From Haloglomus salinum (lineage in GTDB: Archaea; Halobacteriota; Halobacteria; Halobacteriales; Haloarculaceae): a stretch of 64,000 nucleotides of DNA. The position numbers and the translations under genes are program-made. Location of the stretch: assembly GCF_024298825.1 (NCBI RefSeq), contig NZ_CP101153.1:992001-1056000 (forward strand), written 5' to 3'. Shown here piece by piece: positions 1 to 64,000 of this stretch (positions within the stretch are counted from its first letter, which is position 1; the number at the start of each line of letters is the position of its first letter). The notes beneath the pieces are model-generated. The model ran no database searches. It had not been told where the DNA came from and saw only the letters and a list, made by a program, of their open reading frames with translations.

Positions 1-92
1 TGCTGGCCGGCGACCTGGTGACGGTCTTCTCGAGGACGGGATTCGCGCCGGACGTGCTGGCCCGGTTCGACCCCCAGGGGGCGACCACATGA
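1..92 (+). CDS. C-terminal end of a probable TrkA-type K+ transport regulator (partial)
   Basis: The frame beginning at base 3 runs to a TGA at 90-92 and gives about 29 residues (start LAGDLVTVFSRTGFAPDVLA). The GDLVTVFS stretch resembles the last beta-strands of a TrkA_C (RCK_C) domain, the regulatory ring subunit of Trk potassium channels. A TrkH channel gene lies 450 bp downstream, which fits. The stop codon overlaps the ATG of the next gene (ATGA), implying translational coupling. Only the tail is visible, so the family call is an inference from a short match and context. Confidence 0.5.
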   Translation, partial: LAGDLVTVFSRTGFAPDVLARFDPQGATT

Positions 93-439
93 CCGACGAG
101 GCGCCGGAGCCGGAGCCGTCGCCGGCCCTCCCGTCCTCGCTCGTCGAGACGGTCCGGGAGCTGTCGGACCACCAGCTCCGCGAGCTCATGTCCTTCAGCG
201 GCGACCTCCTCCAGTACCACGACGAGCAGTTGCTCGAGGACATCGAGGCCAATCCCGGCGAGGAACTCGTCCGCGTCGAGAAGCGGGACGGTTACGTGGA
301 GGTGGTGAAGGCGGTCCCGTGCGGCGAGGACTGCGCCGACTGTCCCCACGGGCCGTACCTCTACCACGTTCGGACGGCGCCGACACAGGCGGGCGAGAAA
401 CGGTTACGCTGGGAATTCATCGGACGCGTCAGGGAGTGA
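89..439 (+). CDS. Small Cys-rich conserved hypothetical protein (DUF6788-like)
   Basis: A 116-residue acidic protein. The N-terminal half is predicted helical (about residues 18-60). The C-terminal half carries a cysteine motif CGEDCADCPHGPY at about residues 78-90, followed by a basic strand-like tail. A C-x3-C-x2-CPHGPY motif is known from DUF6788-type proteins and suggests a small metal site; the molecular function is unknown. It starts on an ATG overlapping the upstream stop, so it is co-transcribed with the probable TrkA gene. About 100 bp separates it from trkH, whose function it may or may not share. Confidence 0.7.
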   Translation: MTDEAPEPEPSPALPSSLVETVRELSDHQLRELMSFSGDLLQYHDEQLLEDIEANPGEELVRVEKRDGYVEVVKAVPCGEDCADCPHGPYLYHVRTAPTQAGEKRLRWEFIGRVRE

Positions 440-540
440 ACCGTGCGGACGGAGTCTCACACTCCGGTCCACGAGCCGGCGGTTGTATCCGCCGGTGAGG
501 GTCTGCCCAGTCGTGTGCCGGGCAACGGAGGGCTGACGCG

Positions 541-2097
541 ATGAGCCACTTCGGGACGCTGGGCGATCCCCGGACGGTCGCTCGCGACCTGGGCCGGATG
601 CTGCAGGCGCTGTCGGGGCTGATGCTCGTCTCGGTGGCGATTCCGATGGTCTGGATGGAACTCTGGGCGGTTCCGGCGATGCTCGTCTCGGCTGCGGTGC
701 CGCTGCTGCTGGGCACGCTGCTGGCCCGCCGGTACCGTGACGCGAAGAACCCGGACCGGTTCCACGGGATGGTGGTGGCGGCGTCCGGCTGGTTCGTCGT
801 CGCGGTGTTCGGCTCGCTCCCGTTCCTGCTGGTGGCGTGGACCATCCGGCTGGACCCGACGGTGCTGGATGCGCCGACGCTCACCGGGCGTGCGGCGGCG
901 ACGGTGGCGGCGTTCGAACACCCGCTGAACGCGCTGTTCGAGTCGATGTCCGGCTTCACCGGCACCGGCCTCACGATGACCGACAACGAGGCGGCGCTGC
1001 CCCGGACGCTCCAGTGGTGGCGCTCGTTCATCGAGTGGGTCGGCGGCGTCGGTGTCATCGTCCTGACGACCGCCATCCTCTCGCGCCCGGGCAGTGGCTC
1101 GCTCACGCTCTACGAGTCCGAGGCCCGCAGCGAGAAAATCCACCCCAGCATCGTCTCGACGGTGCGGACCATCTGGTGGATCTTCCTGCTTTTCACGTTC
1201 GGCTCGGTCCTGCTGCTGTGGCTCGTCGGGATGCCGCTCTGGGACGCCATCAACCACGGCATGACCGGGCTGGCGACGGGCGGGTTCTCCATCACCGACA
1301 ACAGCATCGCCACCTACGACAGCGCCCTCATCGACTACGCCCTGCTGCCGATAATGACGCTGGGGAGCATCGCGTTCCCCATCCACTACCTCGTCCTGCG
1401 CGGGGACCTCTCGCACCTGTACGAGGACCTCCAGACCCGCTGGGTGTTCATCTCGTTCACCGTCGGGACCGCCGTGCTCGTCGGGCTGCTCGTGGTCAAC
1501 GGCACCTACGACTCGGTCGAGGCGGCGGTCCGCTACGGGGCGTTCCAGTTCGTCTCCGCCATGTCCTGTACCGGGTTCCAGACCGCCGGCGGCCTGGGCA
1601 CGGACTGGACCGCCGAGGCACAGCTGACCGTCTCGCTCGGGATGGTCCTCGGTGCGGCCGCGGGGTCCACCGTCGGCGGCATCAAGCTCGTGCGGGCGCT
1701 CACCCTGTCGAAGGGCATCCTGTTCCGCATCACGGGCGTGTTCTACCCCGCCGACGCCGTGCGGTACTTCCGGCTGAACGGGCGGGCCCTGTCGGAGGAG
1801 GAGACCGCCCGCGAGTTCGAGGAGGCCGCCATCGTCGCCTTCCTCTGGTTCCTGTTCCTCGGCGTCGGGACGCTGACGCTGCTGCTGGCGCTCCCCGACG
1901 ACTACACGCTGGCGAACGTCGTCTTCGAGGTGGCCAGCGCACAGGGCAACGTCGGCCTCTCCTCGGGCATCACCGGCCCTGGGATGCCCGACCCGACCAA
2001 GGTGATGTTCCTGTTCAACATGTGGATCGGCCGGCTGGAGATAATCCCGGTGCTGGTCCTCCTCCGGGGGCTCCTCTACGGAGGGCTGGGTCGATGA
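541..2097 (+). CDS. trkH: TrkH family potassium uptake protein
   Basis: A 518-residue polytopic membrane protein forming the K+-translocating pore of a Trk/Ktr system. Four pore loops with selectivity-filter glycines can be read: SMSGFTGTGLT, GLATGGFSITD, SCTGFQTAGG and QGNVGLSSGITG, in the order expected for the four MPM repeats of the SKT superfamily. Length is normal for TrkH. It needs an RCK/TrkA partner; the gene ending at base 92 is the likely candidate. The stop overlaps the start of the next small membrane gene by 4 bases. K+ uptake is central to osmotic balance in salt-in haloarchaea. Confidence 0.95.
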   Translation: MSHFGTLGDPRTVARDLGRMLQALSGLMLVSVAIPMVWMELWAVPAMLVSAAVPLLLGTLLARRYRDAKNPDRFHGMVVAASGWFVVAVFGSLPFLLVAWTIRLDPTVLDAPTLTGRAAATVAAFEHPLNALFESMSGFTGTGLTMTDNEAALPRTLQWWRSFIEWVGGVGVIVLTTAILSRPGSGSLTLYESEARSEKIHPSIVSTVRTIWWIFLLFTFGSVLLLWLVGMPLWDAINHGMTGLATGGFSITDNSIATYDSALIDYALLPIMTLGSIAFPIHYLVLRGDLSHLYEDLQTRWVFISFTVGTAVLVGLLVVNGTYDSVEAAVRYGAFQFVSAMSCTGFQTAGGLGTDWTAEAQLTVSLGMVLGAAAGSTVGGIKLVRALTLSKGILFRITGVFYPADAVRYFRLNGRALSEEETAREFEEAAIVAFLWFLFLGVGTLTLLLALPDDYTLANVVFEVASAQGNVGLSSGITGPGMPDPTKVMFLFNMWIGRLEIIPVLVLLRGLLYGGLGR

Positions 2098-2297
2098 CCC
2101 CGGACGATATCCCCGTCCTCGGCGCGCTGCGACGGGTCGGTCCCGACGACAGGGTGTTCGACCTCCTGTTGCTCACCGGACCGCTGGTGGTCGCCTGTAT
2201 CGCCCTCCTCGGGCGCGGGCCGGTGACGGTCGGGCTCGCGGTCGTGTACCTCCTCGTGCTGGTCGGACGGGTCGCGTACAACGCCACCGCGGCGTGA
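2094..2297 (+). CDS. Small two-TM membrane protein, unknown function
   Basis: A 67-residue protein with two predicted membrane helices, about residues 22-39 and 45-62. Its ATG overlaps the trkH stop (ATGA), so it is very likely translated with trkH. Size, coupling and position suggest an accessory subunit of the K+ transporter, but this is inference; I recognise no family. Confidence 0.75.
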   Translation: MTPDDIPVLGALRRVGPDDRVFDLLLLTGPLVVACIALLGRGPVTVGLAVVYLLVLVGRVAYNATAA

Positions 2298-2356
2298 GAT
2301 GGCCGGGGACCGGTCCCTCGACCACCGCCGAGACGCCCACGCGCCCCTCTTCGGCC

Positions 2357-3808
2357 TCACCAGCCCCGGAGCCGAACAGCCCCACCCGTCACGCGGACGG
2401 GCCGTCCGCCGTCGTGCTGCAGTTCGACGACCGGACGGTCACCGGGTGCCAGCGCAACCGGACCCAGCGCGACGTGGCCGCGGCCGTCCGCGGCGACGTC
2501 GAATGTCCCGCTCGCGCTCGCAGCTCCCGCGGAGCACGTCGTCTCGACGGCCACCGGGCCGGGGCTCTCGACCTGCGGCCGGACCGACACGCGGTACCAG
2601 CCGCCCTCCGGCACAGCGAGCGTCCCCGTCACGGAGAGGACGGCCCGCTCGCCCGGATGGACCGTGCGGCTGGCCAGTGCTGCCCGTTCCGCCTCGTCCG
2701 TCCCACCGTCGAAGTCGCGCGTCCGGGCCACGCCGAGGCGGTAGCGCCGGTCGGCGTCCTGTCCGTCCACGAGGACGAGGTCGCTTCCCGTCGCCCGGGC
2801 CAGCCCCGCGTCGACGTGGTGAACGTTGCGCTCGTCCCAGGCGCCCGGCTCGCCCGACCCGGAGACGACGGGCGACGTGGGGAGTTCGTGCATCGACCAC
2901 TCGTCGCGCGAGGGGTCGACGACGCGCCAGGCCTCGACGATGCCGGGGTCGCCGCGCCGGAAGAACAGGTCGACCGTGCCCGCGCTCGCGTCGACCAGCG
3001 GCCGGCCACCCGGTGCGATGTCGTTCCCGCCGGGGTCGAACAGCGGGCTGGCGGGGTGCTCGTGCCACTCGCCGCCGACGAGCCGGTCGCTGTAGCGCAG
3101 GCGGACGGTGTAGTCCGGCGCCTGGTGGACGAGGAACCACGTCCCATCGTACTCGAAGGGGGTCGGGTCGATGCGGACTTCGCCGGCGAGTGTCGTCTCG
3201 ACCAGCTCCCAGTCGGTCGGGAAGTCGGCCGCGCGGTAGACCCGCAGCTCGTCGGGCGTCGACCCGGCCGGCGAGGGGACCATCCACCAGTCGTCGTCGT
3301 GGTGGAAGACGTGCGGGTAGGTGTGCTCGGCCTGCGCCGCCGGGAGGACGACACCCTCGTACGTCCAGTCCCGCCCGTCCGGGCTGGTGGCGTGCCCGAT
3401 GTCGAACCGCGCCTCGGTGTCGCGCAGGCACAGGAAGGGGCGGCGGTCGCGGCGCTTCACCTCGAAGAAGCAGTGGTACGGCTCCGAGACCGCATCGGCC
3501 GACCCCGCGCGGACGACGAACGGGTCGGCGACGAAGCTGACGTGGGGAGTGTCGGCCACGTCCGCGGCCGTCAGGACGGGGTTCCGGTCGGCGTCGGAGG
3601 AGCGGTCCACCCGAAGCGGAGGTGTCGCGAGCCGCGGGTCGGCGGCCGACGCGCCGGGACCGGCCCCGGATGCGACGGTCGGCACAGGCTGACCGGCGAC
3701 ATCGGTGTCTGCCCCGGTCGACTCGGCCGCGTCCGCGTCGTCGCCCAGCACCCGGCGGACCACCGCCGGCGCCGGGCCGGGGAGCGACGGGACGAACGGG
3801 ATGCGCAT
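2357..3808 (-). CDS. GH43-like / GINT1_N-like beta-propeller protein with C-terminal beta-sandwich
   Basis: A 483-residue protein. Residues about 80-330 have repeated W/D-rich blades (SPDGRDWTYEGV, YPHVFHHDDDWWMVPS, FEYDGTWFLVHQ, DIAPGGRPLVD). These resemble the five-bladed propeller of family-43 glycosidases and the N-terminal domain of glucosamine inositolphosphorylceramide transferases. The C-terminal ~110 residues (HPGERAVLSVTG onward) look like an Ig-like beta-sandwich. There is no export signal; the N-terminal 70 residues are low-complexity. Carbohydrate recognition or processing, perhaps in surface glycan metabolism, is plausible, but substrate and activity cannot be read from sequence. 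The start at 3808 is the first ATG and could be downstream. Confidence 0.7.
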   Translation of the reverse strand: MRIPFVPSLPGPAPAVVRRVLGDDADAAESTGADTDVAGQPVPTVASGAGPGASAADPRLATPPLRVDRSSDADRNPVLTAADVADTPHVSFVADPFVVRAGSADAVSEPYHCFFEVKRRDRRPFLCLRDTEARFDIGHATSPDGRDWTYEGVVLPAAQAEHTYPHVFHHDDDWWMVPSPAGSTPDELRVYRAADFPTDWELVETTLAGEVRIDPTPFEYDGTWFLVHQAPDYTVRLRYSDRLVGGEWHEHPASPLFDPGGNDIAPGGRPLVDASAGTVDLFFRRGDPGIVEAWRVVDPSRDEWSMHELPTSPVVSGSGEPGAWDERNVHHVDAGLARATGSDLVLVDGQDADRRYRLGVARTRDFDGGTDEAERAALASRTVHPGERAVLSVTGTLAVPEGGWYRVSVRPQVESPGPVAVETTCSAGAASASGTFDVAADGRGHVALGPVALAPGDRPVVELQHDGGRPVRVTGGAVRLRGW

Positions 3809-3848
3809 GGACGGGAGGCGTTCGGGGACCCGATTACGCTTTCGGGAG

Positions 3849-3905
3849 TCCCACGTCGCGAGGGCGCGTCGCGAGGGTGGGTCGGGAGTGGCGCATCGCG
3901 AGGGC
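3849..3905. repeat. Short GC-rich repeated heptamer cluster in divergent intergenic region
   Basis: CGCGAGGG recurs three times (CGTCGCGAGGG, CGTCGCGAGGG, GCATCGCGAGGG) within about 57 bp between the divergent genes at 3808 and 3973. It could be a regulator site array or a local slippage repeat; nothing more can be said. Confidence 0.4.
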
Positions 3906-3972
3906 GAGCAGTGATTCCCGGCCGCTGGACACGAGCGTCGGTGTTTATCTCCGGTTTCGGCGTACAGCTAGT

Positions 3973-4665
3973 ATGAGCACAACCACCTCACCACGACGGT
4001 TCCCGTCCGTCCAGGTCCTGTTCGGTGCCATCGTCGTCCTGCTGGGGGTCCTCCTGTTGCTGGACACGACCGGTGTCTTCCGGGTCGACGACCTCCTCGT
4101 CTACGTCCCGTCGCTGTTCGTCCTGCTCGGCGTCTGGGCGCTCGTCCGCGCCGGGCTCCGCGGCTTCGTCGGCCCGACGGTCCTCATCGTGGTGGCCGGC
4201 GCGTGGCAGGCCGTCGCACTGGGCTACACGACCGTCGACGCGGTTCTCGCGTTCTGGCCGGTCCTCGTCATCGCGTTCGGCCTCTCGGTCGTCCTCGGAA
4301 CCTACCGCTCGAAGGCGCGCGCGACCGACGACTCGTACAACTCCCTGTTCGCCGCCTTCGGCGGCGTCGTGCGGCGCAACACCTCGAAGGCGTTCACCGG
4401 CGCGGACCTGACGGCCGTCTTCGGCGGGGCCGAACTGGACCTCCGGGACGCCGAACTCGCCAGCCGCCCGGCCACCGTCAACACCGTCGCCCTGTTCGGC
4501 GGCGCCGAGGTCATCGTCCCGCGGGACTGGAACGTCCGGATGGAGGTCATCCCGGTGCTGGGCGCGGCGAGCGACGAACGACCCCGCCGCGAGGCGACCA
4601 ACGAGGCGGTCGACCTCGTCGTCACCGGCTTCGCGATGTTCGGTGGGGTCGAGGTCAGCGACTGA
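3973..4665 (+). CDS. LiaF-like membrane protein
   Basis: A 230-residue protein. Four hydrophobic segments fill residues about 12-110, followed by a soluble C-terminal domain of beta-strands. The repeated pattern VFGGAELDLRDAEL / ALFGGAEVIVPRDW / FAMFGGVEV is the signature of the LiaF-like cell-envelope-response domain (DUF2154 type). In bacteria LiaF modulates envelope-stress signalling; in archaea the partner is unknown and no LiaRS-like pair adjoins it here. The ATG at 3973 is preceded by GTGTTTATCTCC-like sequence, a plausible promoter for a leaderless transcript. It is divergent from the propeller gene across 164 bp. Confidence 0.8.
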   Translation: MSTTTSPRRFPSVQVLFGAIVVLLGVLLLLDTTGVFRVDDLLVYVPSLFVLLGVWALVRAGLRGFVGPTVLIVVAGAWQAVALGYTTVDAVLAFWPVLVIAFGLSVVLGTYRSKARATDDSYNSLFAAFGGVVRRNTSKAFTGADLTAVFGGAELDLRDAELASRPATVNTVALFGGAEVIVPRDWNVRMEVIPVLGAASDERPRREATNEAVDLVVTGFAMFGGVEVSD

Positions 4666-4676
4666 GGAGCTTTCGC

Positions 4677-4750
4677 CCTACAATCTCAACTAAGACATAT
4701 ATAAGATTTATTCGCAGTTTATGAAACACATTCAAAATATGGTATGGCAG
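4677..4750. promoter_or_regulatory. AT-rich island upstream of fxsA
   Basis: A sharply AT-rich stretch (with ACATATATAAGATTTATT) interrupts otherwise ~70% GC sequence between the LiaF-like gene and fxsA. It has TATA-box-like character on both strands but lies 130-200 bp before the fxsA ATG. It may be a promoter with a long leader, a terminator region for the upstream gene, or a foreign remnant. No gene is visible in 4666-4883. Confidence 0.4.
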
Positions 4751-4883
4751 TATCACAGATATTCGCCACCGTCCGCCCAGTGTCGGCGGCCGCCGGGAGG
4801 CAGGAACGAGCCGCCGAGTGTCCACGGCTGGACCGCGGACGCGCAAGGTCAAGGGTTTTGAGTCAGCCCCGGCTACCAGAGGT

Positions 4884-5402
4884 ATGGACCTGCGACTCGT
4901 GGCCGTCCTGCTGCTGGTCCCGATACTGGACTTCCTGCTCCTGGTCGGGCTGGTGGCGGTCGGGCCGCTGACCATCGCCCACGGCGTCCTCGTCGTGGTC
5001 GTCACGTCGCTGGTGGGCCTGCTGCTCGTGCGGGCCGAGGGGCGACACACGCTCCGGAAGATACAGCGCAACCTCGCCGACGGCGAGCTGCCGGGTGACC
5101 AGCTACTGGACGGCGCGCTCGTCCTCGTCTCGGCCGTCCTGTTCCTCACGCCGGGGCTGCTGACGGACCTATTCGGGCTCCTGCTGGTGCTGCCGCCGAC
5201 GCGCTACCCGTTCCGGCTGGCGACGAGGAAGTTCGTCGTGACGCCGTATCTCGACGCGAAGACGGGCGGCTTCGTCACCGGCGACGTGTACGAGGGCGGA
5301 CCCCCCCGGACCGAGGTCGAGCTGGACGAGTCGGACTACCGCTTCGACGAGGCCGACGACGACCCGGGCGACCCCCGCAGCAGCGATTCGCCGCAGGACT
5401 GA
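4884..5402 (+). CDS. fxsA: FxsA family membrane protein
   Basis: A 172-residue protein with the FxsA layout: N-terminal hydrophobic pair (residues about 4-55), an amphipathic stretch RAEGRHTLRKIQ, then the conserved block DGALVLVSAVLFLTPGLLTD near residues 75-95 and a third hydrophobic segment. The tail is acidic and low-complexity. FxsA in E. coli relieves F-exclusion of phage T7; the family's general role is unknown but it is a cytoplasmic-membrane protein. The ATG at 4884 gives the conserved N-terminus directly. Monocistronic as far as can be seen. Confidence 0.88.
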   Translation: MDLRLVAVLLLVPILDFLLLVGLVAVGPLTIAHGVLVVVVTSLVGLLLVRAEGRHTLRKIQRNLADGELPGDQLLDGALVLVSAVLFLTPGLLTDLFGLLLVLPPTRYPFRLATRKFVVTPYLDAKTGGFVTGDVYEGGPPRTEVELDESDYRFDEADDDPGDPRSSDSPQD

Positions 5403-5510
5403 CACGAACACGCGCCGGCGGGATTCCGGACCGGTATAGCAGGGACAGTTCTCGAGCCGTATCCCACACCCCCCGAGATTGAACAGAGGTTCCAGCGGAA
5501 CGAATCCCGC

Positions 5511-5655
5511 CTATATATCATTCTTGTCGGCTCTTACAGCTCTGTAGTGGTTCCACCGGGGACGGTACACATCCCGCCACCACGGGGCGGACCCCTGCCG
5601 AACACCACACTATATTTTTAGAATTTCTTGCTAGAAATTTTATCCAGATACGGGC
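5511..5655 (+). promoter_or_regulatory. Promoter region of the phosphatase pair with an inverted repeat
   Basis: Two AT-rich elements lie upstream of the PhoD-like gene: CCTATATATCATTC at about 5510-5523 and TATATTTTTAGAATTTC starting near 5611. The latter contains the inverted repeat AATTTC-TTGCTA-GAAATT (about 5622-5639), 30-45 bp before the ATG at 5670. A TATA box overlapping a palindrome is typical of a regulated archaeal promoter; phosphate control is inferred only from the downstream genes. Confidence 0.5.
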
Positions 5656-5669
5656 GATATACCGGAGTG

Positions 5670-7835
5670 ATGACAGACCGGCGTGGTGACGAGGCCGAGC
5701 ACAGCACGACACGACGCGGCATCCTGAAGGCGGCGGGCGCGGCGTCCGCAGGCGCCGCGGCCGCGACGCTGCTCAGCACGGGCGCGGTGGCGGAGCCCAC
5801 CGACCCGAACGAGGGAGGGAGCGTCCCCGCGGAGTTCCGGACCGACGACTACGACGCGTTCCCGCAGTCGGTCGGGAGTGGTGGGCCGACGCCGAGCGGG
5901 GCCATCGTCTGGACCCGCATGGACGAGGAGCTGGCCGCGTTCACGAACGGACAGCTCTACCTGCAGGTCACGGGGGACGAGACGGACGGCGACGCCGCCA
6001 ACGCGGACGCCGACTTCACGGACGCGCGGACGTTCACCGTTCCGACGGCCGGACGACGCGACGACGCGACGGCACTGTCGGCCGCGCAGGACCACACGGT
6101 CCGTGTCGACCTCGACGGCGAACTGGACCCGGACACGTACTACTTCTACCGCTTCGTCTACGTGACCGACGGCGACGCGCCGTCGACGGCGAGCCCGGTC
6201 GGGCGGCTCCACACGATGCCCGCCCCCGACGCGCCCGTCGACGACGTGCGGCTGGCGGTCAGCTCCTGCAACAACTACCTCCACGGCTACTACGGGGCGT
6301 TCGCGCACATCGCCGAGGAGGACGCCGACTACCACGTCTCGCTCGGGGACTTCCTCTACGAGTACGCGGGAGAGGCCCAGCAGCCCGGCCGCGACATCGA
6401 ACTGCCCAGCGGGAACAGCGTCACGCACACGCTGGCAGACTACCGCCACCTGCACCAGACGTACCGGAGCGACGACCACATGCAGGCCGCGATGGAGCGA
6501 CACACGCTCATCCACACGTGGGACGACCACGAGATAATCAACAACCGCTGGTGGGTCGGCGATGCCGAGGACGGCTACCCGGACACGCGGAGCCACCCGT
6601 TCGGGGGCGACCCCGAGCGGATGCGGCGACTGTACGCTCGTGGCATCAAGGCGATGCTGGAGTACATCCCGCTCCGGGTCGAGTACGAGGACCCCTACGA
6701 GGCCGGGACGCCGGTCGAGGACAGCAGCGCCCGGCAGTACTTCCGGCTCTACCGCTCGTTCAAGTTCGGCGACCTGGCGGAGCTGTTCATGACCGACGAG
6801 CGGCTCTACCGCTCGCCGCCGCCGAAGGACGACGACGACCCATCGGCGGCGACCGGTCGAGACACCGCGCCGCCGTCGCCCGAGCGCAACCAGAGCGACC
6901 TCGACCGGACGATGCTCGGGACCGAGCAGTACCGCTGGTTCCTCGACGGGGGCACCAATCCGGGGTCGATGCCCGACACCGACGGCGTCACCGGGACGGA
7001 CGCGACGTGGAAGCTCCACGGCAACGAGGTGCTGAGTGCGGCACTGAAGGTCGTCAACGTCGGCATCGACAGCCTCTACCTCAACTACGACGCCTGGGAC
7101 GGCTACGAGGCCGAGCGCAATCTTCTCATGGCCCGGCTCGCCCGCGACGAGGTGGACAACTACGTCACGCTCACGGGCGACATGCACACCTACGTCGCCG
7201 GCTACCTGAAACAGGACTACAAGGACCCCGAGCAGTCCGAGTACGTCGGCGGCCCGCGGGTCGGCGTCGAGTTCATGACGCCCGGTATCACCAGCAACAA
7301 CCTCGCCAGCGCGGGGGGCCTCCCCGCGGACGCGACCGAGGACGCCATCGACGCGGCCGTCCGGACGCAGAACCCCCACATCGAGTGGTTCAACTCCTCG
7401 CGCTGGGGGTACACGACGATCCACATCAGCGACCAGTCGCTCACCTACACGGCGTACGATGTCGACCGGTCGGTCGACTCGTCCGAGGCGCCGAAGCAGC
7501 TACTGCGGAGCTACCGGGTCCCCGAGGGCCGCTACGAGCTGCAGGAGTTCCGCTCGCCGCCGCTCGACGGGACCATCGGCGACCGGGTCGCGGCCTCGTT
7601 CGCAGACTCGACTACCGCGAGCGATGCCCCAGACGTGACGACCGGAGTGGGTCCGGTCGACGAGACTGTCAACGCCGTGACCGGCGACGAGGGCGGCGAC
7701 GGCAGTGGGAGCGGCGGCAATGCCGACGGCACGGATAGCCACCCGGACGACACCGGCAGCAGCACTACCGGCAGCGACGGCGACAGGAACGGTATCCCGG
7801 ACCCCATCGAGGACGTATTCGGGCGGGGACTCTGA
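5670..7835 (+). CDS. Tat-exported PhoD-like alkaline phosphatase/phosphodiesterase
   Basis: A 721-residue secreted metallophosphatase. A Tat signal (TTRRGILKAAG then an alanine-rich stretch) occupies residues 10-45; I chose the ATG at 5670 because it places this signal at the N-terminus. An N-terminal PhoD_N-like beta domain is followed by the metal-binding blocks AVSSCNN, YHVSLGDFLYEY, IHTWDDHEIINNRWW and LTGDMHTYVAG. The last ~70 residues are a Gly/Ser/Asp linker and a short tail ending DPIEDVFGRGL. PhoD enzymes release phosphate from organic phosphodiesters outside the cell. Two bases separate it from the next phosphatase gene, so they form an operon. Confidence 0.93.
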   Translation: MTDRRGDEAEHSTTRRGILKAAGAASAGAAAATLLSTGAVAEPTDPNEGGSVPAEFRTDDYDAFPQSVGSGGPTPSGAIVWTRMDEELAAFTNGQLYLQVTGDETDGDAANADADFTDARTFTVPTAGRRDDATALSAAQDHTVRVDLDGELDPDTYYFYRFVYVTDGDAPSTASPVGRLHTMPAPDAPVDDVRLAVSSCNNYLHGYYGAFAHIAEEDADYHVSLGDFLYEYAGEAQQPGRDIELPSGNSVTHTLADYRHLHQTYRSDDHMQAAMERHTLIHTWDDHEIINNRWWVGDAEDGYPDTRSHPFGGDPERMRRLYARGIKAMLEYIPLRVEYEDPYEAGTPVEDSSARQYFRLYRSFKFGDLAELFMTDERLYRSPPPKDDDDPSAATGRDTAPPSPERNQSDLDRTMLGTEQYRWFLDGGTNPGSMPDTDGVTGTDATWKLHGNEVLSAALKVVNVGIDSLYLNYDAWDGYEAERNLLMARLARDEVDNYVTLTGDMHTYVAGYLKQDYKDPEQSEYVGGPRVGVEFMTPGITSNNLASAGGLPADATEDAIDAAVRTQNPHIEWFNSSRWGYTTIHISDQSLTYTAYDVDRSVDSSEAPKQLLRSYRVPEGRYELQEFRSPPLDGTIGDRVAASFADSTTASDAPDVTTGVGPVDETVNAVTGDEGGDGSGSGGNADGTDSHPDDTGSSTTGSDGDRNGIPDPIEDVFGRGL

Positions 7836-7837
7836 CA

Positions 7838-9895
7838 ATGACGCGCGACACCACAGCCAGCACGGACGGGGAAACGTCGGAGGGGGCACGAGACGACGAC
7901 CAGGGGCAACTCTCCCGGCGAGGCGTCCTGCGGGGCAGCGCGGCACTGGGTGCGGCGCCCATCATCGCCAGCGCTGCGGGGGCGGCCGAGGCCGGCATCG
8001 GCGACGGGCCGCAGGGCATCCACGTCGCCTGCGGGCAGGAGCCGACAAGCATGATGACCGTCGCGTTCACCGGCGCGCCCGCCGCGACCGGGGCGACCGT
8101 GCGCTACGGCGAGCCGGGCGACCTCGACACGACCACGAGCGCGACCGGCCGGCCCGTCCCCGGCAGGGACGCGATGGCGTACACAGCCACGCTGACGGGG
8201 CTCGCGCCCGACACGGCGTACGCCTACGAGGTCGAACTGAACGGGACGTCCTCGGAACGACGGCGCTTCCGGACCGCGCCCAGCTACGACGGGGACACGG
8301 GGACGGACGGGTTCACCATCACGCAGGTCGGCGACCACGGCGCCGCCGACCCCGACAACCCCGGCCAGCGGCCCGGCGACGCCCATCCGCGGATGGTGAT
8401 GGCCATCGCCGAGGCGCTCGACCCCGATATGCAGCTGCTGTCGGGTGACATCTCCTACTCCAACGGGAAGCCCTCGACGTGGGAGCTGTACTTCGACGTC
8501 CACGAGGACTACTACGGCGGGACCGCGGACCGCCCCGCGACCCCGTTCATGACGGTCCCGGGCAACCACGAGGCCGAGGTCGGGACCGGGATGGTCCAGT
8601 ACGACCGGCGGCTCAACGACGCGATGCCCATCTACGACCCCGACATCGACGTCGTCTCGAAGCAGCGGTGGTGGGACATCGTCTACGAGAACGCCTTCAT
8701 CATGGGGCTGAACACGACGGCGGACGCCTGCGGCGACCTCGCGCGGGCCGAGGAGTTCGTCCCGCTGTACGACCCCCGCTGCGAGACCGAGCAGGGACTC
8801 ACCTACGGGGCGGTCCAGGAGCGGTACATGCGGTCGGCGCTCCAGCGTGCCGAGGACGACGAGGACGTGAAATGGAAGATCGTCACCTTCCACGGTCCGC
8901 TCTGGACCACCTCGCCGGACCACGAGCCGCGGCGGGACCTGCAGGAACGCTGGGGCCCCATCTTCGACGAGTACGACGTGGACCTCGTGCTCCACGGGGA
9001 CAACCACGTCTACGAGCGCACGAAGCCCATCCGGCACACCGACGACCTGCTGACCTACTCGGAGCGCCGAGCCCCGGCGCGGACGCCCGCCGGGGAGAGC
9101 GCCCCGCCGCCGGCAGAGGCCGCCGAGGGCCTCGAGTTGCCGTTCGACGAGGAGGACCCACACGGGACGACCTTCATCGTCAACGGGACCGGCGGCGTGA
9201 GCCACTACCCGCTCGGCGTGAAGGAGAAGTACATGGACACGACGACGGGCGAGTTCTTCGGCATCACCCGGCTGGACATCGACGAGGGATCCATCGACGT
9301 GCAGTACGTCGCGGCGCCGCCGCTCGCGGCCCAGGACCTGGACGAATCCACGCCCCTGACCGACGACTTCGACCCGACCGGGGACGCCGTCCGGGTCGTC
9401 GACGAGTTCTCCATCGTCAAGGACAGCCGCGGCCGCCCGACGCAGGTCGAGGGGACGCCCAGCGGGCCGACGACGCCACAACGGCTCGCGGTGGCCGGCC
9501 GCCGGACCGACGACGGCAGCCTCTTCACCGCCGGCAGCACGAACCAGATGACCGTCGAGGTCACCGAGGCCAACGATGCGGTCGAACTGCGCGACCGGAT
9601 TCCGGCGGCGTGGACCGTGGTCGGTGGCGAGGTCGAGCGTGTCGAACCCGGCCCCGAGGGGACCGGGACGAAGTACGTCTACCTCGACCCGTCAGCGCCC
9701 GACGACGAGGGGGGCCGGCTCCGCGCAGACTACTTCGTGGAGGCCCCCAGCGACGCCGACGGCACGGGCAAGTACACCTTCGGGCCCGTCCAGGCACGCG
9801 GAACCGAGCAGTACCGGGACGCGGGCTGGACCGCGGTCGCGGGCACGACCAGCACCGAGCGCGTGGTGGGCATCGGCACGCAGGGACTGCTCTGA
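7838..9895 (+). CDS. Tat-exported purple-acid-phosphatase-like metallophosphoesterase
   Basis: A 685-residue protein with a Tat signal (LSRRGVLRGSAALGA, residues about 24-50). A fibronectin-III-like purple-acid-phosphatase N domain follows (residues about 60-140, including LAPDTAYAYEVEL). The calcineurin-type core has ITQVGDHG, QLLSGDISY, TVPGNHEAE, VTFHGPLW and LVLHGDNHVYER, which supply the binuclear metal ligands. The C-terminal ~170 residues form an extra beta-rich domain. It likely hydrolyses extracellular phosphomonoesters and works with the PhoD-like enzyme 2 bp upstream to scavenge phosphate. Confidence 0.92.
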   Translation: MTRDTTASTDGETSEGARDDDQGQLSRRGVLRGSAALGAAPIIASAAGAAEAGIGDGPQGIHVACGQEPTSMMTVAFTGAPAATGATVRYGEPGDLDTTTSATGRPVPGRDAMAYTATLTGLAPDTAYAYEVELNGTSSERRRFRTAPSYDGDTGTDGFTITQVGDHGAADPDNPGQRPGDAHPRMVMAIAEALDPDMQLLSGDISYSNGKPSTWELYFDVHEDYYGGTADRPATPFMTVPGNHEAEVGTGMVQYDRRLNDAMPIYDPDIDVVSKQRWWDIVYENAFIMGLNTTADACGDLARAEEFVPLYDPRCETEQGLTYGAVQERYMRSALQRAEDDEDVKWKIVTFHGPLWTTSPDHEPRRDLQERWGPIFDEYDVDLVLHGDNHVYERTKPIRHTDDLLTYSERRAPARTPAGESAPPPAEAAEGLELPFDEEDPHGTTFIVNGTGGVSHYPLGVKEKYMDTTTGEFFGITRLDIDEGSIDVQYVAAPPLAAQDLDESTPLTDDFDPTGDAVRVVDEFSIVKDSRGRPTQVEGTPSGPTTPQRLAVAGRRTDDGSLFTAGSTNQMTVEVTEANDAVELRDRIPAAWTVVGGEVERVEPGPEGTGTKYVYLDPSAPDDEGGRLRADYFVEAPSDADGTGKYTFGPVQARGTEQYRDAGWTAVAGTTSTERVVGIGTQGLL

Positions 9896-9991
9896 GGAGG
9901 TCTGCCCGCGCTCCGGGGCCGGAGAGCCGGTAGGCGACCTCCCCGCCCACAGGTATTTCAGCGGCGACGGGGAACCGTACGGATACCTGCG

Positions 9992-11866
9992 ATGGACTCG
10001 CCGAGCGACCCGAGACGGGTACTCCACGTCGACGACGACCAGGCGTTCCTCGAACTGACGGCGGAGTTCCTCGAACGCGAGAGCGACGCCCTCGTCGTGA
10101 CGACGGCGACGAGCGTCGACGAGGCGACGGCCATCCTCGACCGGGAGTCGTTCGACTGTATCGTGAGCGACTACGATATGCCCGGCACCAGCGGGCTGAC
10201 GTTCCTCGAACGGGTTCGCGAGCGCCACCCCGACCTGCCGTTCGTCCTGTTCACGGGCAAGGGGAGCGAGGAGGTCGCCAGCGAGGCAATCACCGCGGGC
10301 GTCACCGACTACCTGCAGAAGGGGGGCGGCACCGAACGGTTCGCGCTGCTGGCCAACCGCATCCAGAAGGCCGTCGAGCGCTACCGCTCCGAGCGGGCAC
10401 TGGAGGAGCGCAACCGCCGGCTCGAGACGCTCATCAGCAACCTTCCCGGCATCGTCTACCGCTGCGAGAACGCGCCGGCCTGGCCGATGAGCTACGTGGC
10501 CGGGGAGTGCGAACAGCTGGTCGGCTACCCCGCCGCCGCCATCGAGGACGGCGACATCTCGTGGGGTGAGGACGTCCTCCACCCCGAGGACCAGGAGATG
10601 GCATGGCAGACGGTACAGGACGCCGTCGAGAGCGGCGAACCGTTCGAACTCACCTACCGCATCGTCGACGCCGACGGCGAGGTGCGGTGGATGTGGGAGC
10701 GCGGCCGAGCCGTCGACGTGGCGGACGCGCCGTGGGCCGACGCTCTCAACCGCGAGGGAGCCGACGCCGAGCGCCAGACCGTCGACACGGTGGCGCTGGA
10801 GGGGTTCATCACGGACATCACCGAGCCCAAGGAGCGCGAACAGGAACTCCGCGAGCAGCGCGCGTTCACCGAGACCATCATGGACGCGTTCGACGACATC
10901 GTCTACGTCTTCGACCACGGGGGGAACTTCATCGAGTGGAACGACCGGGCGACGGTCGTCTCGGGCTACGCGGACGAGGAACTGGCCGAGATGGGACCGC
11001 TCGACTTCATCGCGGACGAGGACGTCGAGCGCGTCGCGGACTCCATCCAGGAGATCTACGAGACCGGTCGCTCCCACGTCGAGGCCGGCCTCGTCATGGC
11101 CGACGGTTCGAGGGTCCCCTACGAGTTCCGGGGCCGGGCGCTCACCGACGATGACGGCGAGCCCTGGGGCTTCTGTGGTATCGCCCGCGATATCTCGGAG
11201 CGCCGGCGCAACGAGCGCGAACTGGAGTCGCGCAACGAGCGCCTCGACGAGTTCGCCTCCATCGTCAGCCACGACCTCCGCAACCCGCTGAACGTGGCCG
11301 AGGGACACCTCGAACTGGTCCAGGAGGAGTGTGACTCCGACCACCTCGAGCCCGTCGAACGGGCCCACGACCGGATGGACGCACTCATCGAGGAGCTCCT
11401 GACACTCGGCCGCGAGGGCGAGTCCGTCGAGGCCCCCACTCCGGTCCCGCTGACGGATGTCGTATCGGCGAGCTGGAAGCACGTCGACACGGGGGACGCG
11501 ACGCTCACCGTCGAGACCGACCGGCACGTCCGGGCCGATGCCCCCCGGCTCCAGCGCCTCCTCGAGAACCTCGTTCACAACGCCGTGACACACGGCACGG
11601 ACGACGACACGGCGGCCGATATCACCGTCACCGTCGGCTGCCTGCCGGACGATGCGGGCTTCTACGTGGCCGACAACGGCTGCGGTATCCCGTCCGACGA
11701 GCGTCAAGCCGTCCTGGACCCGGGCTACTCCACGAGCGAGGGCGGGACCGGGTTCGGCCTCACCATCGTCCGGCGCATCGCCGACGCCCACGGCTGGGAC
11801 CTGTCGCTCGCCGAGAGCGAGGCTGGCGGCGTCCGGGTTGAAGTCCGGAACGTGGGGTTCGACTGA
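9992..11866 (+). CDS. Hybrid sensor histidine kinase: receiver-PAS-PAS-HisKA-HATPase
   Basis: A 624-residue cytoplasmic kinase with no membrane segments. Receiver domain at residues about 8-125 with acidic pocket HVDDD, phospho-acceptor Asp60 (CIVSDYDMP) and LFTGKGSEE. Two PAS domains, about 140-275 and 285-405. H-box FASIVSHDLRNPL, N-box ENLVHNAVTHG, G-boxes DNGCGIP and GTGFGLTIVRR. The N-terminal receiver may let another kinase tune this one. No output regulator adjoins it; it is followed by tRNA-Ile. It closely resembles the kinases at 25526 (same order) and 16755 (kinase core). Confidence 0.93.
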   Translation: MDSPSDPRRVLHVDDDQAFLELTAEFLERESDALVVTTATSVDEATAILDRESFDCIVSDYDMPGTSGLTFLERVRERHPDLPFVLFTGKGSEEVASEAITAGVTDYLQKGGGTERFALLANRIQKAVERYRSERALEERNRRLETLISNLPGIVYRCENAPAWPMSYVAGECEQLVGYPAAAIEDGDISWGEDVLHPEDQEMAWQTVQDAVESGEPFELTYRIVDADGEVRWMWERGRAVDVADAPWADALNREGADAERQTVDTVALEGFITDITEPKEREQELREQRAFTETIMDAFDDIVYVFDHGGNFIEWNDRATVVSGYADEELAEMGPLDFIADEDVERVADSIQEIYETGRSHVEAGLVMADGSRVPYEFRGRALTDDDGEPWGFCGIARDISERRRNERELESRNERLDEFASIVSHDLRNPLNVAEGHLELVQEECDSDHLEPVERAHDRMDALIEELLTLGREGESVEAPTPVPLTDVVSASWKHVDTGDATLTVETDRHVRADAPRLQRLLENLVHNAVTHGTDDDTAADITVTVGCLPDDAGFYVADNGCGIPSDERQAVLDPGYSTSEGGTGFGLTIVRRIADAHGWDLSLAESEAGGVRVEVRNVGFD

Positions 11867-11898
11867 CCGGAAAGGGGACCCCGCGCTCGGAAAGGTAA

Positions 11899-11912
11899 TG
11901 CTTAAACAATCG
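11899..11912 (+). promoter_or_regulatory. Probable promoter of tRNA-Ile
   Basis: ATGCTTAAACAATC lies about 30-40 bp upstream of the tRNA-Ile gene in GC-rich DNA, which is the usual position of an archaeal TATA box for tRNA genes. Confidence 0.5.
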
Positions 11913-11940
11913 ACGACAGTACCACCGAGTGCGCCTACCT

Positions 11941-12015
11941 GGGCCAATAGCTCAGTCAGGTACGAGCGCTCGGCTGATAACCGGGAGGTCACCGGTTCAA
12001 ATCCGGTTTGGCCCA
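11941..12015 (+). tRNA. tRNA-Ile (anticodon GAU)
   Basis: A 75-nt cloverleaf: acceptor GGGCCAA/TTGGCCC, D-arm GCTC/GAGC, anticodon stem CTCGG/CCGGG around loop CTGATAA (anticodon GAT), T-arm ACCGG-TTCAAAT-CCGGT, discriminator A, no encoded CCA, no intron. Its 3' end is the left attachment site of the integrated element that follows. Confidence 0.96.
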
Positions 12016-12085
12016 TATCCGGCGCCGGCGGTCTTTGGCCGACGGCGCTCGGGGGCGTCAGACCTCCCCAGCCAATTCATCTCGG
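11988..12085. repeat. Left attachment region (attL)
   Basis: It comprises the tRNA-Ile 3' end (11988-12017), a GC-rich hairpin spacer (12018-12060, probably a tRNA terminator-like structure) and a 25-bp block at 12061-12085 identical to 14494-14518. Confidence 0.8.
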
Positions 12086-12218
12086 TGTAACAATCCTCAT
12101 TAGAAACTTGTCTGTCCTGCCGAGTTGAACCAGCAGACTCCCGCACCTCAACGCAGTCGGCTACTTTGGATTAGCCCACGGCAGAAGTTCTCAATTGATA
12201 CAATAGGACTGCATCTGG

Positions 12219-12821
12219 TCATCTACGAAATAGACCGTAGACGTATAGACCGAGTAGGATAACCGCAATTGTCGCAATAGGAGGGAGCTGACTACCAGTC
12301 ATCTTGTTCTGGTGTAAAAGCTCTGAATCCACCAATCCCGACGTAGCCATCATCTGAACAGATATACCGATTGCCACAAAAACGAGAGAGACAGTGGAAC
12401 TTGCCACGGTGATGGCCCTGAATCGGAGGCTTGCTGGGATACCATCCTCATCTGTTACCTGAGCATAGTCTGCGGCCAGCATCCGTCGTCCTCGGATGCT
12501 TGCAGTCAATCCAATCAAAGTGGCTAATCCGACAATAAAGAGGCCATACGCTCCAAACGGAAGATGATATAGATAATCATAGAACAATAAAATACTGGTC
12601 AGCAAAACGAACGGCCTTGTTTTCGGTTCGTTGTCGAATGCCTTCCACAGAGCAATCTCGGCTAATGCTTCATCCTCGGTCTTAGTTTCAATACCGTCAT
12701 CAACCTCAATCACCATCTCAAGGATTGGCAGTAGATACGCGACGAACCACCTTCCAGCCCTCGGCATATTGTGTTTGTCGTAGATCTCCTCCCGAGAGGG
12801 GGAATCCAGTCCTGAAGACAT
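12219..12821 (-). CDS. Element-borne membrane protein, unknown function
   Basis: A 200-residue protein. An N-terminal soluble part has an amphipathic segment near residues 25-40. Four hydrophobic helices follow at about residues 70-88, 92-110, 137-160 and 180-198. GC content is well below that of the chromosomal genes, matching the rest of the element. I recognise no family. It is encoded on the same strand as the zinc-finger and integrase genes. A small membrane protein on a mini-element could serve in exclusion, envelope alteration or maintenance, but nothing in the sequence decides this. Confidence 0.7.
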   Translation of the reverse strand: MSSGLDSPSREEIYDKHNMPRAGRWFVAYLLPILEMVIEVDDGIETKTEDEALAEIALWKAFDNEPKTRPFVLLTSILLFYDYLYHLPFGAYGLFIVGLATLIGLTASIRGRRMLAADYAQVTDEDGIPASLRFRAITVASSTVSLVFVAIGISVQMMATSGLVDSELLHQNKMTGSQLPPIATIAVILLGLYVYGLFRR

Positions 12822-12900
12822 AATTCTGCAATCCGGATTCTGATTATTAGGGCTTACTCTGAATCCAAAACGAAGGATTCGAAAATTGGAAAATATGGGC

Positions 12901-13125
12901 TTATATCACATCCCAACCAGAACCGCTGCACTGCGAACAGAGATTAACGCCGTGAGCTCCGCTACCATTACAGGGGCGGCACCTCACAAGCTGCTCCCCC
13001 TGTCGGAGTTGAAACTTGTGACGTCCGCTACCGCCACACGCAGGGCACTTACCAGTTCCTTCTACCCCCGTACCACCACAGTATCCGCAATTAACGACCT
13101 CCGTATTTGGCTGTCTCCGGGCCAT
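12901..13125 (-). CDS. 74-aa protein made of four CXXCXGXG (DnaJ-type) zinc motifs
   Basis: It has four Cys motifs in order: CGYCGGTG (C13/C16), CPACGGSG (C27/C30), CRPCNGSG (C49/C52) and CSQCSGSG (C63/C66). This is the repeat of the DnaJ central zinc-binding domain, which binds two zinc ions, but there is no J domain or substrate-binding domain. Stand-alone proteins of this type are known but not functionally defined; a chaperone adaptor, redox protein or nucleic-acid-binding role is possible. It lies inside the integrated element between the membrane protein and the integrase. Confidence 0.8.
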   Translation of the reverse strand: MARRQPNTEVVNCGYCGGTGVEGTGKCPACGGSGRHKFQLRQGEQLVRCRPCNGSGAHGVNLCSQCSGSGWDVI

Positions 13126-13278
13126 TATATTCCATACTATCCCAAAATCAGAAAAGTGTATTCCCGAATGTAGGGTTCAAGAGGACTTGAACTCATAACA
13201 CTCGAAATGGAGGTATACGAGGTGGTGATTCGCCCCGCCAAAAAATGCCAATATATTTATAATTTTCAAAGTTGTTAC

Positions 13279-14295
13279 TTAGATTCCCTTCAGATAGTCC
13301 CTCCGCTGATCTGCCTTCTCCTCCTCACTCCGCCGGTCGTAGTGCTTCTCCAGCACGTCAAGACTGACGTTCATCCGGTCGCTGACCACCTTGTCTGGAA
13401 CGTCCTGTGCCAGATGATGCGTAATCGACCCGCGCCGAATCGCGTGCGGGCTGACGCTCGAGGGGCAGGTACTCGCCTTGTTCGTCTCCAGGGCCTCACA
13501 GGAGTCCAGGTCGCGGTCGTGGGGACACTCCCCCGTGTATTTGCAAGGCCGCGTGACTCGGTAGATGCTGTCCCGCAGTGAACTCTTAGCCACGCGTCCG
13601 TGCCGACTGGTGAACAGCGGGCGGCGTCCGTGGTCGTCCTTCGCCTCAACGCGGTTGTACTCCAGATAGGCATCCAGGGTGTCACAGACATCCGGAGACA
13701 GCGTGACAATCCGCTCGCCGGCTTCCTTGTTCTTGAGTCGGGTTCCCTTCTCGGGCCGGTGCCGCACCTCAACGTGTTGATTCTCGCGGTCATAGTCCTT
13801 GATGTCGAGGCTGTGAGCCGCACCGATTCGCAGACCAGTGTGCCAGAGGAGCTGGACGAGTGCGTGCGTACGGGTAGCGAACTCGAACTGCTGGAGATAG
13901 TTGATGAGTTTCTCGGCCGCCTCCCCGTCGAGCATCGCCGTTCGTCGGTCCTCGTTGGTGGCGAGCGATGGCAGCAGCACCTTCTCGAAAGTTCCCGGCT
14001 CCACCGCGTCGATCTTCTCGCACCACTTCAGGAAGACGCGAAGCGTGGACAACTGCGTGACCATCGTGACGTTGTTGAGGTCGCCGTCCTCCCGCCGCCA
14101 CATCTTGTATCGCTGGAGGTCACGCCCGCTCAACGTGTTCAAGTTCTCCACGTTTTCCACGTTCTCGCACCAGCGCACGAAGTGTTTCAGGCGGTAGTGA
14201 TGTGCCTGAATGGTCGATTCTGATACCTCTTGCTTCCGCTGTTGGAGATACATCTGCTTCGCCTCGGCCGGGGCGATGGGGTCGAGTCCTGACAT
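13279..14295 (-). CDS. Tyrosine recombinase/integrase of the tRNA-Ile element
   Basis: A 338-residue XerC/D-type site-specific recombinase. A SAM-like core-binding domain spans about residues 8-100 and the catalytic domain about 115-335. Catalytic residues that can be placed: Arg156 (WHTGLRIGA), His284 and Arg287 (HAIRRGS), Tyr319 (LEKHYDRR). The usual third histidine position reads MNVS, so that residue is replaced, as in many haloarchaeal integrases. A Cys-rich insert (CKYTGECPHDRDLDSC, about 251-266, plus C277) may bind zinc. It would catalyse integration and excision at the tRNA-Ile 3' end. It starts 147 bp inside the right repeat and appears full length. Confidence 0.93.
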   Translation of the reverse strand: MSGLDPIAPAEAKQMYLQQRKQEVSESTIQAHHYRLKHFVRWCENVENVENLNTLSGRDLQRYKMWRREDGDLNNVTMVTQLSTLRVFLKWCEKIDAVEPGTFEKVLLPSLATNEDRRTAMLDGEAAEKLINYLQQFEFATRTHALVQLLWHTGLRIGAAHSLDIKDYDRENQHVEVRHRPEKGTRLKNKEAGERIVTLSPDVCDTLDAYLEYNRVEAKDDHGRRPLFTSRHGRVAKSSLRDSIYRVTRPCKYTGECPHDRDLDSCEALETNKASTCPSSVSPHAIRRGSITHHLAQDVPDKVVSDRMNVSLDVLEKHYDRRSEEEKADQRRDYLKGI

Positions 14296-14397
14296 TTCGG
14301 TAATCTTCCAGAAGCCGTATACGAAGGAACCAGCCTCCCGGACTACACACCCGGAGCCTCAGACATCCGAGAGCGCACTTCTCGGACCGGGACTTTT

Positions 14398-14442
14398 CTC
14401 GCCGCGAGCGCGTTTTGGCGGTAGACGCGCTCTTGCGGCGAG
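14398..14442. repeat. Strong inverted repeat beside the right attachment repeat
   Basis: CTCGCCGCGAGCGCG (14398-14412) pairs with CGCGCTCTTGCGGCGAG (14426-14442) around a 13-nt loop, with a 2-nt bulge. It abuts the right att repeat directly. It may be an integrase arm-site, an integrase-promoter operator or a structured end of the element. Confidence 0.65.
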
Positions 14443-14518
14443 TCACCGGTGATAATCCGGTTTGGCCCATACCGGGCCTCCGCCCGAGGCGCTGACCTCC
14501 CCAGCCAATTCATCTCGG
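14442..14518. repeat. Right attachment region (attR)
   Basis: A copy of the tRNA-Ile 3' end (14442-14471), then a 22-bp hairpin spacer, then the 25-bp block 14494-14518 identical to 12061-12085. No complete tRNA is formed here. Confidence 0.8.
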
Positions 14519-14563
14519 ACGTTGCTTCGGAGAGCGACAGCACTGGTCTCCCGACACGCCGTC

Positions 14564-14974
14564 TCAATCCCAGAGCGTCGTGACGTTCCGCACGTCCCCG
14601 AGGTCGGGGTCACGAGTGACGATGGCGTCCGTGCCGCGTGCCGTATGGTTCGCGACGAGCATCGCGTCGTGAAGCGAGTACTCCTCGACGAGCTGGATGA
14701 GCTCCGACATCGAGGCAGCGTCGAGACTCGCGACATTCACGGGGCCGTTGACGTGGAGGTTCCGCCAGCTCTCGGCCGGCGTCAGGTCGAGATCGACACC
14801 GCTGACGTCGGTCCCGCCGCGCAATCGGTAGAACACCTCGCCGAAGACGACATCCGGGGCCTCGACCACGGCCGTCCCCCGTTCGGCCCGGGAGAACACG
14901 TTCTCGGCAGCCGCCGGGAGTACGTCGACGAGGTACCCGAGCAGCGCGTTCGTATCGGCGGTGTACCGCTTCAT
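14564..14974 (-). CDS. PIN-domain toxin (VapC-like)
   Basis: A 136-residue PIN-domain ribonuclease. The N-terminal MKRYTADTNALLGYL carries the first metal-binding Asp (D7). A mid-protein GEVFYRL acidic residue and C-terminal SLHDAMLVAN and DAIVTRDPDL supply the remaining acidic site. VapC toxins cleave tRNA or rRNA and are held inactive by the cognate antitoxin. I took the ATG at 14974 because it overlaps the antitoxin stop (ATGA) and gives the canonical PIN start. It lies immediately outside the right end of the tRNA-Ile element. Confidence 0.87.
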   Translation of the reverse strand: MKRYTADTNALLGYLVDVLPAAAENVFSRAERGTAVVEAPDVVFGEVFYRLRGGTDVSGVDLDLTPAESWRNLHVNGPVNVASLDAASMSELIQLVEEYSLHDAMLVANHTARGTDAIVTRDPDLGDVRNVTTLWD

Positions 14975-15261
14975 TCGCCTGTGTTCCACGCGGCAGACCC
15001 GCGGTCACGCCGGTTCTGCTCGGCGAGGTCTTCGAACACCGCCCGCCGCGTCTCCTCGTCCTCGTTGCTCAGGAGGGCGCCACGACCGCTCTCGATGTGC
15101 TTCCTGATGACGAGTCCATCCTCGGTGCGGTACCACTCGACCTCGTCACCGGCCTCGACCCCGAGTTCGTCGCGGAACTCCTTCGGGATGGTCGTCTGGC
15201 CCTTCTCCGAGACACGGGTGGTCCGTGGGTCGCTGCTCTCGTCGTCGGTGCCGGTCCCCAT
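14971..15261 (-). CDS. AbrB/SpoVT-type antitoxin (VapB-like)
   Basis: A 96-residue protein with a swapped-hairpin AbrB DNA-binding domain at about residues 14-60 (VSEKGQTTIPKEFRDELGV then GDEVEWYRTEDGLVIRK) and a C-terminal toxin-neutralising tail of charged residues (ETRRAVFEDLAEQNRRDRG). It lies upstream of and overlaps the PIN toxin by 4 bases, the standard antitoxin-toxin order. The ATG at 15261 was chosen because direct repeats that look like its operator sit immediately upstream. It probably autoregulates the operon. Confidence 0.87.
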   Translation of the reverse strand: MGTGTDDESSDPRTTRVSEKGQTTIPKEFRDELGVEAGDEVEWYRTEDGLVIRKHIESGRGALLSNEDEETRRAVFEDLAEQNRRDRGSAAWNTGE

Positions 15262-15266
15262 ACGAG

Positions 15267-15286
15267 GTAAAACCCAGTGTAAAACC
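15267..15286 (-). promoter_or_regulatory. Putative VapB operator: direct repeat GGTTTTAC x2
   Basis: On the minus strand the sequence GGTTTTACACTGGGTTTTAC lies 5 bp before the antitoxin ATG: two 8-bp copies with 12-bp spacing. Its position at the start site and the AbrB-type product suggest an autoregulatory site overlapping the promoter. Confidence 0.5.
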
Positions 15287-15648
15287 TTGTACCTTGGGGC
15301 AGTCTGTTCCGGAGGTACTGGCGTGGCAGTTCCGCACGCTCGGCGACATCTCGACCGGCAGCATGGCAGGAGGACAGTCCGTGAGGAGTTGGTTTTCGCG
15401 ATTTCTATCGTGTACGGCGAATAATCCAAATATTTCTGGCATTCTACGAGAATGTAGCATTTCGAAGGGCAGAGCAGGATACATCAATCAGCCGGCCACC
15501 GACGGTGGGCGCCCGCTCGAACCGAGCCGCGGACAGATTGACGAACAACCACCAGCCACCACTTGCTCAATACATTCATACACCTTATACAGTCTAGAGT
15601 GCCTTTCTGCAAACCTTTATCCTGTGTTCGAGTGAAAAACAGGACAAG
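15287..15648. other. Gene-poor region between vapB and the zinc-ribbon/acyltransferase operon
   Basis: About 360 bp without a convincing gene, partly AT-rich (AATAATCCAAATATTTC near 15420). CACCTTATACAG (about 15585) and AACCTTTATCC (about 15612-15622) look like TATA elements; the latter sits about 30 bp before the ATG at 15649, as expected for a leaderless transcript. The lower GC compared with flanks suggests residual foreign DNA. Confidence 0.5.
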
Positions 15649-15792
15649 ATGTCCGCCCCTGCCAACACGGGTGTTCAGTCAGCATCGTACCTGCCCTGCG
15701 AGCACTGCGCCGAGGGGTCCCTCTCGTGGGACCCGACCGAGCAGGCGAGCGTCTGCGTCGCGTGCGGTGAGTCGACCGGGGGCGAGGAATGA
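15649..15792 (+). CDS. 47-aa zinc-ribbon micro-protein
   Basis: A very small protein with two Cys pairs, CEHC and CVAC, spaced 18 residues apart: a minimal treble-clef/zinc-ribbon. The ATG follows a TATA-like element by about 30 bp. Its stop overlaps the start of the acyltransferase gene (ATGA at 15789), so the two are translationally coupled. Such zinc-finger micro-proteins are common in haloarchaea and act as regulators or adaptors; the specific role here is unknown. Confidence 0.75.
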   Translation: MSAPANTGVQSASYLPCEHCAEGSLSWDPTEQASVCVACGESTGGEE

Positions 15793-16706
15793 CGAAGCGC
15801 CACGTCGAACTGCCCCCGGAGGTCCAGGCGCGCATCGACCAGGCGGTCGCGTTCGCCGACCGGCGGCTCTCCTCCGACGACCCCACGGGTGCCGTCGTGG
15901 GCGAGTTGCTGGCGGAGCTCCACGGCGACCGGCGGGCGTACGAGCGCTACCTCGCGGGCCGGTCGCAGGCACCGCTCGAACGGGCGCGGGCGGCGAGCTA
16001 CGACCCGCGGAACGCGCTCACCGAGTCCGAACACTGGGCCGAACAGGAGCTCCAGGAACTCCGGGAGGCGAAGTACCTGAACTACCTCTGGCGCGGCTTC
16101 GACGGGTCCCCGCTGGCGAACAACATCGCGTTCGCGCTGCCGTTCCGCCGGCTGCTGGCCTCGCACCTGTTCGCGGAGGTCGGCGAGGACGTCCGGCTGT
16201 TCGGCGGCATCAAGATCCAGTGCGGCCACAACATCGTGATGGGGGACAACGTGGTCGTCCACAACGACGTGCTGCTGGACGACCGCGGAGAACTGGTCAT
16301 CGGCGACCGGGTCTCCATCGCGGACCGCAGCCACCTCCATACCCACAGCCACGACGTGGTCGACCAGTCCGACGTGACCAACTACCGGACGGTGGTCGAC
16401 GACGACGCGCGGCTGGGCTACGACTCGATGGTGAACGCCGGCTGTCGCGTCGGGACGAACGCGATGGTGGGGGCGGGCGCGATGGTCCGGGGGGACGTGC
16501 CCGACCACCACATCGCGGTCGGGGCGCCCGCAGAGAGCGTGAAGGTGAAGCCCGGCTGGGAGACGGTCGCCCACGAGCCCGGTCCGCTGGAGAACCGGGC
16601 CGCGGAACGGCAGCTCGACGACGACCTGACCGGAGAGTTCGAGGCCGTCGACGAGTTCGGCCGCGACCTGACGCCACCGGGGCGCTCGGACTCGAACGCC
16701 GACTGA
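15789..16706 (+). CDS. Left-handed beta-helix acyltransferase (maltose/galactoside O-acetyltransferase-like)
   Basis: A 305-residue protein. The N-terminal ~110 residues are helical. The hexapeptide-repeat beta-helix covers about residues 130-250 (DVRLFGGIKIQCGHNIVMGD, VIGDRVSIADRSHLHTH, ARLGYDSMVNAGCRVG, AMVGAGAMVRGDV). The loop HLHTHSHD contains candidate catalytic histidines. IAVGAPAESVKVKPGW is the typical cap of CoA-dependent acetyltransferases of the maa/lacA group. The acidic tail is variable. It probably acetylates a sugar or sugar nucleotide; the acceptor cannot be told. Coupled to the 47-aa zinc-ribbon gene. Confidence 0.88.
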   Translation: MTKRHVELPPEVQARIDQAVAFADRRLSSDDPTGAVVGELLAELHGDRRAYERYLAGRSQAPLERARAASYDPRNALTESEHWAEQELQELREAKYLNYLWRGFDGSPLANNIAFALPFRRLLASHLFAEVGEDVRLFGGIKIQCGHNIVMGDNVVVHNDVLLDDRGELVIGDRVSIADRSHLHTHSHDVVDQSDVTNYRTVVDDDARLGYDSMVNAGCRVGTNAMVGAGAMVRGDVPDHHIAVGAPAESVKVKPGWETVAHEPGPLENRAAERQLDDDLTGEFEAVDEFGRDLTPPGRSDSNAD

Positions 16707-16754
16707 CGCGTGGGCTAACGTCGACGGAACAGCGTCGCGTCGGAGGAATCGTTC

Positions 16755-17795
16755 TCAGACGCGGAACTCGAACCGCGCCCCGCCGTCCTCGCTCTCGGTC
16801 ACTGCCACCTGCCAGCCGTGGGCGTCGGCGATGCGCCGGACGATGGCGAGACCGATACCGGTTCCGCCGGAGGCGGTCGTGTACCCCTGATTGAACACCT
16901 CGTCGCGTTCGTCGGGCGGGATGCCGGGGCCGTCATCGGCCACGTAGAAGCCCTCGTCCCCGGGGAGCGCGCCGACCGTGACCGTCGGGTCGGGGCCGGC
17001 ATGCTCGTGGGCATTTCGGAGCAGGTTCTCGAAGAGGGCCGTGAGGCGCTCGGGGTCGGCACGGAGCTTCGTCTCGTCGGTAACGACCACCCCGAGGTCG
17101 GCGTCGACCGTGTTGCGGGCCCGTTCGACCGTCCGCTCCAGCGAGACCGGCTTGAGATCGGTCACGTCGCGTCCCTCCTGGGAGAGTGTGAGGAGTTCAC
17201 CGATCATCTGATCCATCCGCCGGTGGGCCTGCTCGACGCGCTCGAAGTCCGCCTCGTCGCCGGTCTCCTTCGCGAGCTGGAGGCCGCCGCTGGCGACCCC
17301 GAGCGGATTGCGGAGGTCGTGGCTGACGATGGAGGCGAACTCGTCGAGACGGACGTTGCGCTGGCGGAGTTCGGCGGTCGTCTGCTGGAGCTGGGCGTGG
17401 TAGTAGCCCGCGGCGCCGCCGAACGTGGCACCGACGGTCGCCGAGGAAGCGACCATGAAGATGGGGTCCGTGACGCTCTCGCGCTGGAACGTGAGTACCG
17501 CGAGTAGCCAGACCGCGAGCGCCCCCGTCACGACGGCGCCGCTGAACCCCCACGCGCTGATGAGGAGCATATCCTCGGGGTCGGTGCCGCGCTCCCAGAG
17601 CACGACGCCGAAGGCGAGGAAGAACAGCGACAGCCCGACCGGAAGCCCGGATTCGACCAGCCGGAGCCAGAACGGCGCCGAGCTCACGGCGATGTTGGCC
17701 AGCGAGAGGCACAACAGCAGGAAGCCGAGCCCCGCGACGGAGGCCCGCTGGAGCACGGTGTCGGGAAGGGAGAAGGGCGAATCGGAGGAAACCAT
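16755..17795 (-). CDS. Membrane-bound sensor histidine kinase
   Basis: A 346-residue kinase. Four hydrophobic helices in residues about 18-125 (GLGFLLLCLSLANIAV, GLPVGLSLFFLAFGVVL and two more) form a small membrane sensor. A short coiled linker leads to the H-box FASIVSHDLRNPLG, N-box ENLLRNAHEHAG, DDGPGIP and GTGIGLAIVRR. I took the ATG at 17795: it precedes the first membrane helix and has a TATA-like element about 50 bp upstream. The kinase core is very similar to those at 9992 and 25526. The cognate regulator is not in the neighbourhood. Confidence 0.92.
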   Translation of the reverse strand: MVSSDSPFSLPDTVLQRASVAGLGFLLLCLSLANIAVSSAPFWLRLVESGLPVGLSLFFLAFGVVLWERGTDPEDMLLISAWGFSGAVVTGALAVWLLAVLTFQRESVTDPIFMVASSATVGATFGGAAGYYHAQLQQTTAELRQRNVRLDEFASIVSHDLRNPLGVASGGLQLAKETGDEADFERVEQAHRRMDQMIGELLTLSQEGRDVTDLKPVSLERTVERARNTVDADLGVVVTDETKLRADPERLTALFENLLRNAHEHAGPDPTVTVGALPGDEGFYVADDGPGIPPDERDEVFNQGYTTASGGTGIGLAIVRRIADAHGWQVAVTESEDGGARFEFRV

Positions 17796-17842
17796 CGATG
17801 ATACCGGGACCTGGTCCCGTCGTCCACGACGACGCCCGCTGT

Positions 17843-17854
17843 CGATATAAAAAC
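17843..17854 (-). promoter_or_regulatory. TATA-like element of the sensor kinase gene
   Basis: The minus-strand sequence GTTTTTATATCG stands out in GC-rich DNA about 50 bp upstream of the ATG at 17795. Confidence 0.5.
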
Positions 17855-18003
17855 TGGCGTAGGCCCGCGTAACACTGGGGCCCCGCCCGACCACCGGGCA
17901 CAGTGCCGTTCCATCGCCGCCGCTGCCGGCCACCACGGGGGCATCGGGAAGGGTGGGCTGCCGACGCCGGAACGGTCTATCCTTCCACACCGTGAGTTCA
18001 TCG

Positions 18004-18420
18004 TAAATACACCCGGACGGCACCGGCAGTACCCCTTTGCCCTGGTGCTCGGTACGGAGTATCATGGGAGACAGTGCTGGCGAGACGGTCCCGTGTCACT
18101 ACTGCGGCACCGCCGTCGACGTTCCCGCCGAGCGAAGCCGCTTCGAGGTGTTCACGTCGCACTTCGAGACCGAGCACATCCGGAACCGGCCCGCTGTGTC
18201 CCGCGGGCGGGCGAGCGGTGAGCTCGCCGCCGGGTCGCACTCCCGAACGGAAGGGGACCGGGACGCGGGGAACTGACAGGGAACCGGGACACGGGAACGG
18301 ACCCGCGAACCCCCGAGACGGTCGGACACAGCATCGTTCCACAGGCGTCTGACGCTGCATAAATACCCCCGGGGCGTACCGGCACCATCCCTTTGCGAGT
18401 CCACATGATGGAGACTGGCA
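18004..18420 (+). repeat. Tandem duplication unit (promoter plus zinc-finger gene), period 356 bp
   Basis: TAAATACACCCGG...ACCGGCAG...CTTTGC upstream of 18064 matches ATAAATACCCCCGG...ACCGGCAC...CTTTGC upstream of 18420, at the same distances from each ATG. The duplication therefore includes the regulatory region. Confidence 0.75.
18064..18276 (+). CDS. C2H2-type zinc-finger micro-protein, copy 1
   Basis: A 70-residue protein with one zinc finger of spacing C-x2-C-x18-H-x4-H (CHYCGTAVDVPAERS then HFETEH). The C-terminal tail is polar. It is 356 bp upstream of a paralogue with the same finger and the same promoter-to-start spacing (59 bp from AAATAC to ATG). Haloarchaeal single-finger proteins are thought to be regulators; the target is unknown. 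The start at 18064 is fixed by the alignment with copy 2. Confidence 0.8.
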   Translation: MGDSAGETVPCHYCGTAVDVPAERSRFEVFTSHFETEHIRNRPAVSRGRASGELAAGSHSRTEGDRDAGN

Positions 18421-18635
18421 TGGGCGACACCGCCGGCGAGTCGATCACCTGCCAGTACTGTGGGACCGACATCCAGGTGTCCGCCGAGCGGTCGCGCTAC
18501 GAGGCGTCCGTGGCGCACTTCGAGGCCGAGCATATCCGACGGGCGGGCGCGCCACACGAGGCCGGCGAGCAGACCGGCGTCGCAGCGCGGTCCGCACCAC
18601 CCGTCGAGAGCGACGAACAGGGCATCAGCGACTGA
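18420..18635 (+). CDS. C2H2-type zinc-finger micro-protein, copy 2
   Basis: A 71-residue paralogue of the preceding gene: MGDTAGESITCQYCGTDIQV corresponds to MGDSAGETVPCHYCGTAVDV, and HFEAEH to HFETEH, with identical C-x2-C-x18-H-x4-H spacing. Two earlier in-frame ATGs (18405 and 18408 region) exist, but the conserved 59-bp distance from the AAATAC element selects 18420. The tails beyond the finger have diverged, so the pair may bind different targets. Confidence 0.8.
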   Translation: MGDTAGESITCQYCGTDIQVSAERSRYEASVAHFEAEHIRRAGAPHEAGEQTGVAARSAPPVESDEQGISD

Positions 18636-18703
18636 CGCCGCGGTTCGTGGCGTGTGTCCGCGCGGGGTAGCTTTTTGGTCGCCCCAGTCGACCCGATAGC
18701 CGC

Positions 18704-19006
18704 ATGATCGTACTCAACGCGAGCATCCCTATCGACCCCGACAGCCGCGACACCGCCATCGAGGCCGCCACCGAACTGGCCCAGCAGTCCCGCGAGGAGG
18801 ACGGCGTCATCGACTACCGCGTCGCGCTCGACGTGGAGGACGATACGACGCTACGCATCTTCGAGCAGTACGAGGACGACGATGCCGTCCAGTCACACAT
18901 GGGGAGCGACCACTTCGAGGCGTTCCAGGGCCACATTCCGGAGTTCGTCGCCGGCGACGTCGAACTCCACCGGTTCGACGTGAGCGAGAAGTCCCGTATG
19001 ATGTAG
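18704..19006 (+). CDS. Antibiotic biosynthesis monooxygenase (ABM)-family protein
   Basis: A 100-residue protein with the dimeric alpha/beta-barrel ABM pattern: strand IVLNASIPIDP, helix, then REEDGVIDYRVALDVEDDTTLRIFEQYEDDDA and a His-containing helix (QSHMGSDHFEAFQGHIPEF). Family members include cofactor-free quinol monooxygenases and heme-modifying enzymes. Substrate unknown. The ATG at 18704 has a TTTTTGG A/T patch about 30 bp upstream, consistent with a leaderless transcript. Monocistronic. Confidence 0.87.
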   Translation: MIVLNASIPIDPDSRDTAIEAATELAQQSREEDGVIDYRVALDVEDDTTLRIFEQYEDDDAVQSHMGSDHFEAFQGHIPEFVAGDVELHRFDVSEKSRMM

Positions 19007-19149
19007 GCGCCGCTGGGCGGGAGCGGTCGGAAGCGGAAGTGACGCGTCGCGGGCAGCGACGCGCCTGACACGGTGAATCGACGTGCTGTGGCTGGGCGAG
19101 CGCGCCGGCGGGGGCCTCGGTGGCAGCGCCGTCTCGGGCGGGCGGGCGC

Positions 19150-21006
19150 CTACTCGCCGCCGCCGTCCTTCCAGGTGGTGTCGTGGACCTGTCGCGACGA
19201 CCCCATCGCGCCGAACGGCGCGACGTGCGTGTTCGGGTACCAGAACCGCTCGTCGGCGGCATGGGCGACGTTCAGAAGGATGACGTCCTCCCAGTTGGCC
19301 TGCTCCATCGTCACGGCGGCCTCGTCGCGGGCCTGCTGAGCCTCCTCGGTGGGGCCCTGATTGGTCTGTATCTTCTCCCAGGCGGCCTGTGCGTCCTCGC
19401 TGGCCTGGGTGTCGGCGTCGTCCCAGTCCGTGTAGGTCGTCGCGGCCGACCCCAGCTCGTCGACGTCGGTGAGTGCCGGCGCCATCAGCTGGAGGAAGTT
19501 GTCCGGCGCGGGCCAGTCGGCCAGCCACCCCAGCGTGTAACACTGGAGTGTCCCCTGGTTTCCCTTCTCGATGATGGTCGAGAAGTCCGTCGGCTCCACG
19601 GTGATGTTGATGTACGCCGAGGAGAGCTTGTCGCGCAGCCCGTTGGCGAGCTGCTGGAACGCCCCCGAGTTGTACGCGTTGATGGTCAGGTCGAACCGGT
19701 CGTCCTCGCCGTAGCCGGCGTCCTCCATGACCTGCTTGGCGTCGTCGATACGGGTCTCGCCGATACCGTACGGGTAGTTCTCCTCGACGTCGCTGTTGTA
19801 GGCGCTCGCGCCGCCCGGGTAGATGCCCGGCGGCGTCAGGTTGTACCCCGGCTGGTAGCGGTTCTTGAACACGCTCTCGACGACATCCTCGCGGTTGAGG
19901 GCGTAGGCAGCGGCCTGCCGGACCGGCTTGGGCGTCTGCTTGGCGTTGAACGCGATGTAGTAGGTCGTCAGCGTCGGCGACCGGACGTAGCGGACGTTCT
20001 CACCGGAGGCCTCGCCGGAGTCCAGTGGACCGTAGAACCCGAGCTCCTGGCCGGAATCCGTCTCCTCGACGACCGTCACCTTGTCCCGGCTGTACTTCGA
20101 GGTCGGAATCTCGAGGATGTTGGTGTTCTTGTTGGTCGAGTAGGTGTAGCGAGGCTGGTCCTCCTCGATGACGGCCCAGTAGATGCCGTCGAGGTAGGGG
20201 AGCCCATCACGATGGTAGTCGCCGTAGGCCTCGACCTCGGCGTGGTCGCCCTCCGTCCACTCGACGAACTGGAACGGCCCGGTGCCGATGGGGTTGGCGG
20301 TGGCGAACTCGGACTGGCTCATCTCGCCCTCGTACCCCTCGATATCCCCGACGATTCCCTCGGGAGCGACCGCGAACGAGGAGTAGGCCAGCATCTGCAG
20401 CGAGTCGTGGAACGGCTCGGCGAGCTGGATCTCGAGTTCGTGGTCACCGGTCGCCGCCACCTCGATGCTCCCGGGCACGTAGCTCCCGTCCTGGGTCTCG
20501 TGTGCGACGCCGAGGCTGTCGAGGATGAAGTACTGCCGATTGGAGTTCTCGGACTGGGCCAGCCGCTCCCACGAGTAGATGATGTCCTGGGCAGTCAGCT
20601 CCGACCCGTCGTGGAAGGTCACCTCCTCCGCGATGGAGACGGTGTAGGTGGTGAAGTCCTCGCTCACCTCGATGTTCGTCGCGAGCTGGTTCACCGGCTT
20701 CTGCTCGCCGTTGGGGTACTTCGTCAGTCCCTCGAACAGCTGCCGGATGACACGGCCGCTGGCCGTGTCCGTCGCCGCGATGGGGTCGAAGGTGGTGATG
20801 GTGTCGTTGATGAGCTGGAGGGTGCCACCCGTATCACCGTCACTGGGCTCGGTACCCGTCTCGAACATCGTCGGCGTGGCATCGCCGCCGGTGCCGTCAC
20901 CGCCGTCGTCGTTCAAACTACACCCGGCGACCGTCGCCGCCGCTGCGGCACCGCCGGTCGCCTGCAGGAATCGCCGTCTGGAGAGTCGGTCGTCTGTCTC
21001 GGACAT
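19150..21006 (-). CDS. ABC transporter substrate-binding lipoprotein (DppA/OppA type)
   Basis: A 618-residue extracellular solute-binding protein of family 5. The signal is a Tat lipoprotein: LSRRRFLQATGG then ATVAGC, with the lipobox Cys at about residue 29. Mature-protein landmarks include FEGLTKYPNGE, YTVSIAEEVTFHDGSELTAQDI and NPIGTGPFQFVEW, typical of peptide/nickel binding proteins. It would be anchored by lipid outside the membrane and deliver peptides or another ligand to an ABC permease; no permease or ATPase gene lies in this window, so it is an orphan. A TTTTAT-like element near 21155 on the minus strand may be its promoter (long leader). Confidence 0.92.
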   Translation of the reverse strand: MSETDDRLSRRRFLQATGGAAAAATVAGCSLNDDGGDGTGGDATPTMFETGTEPSDGDTGGTLQLINDTITTFDPIAATDTASGRVIRQLFEGLTKYPNGEQKPVNQLATNIEVSEDFTTYTVSIAEEVTFHDGSELTAQDIIYSWERLAQSENSNRQYFILDSLGVAHETQDGSYVPGSIEVAATGDHELEIQLAEPFHDSLQMLAYSSFAVAPEGIVGDIEGYEGEMSQSEFATANPIGTGPFQFVEWTEGDHAEVEAYGDYHRDGLPYLDGIYWAVIEEDQPRYTYSTNKNTNILEIPTSKYSRDKVTVVEETDSGQELGFYGPLDSGEASGENVRYVRSPTLTTYYIAFNAKQTPKPVRQAAAYALNREDVVESVFKNRYQPGYNLTPPGIYPGGASAYNSDVEENYPYGIGETRIDDAKQVMEDAGYGEDDRFDLTINAYNSGAFQQLANGLRDKLSSAYINITVEPTDFSTIIEKGNQGTLQCYTLGWLADWPAPDNFLQLMAPALTDVDELGSAATTYTDWDDADTQASEDAQAAWEKIQTNQGPTEEAQQARDEAAVTMEQANWEDVILLNVAHAADERFWYPNTHVAPFGAMGSSRQVHDTTWKDGGGE

Positions 21007-21257
21007 GTTCGTTGCTGTCGCTCACACCGCTGCTGACGGGGGAGGCGTGGACACGGTGTGGGAACCCGACGCGTGGAGGGCGGTCGAGATACCTCACCCC
21101 GAGGCTGGGGACCGTACGCTCGGGGCGAGCGCCGCCGGGGCGTTATACCTGGCGCACGATAAAAGACCGATTTCACCAACCAGCGCGCCGCTGACGGGGA
21201 ACGCGCCGTGCGAGACCCCCCGTCGAACGCGCACCCGGTCGACACCCCGCGAACGCC

Positions 21258-21962
21258 TCACTCGGTGAACGACTCGCGGACCGTCTCGATGGCCTCGAGG
21301 AAGCCGTCGCCGTACGAACCCTCACAGACCGTGTCGGCAGCGGCACGGGCCGCGGTGTCGGCGTTGGCGACCGCGAACGAGCGGCCGGCGAGCGCCAGCA
21401 TCGCGGCGTCGTTCTCCGAATCACCGACCGCGACGAACGCGTCCGGCTCGAGGTCGAGGGCGGCCGCGGCGGCTCCCAGTCCCCGTCCCTTGTCCACGTC
21501 GGGAGAGGTGACGTGGTAGGCGAAGCCGGTGTCGAAGACGTGCATCCCGTGGTCGTCGGCGATGCGCTCCAGCGGCTCCAGCGGGGAGTCGTGCGCGACG
21601 GCGAACTCCGTCTCCCGCCAGCGGTTGACGAAGTCCGTCGGCCCCCAGCCCACGTCGTACCCCTCGGCCTCGTACTCGCGGGCGACGGCCGCGGCGGCCT
21701 CGCGGTCGCCCGTGAACCGCAGCTCGCCGTCGCCCTCCCGCTCGTGGTCGACGTAGACGGCGCCGCCGTTCTCCGCGACGACGCGTTTGGGCACGCCCAG
21801 GAACTCACAGAGTGCGACGGGGTACGGGAGTGCCTTCCCCGTCGCGACGACGACTGGGGCCTCGGCGGCCCACTCCCGGAGTGGGGGCAGTATCCGGGGG
21901 TCGAGCGCCCGTTCGTCGTCGGTCAGCGTCCCGTCGATGTCCACGGCCAGCGGCGGAAGCAC
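21258..21962 (-). CDS. Archaeal phosphoglycolate phosphatase (HAD-IIB)
   Basis: A 234-residue HAD phosphatase. Motif I is LAVDIDGTLTDD (nucleophile Asp near residue 6). Motif II Thr lies in VVATGK. The IIB cap covers about residues 80-150. Motifs III/IV are DKGRGL and VAVGDSENDAAML. Length and motifs match archaeal PGP, which hydrolyses 2-phosphoglycolate to glycolate. The likely start is the GTG at 21962, which places motif I at the N-terminus; longer upstream reading would add over 100 unrelated residues. It diverges from the MBL gene across about 54 bp. Confidence 0.9.
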   Translation of the reverse strand: MLPPLAVDIDGTLTDDERALDPRILPPLREWAAEAPVVVATGKALPYPVALCEFLGVPKRVVAENGGAVYVDHEREGDGELRFTGDREAAAAVAREYEAEGYDVGWGPTDFVNRWRETEFAVAHDSPLEPLERIADDHGMHVFDTGFAYHVTSPDVDKGRGLGAAAAALDLEPDAFVAVGDSENDAAMLALAGRSFAVANADTAARAAADTVCEGSYGDGFLEAIETVRESFTE

Positions 21963-22016
21963 GCCCGGCCCTCCGCCCGCCGAGGGTATCAAGTCCCGGT
22001 CTCCCGTACGCCGGGT

Positions 22017-22946
22017 ATGGCAGAGCGGGATACCGGTGACGCTGCGACGACCACGGACGACGCCCCCGGGCCCATCGCGGTCCCGGGCTGTCCGGACACG
22101 TACGCCGTCGACCACCTGTTGCACGGCGAACCGACCGCGCTCTCCTCGTACCTCGTGGCCGGGGAGGCGCCGGTCGTAATCGACTGTGGGGCCGCGGACA
22201 CGACCGACCGCATCCGAGCGGCGATGGCCGACCTCGACATCGACCCGACGGCCGTGGAAGCGATTCTCGTCACGCACGTCCACCTCGACCACGCGGGTGG
22301 CGCAGGCGACCTCGCACGGACCTGCCCGAACGCGACCATCTACGTCCACGAACGGGGGGAACCGTACCTGACCGACGCGGAGCGACTGACGCGACTGAAA
22401 GAGAGCACCGAGACGGCGATGGGGATGCCCGATGCGTACGGCGACCCGGAGGTCGTCCCCGGCGACCGGTGTGTGTCGGTCTCGGGCGGCGAGACGCTAG
22501 CCCTCGACGACCGCAGCATCGAGTTCGTCGACGCGCCGGGGCACGCCCCCCACCACTACGCCGCCCTCGACCGCACCTCGGGGGCGCTGTTCTCGCTCGA
22601 CGCCGCGGGGATGTACTACGACGGCCGCGTGCTGCCGACCACCCCGCCGCCGTCGTTCGACCTGGAGGCGAACCTCGAGACGGTCGAACGGCTACGGGCG
22701 CTGGACCCGGTCGTCAACTGCTACGGCCACTTCGGCCCCGGCGAACACGGGGCCGCGGACGACGAACTCGCACGCTACGCCGAGGTGCTGCCCGAGTACG
22801 TCGACCGCATCGACGCGCTCCGGACCGACCACGACGGGGTCAGCGGGATTCTGGGCGCGCTGGGCGAGCGGTGGCAGACCCCCACCGCCTACCGGGACGT
22901 GGCCGGCGTCCTGCGATATCTCCGAAAACGGGCGGCCGAGGACTGA
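22017..22946 (+). CDS. MBL-fold metallo-hydrolase, copy 1
   Basis: A 309-residue metallo-beta-lactamase-fold protein. The HxHxDH motif is THVHLDHAGG (H87, H89, D91, H92), followed by LARTCPNATIYVHERG, APGHAPHHYAA and NCYGHFGPG, which supply the remaining metal ligands. It belongs to a haloarchaeal glyoxalase-II-like subgroup, probably a hydrolase of thioesters or related esters. A clear paralogue lies at 44072-44995 on the opposite strand. It shares a short divergent promoter region with the phosphoglycolate phosphatase. Confidence 0.9.
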   Translation: MAERDTGDAATTTDDAPGPIAVPGCPDTYAVDHLLHGEPTALSSYLVAGEAPVVIDCGAADTTDRIRAAMADLDIDPTAVEAILVTHVHLDHAGGAGDLARTCPNATIYVHERGEPYLTDAERLTRLKESTETAMGMPDAYGDPEVVPGDRCVSVSGGETLALDDRSIEFVDAPGHAPHHYAALDRTSGALFSLDAAGMYYDGRVLPTTPPPSFDLEANLETVERLRALDPVVNCYGHFGPGEHGAADDELARYAEVLPEYVDRIDALRTDHDGVSGILGALGERWQTPTAYRDVAGVLRYLRKRAAED

Positions 22947-23004
22947 CCGCGCCGGGCGCGACCCGTTGAACGGATTTATGCGACCGGGCCGAGTCACTCC
23001 CCCC

Positions 23005-23460
23005 GTGCCGATAGAGCGTCACCTCCGTGGCGACGAGGCCGTCCACGCCCGCTACGACGGGGACTGGGTGTGGTGCTGTACGGACCGGCGCGTGCTCCGC
23101 GTGCCGGCAGCGACGACGGACGCGGACCCGGAGACCCTCTCGTACGACGATATCGAGCGCGTCGGCCGCGTCGCCGGGCGCGACACCCGCTACCTGGTCG
23201 CCGCGCTCTCGGCGGTCCTGCTGGCCACGCTGGTCCCCGCGCTCCTGATGGGCGTCACGGCCGTCTCCGTCGCCCCGGCATCCGCCGTCGCCGCCGCCTT
23301 CGCCGCCCTCGCGGTGTACGGGTTCTACCGCTGGACCGAGTCGACCCAGCCGTACTACCAGTTCCAGGGGACCGCGGGGCTTGAGGCCACGAACGACTGG
23401 CGGCTCCCCGACGACGAGGACGCCACCGCGTTCGTCGAGACGGTCCGGTTACGACTATGA
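23005..23460 (+). CDS. Two-TM protein with PH-like N-terminal segment
   Basis: About 151 residues if started at the GTG at 23005 (VPIERHLRGDEAVHARYDGD); an upstream ATG at 22978 is possible. The N-terminal DWVWCCTDRRVLRVP and SYDDIERV resemble the bacterial PH-like (YdbS/YokE) strand pattern. Two membrane helices follow at about residues 75-95 and 98-115, then a short soluble tail. The GGATTTATGCG sequence at 22973-22983 looks like a TATA element about 25 bp before the GTG, supporting that start. Function unknown; probably membrane-associated. Confidence 0.7.
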   Translation: MPIERHLRGDEAVHARYDGDWVWCCTDRRVLRVPAATTDADPETLSYDDIERVGRVAGRDTRYLVAALSAVLLATLVPALLMGVTAVSVAPASAVAAAFAALAVYGFYRWTESTQPYYQFQGTAGLEATNDWRLPDDEDATAFVETVRLRL

Positions 23461-23607
23461 CATCCTCCCCGGCGTGAACGGAGAGGGACTCGTCCGTCAA
23501 ACAGTCGAGCTACGCCCGACAACGCCGGGGGCCCTCGCACTGGGGGTGTAGACCGGGCCGCCAGCCGAGCACGAAACGGTGAACAGTCGCGAGCGCCAGT
23601 CCCCGAT

Positions 23608-24138
23608 ATGAACGACGAGCCGACGACCGACGGGGACGACGAGGCGCCGGCCGGGACCGATGGTCCCGCGGACGCCGAGTGCGGCCAGTTCGTGGTCACG
23701 CACGCCGACGAGGACAGCGCCGTCCTGAAAGCCGTCGACGGCGGGCAGGTCCACACGCTCGCGTCGAACCCGGACCTGGCCGAGGACGACGTGGTCGAGG
23801 CGACGCTCGCGCCCGAGCCGCCGATGGAGGTGACCTGGCAGGTCGTCGAGGTGGCCTCGCAGCGCGCGCTCAGCATCGAGCGCAGTCCCGAACCGCCGAC
23901 CGAACTGGCCTACGATATCGCCGCCGACCAGCCCGTCGGCGAGGTGACCCGCCGGGAGCGTGCCGGGGAGGGCGAGCTCCACGTACTGACGCTGGACCCG
24001 GGAAGCGTCGCGGACGCGGCCGCGGAGGTGGCCGGCGACGAGGCCACCCGAACCGTCGCCGCCCGTGCCGGCGCCCGCCGGGTCGAGTTGCGGCTGGACG
24101 ACGAGGAGGGCGTCCTCAGCGTCCGATACCTCCCGTAG
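23608..24138 (+). CDS. Haloarchaeal conserved hypothetical protein (DUF5812-like)
   Basis: A 176-residue acidic soluble protein. It begins with a disordered Asp/Glu/Gly stretch (residues 1-28), then CGQFVVTHADEDSAVLKAV and a series of strands with the conserved-looking EVTWQVVEVASQRALSIE and GELHVLTLDPGSVADAA. It looks like a DUF5812-type protein found only in haloarchaea; this family name is from memory and moderately sure. No catalytic motif can be seen. Monocistronic. Confidence 0.7.
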   Translation: MNDEPTTDGDDEAPAGTDGPADAECGQFVVTHADEDSAVLKAVDGGQVHTLASNPDLAEDDVVEATLAPEPPMEVTWQVVEVASQRALSIERSPEPPTELAYDIAADQPVGEVTRRERAGEGELHVLTLDPGSVADAAAEVAGDEATRTVAARAGARRVELRLDDEEGVLSVRYLP

Positions 24139-24456
24139 CCGGACGTGGACAGCGCTCGGGCGGCGGAATACCCCCGGAGCGCCGTCCCGGACCACTTATC
24201 ACCCGGTCGTACGTACCAACTCGTGTGCAGTAACCGGCGTCACCCGCCTTTCGACGACCGCAGTGGTCCGAACCGGGCGTCGCCGTAGTGCTGCCATGAC
24301 TCTACACCGCCAGCAGCGGCGCTGTCCGCCGGACACGAGCGGAATCCGTCCTCAGCGTGGTCGCTCGTCGAGTCGCATCGACGAGGCCGTTATGTCACTC
24401 GACAGCGAGATGAAACTTGCTAGCAACTTTTGTGGGCGTGGAATGAAGCGGTTCCC
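24139..24456. other. Intergenic stretch with no gene seen
   Basis: 318 bp between the DUF5812-like gene and the 39-aa membrane peptide. Short A/T patches occur (CACTTATCACC near 24191, AAACTTGCTAGCAACTTTTG near 24410). The last contains the small palindrome TTGCTAGCAA, about 35 bp upstream of the next ATG, and may be promoter or operator. Confidence 0.4.
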
Positions 24457-24576
24457 ATGGGGTCGACCGCGCGGGAGAGATTCAAACGGAAACTCGTCTA
24501 CCTCGCCATCCTGGCGGTGCTGTTCCTCGGCACCGCCATCGGACTGGGGTGGGCGTTCGTTCAGGGTACGCCGTAG
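24457..24576 (+). CDS. 39-aa single-TM micro-protein
   Basis: It encodes MGSTARERFKRKLVYLAILA and onward to residue 39: a basic N-terminus followed by one membrane helix (about residues 13-34) and a short exterior tail. Positive residues before the helix predict an N-in orientation. A TTGCTAGCAA palindrome and TTTTGTG lie about 30-40 bp before the ATG. Similar small membrane proteins are common in haloarchaeal genomes; function unknown. Confidence 0.6.
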   Translation: MGSTARERFKRKLVYLAILAVLFLGTAIGLGWAFVQGTP

Positions 24577-24704
24577 CCGGTGCGATGCGGGCGCTCCCGA
24601 CCGACCGGGGGAGGTGGGGACACGCCGCTCGTGGCCTGCGTAGCCCCCGGCTCGGCTGGCGGACCACCGACACCGCTTAACGGACGCGCACCGAACCCGG
24701 GTGT

Positions 24705-25046
24705 ATGAGCGACGCGGACGAGCCGGTCGACCCGGCCGAGATCGGGGAGACCGACGCCCCGGCAGTCGAGGAGAAGCCGTACAAGATAATCTTCGAGGCG
24801 AACAAGTGCATCGCGGCCGGCAAGTGCGCCGAGGTCTCCGCGAACTGGGAGATGGACCTGAAATCCGGGCTTGGACAGCCCGAGACGTACTTCTTCGACG
24901 AGTCGGAACTCGACCACAACATCCGGGCGGCCGAGGTCTGCCCCGCGAAGAAGGACCGCGGCGTCATCCACGTGGTCGACCGCCGGACCAACGAGGAGAT
25001 CGCTCCCGACCCGCACGGGGACGGGACGCTCTCGGTGGATTGGTAG
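24705..25046 (+). CDS. Single-cluster ferredoxin ([3Fe-4S]-type, P450-ferredoxin-like)
   Basis: A 113-residue acidic protein. Cluster ligands are Cys35 and Cys41 (NKCIAAGKCAE) and Cys79 (AAEVCPAKK). One of the four usual positions is not Cys, which points to a [3Fe-4S] cluster as in actinobacterial P450 ferredoxins, rather than the plant-type [2Fe-2S] ferredoxin typical of haloarchaea. It is an electron carrier in the cytoplasm; the partner is not in the neighbourhood. TTAACGG about 30 bp before the ATG suggests a leaderless transcript. Confidence 0.85.
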   Translation: MSDADEPVDPAEIGETDAPAVEEKPYKIIFEANKCIAAGKCAEVSANWEMDLKSGLGQPETYFFDESELDHNIRAAEVCPAKKDRGVIHVVDRRTNEEIAPDPHGDGTLSVDW

Positions 25047-25198
25047 CGTTCTACCATAATCTCACCGACATATAACAACCAGCGGACTTTGGGAGATAAT
25101 GCCTCATTCATGCCAGATATTCGATAGAAAGCAGAGCCTATCCGGGAGAGCGCGGGGACCGAAACCGACAAACCGCGCCCCCGCCGACTGAGGCACGC

Positions 25199-25283
25199 GC
25201 GGGGGTGGCCGAGTCCGGACAAAGGCGGCGGACTTAAGATCCGCTCCAGTAGTGGTTCGAGGGTTCGAATCCCTTCCCCCGCA
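25199..25283 (+). tRNA. tRNA-Leu (anticodon UAA)
   Basis: An 85-nt class II tRNA: acceptor GCGGGGG/CCCCCGC, anticodon stem GCGGA/TCCGC with loop CTTAAGA (anticodon TAA), long variable arm, T-arm GAGGG-TTCGAAT-CCCTT, discriminator A. Its 3' end is repeated 118 bp downstream. Confidence 0.96.
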
Positions 25284-25404
25284 CTCCGACGAGCGCCGGC
25301 GAGTCGTGAGTGCGGACCGTAGGATTCGAACCCTGGAAGTCGCGCGCAGCGACCACCGGGAGCGAGCACCTCTTCCTCCGGTTCGAATCCCTTCCCCCGC
25401 ACTC
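25262..25404. repeat. Duplicated tRNA-Leu 3' end (att-like scar)
   Basis: A 25-bp sequence covering the T-arm and acceptor 3' strand (25262-25286) recurs exactly at 25380-25404. Between them, AGGATTCGAACCCT (about 25321-25334) is the T-loop in inverted orientation. The 93-bp interval carries no gene. The pattern fits the scar of one or more excised or decayed integrative elements. Confidence 0.7.
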
Positions 25405-25525
25405 GCCGGCTCGAACGCACGTGAGAGCCACACGCCACACTCACTCGAAGGCGATGGGGCCCGATGCCGCGTGGGTCCGAACCAACATTCATTACCGACG
25501 CAACCACACTTCGGGAGAAGCGACA

Positions 25526-27445
25526 ATGGCAGAGCACGGGGGTGGACCGCTGGCGACCGATGGGAAGACGAGCGAGATACGGTTGCTTCACGTCGACGAC
25601 GACGCGGCCTTCGCGGACATCGCGAAGCCGCACATCGAGCGGTGCAACTCCGCTATCGACGTGACCGCGGAGACCGACCCCGAGCGGGCGCTCGAACGGC
25701 TGGCCGAGGGGTCGTTCGACTGCGTGCTCTGTGACTACGACATGCCCGGGCTGACCGGGCTCGACCTGCTGGCTGAGCTCCGGGGGTTCGCCCCCGAACT
25801 GCCGTTCATCCTGTTCACGGGCAAGGGGAGCGAGGAGATCGCCAGCGAGGCGTTCTCCGCGGGGGCGACCGACTACTTCCGGAAACCGACCGACACCAGC
25901 GAGTACGAGGTGCTGGCCGAGCGGGTCGCGACGGTCGTCGACAAGTACCGCACGGAGCAGCGCCTGGAGCGGAGCGAGGAGCGCTACCGGCGGCTCGTCG
26001 AGACCGCGCCGGTCCCCATCGCCGTGCACCACGGCGACGAAATCGTCTTCGCCAACCGGGCGGCCGCCGAGTTCCTCGCCGTCGACGACCCCAAGGAGCT
26101 GGTCGGGGACGACCCGCTCCAGTACCTGGAGACCGACGACCGCGCGGTCGCCCGCGAACGGGTCGGGCGGCTCCTCAACGATGAGACCACGACCGAGTCC
26201 ATCGAGGAGCAGTACGTCGACGCCGACGGGAACGTGAAACAGGCGCTCGTGGCCGGGAGCGCCATCGAGCACGGCGGGGAGCGGGCGGTGCAGGTCGTCG
26301 TCCAGGACGTGACCGAACACCGGGAGCGCCAGCAGAAGCTGGAGCGCTACCGGCAGCTGGTCGAGGCGATGGGCGACGGCGTCTACGCGCTCGACGCCGA
26401 GGGGCGCTTCGAGATGTTCAACGAGCGGATGGTGGAGCTGAGCGGGTACAGTCGCGAGGAGCTACAGGGCCGGGTCGCGAGCGAGGTGATGACCGAAGCG
26501 GGGCTGGAGCGGACGGAGACAGCCATCCGCTCGCTGCTCGACGGCGAGGCGGATTCGGTCACCATCGAGGTGCAGGCAGAGCGCGCGAGCGGGGAGGTGG
26601 TCCCGCGGGAACTGACGCTCACGCTCCAGCCGACCGGCCCGGGCGAGTCGTTCGCGGGCACCGTCGGCGTCGTCCACGACATCTCGGAGCGCCGGGCCCG
26701 CGAGCGGGAACTGGAGCAGAAGAACGAGCAGCTGGAGGCGTTCGCCGAGATCGTCAGCCACGACCTCAAGAACCCACTCAACGTCGTGAGCGGCCACATC
26801 GCGCTGGCCCGCGAGCTGGCCGACGAGGGGGCGAGCGGCGAGGACCTGCTGCCACAGCTCGAGGCCATCTCCGAGGCGACCGACCGGATGACGACGATGA
26901 CCGACGACCTGCTCACGCTGGCCAAGCAGGGCGACACGGTCGGGGACCGCGAGCCGGTGGCGCTGTCGGTCGCCGTCCGGGATATCTGGGGAACCCTCGA
27001 CACGACGGGCGCGACGCTGGCGGTCGAGGACCCCGGGACCGTCGAGGCCGACCCGACACGGCTGGAACAGCTCCTCGCGAACCTGCTGGAGAACGCCGTG
27101 GAGCACGGCTCCACGGGCAGTCGGCCGCCGGCCGACGACGCCGTCGAACACGGCACGGAGACGGCGGCGTCCGCCGCGGACGGGAACACGACGACGGACG
27201 GTGGCGACGACCAGCTCGAGGTCGTGGTCCGGGGGACCGAGACGGGCTTTGCGGTGCTGGACAATGGCCCCGGGATTCCCGAGTCCGAGCGCGACGACGT
27301 GTTCGAGCGGGGCTACTCCACCGAGACGGGCACCGGCTTCGGGCTGGCCATCGTGCGGACGGTCGCGGAGGCACACGGCTGGGAGGTCACCGTCGACGAG
27401 AGCGCGGCCGGCGGCGCCCGGTTCGACATCCACATCGACGCCTGA
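25526..27445 (+). CDS. Hybrid sensor histidine kinase: receiver-PAS-PAS-HisKA-HATPase
   Basis: A 639-residue soluble kinase with the same domain order as the gene at 9992. Receiver at residues about 18-140 with HVDDD, phospho-acceptor Asp70 (CVLCDYDMPG) and LFTGKGSEE. PAS domains at about 150-270 and 280-400. H-box FAEIVSHDLKNPLN, N-box ENLLENAVEHG, DNGPGIP, TGTGFGLAIVR. A ~40-residue Asp/Thr/Gly-rich insertion follows the N-box, lengthening the ATP-lid region. The ATG at 25526 is preceded by a GGAGAAG-like ribosome site; reading further upstream would run into the tRNA scar. Confidence 0.93.
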   Translation: MAEHGGGPLATDGKTSEIRLLHVDDDAAFADIAKPHIERCNSAIDVTAETDPERALERLAEGSFDCVLCDYDMPGLTGLDLLAELRGFAPELPFILFTGKGSEEIASEAFSAGATDYFRKPTDTSEYEVLAERVATVVDKYRTEQRLERSEERYRRLVETAPVPIAVHHGDEIVFANRAAAEFLAVDDPKELVGDDPLQYLETDDRAVARERVGRLLNDETTTESIEEQYVDADGNVKQALVAGSAIEHGGERAVQVVVQDVTEHRERQQKLERYRQLVEAMGDGVYALDAEGRFEMFNERMVELSGYSREELQGRVASEVMTEAGLERTETAIRSLLDGEADSVTIEVQAERASGEVVPRELTLTLQPTGPGESFAGTVGVVHDISERRARERELEQKNEQLEAFAEIVSHDLKNPLNVVSGHIALARELADEGASGEDLLPQLEAISEATDRMTTMTDDLLTLAKQGDTVGDREPVALSVAVRDIWGTLDTTGATLAVEDPGTVEADPTRLEQLLANLLENAVEHGSTGSRPPADDAVEHGTETAASAADGNTTTDGGDDQLEVVVRGTETGFAVLDNGPGIPESERDDVFERGYSTETGTGFGLAIVRTVAEAHGWEVTVDESAAGGARFDIHIDA

Positions 27446-27526
27446 GCCGCGGGCCACGGACGACCGGTGAGCGCTCGGCCGCGCGCCGACCGCGCCGCTC
27501 TTGTGCACGCATCCCCGAGGACGGGC

Positions 27527-28174
27527 ATGGAACTGGCCTCGCTGGGACGGGACCTGTCGCCGTCGGAGGCCCGGAAGCTCCGCTTCCTGGCGGTCCAGCT
27601 CGTCGGCGCGGTCGCGGTCGTCCACCTCGTGGTCGGAGTGACGGGGTTCGTCGACATCCTCGTCAACGGCCTGCTCGTGACCTACCTCACGGAGTTCGTC
27701 TTCGAGCGTCCGCGAACCCTCCTGTTCACGCTCTCGGGGAGCGCCATCCTCGTCGGGCTGTTCGCGACCGCGCGTGGCCGGCTCGATCTCCGACGGGCGT
27801 ATCTCCTCGGAGCGGCGATACTGGCAGCGTATCTCGTCGGCTGGCTCGCCTGGCACACCGTCCTCGACCACGGGTTCGCGCTGACCGGCGGTGGGCCGAC
27901 CGAGACGACCCACACCCACGGCGGCGTGCTGGCCACGCTCTTCTCGCACTACGTCGAGCCGCTGCTGGCGACGCTCGGGGACGCCGGCTCCGGAACCCCC
28001 GGCTCCGGCCGGACGCTGCTCGGCATCGTCTCGGTCACGCTCGAGGCGGCCGGACTCGTCGTCATGGGACTGTTACTCCGTGGTGACCCCGATATCGAGC
28101 GGCCGGACGGCACGTTCGGTAGCCTGACGCTCGAGCGGCCGGACACGGACGAGGAACCGCGGGAGTCGAACTGA
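27527..28174 (+). CDS. Polytopic membrane protein, unknown
   Basis: A 215-residue protein with five predicted membrane helices (about residues 22-42, 62-80, 88-110, 140-158, 165-185). The loop TETTHTHGG contains histidines that could bind metal. The C-terminal cytoplasmic tail is acidic. The ATG at 27527 was preferred to an upstream GTG because it starts just before the conserved-looking MELASLGRDLSPSEARKLRF. I recognise no family. It follows the hybrid kinase by 81 bp on the same strand. Confidence 0.7.
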   Translation: MELASLGRDLSPSEARKLRFLAVQLVGAVAVVHLVVGVTGFVDILVNGLLVTYLTEFVFERPRTLLFTLSGSAILVGLFATARGRLDLRRAYLLGAAILAAYLVGWLAWHTVLDHGFALTGGGPTETTHTHGGVLATLFSHYVEPLLATLGDAGSGTPGSGRTLLGIVSVTLEAAGLVVMGLLLRGDPDIERPDGTFGSLTLERPDTDEEPRESN

Positions 28175-28240
28175 ACGGGCCGGAATCGGCGCCAGCAGTA
28201 CCGACTCTCGACACCAGGCAGCGCCGACCGCGAGCCGGGA

Positions 28241-29932
28241 CTACGAACGGGCCACGGGCGCAGGGGTCTCGATGACCGACGGGTCCCCGAGGCCACCCTC
28301 GTCAGACGAAGGCGTCTCGTGTGAGGCTGGCGTCTCCGCGGACCCGTCAGCGACGGTCACGTCCTCGGCGGTGACCGCGTTCGGGCTGGCCGTTCCGAGA
28401 CGTGCCGACGCCAGTGTCGCGGCGGCCCGTGCATCGAGCAGGCCGGCACCGGCGGCGGCGTCCGGCCCGGGAGCCGCGACGTCACGGGCGCTGTCGGTGA
28501 GCGCCGCCCGGATATCGGCCGCCGTGGCGTTCGGGTTGGCCTGGGCGATGAGCGCGGCGGTCCCCGCGACGTACGGAGCCGCGAAGGACGTACCGGCCGA
28601 CGCGTCGGTCCCCGGGGCGGCGACCGTGTCCGGCGCGACCATCCCCACGCCGGTCCGGTTGCCGACCGGGCCGCGGGAGCTGAAGTCGGCCACCTGTTCG
28701 GCCTCGTAATCGTACACCCCGACGCCGAGGACACCGGGCGCGGTCGCGGGGGTGGCGAGGCTCCCCGCGGCCGTCCGGTAGGTCAGGTCACGGGTGGTGA
28801 ACAGCTCCAGTTCGTGCGCCCGGGAGACGTTCTCGGCCTCGATGGCGAGGTAGTAGTGCCCACGAGGGACCGTGGCGTCGAGGTAGGCCGTACCGTTCCC
28901 ACCGCCCCCCGACGAGGCGACGAGGCGCTGTCCGCCCACGCCCCGCCGGAACAGGTAGAGTTCGTACGCATCGGCAGTCGCGTTCGCACCGGTCGGTGAC
29001 CACTCCAGGCTGGCCCGGACCCGGCCGGCGAACACCTCGCCGTCGGCCAGTGCGTTCCCCTCGGCACCCGGTCTGAACGTGACCCAGCGGCGGTCGTTCG
29101 GCTCGTGGGTGCCCGCCCAGTGTCGCCGGGCGTAGTTGCCCGCCGAGGTGACGAAGACGGCATCCCGGGAGGCGTTGCGAGCGACCGCAGACAGCGCATC
29201 CGTGTCGGCCCCGGCGTTCCCGAAGTAGCTCCCCGAGTCCACGATGACATCGGCGCCCGAATCGCGGAGCCACGCCACCGCCTCGCGGTACTCCGCCGCG
29301 GAGGTCGCGTCCCCGACGGCTGCGACGTGGAGGTCGGCGTCCGGGGCCGTATCGGCGACGACACTGGCGACGGCCGTCCCGTGGTCGGCGTCACCGGGCG
29401 AGCCGAACGAGCGGTAGGCCGCGACGTGCCCCGCGAGTTCGGGGTCGGAGACGCGGAACCCGCCGTCGATGATGCCGACGGTCACGTTCTCGCCCGTCAG
29501 CCCCCGTTCGTGGAGGGCGGTCGCACCGATGCGGTCGACGCCGGCCGCGACGCGACCGCCGTGGTCACGGCTGGCACGCAGCCGGACAGCCTGGACCGCC
29601 GGGTCCGACGAGAGGTCCCGGACCGCCGACAGTGGGACGTATCCCTCGACGTGGTGAGCTCCCTGTCTGACGAACCGGCGCTGCACGTCGAGCCCGGCAT
29701 CCGAAAGCGTCCCCGTCTTGTGGAGTTTCACCGTCACCAGCACCTCTCGGTCCACGGACTCGGGCTCGGACGCCCCGCCGCGGAACAGCCGCTCGAGCTC
29801 CTCGACGGCCCTGTTGCTGTCCCCGAACGCCGTCCGTTCGGCGGGGCCGAGGTCGACGGTGAAGACCGGCAGGAGCGGCGTGGTCAGTAACGCCGCGGCG
29901 AGCAGCAGTCTGAGGCCGGTCTGTCGGTTCAT
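28241..29932 (-). CDS. Secreted subtilisin-like serine protease (S8 family)
   Basis: A 563-residue protease. A Sec-type signal (LLLAAALLTTPLLPVF) occupies residues 8-24; there is no twin-arginine, unlike classical halolysins. A propeptide spans about 30-125. Catalytic triad: Asp156 (GIIDGGFR), His184 (DADHGTAVAS), Ser449 (GTSFAAPYVAG), with oxyanion Asn266 (TSAGNY). Residues about 290-385 form an inserted beta-rich domain between Asn266 and Ser449. The tail after ~510 is a Thr/Ser/Asp linker. It acts outside the cell. The gene is 51 bp downstream of the membrane-anchored regulator (30610) on the same strand, so co-transcription is likely. Confidence 0.92.
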   Translation of the reverse strand: MNRQTGLRLLLAAALLTTPLLPVFTVDLGPAERTAFGDSNRAVEELERLFRGGASEPESVDREVLVTVKLHKTGTLSDAGLDVQRRFVRQGAHHVEGYVPLSAVRDLSSDPAVQAVRLRASRDHGGRVAAGVDRIGATALHERGLTGENVTVGIIDGGFRVSDPELAGHVAAYRSFGSPGDADHGTAVASVVADTAPDADLHVAAVGDATSAAEYREAVAWLRDSGADVIVDSGSYFGNAGADTDALSAVARNASRDAVFVTSAGNYARRHWAGTHEPNDRRWVTFRPGAEGNALADGEVFAGRVRASLEWSPTGANATADAYELYLFRRGVGGQRLVASSGGGGNGTAYLDATVPRGHYYLAIEAENVSRAHELELFTTRDLTYRTAAGSLATPATAPGVLGVGVYDYEAEQVADFSSRGPVGNRTGVGMVAPDTVAAPGTDASAGTSFAAPYVAGTAALIAQANPNATAADIRAALTDSARDVAAPGPDAAAGAGLLDARAAATLASARLGTASPNAVTAEDVTVADGSAETPASHETPSSDEGGLGDPSVIETPAPVARS

Positions 29933-29983
29933 TGTTCGCGCTCGTGCGGGATTCCGGAGGGCGTATCAAGAACGTTCGCCCGC

Positions 29984-30610
29984 CTATGTGGTGGCCTGCC
30001 ACCGGGACACCGCGAGGACCAGTCCCAGCGCGAGGAGACCGCCGGCCAGGAAGACGAGGCCGACCGGAAGAGCGAGCGGACCGGCGCCACCGAGGCTCTC
30101 GCCGATGCGCGGGAGGTCACCACTCGCGGCCGTGCCGATGCTGGGGACGACCAGCCACTGGACCAGCAGACTCGCGACCGCCAGCACCACCACTGCGGGG
30201 AGGATGCTGCGGAGGGAGTCGAGCAGCCCACCGTCGTGTTCACGCGAGCCGACGAAGACCACCGTCGGGTCGCGTGCGGGCGCGTAGACGTTCATCTCGC
30301 GGCCCTTCGAGGAGTAGCGTGTCTCGGTCACCTCGACGAGGTCCGCGTCCTGGAGACTGTTCAGGTGGTGTCGGGCGTTCTGGAGCGACGTGTCCACCTC
30401 GTCTGCGACCTCGGAGGCGGTCGCGGGCTCGTCGTGGAGCGCCGTGAGCACCGACCGGGCGGTGTCGGACGCCAGCGACGAGAGCAGGTCCCCGGCCTCC
30501 TCGGAGTCGAGCCAGAGCGTCTGGAGGTCCCCCTCGCCCTCGGGCTCTGCCGACTCGTCCGCGATATCCCCCGACGGAGTGTCCGAGTCGGAGGACAGCA
30601 GTTCGGACAT
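29984..30610 (-). CDS. Winged-helix regulator with C-terminal membrane anchor
   Basis: A 208-residue protein. An acidic N-terminus is followed by an ArsR-like winged helix at about residues 36-115 (SDTARSVLTALHDEPATASE, TSLQNARHHLNSLQDADLVEV). Two hydrophobic helices at about 138-158 and 177-200 anchor it in the membrane. Membrane-tethered one-component regulators of this design are frequent in haloarchaea. It lies directly upstream of the S8 protease gene, which it may control. The ATG at 30610 was chosen because it starts the acidic domain; reading further upstream gives non-typical sequence. Confidence 0.85.
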   Translation of the reverse strand: MSELLSSDSDTPSGDIADESAEPEGEGDLQTLWLDSEEAGDLLSSLASDTARSVLTALHDEPATASEVADEVDTSLQNARHHLNSLQDADLVEVTETRYSSKGREMNVYAPARDPTVVFVGSREHDGGLLDSLRSILPAVVVLAVASLLVQWLVVPSIGTAASGDLPRIGESLGGAGPLALPVGLVFLAGGLLALGLVLAVSRWQATT

Positions 30611-30905
30611 TGTCGGTGGTTGCCGCCCCGCGCGTTTAAGCTTTGAGGATACCCCTGCCGGGAATCTGCCAGGAGATTCCCTGAACGTTCGTTCTCGTTG
30701 AGTGAATGTACCCATGTAGGCATCGAGGAACGGATTCGGATTCCAGATTGCAACTTCTCTACCGAGAACGGCTACCGACAGCCGCAATTTCTGCCCATCG
30801 GTGCCAGTTCTGCCACCCCGGCAGGACGGCTCCGATACCTCGGAGCGCACCAGGGGGCTGGGTGATGGGCCGGGAGACGGAGTCGTCCGGAGCGTGACGA
30901 ACCAG
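30611..30905. other. Intergenic region between gatB 3' end and the regulator
   Basis: 295 bp on the minus strand, upstream of the winged-helix regulator. It contains TTTAAGC and TTGAGG patches near 30640 that may be the promoter. No gene is seen. Confidence 0.4.
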
Positions 30906-32402
30906 TCAGTTCTCGGCGTCCAGCTGCTCGCGCAGCAGCTCGTTGACCGTCCCGGGGTCCGCGCTCCCGCCCGTCGACTGCATCACCTGCCCGACGAGGA
31001 AGTTGAGCGCGCCGCCCTCGCCAGCGTGGTAGTCCTCGACGGCATCGGGGTTCTCGTCGATAGCCTCGCGGACCGCAGCGGCCACCTCGTCGTCGCCGGT
31101 CTTGCCCAGCCCCTCGCGCTCGACGATGTCGTCGGGGGCGTCTCCGTCGTCGAGCATCCCACGTAGAACGGCCTCACGGGCGTTCTTCGCGGTTATCTCG
31201 TCGGTCGCGACGAGCTCGACGAGTCGCTTGACCTCGCCGAGACGGTCCTCGACATCCGTGACGTGCATGTCGCGGTAGTTCAGCTCGCCCAGCAGCTCGT
31301 CGGCGACCCACGTGGCCGCGAGGTCCGGGTCGAACGCCTCGGCGACCTCCTCGAAGAAGTCCGCCACCTGCTTCGTGCTGGTCAGCTTGTCGGCGGCCTC
31401 CCGCGAGAGCCCGTACTCCTCGCGGAACCGCTCGCGGCGGGCGGCCGGGAGTTCCGGGATGGCGATGCGCTCCTTCCAGTCCTGCACGCGAAGCGGCGGG
31501 AGGTCGGCCTCGCGGAAGTAGCGGTAGTCCTTCTCCTCCTCCTTGGTCCGCATCGAGAGGGTGACGCCCTTCGACTCGTCCCAGTGGCGCGTCTCCTGTT
31601 CGACGTCGGCGCCGCGCTGGATGGCGTTCTTCTGTCGAGACTGCTCGTAGGCCAGCGCCTTCTCCGCGCCCTTGTGGCTGGAGATGTTCTTGACCTCGGT
31701 GCGGTTCGCGTCCTCCAGCGTGGCCTCGTCGATGGCCCCGTCCTCGGCCACCTCGTCGGCGTCGACCATCGAGAGGTTGGCGTCGACACGCAGGGAGCCG
31801 TCGCGGGTCGCGTCGAACACGCCGAGGTACTCGAGGACCTCCTCCAGTTTCGCGAGGAACGCCCGGACCTCCCCCGGCGACCGGAAGTCCGGCTCCGTGA
31901 CGATCTCCATCAGCGGCGTGCCCGCGCGGTTGTAGTCGACGAGCGTGTAGTCGGCGGTGTCGATGCCGCCCCCGACGTGCTGGAGGCTGCCGGGGTCCTC
32001 CTCCAGATGCGCCCGGCGGATGTTCACCGAGCGGTCCTCGCCCTCGACGGAGAACTCCAGGGTCCCGTCCTGGCAGACGGGCGCGTCGTACTGCGTTATC
32101 TGGAAGTTCTTCGGCAGGTCGGGGTAGTAGTAGTTCTTCCGGTGGAACCGGGTCTCCTCGGGAATCGAGGCGTCGATGGCCTTGCCGATCTTGACGGCGG
32201 CCTCCACCGCGCCCTCGTTCAGCACGGGCAGCGCGCCCGGCAGCCCCAGACAGACCGGACACGTCCGGGTGTTGGGTGCCTCGTCCTCGGCGGGGTCGGT
32301 CGAACACCCGCAGAAGATCTTCGTGTCCGTCTCGAGCTGGACGTGGACCTCCAGCCCGATGACGGTCGCGAGGTCGCGCGATTGCGCGGTCTGTGCGGTC
32401 AT
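30906..32402 (-). CDS. gatB: Asp-tRNA(Asn)/Glu-tRNA(Gln) amidotransferase subunit B
   Basis: A 498-residue GatB. The N-terminal catalytic cradle begins ATVIGLEVHVQLETDTKIFC with the zinc ligands CGCS and CPVCLGLPG, then RKNYYYPDLPKNFQITQYD, DYNRAGTPLMEIVTEPD and TRHWDESKG. The C-terminal YqeY-like tRNA-binding tail spans about 345-495 and ends GGSADPGTVNELLREQL. With GatA and GatC it converts Glu-tRNAGln or Asp-tRNAAsn to the cognate amide; the other subunits are not in this window. Length is normal. Confidence 0.97.
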   Translation of the reverse strand: MTAQTAQSRDLATVIGLEVHVQLETDTKIFCGCSTDPAEDEAPNTRTCPVCLGLPGALPVLNEGAVEAAVKIGKAIDASIPEETRFHRKNYYYPDLPKNFQITQYDAPVCQDGTLEFSVEGEDRSVNIRRAHLEEDPGSLQHVGGGIDTADYTLVDYNRAGTPLMEIVTEPDFRSPGEVRAFLAKLEEVLEYLGVFDATRDGSLRVDANLSMVDADEVAEDGAIDEATLEDANRTEVKNISSHKGAEKALAYEQSRQKNAIQRGADVEQETRHWDESKGVTLSMRTKEEEKDYRYFREADLPPLRVQDWKERIAIPELPAARRERFREEYGLSREAADKLTSTKQVADFFEEVAEAFDPDLAATWVADELLGELNYRDMHVTDVEDRLGEVKRLVELVATDEITAKNAREAVLRGMLDDGDAPDDIVEREGLGKTGDDEVAAAVREAIDENPDAVEDYHAGEGGALNFLVGQVMQSTGGSADPGTVNELLREQLDAEN

Positions 32403-32492
32403 TGGACCACTTTCGGGAGGGCTGGGGCTTTAGCCTGACGGACAGTGCTGTTCCCTCGGCAGCGGTTCACGCGATGCGCGCTCTGGAGCCAC

Positions 32493-33080
32493 TCACTCCT
32501 CACCGCGTCGAACGAGGTTCTCGAGCGCGGTGTCGCCGACCGCGAGGACGATGACCGCGCCGAGGAGATTGAACACGAGGTCCAGAAGCGTGTCGCGTTT
32601 GCCGTAGGAGACGAGTATCGGTTCCAGCCCGACCCGGCGTGAGGCGACGTGGACGGCGTACTCCAGCAGTTCCCAGCAGACGCCCATGATGGCGACACCA
32701 GCGAGCACCCGCGGCCGCGGGTCCACGTCCGACCGCCGCGAGACCACGTGAATGGCGCCACCCACGAGCGTCGCCGACTGCAGGTGGGTGAGGTGGTCCC
32801 ACCACCAGACGTCGTCGTACGGCCCGAGCATCCCCACGGCGTGCAGCAGCATCGCCACCGCCACGTAGAGCCGCTGCCACGGCCGGAACTCGACGCTGAG
32901 TCGCCGTTCCAGCACGGCCGGGAGGTACGTCACCCAGATGGCGACGAGGGCATTCACGACTGCCCCCGGGTCCCGCTGGCGGACACCCTGGACCAGGACG
33001 ACGGCGATACCGGTACGGAGTCCACGCTCGGTACCCGCGACGACATCCGGTGGCGGGGTCCCGCCTTCGGAACGACTCAT
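32493..33080 (-). CDS. Polytopic membrane protein (DUF2238/YjdF-like)
   Basis: A 195-residue protein with about five membrane helices. The conserved-looking blocks WWWDHLTHLQSATLVGGAIH and MGVCWELLEYAVH are features of DUF2238/YjdF-type membrane proteins, in which Asp/His and Trp-Glu residues are invariant. Function of the family is unknown. The ATG at 33080 starts the protein just before a short polar N-terminus. It diverges from the methyltransferase gene across 154 bp. Confidence 0.75.
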   Translation of the reverse strand: MSRSEGGTPPPDVVAGTERGLRTGIAVVLVQGVRQRDPGAVVNALVAIWVTYLPAVLERRLSVEFRPWQRLYVAVAMLLHAVGMLGPYDDVWWWDHLTHLQSATLVGGAIHVVSRRSDVDPRPRVLAGVAIMGVCWELLEYAVHVASRRVGLEPILVSYGKRDTLLDLVFNLLGAVIVLAVGDTALENLVRRGEE

Positions 33081-33234
33081 GCACTCACTGGGTGGGTCGC
33101 CCCCCGCACTCACAAAGGTAGTGAACTGGACCATGGGCACCCGAGTCAGTCTGACGGCGTCGACCGGAACGGGACCTCCGTGTTCCCCGCTCGACACCCA
33201 GTACTCGTAAGCCGACACCACGTGAACGGGCCCT

Positions 33235-33864
33235 ATGCCGAAGTCTGAACCCTTCGAACGCCACACCGACCGGTACGAGGACTGGTTCGACACGCACCAG
33301 AGTGCCTATCGGTCCGAGGTCGAGGCGCTCGAGCGATTGCTCCCCCAGCCTGGATTCGGGCTCGAAATCGGTGTCGGCAGTGCCCGGTTCGCGGCGCCTC
33401 TCGGGATGCAGGTGGGGCTCGACCCGGCAGCCGAGATGCTGGCTCGGGCTCGCGACCGAGGGGTCGACGTCGTCAGGGGCGTCGCCGAATCGTTGCCCTT
33501 CGGGGACGGGACGTTCGACACGGCGCTGATGGTGACGACCATCTGTTTCGTCGACGACATCGCCCGGACCCTGGCTGAAGCCCGCCGGGTACTGCGTCCA
33601 GACGGCGCGCTCGTCGTCGGCTACATCGACAGGGACAGTCCCGTCGGCCGGGTCTACCAGGAGAAGCAGTCGGAGAACCCGTTCTACCGGGACGCCGTGT
33701 TCGTCTCGACCGACGAACTCGTCGAGGCGATGAAGGCGGCGGGGTTCTCGGCGTTCGAGTTCGTCCAGACCATCTACCACTGGCCCGGCGAGATCGACGA
33801 CCCCGAACCGATAGACTCGGGGTACGGAGAGGGCTCCTTCGTGGGAATCAGGGCGACCCGGTAG
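33235..33864 (+). CDS. SAM-dependent methyltransferase (class I)
   Basis: A 209-residue Rossmann-fold methyltransferase. Motif I is GFGLEIGVGSARFAAPLG, motif II-like acidic GLDPAAEML, and post-motifs GVAESLPFGDGTFDTALM and EARRVLRPDGALVVGYID. It resembles the UbiE/Methyltransf_11 group acting on small molecules. Substrate unknown. The ATG at 33235 gives a normal start. It is monocistronic. Confidence 0.9.
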   Translation: MPKSEPFERHTDRYEDWFDTHQSAYRSEVEALERLLPQPGFGLEIGVGSARFAAPLGMQVGLDPAAEMLARARDRGVDVVRGVAESLPFGDGTFDTALMVTTICFVDDIARTLAEARRVLRPDGALVVGYIDRDSPVGRVYQEKQSENPFYRDAVFVSTDELVEAMKAAGFSAFEFVQTIYHWPGEIDDPEPIDSGYGEGSFVGIRATR

Positions 33865-33928
33865 GTCCCCCGGTGCAGCGATGCCGGCATCCGGTGGTGC
33901 CGACAGCTCGCTCGCGCAGCGAGTTCGT

Positions 33929-34024
33929 GGGGCCGGGCCGGGGTCGGGGTCGGGCCCGGGGCGGGGTCGGGGTCGGGCCCGGGGCGGGGTCGGGTCGGGC
34001 CCGGGGCGGGGTGCGGGGCCGCCC
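33929..34024. repeat. G-rich tandem repeat on the plus strand
   Basis: Units of about 22-28 bp built from GGGGTCGGG, GGGCCCGGGGC and GGGGTCGGGGTC repeat about three times at 33938-34020, between the convergent methyltransferase and aminotransferase genes. The strong G-runs could form a G-quadruplex on the plus strand and may act as terminator or slippage site. On the minus strand it lies beyond the aminotransferase stop at 34036. Confidence 0.75.
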
Positions 34025-34035
34025 GGCTCGAAGCG

Positions 34036-35157
34036 CTACCGCACCGCGGCCGTCGCCTCGCCCATGATTGCCAGCGCCTCCTTCAGCGTCTCCATGTCCG
34101 TCGCATAGGAGATGCGCGCGTGGCCGGCGCCGTTCTCCCCGAACGCCTCGCCCGGGACGACCACGACGCCGCGGTCGATGACCTCGTCGACCCACCCGTC
34201 GGGGACGCGGGGCATCGCGTAGAACGCGCCCTGCGGGGTGGGCACGTCCAGCCCCATATCTTCGAGTCCGTCGAGCACGACGTCGCGGCGCTCCTCGAAC
34301 GCGGCGACCATCTCCTCGACGGGGTCCTGTGGCCCGGACAGCGCGGCCTCCGCCGCGTACTGCGAGGGGGCCGACGCGCAGGCCTGACAGTACTGGTGGA
34401 CCCGGAGCATCCGCTCGATGCGCTCGTGGCTCCCCGTGACCCAGCCGAGCCGCCAGCCCGTCATCGAGTAGGTCTTCGAGCAGGCGTCGACCACGACGAC
34501 GTTGTCGGACTCGGCGAACTCCAGCGGCGAGCGGTGCTCGCCCTCGAAGACGATGCGGCCGTACACCTCGTCGGAGATACACAGCAGGTCGTGCTCGTCG
34601 GCGATGCGCGCGAACTCGCGCATGTCCTCGGTGGACTGGACCGCGCCGGTCGGGTTGGCGGGCGAGTTGACGACGAACGCCGCGGTGTCGTCGGTGATGG
34701 CGGCCTCCACGTCGGCCGGGTCCATCGTCAGGTCCGCGCGGAGTTCGACGGGGACGGGCTCGCCGCCGGCGAGGTGCGTGAGCGCCTCGTAGGAGACGAA
34801 GCCGGGGTCCGGAAACAGGACCTCCTGGCCCTGGTCGACGTGGGCCTCGAGCGCGATGTGGAGCGCCTCGCTCCCGCCCGCGGTGGCGATGACGTTCTCC
34901 GGGTCCACGTCGAGGTCGTTGTCGCGGGCGTGCTTCGCGGCGATGGCCTCGCGGAGTTCGAGGGTGCCCTTGTTGGAGGTGTAGGCGTCGCTCTCGCCCG
35001 ACTCGATGGCCTCGACCGCCGCCTGCTTGGCGTGGTCGGGCGTCGGGAAATCGGGCTGTCCGAGTCCGAGGTTGATGGCGTCCTCGCCGGCCGCCTCGAA
35101 CACCTCGCGGATGCCGCTGATGGAGACCTGCTCGACTCGCGATGAGAACCCGGTCAT
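34036..35157 (-). CDS. PLP-dependent aminotransferase, class I (aspartate aminotransferase-like)
   Basis: A 373-residue fold-type I aminotransferase. The PLP lysine lies in VVVDACSKTYSMTGWRLGWV. Other landmarks: LGLGQPDFPTPDH (N-terminal substrate loop), SNKGTLELREAIA, NSPANPTGAV, ISDEVYGRIVFEG and the C-terminal Arg in GHARISYATD. It probably transfers amino groups between an aromatic or acidic amino acid and 2-oxoglutarate. Substrate specificity cannot be read. TTTTACC-type sequence on the minus strand near 35220 may be its promoter. Confidence 0.94.
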   Translation of the reverse strand: MTGFSSRVEQVSISGIREVFEAAGEDAINLGLGQPDFPTPDHAKQAAVEAIESGESDAYTSNKGTLELREAIAAKHARDNDLDVDPENVIATAGGSEALHIALEAHVDQGQEVLFPDPGFVSYEALTHLAGGEPVPVELRADLTMDPADVEAAITDDTAAFVVNSPANPTGAVQSTEDMREFARIADEHDLLCISDEVYGRIVFEGEHRSPLEFAESDNVVVVDACSKTYSMTGWRLGWVTGSHERIERMLRVHQYCQACASAPSQYAAEAALSGPQDPVEEMVAAFEERRDVVLDGLEDMGLDVPTPQGAFYAMPRVPDGWVDEVIDRGVVVVPGEAFGENGAGHARISYATDMETLKEALAIMGEATAAVR

Positions 35158-35334
35158 GGGAGTCGTGTGGAGGGGCGGGGTGGTAACTGTTCGTGGTCCG
35201 GAACATAGTGGTCAACGGCCCCTTTTACCACCTATACCCGCTATTTTATACTTATACTAGCTAATACTGATGAACAACGGCATTTCGAAGTGAATTCGGC
35301 AGTGCCAGCTAATTCGAACGAACCTCGAAGACCA
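35158..35334. other. AT-containing spacer left of non-coding element A
   Basis: The stretch at 35221-35285 is AT-rich (CTATTTTATACTTATACTAG). It may hold the aminotransferase promoter or be an insertion hot-spot. No gene is visible. Confidence 0.4.
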
Positions 35335-35910
35335 CCTACGAAGCCCTCGCGCGCTCCGGGGTCCCTGACTCGCTGCGCGCCTCACTCGCTCGCGGTGCTC
35401 GCTCGTTGCGGTGCTTGCGTCGTCAGCTGCCCCGGAGCCCGCTCGCCTTCCGGCAGAGCACGCTCTGCCGACGTTCGCCTCGCTGTGCTCGGCTCACCTT
35501 CGAGTCCGCCAGGATTCGGTTGTGTCACGGAGCGGAGCCCCTGCCCTTCCCCAGGTCGCGCGGGTTCGCCCGCAAGGGGCGAACCACCCGCTCCCGGCCC
35601 GTGGATTGTGGCGGGTCGCGCACGCCTGTCAGTCGCACCGGCGCGCGCTGGCTGGCGGCGCCCGCCCTCCGCGAGCGGTTTCATGCCGCGAGCACCAGCG
35701 GCGGGCGCCGCCAGCCTCTAAGCACGCGAGGGGCGAGGAGCGCAGCGAAGCGAGCACCACAGGCGGCTGGGGAGGTGTGAGGCTCACGGGCCCGACTGAC
35801 CGATACCCGGTCCTGGCGGACTCGAAGGTGAGCCGAGCACAGCGAGGCGAACGTCGCTGGGCGAGCGAAGCGACTCCCGGACGGTCGAGAGCGCGAGGGC
35901 TTCGTCGGCG
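35335..35910. repeat. Non-coding inverted-repeat element, copy A (~575 bp)
   Basis: The left end CCTACGAAGCCCTCGCGCGC (35335 onward) is the reverse complement of the right end GAGAGCGCGAGGGCTTCG (35887-35904) with few mismatches. Inside, a perfect 45-bp inverted repeat pairs 35470-35514 with 35811-35855. The element is GC-rich, full of short GCGAAGCGAG-type palindromes, and has no credible gene. Shared blocks with copies B (45067) and C (54186) include CCTGGCGGACTCGAAGGTGA and GGGGAGGTGTG. It separates the aminotransferase from the cupin gene. Confidence 0.75.
35470..35855. repeat. Perfect 45-bp inverted repeat inside element A
   Basis: 35470-35514 (starting GACGTTCGCCTCGCTGTGCT) is the exact reverse complement of 35811-35855, with a 296-bp loop. 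Exact conservation over 45 bp implies recent duplication, gene conversion or selection for the paired structure. Confidence 0.85.
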
Positions 35911-36044
35911 TTCTCGTCGTCCCCTCGCTGTCATCTCGAGAGAGCGCGAGAACGTCGGGCCCGTCGACAACGTAGCGGTCGGTCACACCGGCAACCACCC
36001 ACGAACAGCCTTACGTGCCGACCACCCGCAGGGCGAGCCACGAC

Positions 36045-36578
36045 ATGAACCACATCGACATCGCCGACATCGAGACGTGGCCCCACCCGATGGGCGTCAA
36101 CAGCGACCGCCGCGACGTGACAGGAGCGCTCGAGGCCGAGGACGTGGCCATCGTGCGCTACGAACTCGAACCGGGCGAGCAGTTCTCCGGCGGCCTCCAC
36201 ACCCACCACGACCAGGAGGAACTGTTCTACATCCTCGAGGGCACCGCCACCTTCGACGTGGGCCCGGAACCCGACGCGGACCACGCCGAGGGCCACGCGA
36301 GCGAGCGCCCCGACACCGAGGAGGTCGTCGCCGAGGCCGGCGAGGTCGTCCGCTTCCCGCCGGGGCAGTTCCAGTGCGGCCGGAACAGGTCCGACGACAC
36401 GGTGGTCGGCCTCGTCATCGCCGCGCCGGACACGCGGCACGAGTGGGAGGCCCTGGAGTCGTTCGCCCCCTGCGCCGGCGACTGCGACGGCATCACCAGC
36501 CACGGCGTCCGCCAGCCCGACGGGGACGGGATGGTCGTCTACTGCAACGAGTGTGGGACCGAGCTGCAGGTGGCCTGA
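36045..36578 (+). CDS. Cupin-domain protein with C-terminal zinc-ribbon-like Cys pairs
   Basis: A 177-residue protein. The cupin barrel spans about residues 10-130 with metal-ligand motif GGLHTHHDQEELFYILEGTATF (two His, Glu) and VRFPPGQFQCGRN. The C-terminal segment carries CAGDC and CNEC pairs that could bind zinc. The N-terminal DIETWPHPMGVNSDRRDVT is typical of small haloarchaeal cupins. Enzymatic function or ligand unknown. Its stop is 24 bp before the azlC start, so it may be co-transcribed with azlCD. Confidence 0.88.
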   Translation: MNHIDIADIETWPHPMGVNSDRRDVTGALEAEDVAIVRYELEPGEQFSGGLHTHHDQEELFYILEGTATFDVGPEPDADHAEGHASERPDTEEVVAEAGEVVRFPPGQFQCGRNRSDDTVVGLVIAAPDTRHEWEALESFAPCAGDCDGITSHGVRQPDGDGMVVYCNECGTELQVA

Positions 36579-36602
36579 GGGGACGGCGAAGTCGGAAGAC
36601 AC

Positions 36603-37364
36603 GTGGCGACCCCCGCCGGAGCCCAGAGCGTGACCGAGTCGTCACGCGACGCGTTCCTCGCCGGGGTCCGAGCCGTCGCGCCCATCATCGTCGGCATCGT
36701 CCCGTTCGGGCTGGTAGCGGGCGCTGCGGCCGTCAACGCGGGACTGACGCTGCTGGACGCCGTCGGCCTGTCGGTCGTCGTCTTCGCCGGGGCCTCCCAG
36801 CTCGCGGCCATCGGCCTGTTCGGCGACGGCGCGCCGCTCGCCCTGGTCGTCGTGACGGTACTCGTCATCAACCTCCGGATGGTGATGTACAGCGCCAGCA
36901 TCGCGCCCGAACTGCTCGACGAGCCGCGGCGCTGGCGGACGCTGGAGGCGTACCTGCTGACCGACCAGGCGTACGCGCTGTCGGTGACCCGCTTCGAGCG
37001 CGACCCCGGGACGAACCGCCGCTGGTTCTACCTCGGGGCCGCGGCGCCACTATGGGTCGTCTGGCAGGTCTGTACGGTCATCGGGGCCGTCGTCGGCGCG
37101 CGGGTCCCACCCTGGCTCCCGCTGGATTTCGCGGTTCCCCTCACGTTCCTTGCACTCCTCGTCCCGGCCGTCGAGGGGCGGGCGACCGGCATCGCCGCTC
37201 TGGTCGGCGGCGGACTCGCCACGGTGGGGACGAGCCTGCCGCTGGAGGCCGGGCTGATGGCCGGCGCACTCGCGGGCGTGCTGGCGGGTCTCGTCGCCGA
37301 GCGCGTCGTCGGTCCCGACGCGGTGGGGAGGGACGGGGACGGCCCCGGAGGTGGGCACGCGTGA
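36603..37364 (+). CDS. azlC: AzlC family branched-chain amino acid exporter, large subunit
   Basis: A 253-residue membrane protein starting with GTG. The N-terminal RDAFLAGVRAVAPIIVGIVP and FGLVAGAAAVNAGL, followed by FAGASQLAAIGLFGDGAPL and NLRMVMYSASIAPEL, are diagnostic of AzlC. About six to seven membrane helices. With AzlD it exports branched-chain amino acids or analogues. azlD follows after 28 bp on the same strand. Confidence 0.93.
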   Translation: MATPAGAQSVTESSRDAFLAGVRAVAPIIVGIVPFGLVAGAAAVNAGLTLLDAVGLSVVVFAGASQLAAIGLFGDGAPLALVVVTVLVINLRMVMYSASIAPELLDEPRRWRTLEAYLLTDQAYALSVTRFERDPGTNRRWFYLGAAAPLWVVWQVCTVIGAVVGARVPPWLPLDFAVPLTFLALLVPAVEGRATGIAALVGGGLATVGTSLPLEAGLMAGALAGVLAGLVAERVVGPDAVGRDGDGPGGGHA

Positions 37365-37392
37365 GCGGTCGTCCCCCCGGAGGTGAGAGTGC

Positions 37393-37731
37393 GTGAGTCC
37401 CCCGCCCGGCCCGCAGGTATGGCTCGCCATCGTCGCCGCCGGCCTGGGTACGTTCCTCATCCGGGCCTCGTTCCTGTTCCTGTTCGAGCGGATGGGCGGC
37501 GTCCCGCCGCGACTGGAGCGGGCACTCGCCTACGTCCCGGCGGCGGTGCTGGCGGCGCTCGTCGTCCCGGCGATCGTGGCGCCCGACGGGACGGCCTCGG
37601 TGGTCGGAAACGACCGCCTGCTCGCGGGCGCGCTCGCGGCACTGGTGGCCTGGCGGACCGAGAGCGTCCTCGCCACCATCGTCGTCGGGATGGTCGCACT
37701 GGTGGTGCTGGGACAGGTCGGCGTCGTGTAA
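37393..37731 (+). CDS. azlD: AzlD family branched-chain amino acid exporter, small subunit
   Basis: A 112-residue protein with four membrane helices, starting with GTG. WLAIVAAGLGTFLIRASFLF and LERALAYVPAAVLAALVVPA are the AzlD signature. It partners AzlC encoded directly upstream to form the transporter. Confidence 0.92.
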   Translation: MSPPPGPQVWLAIVAAGLGTFLIRASFLFLFERMGGVPPRLERALAYVPAAVLAALVVPAIVAPDGTASVVGNDRLLAGALAALVAWRTESVLATIVVGMVALVVLGQVGVV

Positions 37732-37802
37732 CCACTAGAGACTTCTCGTGGAGATTTTGAAAACACTAGTGGTTACTTACGCCTCGGTACCGAACCCTCC
37801 GT

Positions 37803-38039
37803 ATGGAGTCGACGCTCGGAGGGCTCATCAGCGACCGTCCTCATCAGGCGATGTCGCGGGCGGTCGTGAAGACGGCACTCTATCGGGTGCTGATGGTCTT
37901 CGTCTCGGTGGCGGTCGCCTACCTCGTCGTCGGGGACGTGTCGGCGGCGCTCAGCATCGGCCTCGCCACGAACGTTGTCAAGACGGTGACGTACTACGGG
38001 TACGAGCGGCTCTGGGACCGCATCGCGTGGGGCGTGTAG
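37803..38039 (+). CDS. DUF2061 membrane protein
   Basis: A 78-residue protein with two hydrophobic segments (about 25-48 and 50-65). RAVVKTALYRVLMVFVSVAV and IGLATNVVKTVTYYGYERLW are the two halves of DUF2061, in which the conserved K-T-x-x-[WY]-R and Y-x-[HY]-E-R-x-W motifs are readable. Function unknown. ATTTTGAAAAC upstream near 37755 lies about 45 bp before the ATG. One base separates its stop from the end of the convergent GNAT gene. Confidence 0.9.
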   Translation: MESTLGGLISDRPHQAMSRAVVKTALYRVLMVFVSVAVAYLVVGDVSAALSIGLATNVVKTVTYYGYERLWDRIAWGV

Positions 38040-38040
38040 G

Positions 38041-38488
38041 TCACTCGAACGCCGACTCGTCCTCACGCGGCCGGTACAGGTGGCACATCTCCTCGGCGTC
38101 ACCGTCCGGCCGGTCGACCGGGCTCGGGTACGGCTCGAAGCCGAACCGTTCGTAGAAGTCGACGAGTCCCTCGCGGCAGGTCAGCGAGAGCAACACGTCC
38201 TACGAGGTCGGGATGCGAGACGGCCGCGGCCAGCAACTCCGCGCCGATACCCTCCCCGCGGCGGTCCTCGGCGACCACCACGTCGTAGCATTTCGCGTAG
38301 TAGACGCCGTCACCGACGACACGCGCAGCGGCGACCAGGTCGCCATCGGCCCGGACGCCGAGCGCGACCATCGTGTTCGCCAGCGCCTCACGGACCTCGC
38401 CGACATCACGGTCGGCCCACCAGCCGTACTCCTCGTACAATCCCGCCAGCTCGGGAGCATCGGCGGGACCGAGTTCGACCGCTTCCAT
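38041..38488 (-). pseudogene. GNAT-family N-acetyltransferase with an apparent frameshift
   Basis: Reading from the ATG at 38488, the frame gives MEAVELGPADAPELAGLYEE through VVVAEDRRGEGIGAELLAAA (acetyl-CoA-binding R/G loop) and AVSHPDLVGR. The family continuation then appears in another frame as VLLSLTCREGLVDFYERFGF and on to a TGA at 38041. The switch is near 38190-38200. The total span is 448 nt, one base off a multiple of three. Either the gene is recently inactivated or there is a one-base sequence error; without the shift it would be a normal ~148-residue acetyltransferase. Substrate unknown. Confidence 0.85.
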
Positions 38489-38617
38489 ACACCGCCCTCG
38501 GCCAGTGGGAATAAATCGATGTCGTCGGCCCGGGACGACCTGGCACGGAGCGGGCCGCCCCTTCGCGCCGGAACCGGAACGCACCGTGTTTAAGACGCCC
38601 CTCCGACACCTACGAGT

Positions 38618-40084
38618 ATGAGCGACGCCGACGACGGCGACGGACAGGAACTCGGCATCACCGAGTCCAAATCACACAAGCCCGGCGAGTGGTACGCCGA
38701 GGTCGTCCAGAAGGCCGAACTCGCGGACTACGCGCCGATGGGCGGGTTCATCGTCACGCGACCGCGGGGGTACGCCATCTGGGAGCGCATCCAGGAGCAT
38801 CTCGACGGCTGGTTCAAGGACACCGGCGTCCAGAACGCCTACTTCCCGATGTTCATCCCCGAGTCCTACCTGGAGAAGGAGAAGGACATCGTCGAGGGGT
38901 TCGACCCCGAGGTGGCGTGGGTGGAGACGGCCGGCCACGAGGAGCTGGAGGAGCGCCTGGCCGTCCGGCCGACGAGCGAGTCCATCATCACGCCGTTCAT
39001 CGCGCAGTGGGTCCGGAGCCACCGCGACCTGCCGATGCGACTCAACCAGTGGTGCTCGGTCGTCCGCTGGGAGGCCACGGACACGAAGCCGTTCTTCCGC
39101 ACCAAGGAGTTCCTCTGGCAGGAGGGCCACACCGCACACGCCACCGAGGACGACGCCTGGGACGAGACGATGACCCGCCTGGGCCAGTACGAGCGCCTCT
39201 ACGAGGAGGTCATGGCCATCCCCGGGCTCACCGGACGCAAGCCCGACCACGACAAGTTCCCCGGCGCGCACACGACGACGACCATCGAGGCGCTGATGCC
39301 CGACGGCAAGAGCGTGCAGGCGGGCACCTCTCACTACCTCGGGCAGTCGTTCGCCGAGGCGTACGACGTGACGTTCACCAACGAGGACGAGAACGAGCAG
39401 GTCGCCCACACCACCTCGTGGGGGCTGTCCTGGCGGGCGATGGGCGCGCTCATCATGACCCACTCCGACGACCAGGGACTCGTCCTGCCGCCCGCGCTCG
39501 CACCCCAGCAGGTCGTCGTCGTCCCCATCTGGCAGGAGGACACCGAGGACGAGGTGCTGGAGTACAGCGCCGAACTCGCCGCCGAACTCGACACGGAGTT
39601 CCGCGTCCATCTCGACGACCGCGACGAGCGCAACCCCGGCTTCAAGTACAACGAGTGGGAGCTGAAGGGCGTCCCCCTTCGCATCGAGGTCGGCCCCAAC
39701 GAGGTCGCAGACGAGGAGGCGACGCTGGTCCACCGCCCTGACGGCGAGAACGAGGTCGCCGGCCGCGACGGACTGACCGAGGCGGTCGGCGAGGCGCTCG
39801 ACACGGTGTACGCGAAGCTGTACGCCGCTGCCGAGGAGCGCATCGAGGAGAACATCCGCGAGGCCCACGGCCGCAACGAGATTCTGGGCACGCTCGGCCA
39901 GCACGGCGGCTACGTCAAGACCGGCTGGTGTGGCGATGAGGATTGCGAGGCCGAGATAAAAGACCAGATCGCCGCCGAGATCGTGATGGTGCCGCTCGAC
40001 CGGGACGAGGAGCCCATCCACGAGACGTGTGGTGTCTGTGGCGAGGAGGCCGTCGAGACGGCGTACTTCGCGAAGAACTACTGA
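38618..40084 (+). CDS. proS: Prolyl-tRNA synthetase (archaeal/eukaryote-type)
   Basis: A 488-residue class II synthetase. Landmarks: AELADYAPMGGFIVTRPRGY, PTSESIITPFIAQWVRSHRD, motif 2 FFRTKEFLWQEGHTAHA, motif 3 region QAGTSHYLGQSFAEAYDVTF and SWRAMGALIM, then the anticodon-binding domain (LAPQQVVVVPIWQ). The C-terminal zinc-like domain has CGDEDC and CGVCGEE and ends YFAKNY, with the terminal Tyr typical of the archaeal/eukaryote type. It charges tRNAPro; a tRNA-Pro gene lies at 58754. Complete. Confidence 0.97.
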   Translation: MSDADDGDGQELGITESKSHKPGEWYAEVVQKAELADYAPMGGFIVTRPRGYAIWERIQEHLDGWFKDTGVQNAYFPMFIPESYLEKEKDIVEGFDPEVAWVETAGHEELEERLAVRPTSESIITPFIAQWVRSHRDLPMRLNQWCSVVRWEATDTKPFFRTKEFLWQEGHTAHATEDDAWDETMTRLGQYERLYEEVMAIPGLTGRKPDHDKFPGAHTTTTIEALMPDGKSVQAGTSHYLGQSFAEAYDVTFTNEDENEQVAHTTSWGLSWRAMGALIMTHSDDQGLVLPPALAPQQVVVVPIWQEDTEDEVLEYSAELAAELDTEFRVHLDDRDERNPGFKYNEWELKGVPLRIEVGPNEVADEEATLVHRPDGENEVAGRDGLTEAVGEALDTVYAKLYAAAEERIEENIREAHGRNEILGTLGQHGGYVKTGWCGDEDCEAEIKDQIAAEIVMVPLDRDEEPIHETCGVCGEEAVETAYFAKNY

Positions 40085-40087
40085 ACA

Positions 40088-40097
40088 CGAGCTTTTT
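40088..40097 (+). terminator. Poly-T terminator of proS
   Basis: CGAGCTTTTTTGCG immediately follows the proS stop; a run of six T residues is the typical archaeal intrinsic termination signal. Confidence 0.6.
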
Positions 40098-40199
40098 TGC
40101 GCCGAGTGGTTCCGTGCCTGCGGCGCGGAACCCGAGACGGAAAGAACGTTCAGAAAAAGGCCGCACTCCGGTCGCTCCGCTCCCTCCGAGCGGTGTCGT

Positions 40200-40280
40200 T
40201 CGAGAGAGCTTCGCTCTCTCGTGATGAGGAGAGACGCCAGAGGCGTCTCTCGAACCAAAACGCGCGCCGAGGGCGCGCGT
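40200..40280. repeat. Cluster of perfect hairpins between convergent proS and aor
   Basis: Three strong palindromes follow each other: CGAGAGAGCTTCGCTCTCTCG (40201-40221), arms GAGAGACGCC/GGCGTCTCTC (40229-40251), and CGCGCGCC-GAG-GGCGCGCG (40261-40279). They sit between two convergent genes and could serve as bidirectional terminators or RNA-stability elements. They resemble the short palindromes within elements A-C. Confidence 0.7.
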
Positions 40281-40289
40281 ATGCTGTCC

Positions 40290-41990
40290 TCAGTCGTCGG
40301 CGGGCGCCGCGCCGCCGCCGCTCCCCCCCGTGACCTTCGCGTCCGGGACGGTGCCGTCCTCGTTCCAGCCGCGCAGGTCGTAGTAGTTCGACAGTTCCTC
40401 GTCGAGGCCCTCCAGTTCGTAGGGCAGGGCGTTGTCGTCGGCGCGGTCGAAGCCACGCTTCGAGTTGAAGTGCCGTTCCAGTTCGACGATGCGGCCCCCG
40501 ACGTCCATCAGCTCCTCCCAGGAGGCGTCGAACAGCTGCTCGTAGCGCTCGTGGTCGAAGCTGGAGGCGGCGAACTTGCAGAGGACGCCCGCATCGTGGA
40601 CGGCGTTCTTGTTCTCCTGCTCGATGAGACGGTCCGATTTCCCGGCGACGCCCTCCTTGTCGAGCGCGTCGTTGGGGGCGACCAGCGGGTACTCCAGCTG
40701 GTACATCTCGGCGTACATGTGGTCGGCGCCGCGGTTCGCGGTGGCGAAGGAGAGCCCCTGCCCGTTGAGCGCGCGGCCGTCGTGGGCGGCGAACTCCATC
40801 CCCTTCATCGTCCAGTTCTCGACGCCGAGCTCCTCGTGACAGCGGTCGATGCCCTCGGCGAGCGTGTCGCCGATGCCCTCGCGGTCGGCGATCTTCTCGA
40901 CGGTCTCGACCATCAGCTCCTCGTTGCCGAGTTCGCCCTCGCTCTTGAGGTACGCGGCGACGGCGTCGCCACAGGAGATGGTGTCCATCCCGAGCTGGTC
41001 ACACAGCTCGTTGGCCTCCATGATGGCGACGAAGTCGTCGTTGTCGGCGTTCGAGCCGAACGACATCATCGTCTCGTATTCGGGCCCCTCGGTGACGATG
41101 CCGGACTCCTCGTCCTTCGTCGGGAGCTTGCAGGCGAACGCACACTGCGAGCAGGTCCCCTTCTTGTACTTGTGTTCCATCACGGCGCCGGAGCCAATCT
41201 GGTCGAGGTGCTCGTACGACTGGTCCTCGAAGTAGCGGGTCGGGAGCGCGTTGACGGCGTTGGCGTAGTCCGAGACCGACACCGTCCCGGCGTCCTTCAT
41301 CGGACTGCCGGAGGTGGAGGCCTCCTTGTGGATCTCCATCCCGAGCTCCTCGTCCAGGTCGATCTCCGGCGGCGAGTCCCCGTCGAAGGTGAGGAACTTC
41401 ACGCCCTTGGCACCCAGCACCGCGCCGAGGCCGCCCCGCCCGAACGCGCGCGACTCACTGGTGATGATGCTCGCGAACCGGACGCCGTTCTCGCCGGCAG
41501 GACCGACGACAGCGGTGTGGCCCTCGTCCAGCCCGCGGGTGTCCTCGATGTGCTCGATGGTCTCGCTCGTGGTCGCGCCCGCGAGGTCGCTCGCGTCCTC
41601 GAACTCGACGCCCTCGTCCGTGACGTGGATGCCGACGAGGTCGTCGCTGGCGCCTTTGATCTCGACGGCGGCGTTGCCGGCCGCGGCGAACGGCCGCGAC
41701 ATGTAGCCGCCGGCGTTCGAGGAGAGCAGGCCGTCCGTGAGCGGCGATAGTCCGGTGCAGGACATCCGGCCGGTGAACGATGTCATCGCGGTCTGGAGCG
41801 GGCCAGTAGCGAAGACGAGCCGGTTCTCCGGGCCCAGCGGGTCCGCATCGAACGGGATGCGGTCGTGCGCGAGCTTCGTGCCGACGCCGCGCCCACCGAT
41901 GAACGTCTCGTTCACCTCGCTGATATCCTCCTCCTGCGTCGTCCGCTCACCCACGTCGATGCTGAGGAGCGGGCCGCGATTGTGAATCAT
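40290..41990 (-). CDS. aor: Aldehyde:ferredoxin oxidoreductase (tungsten enzyme family)
   Basis: A 566-residue AOR-family enzyme. N-terminal cofactor domain: GPLLSIDVGERTTQEE, FIGGRGVGTKLAHD, NRLVFATGPLQTAM and SSNAGGYMSRPFAAAG. The [4Fe-4S] ligands include GTCSQCAFACKLP (C-x2-C-x3-C), with a fourth Cys downstream in NELCDQLGMDTISCGD. It oxidises aldehydes to carboxylates with ferredoxin via a tungstopterin. The C-terminus ends in a Gly/Asp-rich tail. The ATG at 41990 was chosen because it begins the conserved N-terminus. A ferredoxin gene is far away at 24705; no direct operon partner. Confidence 0.95.
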   Translation of the reverse strand: MIHNRGPLLSIDVGERTTQEEDISEVNETFIGGRGVGTKLAHDRIPFDADPLGPENRLVFATGPLQTAMTSFTGRMSCTGLSPLTDGLLSSNAGGYMSRPFAAAGNAAVEIKGASDDLVGIHVTDEGVEFEDASDLAGATTSETIEHIEDTRGLDEGHTAVVGPAGENGVRFASIITSESRAFGRGGLGAVLGAKGVKFLTFDGDSPPEIDLDEELGMEIHKEASTSGSPMKDAGTVSVSDYANAVNALPTRYFEDQSYEHLDQIGSGAVMEHKYKKGTCSQCAFACKLPTKDEESGIVTEGPEYETMMSFGSNADNDDFVAIMEANELCDQLGMDTISCGDAVAAYLKSEGELGNEELMVETVEKIADREGIGDTLAEGIDRCHEELGVENWTMKGMEFAAHDGRALNGQGLSFATANRGADHMYAEMYQLEYPLVAPNDALDKEGVAGKSDRLIEQENKNAVHDAGVLCKFAASSFDHERYEQLFDASWEELMDVGGRIVELERHFNSKRGFDRADDNALPYELEGLDEELSNYYDLRGWNEDGTVPDAKVTGGSGGGAAPADD

Positions 41991-42101
41991 CGTCTCACGG
42001 GAACAGTCCCACCATGATAAACCGTGTGCCCCGGAACCCGGGCCGATTGATGGACCGGGCACGAACCGCTCGCGGGCGTGGAACGGCGTACCGCCGACGG
42101 G

Positions 42102-44012
42102 TTACTCCCCGGGGTGGCAGAACTCCATCGCTTCGCGGACATCGTCCCGGCTCCCGATGAGCGTGATGCGGTCGCCCATCTCCAGCGTGAAGTCCGCGTC
42201 CGGAACACGGGTGTCGCCGTTCCGGGCGACCAGCGCGATGAGGACGCCGCCCGGGAGTTCGGGGCCGACCTCGTGGACGGGTCGTCCGACCATCTCCTCG
42301 GAGGTGACCTCGATCTCCTGGACATCGCCCGAGCGCCCGATTTCACCCATCCAGTTGGCGAGCGCCGGACGCTCGATGGCGTTGTCCATGGCCTGCGCCG
42401 TGGCGACCGCCGAGGAGATGGTCCGGACGCCCAGATCCTCGAACGCCTCGACGTTGTTCGGGTTGTTGGCCCGGGCCATCACCGTCTCGATGTCGAACTT
42501 GCTTTTCGCGAGCTGTGCCGTGAGGAGATTGGCGTCGTCGTCACCGGTGGCGGCGACGAGGATACGGCAGTTGTCCGCACCGGCCGAGCGGAGGACATCC
42601 GTGTCCGTTCCGTCGCCGATGTGGACCGTGTGGCCCTCGTTTCGGGCCGTCTCGACCGCGTCCTCGTCGACCTCCACGATGACGACGTTCTCCCCTCTGT
42701 CTTCGAGGCGGTCGGCCAGAGTGCGTCCCACCTGGCCGCCGCCGACTACGATTACACGCATGGGTATCACGTCGAGGAACTCCGCGATGTACCGGGCGAG
42801 GCCGCCCTCGAACACGACCGTCGCCAGGATGACCAGGAACACCGTCCCGACCAGCAGCGTCGCACCGGCGTCGAGCTGGGCCGCCCGCGCAACCTCGCCT
42901 GCCGCCGCCAGCTCGTCGGCTTTCCCCTGCAGTTCGACCGCGAACAGCGTCGCCACGGACGCGGGGATGATACCGCGCGGGCCGACGAACGACATGAAGG
43001 CACGCTCCTCGAAGGTGAAGCGGTCGCCCACCGTCGTGAGGAACACGAGCGCCGGGCGGATGACCAGGGCAACCGCCACGACGACGAACACGCCACCCAG
43101 TCCCAGCCGGAGCAGGTCCTCGAACCGCAACAGCGCCGCCAGCGCGATGAACACGAACGAGAGCACCAGCAGCGTGATGTCGCCCTTGAACTCGGAGATA
43201 TCCTCCTCGTAGGGGATGTCGAGGTTCCCGAGGACGATACCGGCGACGGCGACGGCGGCGACGCCGGCCTCGGCGAAGACGAAGTCGGCGGCCGCGAACG
43301 CGACCAGCGCCCCGGCCAGCACCAGCAATCGGGCGTTCTGCGGGGCATTCCCCGGCGAGAGGTCGACGTACCGGAGCGCGTAGTACAGCACCCCGGCGAC
43401 GATGGTCCCGATGACCATGCCGGTGCCCAGCCGCTCGACGAACAACTGCAGGAACTCCGCGGGCGTCGACCCACCCGTGACGATGACCTCGAAGACGACG
43501 ACCGCGAGGATGGCCGCCGTCACGTCGTTGACGATGCCCTCCGTCTCGAGGGCGGCCTCCACCCGGTCGCGCACGGGGACGACCTCCATGATGGGCGTGA
43601 TGACCGTCGGCCCGGTCGCGACGAGGAGGGACCCGATGAGGAAGGCGAACTCCCACGAGGTCTCGGAGAACGCGAGTTTGACCGCGCCGGCGGTCCCGAA
43701 CAGCGCGATGGCTGCGCCGATGGTGACCAGCCGGGTCGTCGCGGCGGGCGTCTCACGGAACTTCTCCAGCCGGAGATGGAAGGCCCCCTCGAAGACGATG
43801 ATGGCGACGCTCAGTCCGACGATGGACGGGAGCGCCCCGGCGAACGTCGACCGCGTGACCAGGCCCAGCCCCTCGGGGCCGAGTGCGATGCCCGCGGCGA
43901 TGAGGAAGATGATGCTGGGTACCTCGAAGCGGTCCGACAGCACCTGCGCGACCACACCGATGCCGATGATGGACGCGACGAGATAGAGCCCAGTACTCGC
44001 TCCGGCTGCCAT
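42102..44012 (-). CDS. Cation:proton antiporter with C-terminal TrkA_N and TrkA_C domains
   Basis: A 636-residue protein. About 12 membrane helices span residues 1-410 with GLSVAIIVFEGAFHLRLEKF, SLLVATGPTVITPIMEVVPV, EGIVNDVTAAILAVVVFEV (the N-D pair of the ion site) and SFVGPRGIIPAS, all as in NhaP/CPA1-type antiporters. Then a TrkA_N NAD-binding domain (VIVVGGGQVGRTLADRLEDR) and a TrkA_C domain (RNGDTRVPDADFTLEMGDRI). It exchanges Na+ or K+ for H+ under nucleotide control. Monocistronic. Confidence 0.94.
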   Translation of the reverse strand: MAAGASTGLYLVASIIGIGVVAQVLSDRFEVPSIIFLIAAGIALGPEGLGLVTRSTFAGALPSIVGLSVAIIVFEGAFHLRLEKFRETPAATTRLVTIGAAIALFGTAGAVKLAFSETSWEFAFLIGSLLVATGPTVITPIMEVVPVRDRVEAALETEGIVNDVTAAILAVVVFEVIVTGGSTPAEFLQLFVERLGTGMVIGTIVAGVLYYALRYVDLSPGNAPQNARLLVLAGALVAFAAADFVFAEAGVAAVAVAGIVLGNLDIPYEEDISEFKGDITLLVLSFVFIALAALLRFEDLLRLGLGGVFVVVAVALVIRPALVFLTTVGDRFTFEERAFMSFVGPRGIIPASVATLFAVELQGKADELAAAGEVARAAQLDAGATLLVGTVFLVILATVVFEGGLARYIAEFLDVIPMRVIVVGGGQVGRTLADRLEDRGENVVIVEVDEDAVETARNEGHTVHIGDGTDTDVLRSAGADNCRILVAATGDDDANLLTAQLAKSKFDIETVMARANNPNNVEAFEDLGVRTISSAVATAQAMDNAIERPALANWMGEIGRSGDVQEIEVTSEEMVGRPVHEVGPELPGGVLIALVARNGDTRVPDADFTLEMGDRITLIGSRDDVREAMEFCHPGE

Positions 44013-44071
44013 ACGGTCGGGTCGTCTCGCGTCGGTCGCTTAAGTCTCCTGTCTCGCGGCGATGCCCGGCA

Positions 44072-44995
44072 TCACTTGCCCGCCTCGTCGGCCGCCGTCC
44101 GCCGGTCGAGATACCCCAGCACCCCGCGCACGTTCATCGCCGTCTCGGCCTCCGCCTTCCGCTCGCCCCACACCGCGTCCATCTCGGTCCGCTCGACGAA
44201 GTGCTCGATGACGGCCTCGTCGTCCGTGAGTTCGACGCGTGCCTCCGCGATGGCCTCGACCCAGTCGGTCAGCACGTCGGCGTACTCCGTGAGCAGGCCA
44301 TCAGCGGGCGCGGGGCCGAAGTGAGCGTAACACAGCGTCTCCGGGTCGAGTCGCTGGATGAGACGTACGTCCTCGATGCACTGCTCGAAGTCGAAGTTCG
44401 CCGGCGGCGAGGTCGGCTCGATGGCGTCGAGCTGTGGCACGTAGATACCCGCGGCGTCCGCGACGAACACGGCGTCAGCTTCGGCGTCGTGGAAGACGTG
44501 CTGGTGCGGGGCGTGGCCGGGCGCCTCGTACACGTCGAGTTCCCGGTCGCCGAGGTCGACGGTGTCACCGTCGACGAGCGGCGCCACGCGGCTGTCCGGG
44601 ACGGGCTCGGGCTCGGTGTAGAACTCGATCTGCTCGCCGACCGCCGCCTTCGTCCCCTTCCACAGCCGCTCCGGGTCGATGAGGTGGCGCGCACCCCGCC
44701 CGTGGATGAGAACCTCCGCGTTCGGGCAGGCCTCAGCCAGGAAGCCTGCCCCGCCCGCGTGGTCGAGGTGGACGTGGGTCGGGACGAGCAGTTCGAGGTC
44801 CTCGCGGTCGATGCCGACCTCGTCGAGGGCATCGAGGAGGAGGTCGTGGTTCGTGCCGATGCCCGTGTCCAGCATCGTCGGGCGCTCGGTGTCGAAGATG
44901 TAGACGGCTCCGTACTTCTCGGTGCCGTACATCCCGGTGTCGACGTAGTAGCAGTCCGGGACGGATTCGACGGGTTCGACGTCGCCGATTGTCAT
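44072..44995 (-). CDS. MBL-fold metallo-hydrolase, copy 2
   Basis: A 307-residue MBL protein with metal motif THVHLDHAGG (H74, H76, D78, H79), then LAEACPNAEVLIHGRG, EAPGHAPHQHVF and CYAHFGPAP. It is paralogous to the protein at 22017-22946 (same motif order: HVHLDHAGGAG, ACPNA/TCPNA, HFGP). Probably hydrolyses a thioester or ester; exact substrate unknown. The ATG at 44995 gives the short N-terminus. Confidence 0.9.
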   Translation of the reverse strand: MTIGDVEPVESVPDCYYVDTGMYGTEKYGAVYIFDTERPTMLDTGIGTNHDLLLDALDEVGIDREDLELLVPTHVHLDHAGGAGFLAEACPNAEVLIHGRGARHLIDPERLWKGTKAAVGEQIEFYTEPEPVPDSRVAPLVDGDTVDLGDRELDVYEAPGHAPHQHVFHDAEADAVFVADAAGIYVPQLDAIEPTSPPANFDFEQCIEDVRLIQRLDPETLCYAHFGPAPADGLLTEYADVLTDWVEAIAEARVELTDDEAVIEHFVERTEMDAVWGERKAEAETAMNVRGVLGYLDRRTAADEAGK

Positions 44996-45066
44996 TGGCT
45001 CTGATGCGGGTGCGAGCGTCTTAGTTCGGTTGGGTGTGATTCGTTCTCGATGGTGGAATCGTCTCC

Positions 45067-45550
45067 CGAAGCCCTCGGCCGCTGTTGGTCAGTCGGAGAG
45101 TGTGGGCCTCACGCCTCCCCAACCGCCTGCGATGCTCACTCGCTGCGCTCGTTGCGCTTCTCGTCCCTCGCACGTGTAGCGGCGGCTGGCCTGCGGCACA
45201 GCCGCCAACGCGCACCGGCTGGACTGACGAGCTCGCACGCACCAGTCGAGCGGCTAGTCGGCAGGTCGGTTCCGAGAACAGGTAGCGCGCTCGCGCCACC
45301 GAGAGCGGTGCCCGAGGCCCGTGCGGCCGAGGGGCCGCGGTCACCCGGCGCGAGCGCGGGGAGGTGTGGGGACGCTAGCGCTCCGCTGGAACCACCACGC
45401 GCGTCGCTCGAGCCGAAACAATCCCCTGGCGGAATCGAAGGTGAGGCGAACAGCGGGGGAGCGAAGCTCCCCCGAGCGAACGGCGGCTTCGCCGCTGTGA
45501 GCGTCGGCAGAGCTTGCTCTACCGGAAGTCGAGAGCGCGAGGGCTTCGGA
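45067..45550. repeat. Non-coding inverted-repeat element, copy B (~485 bp)
   Basis: The left end CGAAGCCCTCGG (45067-45078) is complementary to the right end GAGCGCGAGGGCTTCG (about 45533-45548). Internal blocks CCTGGCGGAATCGAAGGTGA (45425-45444) and GGGGAGGTGTGGGG (about 45358) match element A. Local hairpins include GGGGGAGCGAAGCTCCCCC. No gene is visible in 44996-45630 on either strand. Position: between the MBL gene and the thrS 3' end. Confidence 0.7.
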
Positions 45551-45630
45551 GCCCACTCACCTCTAATTCGCCAGATTACTCGACTATCAAGGAAACAACA
45601 AGTGAAACAAGATATTACGTGCGTTACTTC

Positions 45631-47556
45631 CTACTCTTCCAGGAAATCAGGCTCCGTCCGCTTCTCCGCCCGCTCGCTCTCCAGGTGCGACAGGAAGTCG
45701 TCCAGCTCGATGTCCTGCTCCTCGCGCTCCTTGCGGTCGCGCACGGAGATGTTGCCGGCCTCCTCCTCGTTGTCGCCGACGATAATCATGTACGGGAGCC
45801 GGTCCTCGTGAGCGCCCCGGATTTTGCGGCCGATGGTCTGGTCGCGGTCCTCGACCTCCACCCGGAAGCCGGCATCGTCGAGTTCGTTCTTGACGCGGTG
45901 GGCGTAGCCGAGGTTGTCGTCCGAGATGGGGAGGATGCGGACCTGCTCGGGCGCGAGCCAGAGCGGGAACTTCCCGTCGAAGTGCTCGATGAGGACCATG
46001 AAGAAGCGCTCGTAGGAGCCGTACAGCGCCCGGTGAATCATCACCGGGCGGTGCTCCTCGTTGTCCTCGCCGATGTAGCTCAGGTCGAACCGCTCGGGCA
46101 TGTTGAAGTCGAGCTGGACCGTCGGGCCGTCCCACTCCCGGCCGAGGGCGTCCTCGAAGCCGAAGTCGATCTTCGGGCCGTAGAAGGCGCCGTCGCCGGG
46201 CTCGACGTGGTAGTCGAGGCTGGAGTTCTCCAGCACGTCACGGAGCTGTGACTCGGCGCGCTCCCATATCTCGTCGGAACCGACCGACTTCTCGGGCCGC
46301 GTCGCCAGCGCCACCGTGTAGTCGAGGTCGAACGTCTCCAGCACCTCGTTGATGGCGGTCATGATGTTGTCGACCTCCTGCTCGATGTCGTTCGGCCGAC
46401 AGAACAGGTGGCCGTCGTCGATGGTGAACGCCCAGACACGGGAGAGCCCCGACAGCTCCCCGCGTTGCTCCTTCCGGTACACCTTCCCGTCCTCGGCGTA
46501 GCGGACCGGGAGGTCTCGATAGGACCACGAACCCTCCTCGAAGATGGTGGCGTGGCCGGGACAGTTCATCGGCTTCAGCCCGTACTCCTCGTCGTTCACG
46601 TCGAGGAGGAACATGTCGTCCCGGTAGTTGTCGTAGTGGCCAGACTTCTTCCACAGCTCCGTGCGGAAGAGGTGGGGCGTCTCGACGTACTCGTAGCCGT
46701 AGCGCTCGTTCAGGTCGCGGACGTAGCCCGACAGCTCGTCGAGCACCGTCTTCCCGGCGGGGTGGTACAGCGGCAGGCCGGGACCCGTCGTGTCCGGGAT
46801 GGAGAACAGGTCGAGTTCGCTCCCGAGGCGGCGGTGGTCGCGCTTCTTCGCCTCCTCGCGCCGTTCGAGGAACTGCTCGAGGTCCTTCTCGGAGGGGAAC
46901 GCCGTCCCGTGGACGCGCGTCAGCGTGTCGTTCTCCTCGTCACCGCGCCAGTACGCCGCGGAGATGTCGAGCAACTCGAACGCGCCGACCTCACCCGTGC
47001 TATCGACGTGAGGCCCCTGGCAGAGGTCCTGCCAGTCGTCCTGCACGTAGAAGGAGACCGCCTCCGCGTCGGCGGCTTCGGTCTCCAGAATCTCCTGCTT
47101 GTACTCGTTGTCCTCGTAGACCTCGAACGCCTCCTCGCGGGAGCGCTCGACGCGCTCGATGTCGTAGTCGGCCTCGACGATGTCGGCCATCTCGTCCTCG
47201 ATGGCCGCGAGGTCGTCCTCGTCGAGGTCGACGTTCGTGACGTCGTAGTAGAACCCCTGGTCCGTCGGCGGGCCGATGGTGAGCTTGGCCTCGGGGTGCA
47301 GGCGTTGGAGTGCCTGCGCGAAGACGTGGGCGGCAGAGTGGCGGAGGACCTGCAGGTACTCGTCGGAGTCCTCCGTGACGATTTCGAGCTTGCAGTCCTC
47401 GTACAGCGGCGTGTGCCGGTCGACCAGCTCGCCGTCGACGACGCCGGCGACTGTGGCCGCCCCGAGTCCCGGTCCGATCTCGTAGGCGACCTCCTCGACC
47501 GTGACCCCGTCGTCCAGGTCCAGGACGGACCCGTCGGGGAGCGTGACGGCTACCAT
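45631..47556 (-). CDS. thrS: Threonyl-tRNA synthetase (bacterial-type, full length)
   Basis: A 641-residue class II synthetase. TGS domain, residues about 1-62. SAD editing domain with the HxxxH motif RHSAAHVF and CxxxH in DLCQGPHVD. Catalytic core with motif 2 [15 protein letters not shown], zinc ligands in MNCPGH and DDGHLFC, and motif 3 [14 protein letters not shown]-terminal anticodon domain ([20 protein letters not shown]). The TGS-SAD architecture is bacterial rather than archaeal; a degenerate archaeal-type protein is encoded at 49379. It charges and proofreads tRNAThr. Complete. Confidence 0.97.
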
Positions 47557-47651
47557 ACCACGAGGGAGTCGGGAGCGCCGGATAAAGCTTTAGAGACGGC
47601 GGGAGGGGTTGGCACACACCCGCAAGCCGGGCATCGCTCGGCCGGGTGCGC

Positions 47652-48689
47652 TCAGAACAACGTCGACTCGCCACCCTCGGCCATCCGTGCCTCCGCGAAG
47701 CGGTCGGCCGCCGCCAGCGGCGTGATGCCCTCGGCCCGCGCCGTCTCGAAGATGGACTCCAGCCGGTCGCGGACGGCCGCCACCCGCTCCAGCGCCTCGG
47801 CGGTATCGCCGCCCTCCATCTCGGTGACGCCCGCGACCAGGCCGCCGGCGTTCACCACGTAATCGGGCGCGTACAGGATGCCGCGCTCGGCCAGCGCGTC
47901 GGCGTGCCGGCGCGCGGCGAGCTGGTTGTTGGCCGACCCGCAGACGATATCGCACTCCAGCCGGGAGATGGTCTCGTCGTTCAGCACACCGCCCAGCGCG
48001 CAGGGTGCGAAGGCGTCGCAGGGTTCGTCGTAGATGGCCTCGGGCGCGACCGACTCGACATCGAACTCCTCCTCGACCGCGGCGACCGCTTCCTCGTCCA
48101 CGTCGGCGACGACCACGTTCGCCCACTCGTCCACGAGCCGCTCCACGAGCGCCCGCCCGACCTTGCCGACGCCCTGCACCGCGATGCGCCGCCCGTCCAG
48201 CGAGTCGTCCCCGCCCCGCTCGGCGAAGCAGGCTCGGAGGCCGTGGACGACCCCCGCCGCGGTCACGTCCGTCCCCTCGCCGCCGCCCGCGCCGCCGACG
48301 TTGCCAGTCGTCTCCTGGATGACACGAAGGTCCGCCACGTCGATGTTCACGTCCTCGCCCGTGACGAAGCGGCCGTCGTAGCTGTCGACCACGCGACCGT
48401 ACGCCCGGAGGAGGTCGTCGGTCTTCTCGTCGGGGTCGCCGACGATGACGGCCTTCCCACCGCCCAGCGGCAACTCGGCGGCGGCGGTCTTGTAGGCCAT
48501 CGCCTCCGAGAGCCGAAGTGCGTCCTCGAGCGCGTCGGCCTCGTCGTCGTAGTCGAGCATCCGGGTGCCGCCGACCGCCGGGCCGCGCCGGGAGTCGTAG
48601 ACGGCGACGATACAGCGCAGGCCCGTCGACTCGTCGCGGTAGAAGGCGACGTGTTCGTGGCCGGCCTCGTCCATCTCGCGGAGGGTCAT
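47652..48689 (-). CDS. Glu/Leu/Phe/Val dehydrogenase (leucine-dehydrogenase-like)
   Basis: A 345-residue NAD(P)-dependent amino acid dehydrogenase. Substrate domain: RRGPAVGGTRML, SEAMAYKTAAAELPLGGGKA (catalytic Lys). Rossmann domain: RIAVQGVGKVGRALVERL. C-terminal CGSANNQLA. The GPAxGGTR pattern and ~345 residue size fit leucine/phenylalanine dehydrogenases better than hexameric glutamate dehydrogenases. It catalyses reversible oxidative deamination to a 2-oxo acid. The ATG at 48689 starts the conserved N-terminus MTLREMDEAGHEHVAFYRDE. Confidence 0.93.
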   Translation of the reverse strand: MTLREMDEAGHEHVAFYRDESTGLRCIVAVYDSRRGPAVGGTRMLDYDDEADALEDALRLSEAMAYKTAAAELPLGGGKAVIVGDPDEKTDDLLRAYGRVVDSYDGRFVTGEDVNIDVADLRVIQETTGNVGGAGGGEGTDVTAAGVVHGLRACFAERGGDDSLDGRRIAVQGVGKVGRALVERLVDEWANVVVADVDEEAVAAVEEEFDVESVAPEAIYDEPCDAFAPCALGGVLNDETISRLECDIVCGSANNQLAARRHADALAERGILYAPDYVVNAGGLVAGVTEMEGGDTAEALERVAAVRDRLESIFETARAEGITPLAAADRFAEARMAEGGESTLF

Positions 48690-48762
48690 GTGCGGAGCCG
48701 ACACACGGAGAGGGCTTAACGACGGGGGCGACACCCGGGCCAGCGGTCCCACGAGCGGCCGA

Positions 48763-49293
48763 CTACAGGTCGATGGTCGCCACCAGTTCGTGCGTCCCGC
48801 CGTCGGCCGCCGGCCGCGTGACCGAGACGTTGTCGACCGTGAACGTCCAGGCGAACTCCCGCTCCAGCAGGTGCCCGACCACCTCGCCCGCGAGGTCGTG
48901 GTCGAGCGAGAGGGCCAGGCCGACGTGCGGGAACCACCCGTCGGGTTCGTAGTACTCGGTCGGGGCGTCCCCCAGCGGTGCGAGGGCGTCGACCGTATCC
49001 TCGTGCAGGTGCAGCAACGCCGGCGACTTCGCGACGGGGATGTAGACGTGGTACCCGGGGAACGTGCCCAGGCCGGACGTCCGGACGGTGAACGGGTCGT
49101 GCTCGGCGGCGACACGCTCGGCGGCGGCCACGACCGCGTCCACGTCCGCGGACGCCTCGAGGCCGTACAGCGTGACGTGCGGGTACGGGTTGACGTAGCG
49201 GTCGATGCCGAACCGGTCAACCAGGTCGTCCCACACGGCCTCGACGCGTTCGAAGTACGGCTCCGGGAGGGTCGGCCCGACGATGATGGCCAT
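48763..49293 (-). CDS. 2'-5' RNA ligase / LigT-like protein (2H phosphoesterase superfamily)
   Basis: A 176-residue protein with two HxTx-like motifs: PHVTLYGL near residue 40 and PHVGLALS near residue 130. The second is degenerate (Gly in place of Thr/Ser). The repeated alpha/beta halves (MAIIVGPTLPEPYFERVEAV, TEYYEPDGWFPHVGLALSLD) fit the 2H superfamily of RNA ligases and cyclic phosphodiesterases. It acts on RNA ends or small cyclic phosphates. The ATG at 49293 gives the canonical short N-terminus. It diverges from the ThrRS-like gene across 85 bp. Confidence 0.85.
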   Translation of the reverse strand: MAIIVGPTLPEPYFERVEAVWDDLVDRFGIDRYVNPYPHVTLYGLEASADVDAVVAAAERVAAEHDPFTVRTSGLGTFPGYHVYIPVAKSPALLHLHEDTVDALAPLGDAPTEYYEPDGWFPHVGLALSLDHDLAGEVVGHLLEREFAWTFTVDNVSVTRPAADGGTHELVATIDL

Positions 49294-49378
49294 GGCCGAC
49301 CGGCACGGCGCGGGCGCAAAAACCTCGCCCTCCGAGGCCACCCACAATCGCTTTGCCGCGACCGGCCGACCGCTCCCC

Positions 49379-51178
49379 ATGCGCGTCCTGGACGTCCACG
49401 CCGACCACTGCTCGTTCGAGACGGTCGCCGCGCCGCCCGCCGAGGACGCCCCCGACCCCGAGGAGCCGACCCCCGACCCGACCGACGCACCCCCGGCCCC
49501 GCGCGAGGGTGGGTTCGACGACTGTCTCGTCGCCTTCGTCGCCATAGAGGGCGACGACGCACACGACCCCGGCGCGGTCGCGGCCGAGGCTGCCGACCAC
49601 CTCCTCGACCGGGCCGACGACCTCCGGCTCTCGCGGGTGCTCGTCTACCCATGCCCGGCGCTCGGCGAGCGACCGAGCGACCACGAGACGAGCGTCGCGT
49701 GCTGTCGGGCGCTCGCGCGAGCGCTCGACGACCGCGGGGCCGACGACGGGGACGGCCTCGACGTGCTCCGGGCGCCCGTCGGCTGGCACCACGCACTCGC
49801 GCTTTCGACCGCCGGTCACCCGTTCGCCGAATCGGTGACCCGGTTCACGGGCGCGGTCGAGGTGCAGGCGGTCGAGTCCGAGTGGACCGTCGTCGCCGAC
49901 GGTGAGCGTCGCGACATCGAGACTTCGCGCCGGGACCTCGACACCGACACGCGCGCGGCGTTCGACCTCGCGATTGACGGGCCCACGGTCGACCACCTCG
50001 TCGCGCGTGGCGACGGGGACGGGCAACCGCCCCTGGCCGAACCCGACGGCCTCGGTGGCCGCCGCCTGCTTCCCGCCGGCCGCCTCGTCCGGGACCTGCT
50101 AGACGACCGGGTCCACGAGCGGCTGCTGGGAGCGGGCGTCGCGCCCGTCGAGACCGCCGTCACGTACGACCCGTCGGACCCCGAAGTGGCCCGGCTGCTG
50201 GGCGCGCTGGGAACCGTCGGCGCGTACCCGGAGCGTGGCGCGCGGCTCCGCCCCTCGGCACGACTCGGTGCCCTCGCGTTCCTCCGGGACGTGGACCTCG
50301 AATCCGGGGACTGCCCGCTCCGCCTGGGCGAAACCGGCCCCGAGGAGCGCGATGGGAGCGCGACGACCGTCCCGACCGCGCACGCGGTGACGGCCGACCG
50401 CGACGCGGCGTGGGACGCCCTCGTCGAGTTCGCCACGCTCGCCACGGCGCTGAGCCGTGACTGCGGGCTCGGCGCCGCCCCGGTCTGTTACGCCGGCGGC
50501 GCGGTCCCACCGGACCGACTCGACGACCTCGCTGCGGCGCTCGACCGCCCGCTGCTGGTCCACCGGGACGCCGCCGCGGACGACGACTCGGCACGGGTCC
50601 GCCTCGAGTTCCACGACGCACGGCGCGACCCCGGCGACGCACCCCACGTTCGACTGGACCCGGGGCTCGCGGAGCGAGCGGACATCGCGTTCGCCGGGGG
50701 TGGGAACGAGGCCGATGGCGGAGACGAGGCCCCCGACCACCCGGTCATCGTCGACTGCGCGCCGCTCGGGAGCCTCGACGGGACCCGCCGCGCGTGCTGG
50801 GACGACCCCCCGGCCTGGCTCGTCCCGACGCAGGTCCGGTTCGTGACGGTCGACGGCGACGACCGTGACCGGGCGACGGCGCTCGCGGACGAGGTGTCGG
50901 CCGCCGGCCTCCGGGCCGACGTCGACGACCGCCCGCTCCCGGTCGGCGAGCGACTCGACCGGGCCGAGCGCGACCGCGTCCCGTTCGTCGCCGTGGTCGG
51001 TGACCGCGAGGCCGACACGGAGTCCCTGAAGGTCTGGGACCGACGCGAGGGGACCGAACGGTCGCTATCGGCCGAGGGCCTCGCGGCCCTCGTCGAGGAG
51101 GTGGTCGAGGGGTTCCCCCGGCGCGAGCGGTACCTGCCGGTGCTGGTGGAAGACGGGCCGCTCTGGGGCAAGGAGTGA
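49379..51178 (+). CDS. Degenerate archaeal-type ThrRS: editing-like and anticodon-binding domains, catalytic centre lost
   Basis: A 599-residue protein. Residues 1-~150 match the archaeal ThrRS N-terminal (D-aminoacyl deacylase-like) editing domain: MRVLDVHADHCSFETV, DDCLVAFVAIEGDD, RVLVYPCPAL and RAPVGWHHALALSTAGHPFA. The usual GWYK Lys position reads His. Residues ~290-480 keep scraps of the class II core (VDCAPLGSLDGTRRA for the motif 3 region) but lack a usable motif 2 or 3. The last ~110 residues are an anticodon-binding fold (WLVPTQVRFVTVDGDDRDRA). With a complete bacterial-type ThrRS nearby, this likely serves as a trans-acting editing or regulatory protein. Confidence 0.8.
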   Translation: MRVLDVHADHCSFETVAAPPAEDAPDPEEPTPDPTDAPPAPREGGFDDCLVAFVAIEGDDAHDPGAVAAEAADHLLDRADDLRLSRVLVYPCPALGERPSDHETSVACCRALARALDDRGADDGDGLDVLRAPVGWHHALALSTAGHPFAESVTRFTGAVEVQAVESEWTVVADGERRDIETSRRDLDTDTRAAFDLAIDGPTVDHLVARGDGDGQPPLAEPDGLGGRRLLPAGRLVRDLLDDRVHERLLGAGVAPVETAVTYDPSDPEVARLLGALGTVGAYPERGARLRPSARLGALAFLRDVDLESGDCPLRLGETGPEERDGSATTVPTAHAVTADRDAAWDALVEFATLATALSRDCGLGAAPVCYAGGAVPPDRLDDLAAALDRPLLVHRDAAADDDSARVRLEFHDARRDPGDAPHVRLDPGLAERADIAFAGGGNEADGGDEAPDHPVIVDCAPLGSLDGTRRACWDDPPAWLVPTQVRFVTVDGDDRDRATALADEVSAAGLRADVDDRPLPVGERLDRAERDRVPFVAVVGDREADTESLKVWDRREGTERSLSAEGLAALVEEVVEGFPRRERYLPVLVEDGPLWGKE

Positions 51179-51288
51179 GCCAGGGAACAGAGCGATTCTA
51201 CTCGGCTAAAGGGCGCAGATTACGACTCAATTCCCCATTTTCAGTTTCTAGAAGAAATTATGTTAAAATTAGGTGAATACCAGTAATG

Positions 51289-51771
51289 TCACTGCGCGAC
51301 GAGCCGCTTCTCGGTCGGTTCCACCGCCGCGAGCAGGTCGTCGACGGTGACGTGGTCGTCGTCGACCTGGACGGGGGCGACCCCGACGAGTTCGTCGCCA
51401 CGGGTGGCCGCCAGCGCCACCGTCGGGAGCGAGAGCAGCCGGCAGTTCCGGTCGGTGAACGCACAGGCCGTCTCGCGGGTCTCGAACCCGACCAGTTCCG
51501 CGCCGTGGCGTGCGGCCCAGTCACGGAAGTCGGCGACCTCGTCGAGGACGAACCGCGCCGGCGGCGTCTCGGCGAGCGGCCCCTCGAGACCGACGGCGTC
51601 GCCCCAGATGTGGACGGTCGTGTCGATGGCCTCGTCGAGGTCGTCCAGCTGGGCGACGAGCTCCTCGACCCGCCCGCCGTCGCTATCGGGCGAGAGCGAG
51701 CGGACGAACAGGTGGACGGCCGTCACCGGCGGGCGATCGGTGCCGAACGCCTGGCTCGAGGAGAGGTTCAT
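51289..51771 (-). CDS. Haloarchaeal conserved hypothetical protein
   Basis: A 160-residue protein starting at the ATG at 51771. Two alpha/beta-like halves can be read: AVHLFVRSLSPDSDGGRVEE and TTVHIWGDAVGLEG, then ACAFTDRNCRLLSLPTVALA and ELVGVAPVQVDDDHVTVDDL. A Cys pair occurs near residues 110-117. I do not recognise a family, and no catalytic motif is apparent. AT-rich DNA (51190-51285) follows its stop; CCAAATGCGGTAGCTTAACC upstream near 51784 may hold the promoter. Confidence 0.6.
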   Translation of the reverse strand: MNLSSSQAFGTDRPPVTAVHLFVRSLSPDSDGGRVEELVAQLDDLDEAIDTTVHIWGDAVGLEGPLAETPPARFVLDEVADFRDWAARHGAELVGFETRETACAFTDRNCRLLSLPTVALAATRGDELVGVAPVQVDDDHVTVDDLLAAVEPTEKRLVAQ

Positions 51772-51905
51772 GTGAGAGAGTACCAAATGCGGTAGCTTAA
51801 CCGTTTCTCCCGTGTTCGACACCGACCCACACGGGGTGGTGGGAGAGCCCGCTACCCACCACCCAGCGGCGTTCGCGGGGGCTGTCCTCGACCGGGGATG
51901 GCTGC

Positions 51906-53567
51906 CTACAGTTCCTCGCTGGAGGAGAGCGGCCCGCCCAGTCGCTCCGCGGCCTCGTCCTCCAACTTGTAGCGCTGGACCTTCCGGGTGCCCGAGCGCG
52001 GGAGTTCGTCGACGAAGAACACCCGCCGCGGGTGGGCGTACGTGGGGACACGGTCGAGCGCGAACTCGCGGAGCGACCGCTCCGTTATCTCGTCGGGGTC
52101 AGCGTCGTTCTCGAGGACGACGAACGCGACCGGGGCCTGCCCCTTCACCTCGTGGTCGGCACCGACCACCGCGGCCTCGGCGACGGCAGGGTGGTCGAAC
52201 AGCGCGTTCTCCACCTCGGCCGGGTAGACGTTCTCCCCGCCGACGATTATCATGTCGTCCGCGCGGTCGACCATCCAGAGGAAGCGGTCCTCGTCGACGC
52301 GCGCGATGTCGTCCGTGTAGAACCAGCCCTCGTCGTCGAACACCTGCTCGTTCTTCTCGGGCAGGTTGTGGTACCCCTGGAACACCTGCGGGCCACGCAC
52401 CGCCATCTCACCGGTGAACGAGTCCTCGTCGTCGAAGTCGACGTGCTCCTCGATATCGACGGGGGCCTGCGGGTCGAGCAGGGCGGCGTCGACGCGGGTC
52501 TCGCCCGTGACGGGGTCGACCAGTTTCAGTTCGATATCGGGGCTCGGGCGGCCGATACAGCCGGCGCCCTTGATGACGCCCCGGACGGAGTTCGTCGTGC
52601 CCGCGGGCGTGGTCTCGGTCATCCCCCAGCCCTCGATGAGCTGGGCGCCGAACATCTCCTCGACGCGGTCGCGGGTGTCGTCGGCGAGCGGGGCCGCGCC
52701 CGACCCGACCGTCTCGATACTGGAGAGGTCGTACGCCTCGGGGCTGGACTCGTACTCGTTCAGCATCTCGATGAAGATGGCCGGGATGCCCGCGAACTCC
52801 GTCACGTCGTGCTCGTCGATGGCCCCGAGCAGCTGCGAGGCGACGGGCAGCGTCTTCAGGACGATCTCGGCGCCGTTGTACAGCCCGTTGATGAGCACGA
52901 CGCTCAGCCCGTACATGTGGAACAGCGGCAGCACGAGCAGCGCCGTGTTCTCCTCGGGGTCGCCCGCGCCGGTCTTCGTGTACGAGCGCGCCGTCGTCAG
53001 GACGTTCCGGTGCGATGTCAGCACACCCTTCGGGTCGCCGGTCGTTCCCGAGGTGTAGCACTGCAGGCAGACATCCTCGAAGTCACGTTCGGGCCGGTCG
53101 AATTCGGCGCTCGCGCCGTCGACGTGTGCGTCGTAATCCCGCAGGCCGGCGTCCTCGTTGCCGCCGGGGATGAGCGTCGTCTCGACGTGCGCGGAGAGGT
53201 CCGTGACGACCGACGGGAACACCTCCGACCCCACGAGCACCTCCACGCCGGCGTCGTCCAGGATGTACTCCAGCCGCCCCTTGTCCATCCGGTGGTTGAG
53301 CGGGACGGCGACGGCGCCCGTGCGGACGATACCGAAGAACGTCTCCGGGAACTGCAGCGAGTTGGCGATGTACATCGCCACGCGGTCGCCCGGCTCGACG
53401 CCGAGGTCCACGAGCGCGTTCGCCACCTGGTCGGCGCGCCGGTCGAGGTCGGCGTAGGAGTACTCCTGCCCGCGGTACTCCAGTGCCAGTTTCTCATCGT
53501 ATCGGTCAGCCCCCATCGCCGGAATCGCCCCGACGTGCCGGAGCGGTTCCTGCTGGTGGTACTTCAT
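51906..53567 (-). CDS. AMP-forming acyl-CoA synthetase/ligase
   Basis: A 553-residue ANL-superfamily enzyme. P-loop LQCYTSGTTGDPKGVLTSHR, A5-like GWGMTETTPAGTTN, A7 GWFYTDDIARVDED, A8 MIIVGGENVYPAEVE and the C-terminal catalytic Lys region PRSGTRKVQRYKL are all present. The sequence is typical of medium/long-chain fatty-acyl-CoA ligases: it adenylates a carboxylic acid and transfers it to CoA. A hotdog thioesterase gene lies 83 bp upstream on the same strand, so the two may act in the same acyl-CoA pathway. Confidence 0.94.
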   Translation of the reverse strand: MKYHQQEPLRHVGAIPAMGADRYDEKLALEYRGQEYSYADLDRRADQVANALVDLGVEPGDRVAMYIANSLQFPETFFGIVRTGAVAVPLNHRMDKGRLEYILDDAGVEVLVGSEVFPSVVTDLSAHVETTLIPGGNEDAGLRDYDAHVDGASAEFDRPERDFEDVCLQCYTSGTTGDPKGVLTSHRNVLTTARSYTKTGAGDPEENTALLVLPLFHMYGLSVVLINGLYNGAEIVLKTLPVASQLLGAIDEHDVTEFAGIPAIFIEMLNEYESSPEAYDLSSIETVGSGAAPLADDTRDRVEEMFGAQLIEGWGMTETTPAGTTNSVRGVIKGAGCIGRPSPDIELKLVDPVTGETRVDAALLDPQAPVDIEEHVDFDDEDSFTGEMAVRGPQVFQGYHNLPEKNEQVFDDEGWFYTDDIARVDEDRFLWMVDRADDMIIVGGENVYPAEVENALFDHPAVAEAAVVGADHEVKGQAPVAFVVLENDADPDEITERSLREFALDRVPTYAHPRRVFFVDELPRSGTRKVQRYKLEDEAAERLGGPLSSSEEL

Positions 53568-53650
53568 GTGACACGGTGACGCGGAGCCCCCCGACTAAAC
53601 TCTGACCCCTGTTCTGCCGGTACCGTTTTAACCGACGGCCATCGCGCCGA

Positions 53651-54115
53651 CTACTCCCGGACGTACCCGACATCCTCGTCGAGTTCGACGCGGCTCCGGG
53701 CGAACCGGCCCGTACCCCGTGCGATCTCGTTGCCCTCGCCGTCCTCGGCGATGGCACTGGCGAGCAGCTGGTTCGGGTTCGCGTTCACGACGACCCCCTC
53801 CGCCCGGACGGTCCCCTCGCTGACGGGCCGCTCGAAGTGGACGTCGAACCCAGTCGTGAGGACGAACACGTCCTCGACGAGGGAGTTGACGGCGAAGAAG
53901 GCGGCGTCGTCGAGCGCCTTGAAGTAGTACGAGCCGTGCATCCCGCCGGCCGCGTGGTGAGTGGACTCGTCGACATCGAACTCCAGCATCGCCTCGGCGG
54001 TGTCGATACTGAGCGTGGGGTCGAGCCGGTCGTTGCAGGGGGCCTCGTGGTACATCTCCTCGAGCGCGCGGAAGTGGGCCGGGTCGGGGCCGCTCGTGTC
54101 GTCTTCGTCGGTCAT
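53651..54115 (-). CDS. PaaI-like hotdog-fold thioesterase
   Basis: A 154-residue protein with the hotdog pattern: AAGGMHGSYYFKALDDAAFF (the HGG/HG-x4-x-D active-site helix) and VLTTGFDVHFERPVSEGTV, followed by VVNANPNQLLASAIAEDGEG. It probably hydrolyses small or medium acyl-CoA thioesters. It lies upstream of the acyl-CoA synthetase and is probably co-transcribed with it. The ATG at 54115 follows a GC-rich leader. Confidence 0.87.
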   Translation of the reverse strand: MTDEDDTSGPDPAHFRALEEMYHEAPCNDRLDPTLSIDTAEAMLEFDVDESTHHAAGGMHGSYYFKALDDAAFFAVNSLVEDVFVLTTGFDVHFERPVSEGTVRAEGVVVNANPNQLLASAIAEDGEGNEIARGTGRFARSRVELDEDVGYVRE

Positions 54116-54185
54116 ACCGTGTCGGGTGGCGGGCGCGGGGAAAACGGTGCCGGGACCGGGGCGATGGCACGGGCGAGATAGCTGT

Positions 54186-54870
54186 GAAGCCCTCGCCCGC
54201 TCGACCCGTGACGAGGCCGACAGTGATGACGGAATCCTCTTGAAAGCCCCCGCCCGCTCGACGTTCCGGGGCTCGTTGCGCTCCTCAGTCGCTCACTTCG
54301 TTCGCTCCCTGCGGTGCTTACGTCGCCCGGGAACGGTCGAGCGGCCGGCCCCTGTCAGTCCCGACCTGTTGCTGGGTTGGCTGAGCGTGTGCGCGTGGTG
54401 GTTCCGGGCGAGCAGGGGGCCCCACACCTCCCCGCGCAGGCGTCCTCAGAATCGGAGATTCTGAGGGGCTGCGGGAGAGCTCCGCTCTCCCGAACGCCGC
54501 GAGTGTTCCGACACGCTCGCTCCGCTCGCGGTCTCCACGGGGATGGCGCCCGCGCGCTTCCTGGTCCCGGAACCAGCCCGCCGAGAACCACTCTCCGGCC
54601 GGGAGCGCGTGCCGAGGCCCTTGTGGCCGAGTGCCGCGCGACCTGGGGAAGGGCAGGGCCACAGCGCCCATGACACAACTGACTCCTGGCGGACTCGAAG
54701 GGCGAGCGCTCTCGACGACGGCGGCCGACGTAAGCACCGCAGGGCGCCTCTGGCGCCCGAGGAGCGCAGCGAGGCCCCCGAGTCGAGAGCGCGAGGGCTT
54801 CGTAGGTGGCTCCGTTGTAGTCGCTGTCACCGTGAGAGAGCGCGAGGGCTTCGTAGGTGGCTCCGTTGTC
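54186..54870. repeat. Non-coding inverted-repeat element, copy C (~680 bp, doubled ends)
   Basis: Left-end copies: GAAGCCCTCGCCCGCTCGAC (54186-54205) and a second at 54242-54262. Right-end copies: a 34-bp direct repeat at 54785-54818 and 54836-54869, beginning GAGAGCGCGAGGGCTTCG. Inside, CTGCGGTGCTTACGTCG (54309-54325) is perfectly inverted at 54726-54742. Blocks shared with A: CCTGGCGGACTCGAAGGG (54685-54702) and GTGTGGGGCC/CCACACCTCCCC (in inverted orientation). No gene is visible in 54116-54995 on either strand. Confidence 0.75.
54785..54869. repeat. 34-bp direct repeat at the right end of element C
   Basis: 54785-54818 and 54836-54869 are identical over 34 bp with a 17-bp spacer. The start GAGAGCGCGAGGGCTTCG is the shared terminal repeat of the A/B/C element family, and the following TAGGTGGCTCCG also matches the flank of element A's left end in inverted orientation. 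Confidence 0.85.
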
Positions 54871-54995
54871 GTGATCGTCGGGGCGGGCGTGTGCCAGTTC
54901 GTCGGGCCAGTCGTGGTCCAGTGCCACCCCGCCACACGCCCGCAAACTGCCCCCGCAAGGACAACGATTTTGAACGCCACCGACCCAGAGAGCAC

Positions 54996-55574
54996 ATGTT
55001 GATTACCATCTCCGGCCCCGCAGGCAGTGGGAAATCCACTGCGGCGGCCGGACTCGCCGAGGCGCTCGGCTACGAGCACGTCAGCGGGGGTGACATCTTC
55101 CGGGCGCTGGCCGACGAGCGCGGGATGACGCCGCTCGAGTTGAACCGCGCCGCCGAGGAGGACGACGCAATCGACCGCGACCTGGACCGCCGGCTCCGCG
55201 AGACCGCCAGCGAGCGCGACGACCTCGTCCTCGAGTCGCGGCTGGCGGGCTGGATGGCCGGCGAGCACGCCGACTTCAAGATGTGGCTGAACGCGCCGCT
55301 CGCGGTCCGGGCCCAGCGCATCGCCGAGCGCGAGGACAAGGCCGTCGAGCGGGCCCGCGAGGAGACCCGCGCCCGCGCCGAGTCCGAAGCCTCGCGCTAT
55401 CGGGAGTACTACGGCATCGACATCGAGGACCTCTCCATCTACGACCTCGTCCTGAACACCTCCCGCCTCGACCCCGACGGCGTCGTCGGCGCGCTCCGCG
55501 CCGTCGTCGAGGCGTACACGCCCGAGGGCGACGAGGGGAAGACCCCCGTCGAGGGCATCCGGTACGAGTTCTGA
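54996..55574 (+). CDS. cmk: Cytidylate kinase (archaeal CMP/dCMP kinase)
   Basis: A 192-residue P-loop kinase. Walker [12 protein letters not shown] (G7-S14), then [20 protein letters not shown] and [20 protein letters not shown]. The short length and absence of the bacterial NMP insert mark the archaeal type. It phosphorylates CMP/dCMP. One base separates its stop from the Cbf5 start, so the two are co-transcribed; this pair is conserved in haloarchaea near ribosomal and SecY genes. Confidence 0.95.
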
Positions 55575-55575
55575 G

Positions 55576-56556
55576 ATGACCGGCGACGCCGACGCGACCG
55601 TCGACATCGACCTCCGTCCCGCACCGGACGAGCGCTCGGTCCCCGAACTGCTGGCGTTCGGCGTCTGTAACCTCGACAAGCCGCCCGGCCCCTCTGCCCA
55701 CCAGGTCGCAGCGTGGGCGCGTGACCTCACCGACGACGCGCTCGCCACAGCGGGCGCCGACGAGACCGTCGACCGCGCGGCCCACGCGGGGACGCTCGAC
55801 CCGAAGGTGACGGGCTGTCTGCCGCTGATGCTCGGCGATGCGACCCGCCTCGCCCAGGCGTTCGACGACGCCGACAAGGAGTACGTCGCCGTCCTCGAAC
55901 TCCACCGCCCGGCACCCGCCGACCTCGAGGAGACGGTCGCCGAGTTCAAGGCCCCCCTGCTCCAGAAACCACCACGGAAATCGGCCGTGAGCCGGCGCCT
56001 CCGCACCCGGACCGTCCACGAGCTGGCCCTCCTCGAACGCGAGGACCGGCGCGCACTGCTGCGCATCGAGTGCGAGGCCGGCACCTACGTCCGGAAGCTC
56101 TGTCACGACCTCGGGCTGGCGCTGGGGACGGGCGCGAACATGGGCGACCTCCGCCGGACCGCGACCGGCACCTTCGACGACACCGACCTCGTGACGCTCC
56201 ACGACTACATCGACGCGCTTGCGGTCTGGCACGAGGACGGCCACGAAGGGCCAATCCGGGAGGTGGTCCGGCCGGCCGAGCGAACGCTCCGGCACCTCCC
56301 GCGCGTGACGGTCGCGCCCAGCGCCGCCCGGCAGGTGGCCACCGGCGCCCCCGTCTACGCACCCGGCGTGCTGGGCATCGAGCCGCCCGCGGAGGGGCCA
56401 AACGCCGGTGAGGTACCCGCCCCTGGGGACAGCGAGGACGCGCCGCTCGTGGCCGGCTACGCCCCGAGCGGCACGGCCGTCTGTCTCGGCCGGCTCGTGG
56501 GCGACCCCGACGCCGAGCGCGGCGTCGTGGTCGACCTCGAGCGCGTCCTCGTGTAG
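55576..56556 (+). CDS. cbf5: RNA-guided pseudouridine synthase catalytic subunit Cbf5 (TruB family)
   Basis: A 326-residue protein. The TruB catalytic motif is AHAGTLDPKVTGCLP with catalytic Asp75. PPRKSAVSRRLRTRTVHELA, RIECEAGTYVRKLCHDLG and LRRTATGTFDD follow, and a C-terminal PUA domain (RHLPRVTVAPSAARQVATGA) binds the H/ACA guide RNA or tRNA. It acts with Nop10, Gar1 and L7Ae, or directly on tRNA U55. The gene is coupled to cmk. Confidence 0.95.
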   Translation: MTGDADATVDIDLRPAPDERSVPELLAFGVCNLDKPPGPSAHQVAAWARDLTDDALATAGADETVDRAAHAGTLDPKVTGCLPLMLGDATRLAQAFDDADKEYVAVLELHRPAPADLEETVAEFKAPLLQKPPRKSAVSRRLRTRTVHELALLEREDRRALLRIECEAGTYVRKLCHDLGLALGTGANMGDLRRTATGTFDDTDLVTLHDYIDALAVWHEDGHEGPIREVVRPAERTLRHLPRVTVAPSAARQVATGAPVYAPGVLGIEPPAEGPNAGEVPAPGDSEDAPLVAGYAPSGTAVCLGRLVGDPDAERGVVVDLERVLV

Positions 56557-56586
56557 TGGCCTCGGCACGCGCCGGCGGCGCGGCGG

Positions 56587-57606
56587 CTACCGGACCGCGC
56601 GGTCGATCCGGTCGGCGAGCACGACGTACGGGTCGGTGCCGACGCCCTTCTCGACGTAGTCGGTGACATCGTCGAGGATGGCCCGCTTCGCCACGTCCTC
56701 GCTGCCCTGCCCGGTGAACAGGATGAAGGGAAGGTCGGGGTGGGACTCACGAACCTGCTGGAGCAGCTCGATACCGTTGGTTCTGGGCATCCGGAAGTCG
56801 CTCACGATACAGTCGAACGAGCCACGCTCGAGCTGCTCCAGGGCGTCAGCCGGGCGCTGGGTGGTGGTGACCGAGAGCCGGTCGGACTGCCGCCGAAGGA
56901 ACACCTCCGCCAGCTCCAGTGCGTCCGGTTCGTCGTCCACGAGAAGCACCTCGGCGTGGTCGTCCGACGGCGCCGTGCCCTCGTCAGGTGCCACCATCCG
57001 CAACGGTGACTGGATGTACCGCCCGAACAGGTTGAACAGTCGGGGCGATGGGAGCCGCGCCGTGGTCATCGCGGGCCGTCCCTCCCGGCGCCAGTAGAGC
57101 GAGATGACAGGCCGCGCGTCGCCCTCGCCACTCTGGGACCGGAACCTTGTCAGGTCGTCGCGCGAGACCGTGAGTACGGGAGCGCCCGCCTCGTCCTCGA
57201 CCCGGAGCCGGGTTGCGCTCACCCGCAGCGAGAGGTCCGACCGCTCGAACTTCCGACTCCCACCCTCCGTGTGTCGGACCGCAACGGGAGTCTCATCGAG
57301 CAGTACGCCGAACAGTGCGTGCTGGAACCGGAACAGCGTCTCCGCTCGCCCCTCGATGGAGACCAGTTGCCGGCGGCTCTCGGCGGTGAACGCGATGGTC
57401 ACCGTCTCTGTCGCGTCGGCCTCGACCAGCGGCGAGACGTCCTGTGCGATGTCGAAGACCCGGTCGAGTGGAATCCGTCGTGTCGTCCCACCGGTGGCGA
57501 GAACGAGTCCGGCCGGCCGGAGGACGACCCGCGACCGCTCGGTCGTGTCGCTGGAGCCGCTGAAGGAAATTCGGGCCCCGAACTCCGCGATGGTCGACTC
57601 GCCCAC
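56587..57606 (-). CDS. CheF-like domain fused to a response-regulator receiver
   Basis: A 339-residue protein from the GTG at 57606 (an ATG at 57639 is an alternative). Residues ~1-200 resemble the archaeal taxis protein CheF: VVLRPAGLVLATGGTTRRIP then VTIAFTAESRRQLVSIEGRA and the FHxALFGVLLDET block. Residues ~220-335 are a receiver (VLLVDDEPDALELAEVF, phospho-acceptor Asp270 in CIVSDFRMPRTNG, FILFTGQGSED). CheF normally links CheY to the archaellum; here both functions may be in one chain. The receiver is most similar to those of the kinases at 9992 and 25526. Output unknown. Confidence 0.75.
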   Translation of the reverse strand: MGESTIAEFGARISFSGSSDTTERSRVVLRPAGLVLATGGTTRRIPLDRVFDIAQDVSPLVEADATETVTIAFTAESRRQLVSIEGRAETLFRFQHALFGVLLDETPVAVRHTEGGSRKFERSDLSLRVSATRLRVEDEAGAPVLTVSRDDLTRFRSQSGEGDARPVISLYWRREGRPAMTTARLPSPRLFNLFGRYIQSPLRMVAPDEGTAPSDDHAEVLLVDDEPDALELAEVFLRRQSDRLSVTTTQRPADALEQLERGSFDCIVSDFRMPRTNGIELLQQVRESHPDLPFILFTGQGSEDVAKRAILDDVTDYVEKGVGTDPYVVLADRIDRAVR

Positions 57607-57754
57607 GGTTGGCCTGTATCGGTGCGGAGCGCCTATCAATTCTCCTGCGACTCACTCCCGTGAACCGACCGGAATCGACATATGCCCGGCCACGCCGCGG
57701 CGCCCCACCGTACGGACCGGACCAGGAGTCGCGAGTCGGTCGCCAGCGACGGTG

Positions 57755-58657
57755 TCAGTCGCCGACGGTCGCCTCGCCCCTCTTCTCCATCTCCACGTCG
57801 ATGCCCCCGAGCAACTGCTGGTGGGGGTACGGCATATCGATCTCCTCGGCGTCACAGCGCTCCTTGACGGCCTGGACGTACTCCGAGCGAACCTTCGCCC
57901 AGTCCGAGCGCGAGGGGTTCGCGATCCAGAACCGCGACTGGATGCCGACGTACGAGTCCGCGAGTTCGGTCACGCGCGTCGAGGGCGCGGGCTCGTCGAG
58001 GATGTCGTCGTGGCGCTTGGCCTCCTCGACGATGACGGCCTGCGCATGGTCGAGGTCGTCACCGTAGCCGACGCCGAAGGTGAACGGGACCCGGAGCTTG
58101 TCCTTCGCGACGGGATTGGTGATGGCCGTGTTCGCGAGTTCCGAGTTGGGGACCGTCACGAGTTCGTTGTTGAACGTCCGGACCCGCGAGACGCGGAAGC
58201 TGATATCCTCGATGATACCCGTCCGGTCGTTCCACTCGACCCAGTCACCGATACGGATCTTCGGGTCCGCGATGAGGAACACGCCGGAGACGAGGTTGCC
58301 GATGATATCCTGTGAGGCGAAGCCGATGGCCAGCGTCAGCGCCGCGGCGATGGTCGCCAGCGACGTGAGCAGGTCGCCGAAGCCGGCGATGGCGAACCCG
58401 ACCGCGACGGCCACGAAGACGACCGCCGCGAGCGTCAGCTTCCGGGCCGGCTTCGCCAGCGTCGGCTCGATGTCACGGGCCTGCAACAGGCGCGTGACGA
58501 CCGGGACGACGACGATGCGGCCGAGCAGGTAGAACACCACGACCGTCAGGACGAACACGAGGAGGTCGCCGGCGAACGCTACCGCGCCCGCCGCCAGGTT
58601 GTTGAACAGCGTGTCGATGCGTTGCCCCAGCGTCTGTACCGGCAGGGTCGGGAGCAT
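57755..58657 (-). CDS. mscS: MscS-family mechanosensitive ion channel
   Basis: A 300-residue protein. Three membrane helices span about residues 22-50, 65-90 and 92-120. The pore-lining TM3 is TIAAALTLAIGFASQDIIGN, followed by the beta domain LVSGVFLIADPKIRIGDWVE and FNNELVTVPNSELANTAITN, as in MscS. It releases solutes on hypo-osmotic shock, which fits a halophile. The stop lies 98 bp beyond the start of the CheF-like gene region; the two are on the same strand but separated by 148 bp. Confidence 0.93.
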   Translation of the reverse strand: MLPTLPVQTLGQRIDTLFNNLAAGAVAFAGDLLVFVLTVVVFYLLGRIVVVPVVTRLLQARDIEPTLAKPARKLTLAAVVFVAVAVGFAIAGFGDLLTSLATIAAALTLAIGFASQDIIGNLVSGVFLIADPKIRIGDWVEWNDRTGIIEDISFRVSRVRTFNNELVTVPNSELANTAITNPVAKDKLRVPFTFGVGYGDDLDHAQAVIVEEAKRHDDILDEPAPSTRVTELADSYVGIQSRFWIANPSRSDWAKVRSEYVQAVKERCDAEEIDMPYPHQQLLGGIDVEMEKRGEATVGD

Positions 58658-58753
58658 ACGCCCCGGCAGACTCGGCGCGGGGCCGTAATGGTAGTGGCCC
58701 CGGCGACCGAAACGACACGCTCTTTACCCGGACCCGCCTTCGCTCGGATGCAA

Positions 58754-58824
58754 GGGACCGTGGGGTAGTGGTATCCTCTGCGGATGGGGTCCGTAGGACC
58801 CGAGTTCAATTCTCGGCGGTCCCG
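58754..58824 (+). tRNA. tRNA-Pro (anticodon GGG)
   Basis: A 71-nt cloverleaf: acceptor GGGACCG/CGGTCCC, D-arm with a 3-bp stem, anticodon stem TGCGG/CCGTA with loop ATGGGGT (anticodon GGG), short variable loop, T-arm CCGAG-TTCAATT-CTCGG, discriminator G, no intron or CCA. TCTTTACCCGG about 30 bp upstream is a plausible promoter. An accessory-looking region follows, but no 3'-end duplicate was found. Confidence 0.94.
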
Positions 58825-59083
58825 TTCTCGACTTCGGAGCGACAGTACCCTTAGCTGCGCTCGTAGTCTCTCAGGCCGTAACTCCGAACCCCCGGTGAGG
58901 GTCGCTGCGACCCTCTCCAGCGGCGGTCAGAACGGGGGTGTCGAGCGAGATCGAGGCGACGCCGACACCGGGTCGGCGCTCAGTTGACAAGCAGCTGGGC
59001 GTTTGAGTTTCTCGCACGGATCGCGATGGGTGGGTTACCCCGGTTCAGCGGCAGTTCCTGGGCGCCGTGTTCACAACGCCTTC
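58825..59083. other. Spacer after tRNA-Pro, no gene seen
   Basis: 260 bp between the tRNA and the first gene remnant. It contains a GGTCGCTGCGACC palindrome near 58907 (possible tRNA terminator). No coding sequence was recognised. Confidence 0.4.
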
Positions 59084-59325
59084 TGTACGGGACGCGACCG
59101 CATCGCGCTCCGCGCGACTGGCGACCGGGAGAAGCTGCTCGACCAGGCGAGAGGTGCCATCGATGCCGACGCTGATGCCGAGGTGATCGACGCCGCGCTC
59201 CAGCACTCGTCGAGACCGTCGAGAACTACGAGGCGGTGAAACGCGAGGTTGACGCCGAACTGGCCGAGCAGCTCCCGACCGAGGTCGTTCGGCTCACGCT
59301 CTACCCGCAGGTGCGGACCGATTGA
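59084..59325 (+). pseudogene. Remnant of a haloarchaeal hypothetical gene, frameshifted
   Basis: One frame gives RIALRATGDREKLLDQARGA and IDADADAEVIDAALQHS; then a -1 shift near 59207 continues as VETVENYEAVKREVDAELAE and LPTEVVRLTLYPQVRTD to a TGA at 59323-59325. The pattern (coiled, Asp/Glu-rich, ending in RxTxYPQ...) looks like the C-terminal part of a conserved haloarchaeal protein of unknown function. The start has decayed. Together with the repeats nearby it marks this as a degraded accessory region. Confidence 0.55.
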
Positions 59326-59366
59326 CAGCCGGCGACCAGGGTGATTGCTGACACCTTTCGAACGCC

Positions 59367-59395
59367 GTGCTGAATAGAGTGCGCGCGTTGGGTCT
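59367..59395. repeat. Dispersed ~28-bp motif, copy 1 (degenerate)
   Basis: GTGCTGAATAGAGTGCGCGC followed by GTTGGGTC matches the consensus of the other copies (60605, 60667, 62026, 62804, 62869), with a more diverged 3' half. Confidence 0.5.
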
Positions 59396-59520
59396 GGGAG
59401 CGATTGCCGCCAACACTACCCCTCTACCGAAAGCGTCTCAATTCACAGAGCCTGCGTCAGTTGACATAGTTGTCGTCAGGTTAGGTGATAGCTAGACCGA
59501 CCCACCCACAGATTGAGAAG

Positions 59521-60255
59521 TTACACCGAAGAAAAGTACGACTGGCCGAATCTGAGCAGGTCCCGGTCGAATTCCTCCGGGTCGTCGATTCGAAAGTGGA
59601 AGAGCTGGTTTCGCATGTCTCCGATTTCGAACACCAGCTCTCGAATCACGTCCTGTTGATCGTCGAAGAGCGATTCAAACTCCTCCCAGTGAATCGATAT
59701 AAACTGGGCATAGTGTGCGTAACTGCAATGCTCGATCGACGCCGGTGTCGGCAGTGGGTGTTCTTCGTCGAACGTTTCGGCCAACTGCTCCGACAGGGAG
59801 TCTCCGAACACTCGCGTGAAGATGTCACGCAACTGCATTTCGATCGATTCGATCAACAGAAACGGTTCGAGCATCTGCTTCAACCGTGTGAGGAGGTCGT
59901 AGTCGGTCAGAATGTTCCACTCGCCCTCTCGATTGACCACGATATACGTGTACTCTGCGAGTGCATCGAATACGGCCAAGAGGTTCTCGTCCTCGCTGAT
60001 GGTGTGTGCATCTTCAACTGCGGCCCCGACCGAGATGTTATCGAGCGTTTTGTGCCCGACCTCCAGTTGATGGAATGCAAGGAGCGTCCGGACGACTGAC
60101 CTGTAAGTGACAATTCCGACCAACTCACCGTCGCGTTCGACACCGATCTGTGTATAGCTGTACTCGAACATCCGACGGAGTGCCGATTCGAGGCCGAGAT
60201 CGTATTCGACGGTCTGGAGAGTATTCTCGATAGGTAGGTCGGCGACTGTGTACAT
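59521..60255 (-). CDS. CBS-domain protein with C-terminal HEPN-like RNase motif
   Basis: A 244-residue acidic protein. Two CBS motifs span about residues 5-125 (TQIGVERDGELVGIVTYRSV; TYIVVNREGEWNILTDYDLL). The helical C-terminus (~130-240) contains DMRNQLFHFR, i.e. R215-x4-H220, the R-x4-6-H signature of HEPN ribonucleases, preceded by a long helix (QQDVIRELVFEIGD). CBS pairs bind adenosyl nucleotides, so a nucleotide-controlled RNase is plausible. The ATG at 60255 was chosen because it gives the canonical short CBS start. Lower GC than its neighbours. Confidence 0.8.
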   Translation of the reverse strand: MYTVADLPIENTLQTVEYDLGLESALRRMFEYSYTQIGVERDGELVGIVTYRSVVRTLLAFHQLEVGHKTLDNISVGAAVEDAHTISEDENLLAVFDALAEYTYIVVNREGEWNILTDYDLLTRLKQMLEPFLLIESIEMQLRDIFTRVFGDSLSEQLAETFDEEHPLPTPASIEHCSYAHYAQFISIHWEEFESLFDDQQDVIRELVFEIGDMRNQLFHFRIDDPEEFDRDLLRFGQSYFSSV

Positions 60256-60417
60256 GGACGGATGGAGAGTTGGGTCGCAGATAACTATACATATCGGCAC
60301 CCCTCCAGAGCACCGCTTCGTCGGCGTGATGACTACTCTCGGAAGTGGTCTCACCGGTACTGGCAGCGAGTAGTTACGTTCCCCAGCCGACGTTCCATGC
60401 ATCGCGAGAGCCCTGTA

Positions 60418-60600
60418 TCAGGAGCGGAAGGCCTCGAACACTCGGGGCTCGATCTTCTGGAGGTGTTCACCCACCGTCCCGACGGACAGCCCCAATCGGT
60501 CGGCAATGTCCCGATGAGTCGCCTCACGTTGCACGGTATAGTACCCGAGTTCGAGGGCGATCTCGAGCACTTCTCGCTGACGCTCTCGTCAGCGGTGACA
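60418..60600 (-). pseudogene. C-terminal fragment of a Bat-type HTH_10 regulator
   Basis: The minus strand encodes RQREVLEIALELGYYTVQRE and ATHRDIADRLGLSVGTVGEH, then LQKIEPRVFEAFRS and a stop at 60418-60420. This is the haloarchaeal HTH_10 (Bat-type) DNA-binding domain. Upstream the frame breaks (an extra base in LT-x-ERQRE and an in-frame TGA), and no N-terminal sensor domain is found. It is therefore a relic rather than a functional gene. Confidence 0.75.
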
Positions 60601-60604
60601 AGCC

Positions 60605-60632
60605 ATGCTGACTACACCCTCTGCATCGGTCA
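60605..60632. repeat. Dispersed ~28-bp motif, copy 2
   Basis: ATGCTGACTACACCCTCTGC then ATCGGTCA. It is nearly identical to the copy at 62804-62831. The motif at 60667 follows after 34 bp, mirroring the spacing at 62804/62869. Confidence 0.65.
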
Positions 60633-60666
60633 CGTCGGTACTGACAGACGATGGGGAGTTCGAAAC

Positions 60667-60698
60667 GGTATTGCTGCATGCAGCGCGCGTATCGGTCA
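60667..60698. repeat. Dispersed ~28-bp motif, copy 3
   Basis: GGTATTGCTGCATGCAGCGC then GCGTATCGGTCA. It matches the copy at 62869-62897 in its CAGCGCGCG and TCGGTCA parts. Confidence 0.6.
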
Positions 60699-60865
60699 CG
60701 AAAGCCGAATCAAGAGTTCCCTGAGCGAATCATCCGATAGAGCGCGTGGAGCAGTCCCCCATCAGTATGTACCGGTACAATCGAGAAGACGACCCAAACG
60801 GTAAGAAGCTATGAGGTGGATTCTATGATACGCTCCCGGCATCTGCTCAACCGAACACGGCAGTT

Positions 60866-61810
60866 TCACGCTTCAGTACGGGACCAGGGACTCAGAGGAC
60901 CACCTGTCGTAATTTGCTCATCAGCAAGGAGCCGATCGTGTACCAGACACGCTGCAATGCCAAACAGCGCGGCCACGATTCCGACGACGCCAAAGGAGGA
61001 AATCACGAGCTCGCTCTCGTTTACCAGGAACACCGACGTGAATACACCCAGGGTGAATGAGCCATGAAAAAACGTCGCGGCGAGCACCGACTGGGCCCGG
61101 ACGGTCAGGTAGGTGTAAATCGGCGACAAAGCCACGGTTGTGACAGTCATCGTGAATATCCCGACCACTGGTTGGTTCGGGAACTGGAGTCCGAGAAGGA
61201 TGAGCGGGGTATGCCAGATTCCCCAGACCAAACCCGTCCATAGCGACAGTTTCCAGAATCCGAGTGGTGCCAACTCCGTAAGCAACAGCCCCCGCCAGCC
61301 GAGTTCTTCGCCGAGGGCGGCGAGCGCGAAGAGCGTCCCCCCGAGGACGAGTCCCAGTCCGGCCAAGAGGACGACTACCGGAACGCCGGTCTGTTCCAGT
61401 TCGGCAATCGTGTCAACGGCTTCCGCCTCCGTGAAGCCGAGTTCGAGCAAGAACGCCGAATACTCTGTCGTAAACGTCGTGCCCGGAAGCACAAGACCGA
61501 CGCCAATCATCGCGGCAGTAAGCCCAACCGGTGCTACCCAGGCGAGGCGAATCCACCGAATGCGCCCTCGGTAAAGACCAGTTCCCTTCCGAATGGATGC
61601 TCGGCGATACCGGAGAAGTGTAATTGCCGCGATGGCAGGGGCCCCCATGAAGACAAGAGTGCCAATGCCCTGCCCGGCGCTACTTCCGATATCGACGTCG
61701 GCGAAATAGAGCACAGCCACACCACCCCAGGAGATGGCAAACGTGAGGACGAGTAACTCCGATACTTTTCGAATATCTACCGGGGGTTGTCGTAACGTTC
61801 TTTCTGACAT
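60866..61810 (-). CDS. CPBP-family intramembrane metalloprotease (CAAX-protease-like)
   Basis: A 314-residue protein with about eight membrane helices. Catalytic blocks: motif 1 ALGEELGWRGLL (Glu-Glu), motif 2 WGIWHTPLILLG (His) and motif 3 ATFFHGSFT (His). CPBP proteases process prenylated or small membrane peptides, and some mediate bacteriocin immunity or stress responses. The ATG at 61810 is preferred to a TTG 18 bp upstream. Lower GC than the chromosomal average. Its partner or substrate is not obvious here. Confidence 0.9.
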   Translation of the reverse strand: MSERTLRQPPVDIRKVSELLVLTFAISWGGVAVLYFADVDIGSSAGQGIGTLVFMGAPAIAAITLLRYRRASIRKGTGLYRGRIRWIRLAWVAPVGLTAAMIGVGLVLPGTTFTTEYSAFLLELGFTEAEAVDTIAELEQTGVPVVVLLAGLGLVLGGTLFALAALGEELGWRGLLLTELAPLGFWKLSLWTGLVWGIWHTPLILLGLQFPNQPVVGIFTMTVTTVALSPIYTYLTVRAQSVLAATFFHGSFTLGVFTSVFLVNESELVISSFGVVGIVAALFGIAACLVHDRLLADEQITTGGPLSPWSRTEA

Positions 61811-62125
61811 GTAGATGTGTTCGTTCAATACAGTGATAACACTGGGGGCGACGATTGATACGCACGCATACTGTGTTGGCGGTTCACGGCCCTCAGAGGT
61901 GAAAGCACATCCACTCGAACAGTTCTACGATACCTACGAACGTCACCAGGTCCGGATAGAGGACCCACCGGCAACTATGCCCAGGATATCCGACGAAACC
62001 CGAACGAATAGCACACCAGGAGCTCGTGGTGCATACAGCCTCTGAGTCGGTCACGCTGGTACTGACAGCGTTCTGCCACGAACCTCACCGGCTGCAGGCC
62101 GCGTACTCATCTCTCCAGCCAGTAC
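61811..62125. other. Gene-free spacer with one dispersed motif copy
   Basis: 315 bp with relatively low GC; no gene seen. The dispersed motif copy lies at 62026-62053, followed by CGCTGGTACTGACAGCG, itself a small palindrome related to sequences after copies 2 and 5. Confidence 0.45.
62026..62053. repeat. Dispersed ~28-bp motif, copy 4
   Basis: GTGGTGCATACAGCCTCTGA then GTCGGTCA. Confidence 0.6.
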
Positions 62126-62767
62126 CTATTCTGAAATCCATTCGATCGTGTCAGCAGTGCCCTGGACGGTCACGCCGATGTTCTCCAATTCCCGGATACC
62201 GCGTTCATATACCCTGGAGGTCGCGTCGGGAACGAAAACCAGCCGATAATCCCGCTCGCTTGCTTCGTAGATTGTCGTTCGCGGACAGTTCGGGAAGTTA
62301 CACCCACAGGCGACGACCGTATCCACCGACCGTGCAGCGAGAAAGTCCTCCAATCCGGTTCGATAGAACGCGCTCCAGCGGGGTTTGTACATAATCCATT
62401 CTTGTGAGCCGATCTCCTGAAAGTCACCGCGGAGCAGCGCCTCGGAATCGATACGCACGTCGGCCGATGGTTTCAATTCCTCAACGAGCTCGGCGCCGTC
62501 AGTTCCAGGCTGGACGATTTCAGCCCCGGCTTCAATCGTTGCCCGCCTGCACTGATCGACGTTTGACCCGTCCTCCTTGTACAACCGGACGACATTAACG
62601 ATCGGTGCGTCCGCAGACCGAAACGCCTCGGCGAGACGCTTCATCTGTGATACTGCCTGAGCGGTCCCCTCAATCTCTGCCGGAGCACCGGGCAACGTGA
62701 AGTCGTTTTGCGTATCGATGGTAAGCAGAACCGAACTCCCCGGACGGGGCTCGATATACTCGTCCAT
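62126..62767 (-). CDS. Cysteine hydrolase (isochorismatase family)
   Basis: A 213-residue protein. The catalytic triad of the family is visible: Asp18 (LLTIDTQNDF), Lys128 (MYKPRWSAFY) and Cys161 (CGCNFPNCPRTTIYEA). The extra Cys residues (C154, C156) in that loop are unusual. Members hydrolyse amides or vinyl ethers (nicotinamide, isochorismate, ureidoacrylate). The substrate cannot be decided. TTAAATCAGG upstream near 62795 may be its promoter on the minus strand. Lies in the repeat-rich accessory region. Confidence 0.88.
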   Translation of the reverse strand: MDEYIEPRPGSSVLLTIDTQNDFTLPGAPAEIEGTAQAVSQMKRLAEAFRSADAPIVNVVRLYKEDGSNVDQCRRATIEAGAEIVQPGTDGAELVEELKPSADVRIDSEALLRGDFQEIGSQEWIMYKPRWSAFYRTGLEDFLAARSVDTVVACGCNFPNCPRTTIYEASERDYRLVFVPDATSRVYERGIRELENIGVTVQGTADTIEWISE

Positions 62768-62803
62768 GCCCCGCAGTGGTGTGCCAGTTCGGTTAAATCA
62801 GGG

Positions 62804-62897
62804 GTGCTGCGTACACCCTCTGCATCGGTCAGGCCGATACTGATTGCGAGTAGTCACGCCTTCTGACCGGTACTGAATACAGCGCGCGAGTCGGTCA
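62804..62897. repeat. Dispersed ~28-bp motif, copies 5 and 6 (paired)
   Basis: Copy 5 (62804-62831) starts GTGCTGCGTACACCCTCTGC; copy 6 (62869-62897) starts GGTACTGAATACAGCGCGCG; both end in TCGGTCA. The pair spacing (65 bp) is close to that of the pair at 60605/60667 (62 bp). Confidence 0.65.
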
Positions 62898-62994
62898 GAC
62901 TCAAGCGGACATCCGCCCGCGATGCGGGAACTGGCGGGCCCCAGGGGCCGGCTGGTGAGAGAGCTTCCGAAAGAGAACTCGCGCGCGAGGATGG

Positions 62995-63546
62995 TCACAC
63001 GTCCAGTTGCCGCTCGAACTCGAAGGTCGCCGCGGCGCCCCCCGCCGCCTGCGGTTTCAGGACCACTGTCACCTGCCCATCGTTGTTCTGGACCTTCCGG
63101 CCGCCGCCGAGCCCCGGGTCGACGTTCTTCGTAATCTCCGACTTCCGGCTCCGGGCGCCGACATCACCGATCGACTGGGTGCCCTCGTAGACCTGGTCGC
63201 CGCCGGTAGACACCGTGATCCCGACCGTCACATCCGCTGCCGGCGCCATCCCGCGGTTCGTGATGGTGTAGGTCACCGTCCGGCAGGTGAACCCGCACTG
63301 GCTGGTACTCTCGGCGAGGCTGGCGTCGAACTCGACGCCCGCGGGCGTGGGCGTCGGACCGCCGGTCGGTGTCGACGCGCCCGTCTCCCCGCCCGTTGCC
63401 GTGGCGTCCGTGGTCGGCGCTTCTGTGGGCGTGAGTGTTTGCTGGTCCGGCGTCGATTCGGGCGTGTCACCGTCGCTCGACGTGTCGTTGCACCCCGAGA
63501 GCGCGACCGCGGCGGCGAGACTTCCCAGGAGGGCCCGTCGGCGCAT
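62995..63546 (-). CDS. Secreted lipoprotein, unknown function
   Basis: A 183-residue protein with signal MRRRALLGSLAAAVALSGC (Arg-rich n-region, lipobox LSGC with Cys19), so it is probably lipid-anchored outside. A Thr/Pro/Asp-rich linker (about 20-70) leads to a beta-sandwich-like domain (about 72-183) with CGFTC and TVTYTITNRGMAPAADVTVG, a pattern of CARDB/FxLYD-like repeats in haloarchaeal surface proteins. Ligand unknown. Confidence 0.8.
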   Translation of the reverse strand: MRRRALLGSLAAAVALSGCNDTSSDGDTPESTPDQQTLTPTEAPTTDATATGGETGASTPTGGPTPTPAGVEFDASLAESTSQCGFTCRTVTYTITNRGMAPAADVTVGITVSTGGDQVYEGTQSIGDVGARSRKSEITKNVDPGLGGGRKVQNNDGQVTVVLKPQAAGGAAATFEFERQLDV

Positions 63547-63673
63547 GCTCGTGTGTCTCGCCTCCAGCGGATAGGTTTACCGTCCGTTCAGGACGGAATC
63601 GACCCCGTCCGATTCGGCCCACTCGCGCCGGGGCGAGGTCGGCATCGGTACTCCACTCGGCTGCGAACCTGCA

Positions 63674-64000
63674 TCACGCCCCGACCACCACCGCGTGCCC
63701 ACAGGCGGCACAGTAACCGCCATCCACACTGACGGCCTCGTGCGTGCTGGGCCGGAGCAGTTCCTCTACTGCAGGCCGTCCAGTATCCGCGCCGGTCGTC
63801 GGCCGTCGGGTAGACGAGGATGAGCAGTGGCACCAGAACCATCGTCCACACCGTTGGCGAGAGCGTGGGAATCGTATAGAAGGTCGTGTAGAGGTAGCTG
63901 GCCAGCCCCAGGAGCGGCGCAAACACGACCGTCGGGGCGACCGGACCCAGCCGCGCCGCGGTCGGCGAGCCGTCCAGGCCGTACGTGGCGGTGACGGAGG
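63674..64000 (-). pseudogene. Partial membrane/zinc-ribbon gene with an apparent frameshift (runs off the window)
   Basis: From the right edge the minus strand reads SVTATYGLDGSPTAARLGPV, then two hydrophobic helices (FAPLLGLASYLYTTF, TMVLVPLLILVYPTADDR). A shift near 63787-63795 leads into GADTGRPAVEELLRPSTHEA and VSVDGGYCAACGHAVVVGA to the TGA at 63674-63676. The C-terminal CAAC belongs to a half zinc-ribbon. The continuous sense across the shift suggests a one-base sequence error or recent inactivation. The N-terminus is outside the window. Confidence 0.7.

Follow-up and report, generated by a model that had tools for sequence, protein, structure and literature searches.

The closest described systems are the betapleolipoviruses SNJ2, HRPV9 and HHPV4, which integrate at tRNA 3' ends with integrases homologous to the one reported here (44-46% identity over 98%). 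The SNJ2-type integrase family is delimited by an identity of 30% or more across 60% of the protein, many of its members lack the accessory Orf2 and Orf3 in the integrase operon, SNJ2 itself uses a short attachment site of 13-14 bp at tRNA-Met, and archaeal attB sites can reach outside the tRNA gene (PMC8371274). The attP of HRPV-9 lies within a bridging reading frame (PMC7911831). Archaeal cryptic integrated elements (CIEs) combine an integrase and tRNA direct repeats with few other genes; the accessible part of their description presents them from Thaumarchaeota, as a class without signature genes, and describes no tRNA-trailer unit, the smallest one given there being a thaumarchaeal element of 2.6 kb with four genes (PMC6563490).

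The window, which is the whole 64,000-nucleotide stretch of Haloglomus salinum DNA that was analyzed, contains a 2,454-bp element integrated in a tRNA-Ile gene, with the following features.

11940-12016, plus strand: tRNA-Ile (GAT), the intact target gene, whose 3' end is the attachment core (ARAGORN; Rfam RF00005, E=3.5e-14)
12000-12017, plus strand: attL crossover core, matching 14454-14471 at all 18 nt
12016-12085, plus strand: trailer unit (E) carried by the element, with a hairpin spacer of 43 nt (12018-12060) and block 12061-12085 (59.4 bits with trailer model R1; spacer unlike the genus-native one)
12061-12085, plus strand: 25-bp conserved block, element-borne copy, conserved 3' of tRNA-Ile in relatives
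12219-12821, minus strand: cargo, predicted multi-pass membrane protein of 200 aa
12901-13125, minus strand: cargo, 74-aa CxxCxGxG (DnaJ-like zinc) protein (PF00684, E=6e-6, under the curated cut-off)
13279-14295, minus strand: intact SNJ2-type tyrosine integrase of 338 aa with its start codon on the attR side (PF00589, E=1.8e-13; PF02899, E=1.1e-9)
14454-14471, plus strand: attR crossover core (tRNA 3' fragment), identical to 12000-12017
14470-14518, plus strand: host-native trailer unit (H), with a spacer of 22 nt (14472-14493) and block 14494-14518 (spacer identical in G002)

The first-pass annotation had described the tRNA 3' end as duplicated. The repeat is real (11988-12023 and 14442-14477, 86% over 36 nt) but not identical throughout, as the T-loops read TTCA and TGAT, respectively, and an exact match is limited to the 18 nt AATCCGGTTTGGCCCATA at 12000-12017 and 14454-14471. 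Since the copies diverge in the T-loop to one side of this 18-nt core and in the spacer to the other, strand exchange must fall within the core. The second repeat was found exactly as first reported, being 25 bp long (GACCTCCCCAGCCAATTCATCTCGG, 12061-12085 and 14494-14518) without a mismatch and separated from the tRNA end by spacers of 43 nt on the left and 22 nt on the right, each of which folds as a hairpin. The two repeat copies lie 2.45 kb apart, the chance expectation for 25-bp repeats in 3.5 kb is ~1e-8, and a search of the 4.19-Mb genome for the 25-mer, allowing up to three mismatches, gave no third copy. Read from the sequence, the "nested" repeats belong to a single unit, being its conserved ends; this unit consists of tRNA 3' end, hairpin and CTCCCCAGCC block, and its middle has diverged both in sequence and in length. 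The GC content is 0.54 within the element and 0.66-0.68 outside.

Three plausible genes lie inside, in agreement with the earlier count: the integrase, the CxxCxGxG protein and the membrane protein. The integrase has both the Phage_int_SAM and the Phage_integrase domain and belongs to the SNJ2-type family, with 44.5% identity to the SNJ2 integrase over 98% and 46.1% to that of HRPV9. Unlike the SNJ2-type viruses, the element lacks viral genes, SNJ2 accessory proteins are missing next to the integrase (no ORF homologous to Orf2 or Orf3 adjoins it), and the start codon of the integrase, not its end, faces attR. Its attachment site also differs from the short one of SNJ2 by being composite and located at tRNA-Ile. 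Compared with archaeal attachment sites extending outside the tRNA (PMC8371274), the extension here corresponds to the conserved tail of one particular tRNA, with a hairpin that diverges between copies. With an integrase, att direct repeats and no viral or conjugation hallmark genes, the element fits the description of a cryptic integrated element. A pleolipovirus provirus was rejected as an identity, as there are three genes only, no PHROG match to virion proteins and no virion/NTPase block, and so was an IS element or transposon, given the tyrosine integrase and the direct repeats at a tRNA. The 74-aa protein was also considered as an SNJ2 accessory protein and rejected, as it has no similarity to gp2 or gp3. 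No Pfam, NCBIfam, PHROG or PADLOC family was found for the 200-aa membrane protein, homologues of which are rare (3/145 Halobacteria, 23-36% identity), and a search for defence cargo gave no PADLOC match to the window genes. Adjoining attR, at window 14564-15429, there is a PIN-like gene (without a Pfam match) together with an AbrB/MazE antitoxin gene, a stretch that is mostly absent from the nearest relative.

The comparison set within the genus comprised three other species, G001 (nearest to the window), G002 and G003. G001 is without the element and collinear with the window, its flanks being 92% (left) and 95% (further right) identical: window 6642-12085 aligns with G001 L121 1-5455 at 92% and window 14487-14585 with L121 5424-5522. 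The left-flank match runs to the end of the block and the right-flank match starts in the same block, which occurs once in G001, and therefore the pre-insertion site had one tRNA end and one block. The element is thus integrated in tRNA-Ile, as first proposed, and the empty site answers the condition under which the first-pass annotation would have been refuted, namely both blocks at the empty site of a relative; with one block and not two in G001, the duplication is not older than the insertion. The right spacer (CCGGGCCTCCGCCCGAGGCGCT) is identical in G002 and near-identical in G003, and the left spacer differs. As the right spacer is thus genus-native and the left one is not, the right copy is the host's own and the left copy was brought in on the attP of the element. 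At the same tRNA-Ile, G002 contains a separate insert of 967 bp (L058 500-1525), with a tail at each end; this insert holds a DUF433/PIN-like pair that by eye resembles a toxin-antitoxin, and an apparent integrase C-terminal remnant (REKMEQRRRYLRD).

Throughout the family, a hairpin often lies behind tRNA-Ile, succeeded by CTCCCCAGCC(A) and ~12 more bases; in one genus ACTCCCGTAGGCG takes the place of CTCCCCAGCC. As the first-pass annotation proposed, the extra block is host-like and derives from the region behind tRNA-Ile. A covariance model of the tail (R1) was run on 242 Halobacteria, where the tail was found in 100 genomes from 26 genera, the remaining 142 giving no R1 match. At the loci that were read, the tail lies 3' of a complete tRNA-Ile (nearly all) or of a 3' fragment of tRNA-Ile, G169b being the one weak exception, and in the window genome clear R1 scores were obtained for the two att copies only. 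No Rfam family scored above its gathering score for the tail, the matches being to the tRNA itself and a chance antisense match to tRNA. tRNA-Ile without a tail is common among Halobacteria, and since many genomes are without the tail it is no universal requirement. Tail and tRNA-Ile 5' leader pair and co-vary in some genera, as in G122 (GCGCCTAC/GTAGGCGC) and G118 (GCGCTGAC/GTCAGCGC), where the element-borne tails match the host's leader perfectly. In a permutation test the leader-tail pairing gave p=0.003 within the genus of G122 and G118 and p=0.029 at the genus level. Possibly, the paired leader and tail form a processing stem. Pairing and co-variation of leader and tail were seen in genera g6, g11, g15 and g1; as a universal feature the pairing was rejected, being absent in several genera (g3, f4 genera).

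The integrases that are 68-77% identical to the window integrase make up a clade of 12, 11 of which are located at tRNA-Ile or a tRNA-Ile 3' copy. The measured elements are 1774, 1852, 1911, 1937, 2454 (window), 2616, 2802, 3004 and 3017 bp long, and that of G144 is 17.7 kb. Accordingly, 9/10 measured tRNA-Ile members fall within 1.8-3.0 kb and the small size of the window element is normal; together with CIEs of down to 2.6 kb in the accessible part of their description (PMC6563490), this overturns the earlier impression of an exceptionally small element. The tail unit is present at both ends in 8/12 clade elements (the window and 7 others). Measured to CTCCC, the spacer that the element carries has 45-48 nt in every case, the spacer identity between the two ends is 0.50-0.96, and the block identity is 18-22/22 in the seven pairs split by script, both blocks being present by reading in Halolamina. 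The integrases of Halolamina and G207 are 95.6% identical, yet their cargo is unrelated.

Second tails 3' of 14-nt tRNA-Ile ends also mark insertions in G283, G322, G165, G247, G311, G181 and G082. The G283 element is 3.75 kb and has an integrase that is 50% identical to the window's and ends beside attR; those of G322 and G165 are 15.2 kb and 16.8 kb. In all three, 14 nt of tRNA and the whole unit are repeated over ~80-100 bp. The circular virion genome of HRPV9 contains CCCGTGTTGGCCCA followed by hairpin and block directly after the integrase gene (R1 E=2.2e-10), that is, the same tRNA-Ile core, hairpin and block as in the window element, and thus a free element, too, shows the composite attP. 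HRPV9 alone matched the att pattern among free forms in IMG/VR, an R1 search of HHPV4 and part of the SNJ2 genome gave no match, and no circular form of the window element was seen. A composite attP was one of two origins offered in the first-pass annotation, the other being a one-off excision that took along extra DNA. Paired units flanking seven other clade elements and unrelated larger elements with other integrases, together with the unit in HRPV9, argue that the attP is composite by rule and not through one bad excision.

Taken together, we consider it probable that an element with an SNJ2-type integrase entered tRNA-Ile within the core and that its attP carries a diverged copy of the tRNA tail, a spare that would protect tRNA-Ile. 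Haloarchaeal tRNA-Ile naturally has a tail of hairpin and CTCCCCAGCC-type block, of which the attP, built as tRNA 3' end, hairpin and block, holds its own diverged copy. Crossover of the two inside the 18-nt core of tRNA-Ile(GAT) placed the element's tail behind the intact tRNA (12016-12085) and shifted the host's original tail to attR (14470-14518), and hence an attP with its own tail copy leaves an imported tail on the left and a native tail on the right. The tail would serve maturation or expression of the tRNA-Ile precursor, a function that is also suggested by its being carried as a rule, and the elements would carry a spare so that insertion spares the cell's tRNA-Ile. Most likely, then, the element supplies a replacement tail that would keep tRNA-Ile maturation intact. 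Such maintenance of the tRNA-Ile transcription unit is favoured because hosts that have a single copy still retain hairpin and block, because the tail occurs with different integrases and in different orientations, and because a member of this integrase clade at another tRNA does without it. The reading is weakened by the many haloarchaea without a tail, by the weak covariation of the hairpin across the alignment (4-5 consensus pairs, one of them compensatory) and by the R1 scores, in which tRNA-proximal tails show no systematic advantage over distal ones.

The presence of the unit at both ends of eight clade members, in the free attP of HRPV9 and with a 50% identical integrase could also mean that the recognition site of the integrase includes hairpin and block, as arm-type or accessory sites required on attP for recombination, and some archaeal integrases do require nucleotides beyond the shared core (PMC8371274). 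We find this unlikely. The clade member in G243 (69% identity) sits at tRNA-Ala(CGC) with a repeat of only 32 bp of the tRNA end, which argues that the tail belongs to tRNA-Ile and not to the integrase, and the members in G144 and G351, at tRNA-Ile in hosts without a tail, are themselves without one. Moreover, SNJ2 manages with ~14 bp at tRNA-Met (PMC8371274), and the integrase orientation relative to attP is opposite in the two unit-carrying groups. The 32-bp repeats in G243 (L158 1274-12164) are 10.8 kb apart and represent a target switch within the integrase clade.

A 25-bp block that is identical next to unrelated hairpins, as in the window, would also arise if exchange took place at two points, in the tRNA core and in the block, with repeated insertion and excision swapping the hairpin and leaving core and block identical. 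Consistent with this, the units in G322, G165 and G283 are near-identical, in G322 and G165 essentially so over ~80 bp with the identity ending at the block end, and in G283 slightly further. Furthermore, the spacer in G001 is 46 nt and element-like, as if the hairpin had been left by an excised element (the short native spacer is common to the right end of the window, G002 and G003), and G001 may be an excision scar that retains an element-like spacer. However, purifying selection on the block yields the same pattern and no single case shows a block crossover caught in the act, which leaves two exchange points a doubtful explanation. We are similarly tentative about the wider view that haloarchaeal tRNA-Ile has a conserved, previously undescribed structured tail which elements and host exchange at the tRNA core and the block; if true, the host's tRNA tail would itself be a mobile, swappable part.

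Less credible still is that one ancestral attP picked up downstream host DNA by imprecise excision and has carried it passively since. A single capture could account for the host-like character of the extra sequence, which holds in every case, but the unit stays intact on elements of several genera and in a free virus, and both copies of the block carry the variant of the host genus (GTAGGCG in G122, GTCAGCG in G118), which passive carriage does not predict. That two independent insertions, or an older tandem duplication downstream of the tRNA, made the second repeat has hardly any probability left even at a hotspot where G002 has its own insert with a repeated unit, as it is refuted by the single unit and continuous flanks of G001, and both repeats stand in the same order at each end, as a single crossover predicts.

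On sequence grounds, the anatomy of the element is well explained, as a moderately novel form of tRNA-targeted archaeal integration; no description of the tRNA-Ile tail as an att extension was found in the open-licence literature, which is weak evidence of novelty. What looked like an odd double repeat becomes a rule, namely that elements at tRNA-Ile carry the tRNA end and the downstream tail, as seen in a free virus and for two or more groups of integrases, and this would illustrate how elements can use an essential-looking tRNA gene harmlessly. In practice, attachment sites at tRNA-Ile should be sought as a unit of ~80-90 bp with a variable middle, a search that helps to delimit very small elements missed by standard finders.

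Two further arrangements were observed at tRNA-Ile. At L096, L036, L106 and L109 there is another type of insertion, in which the tail is replaced by hairpins followed by CGAGCGGATTTGAAC-like sequence, and this is probably a different element family. In G258, contig C1, tails are located at 261481, 297951 and 334421 (L162-L164), exactly 36,470 bp apart, which suggests two tandem copies of one large (36.47-kb) element.
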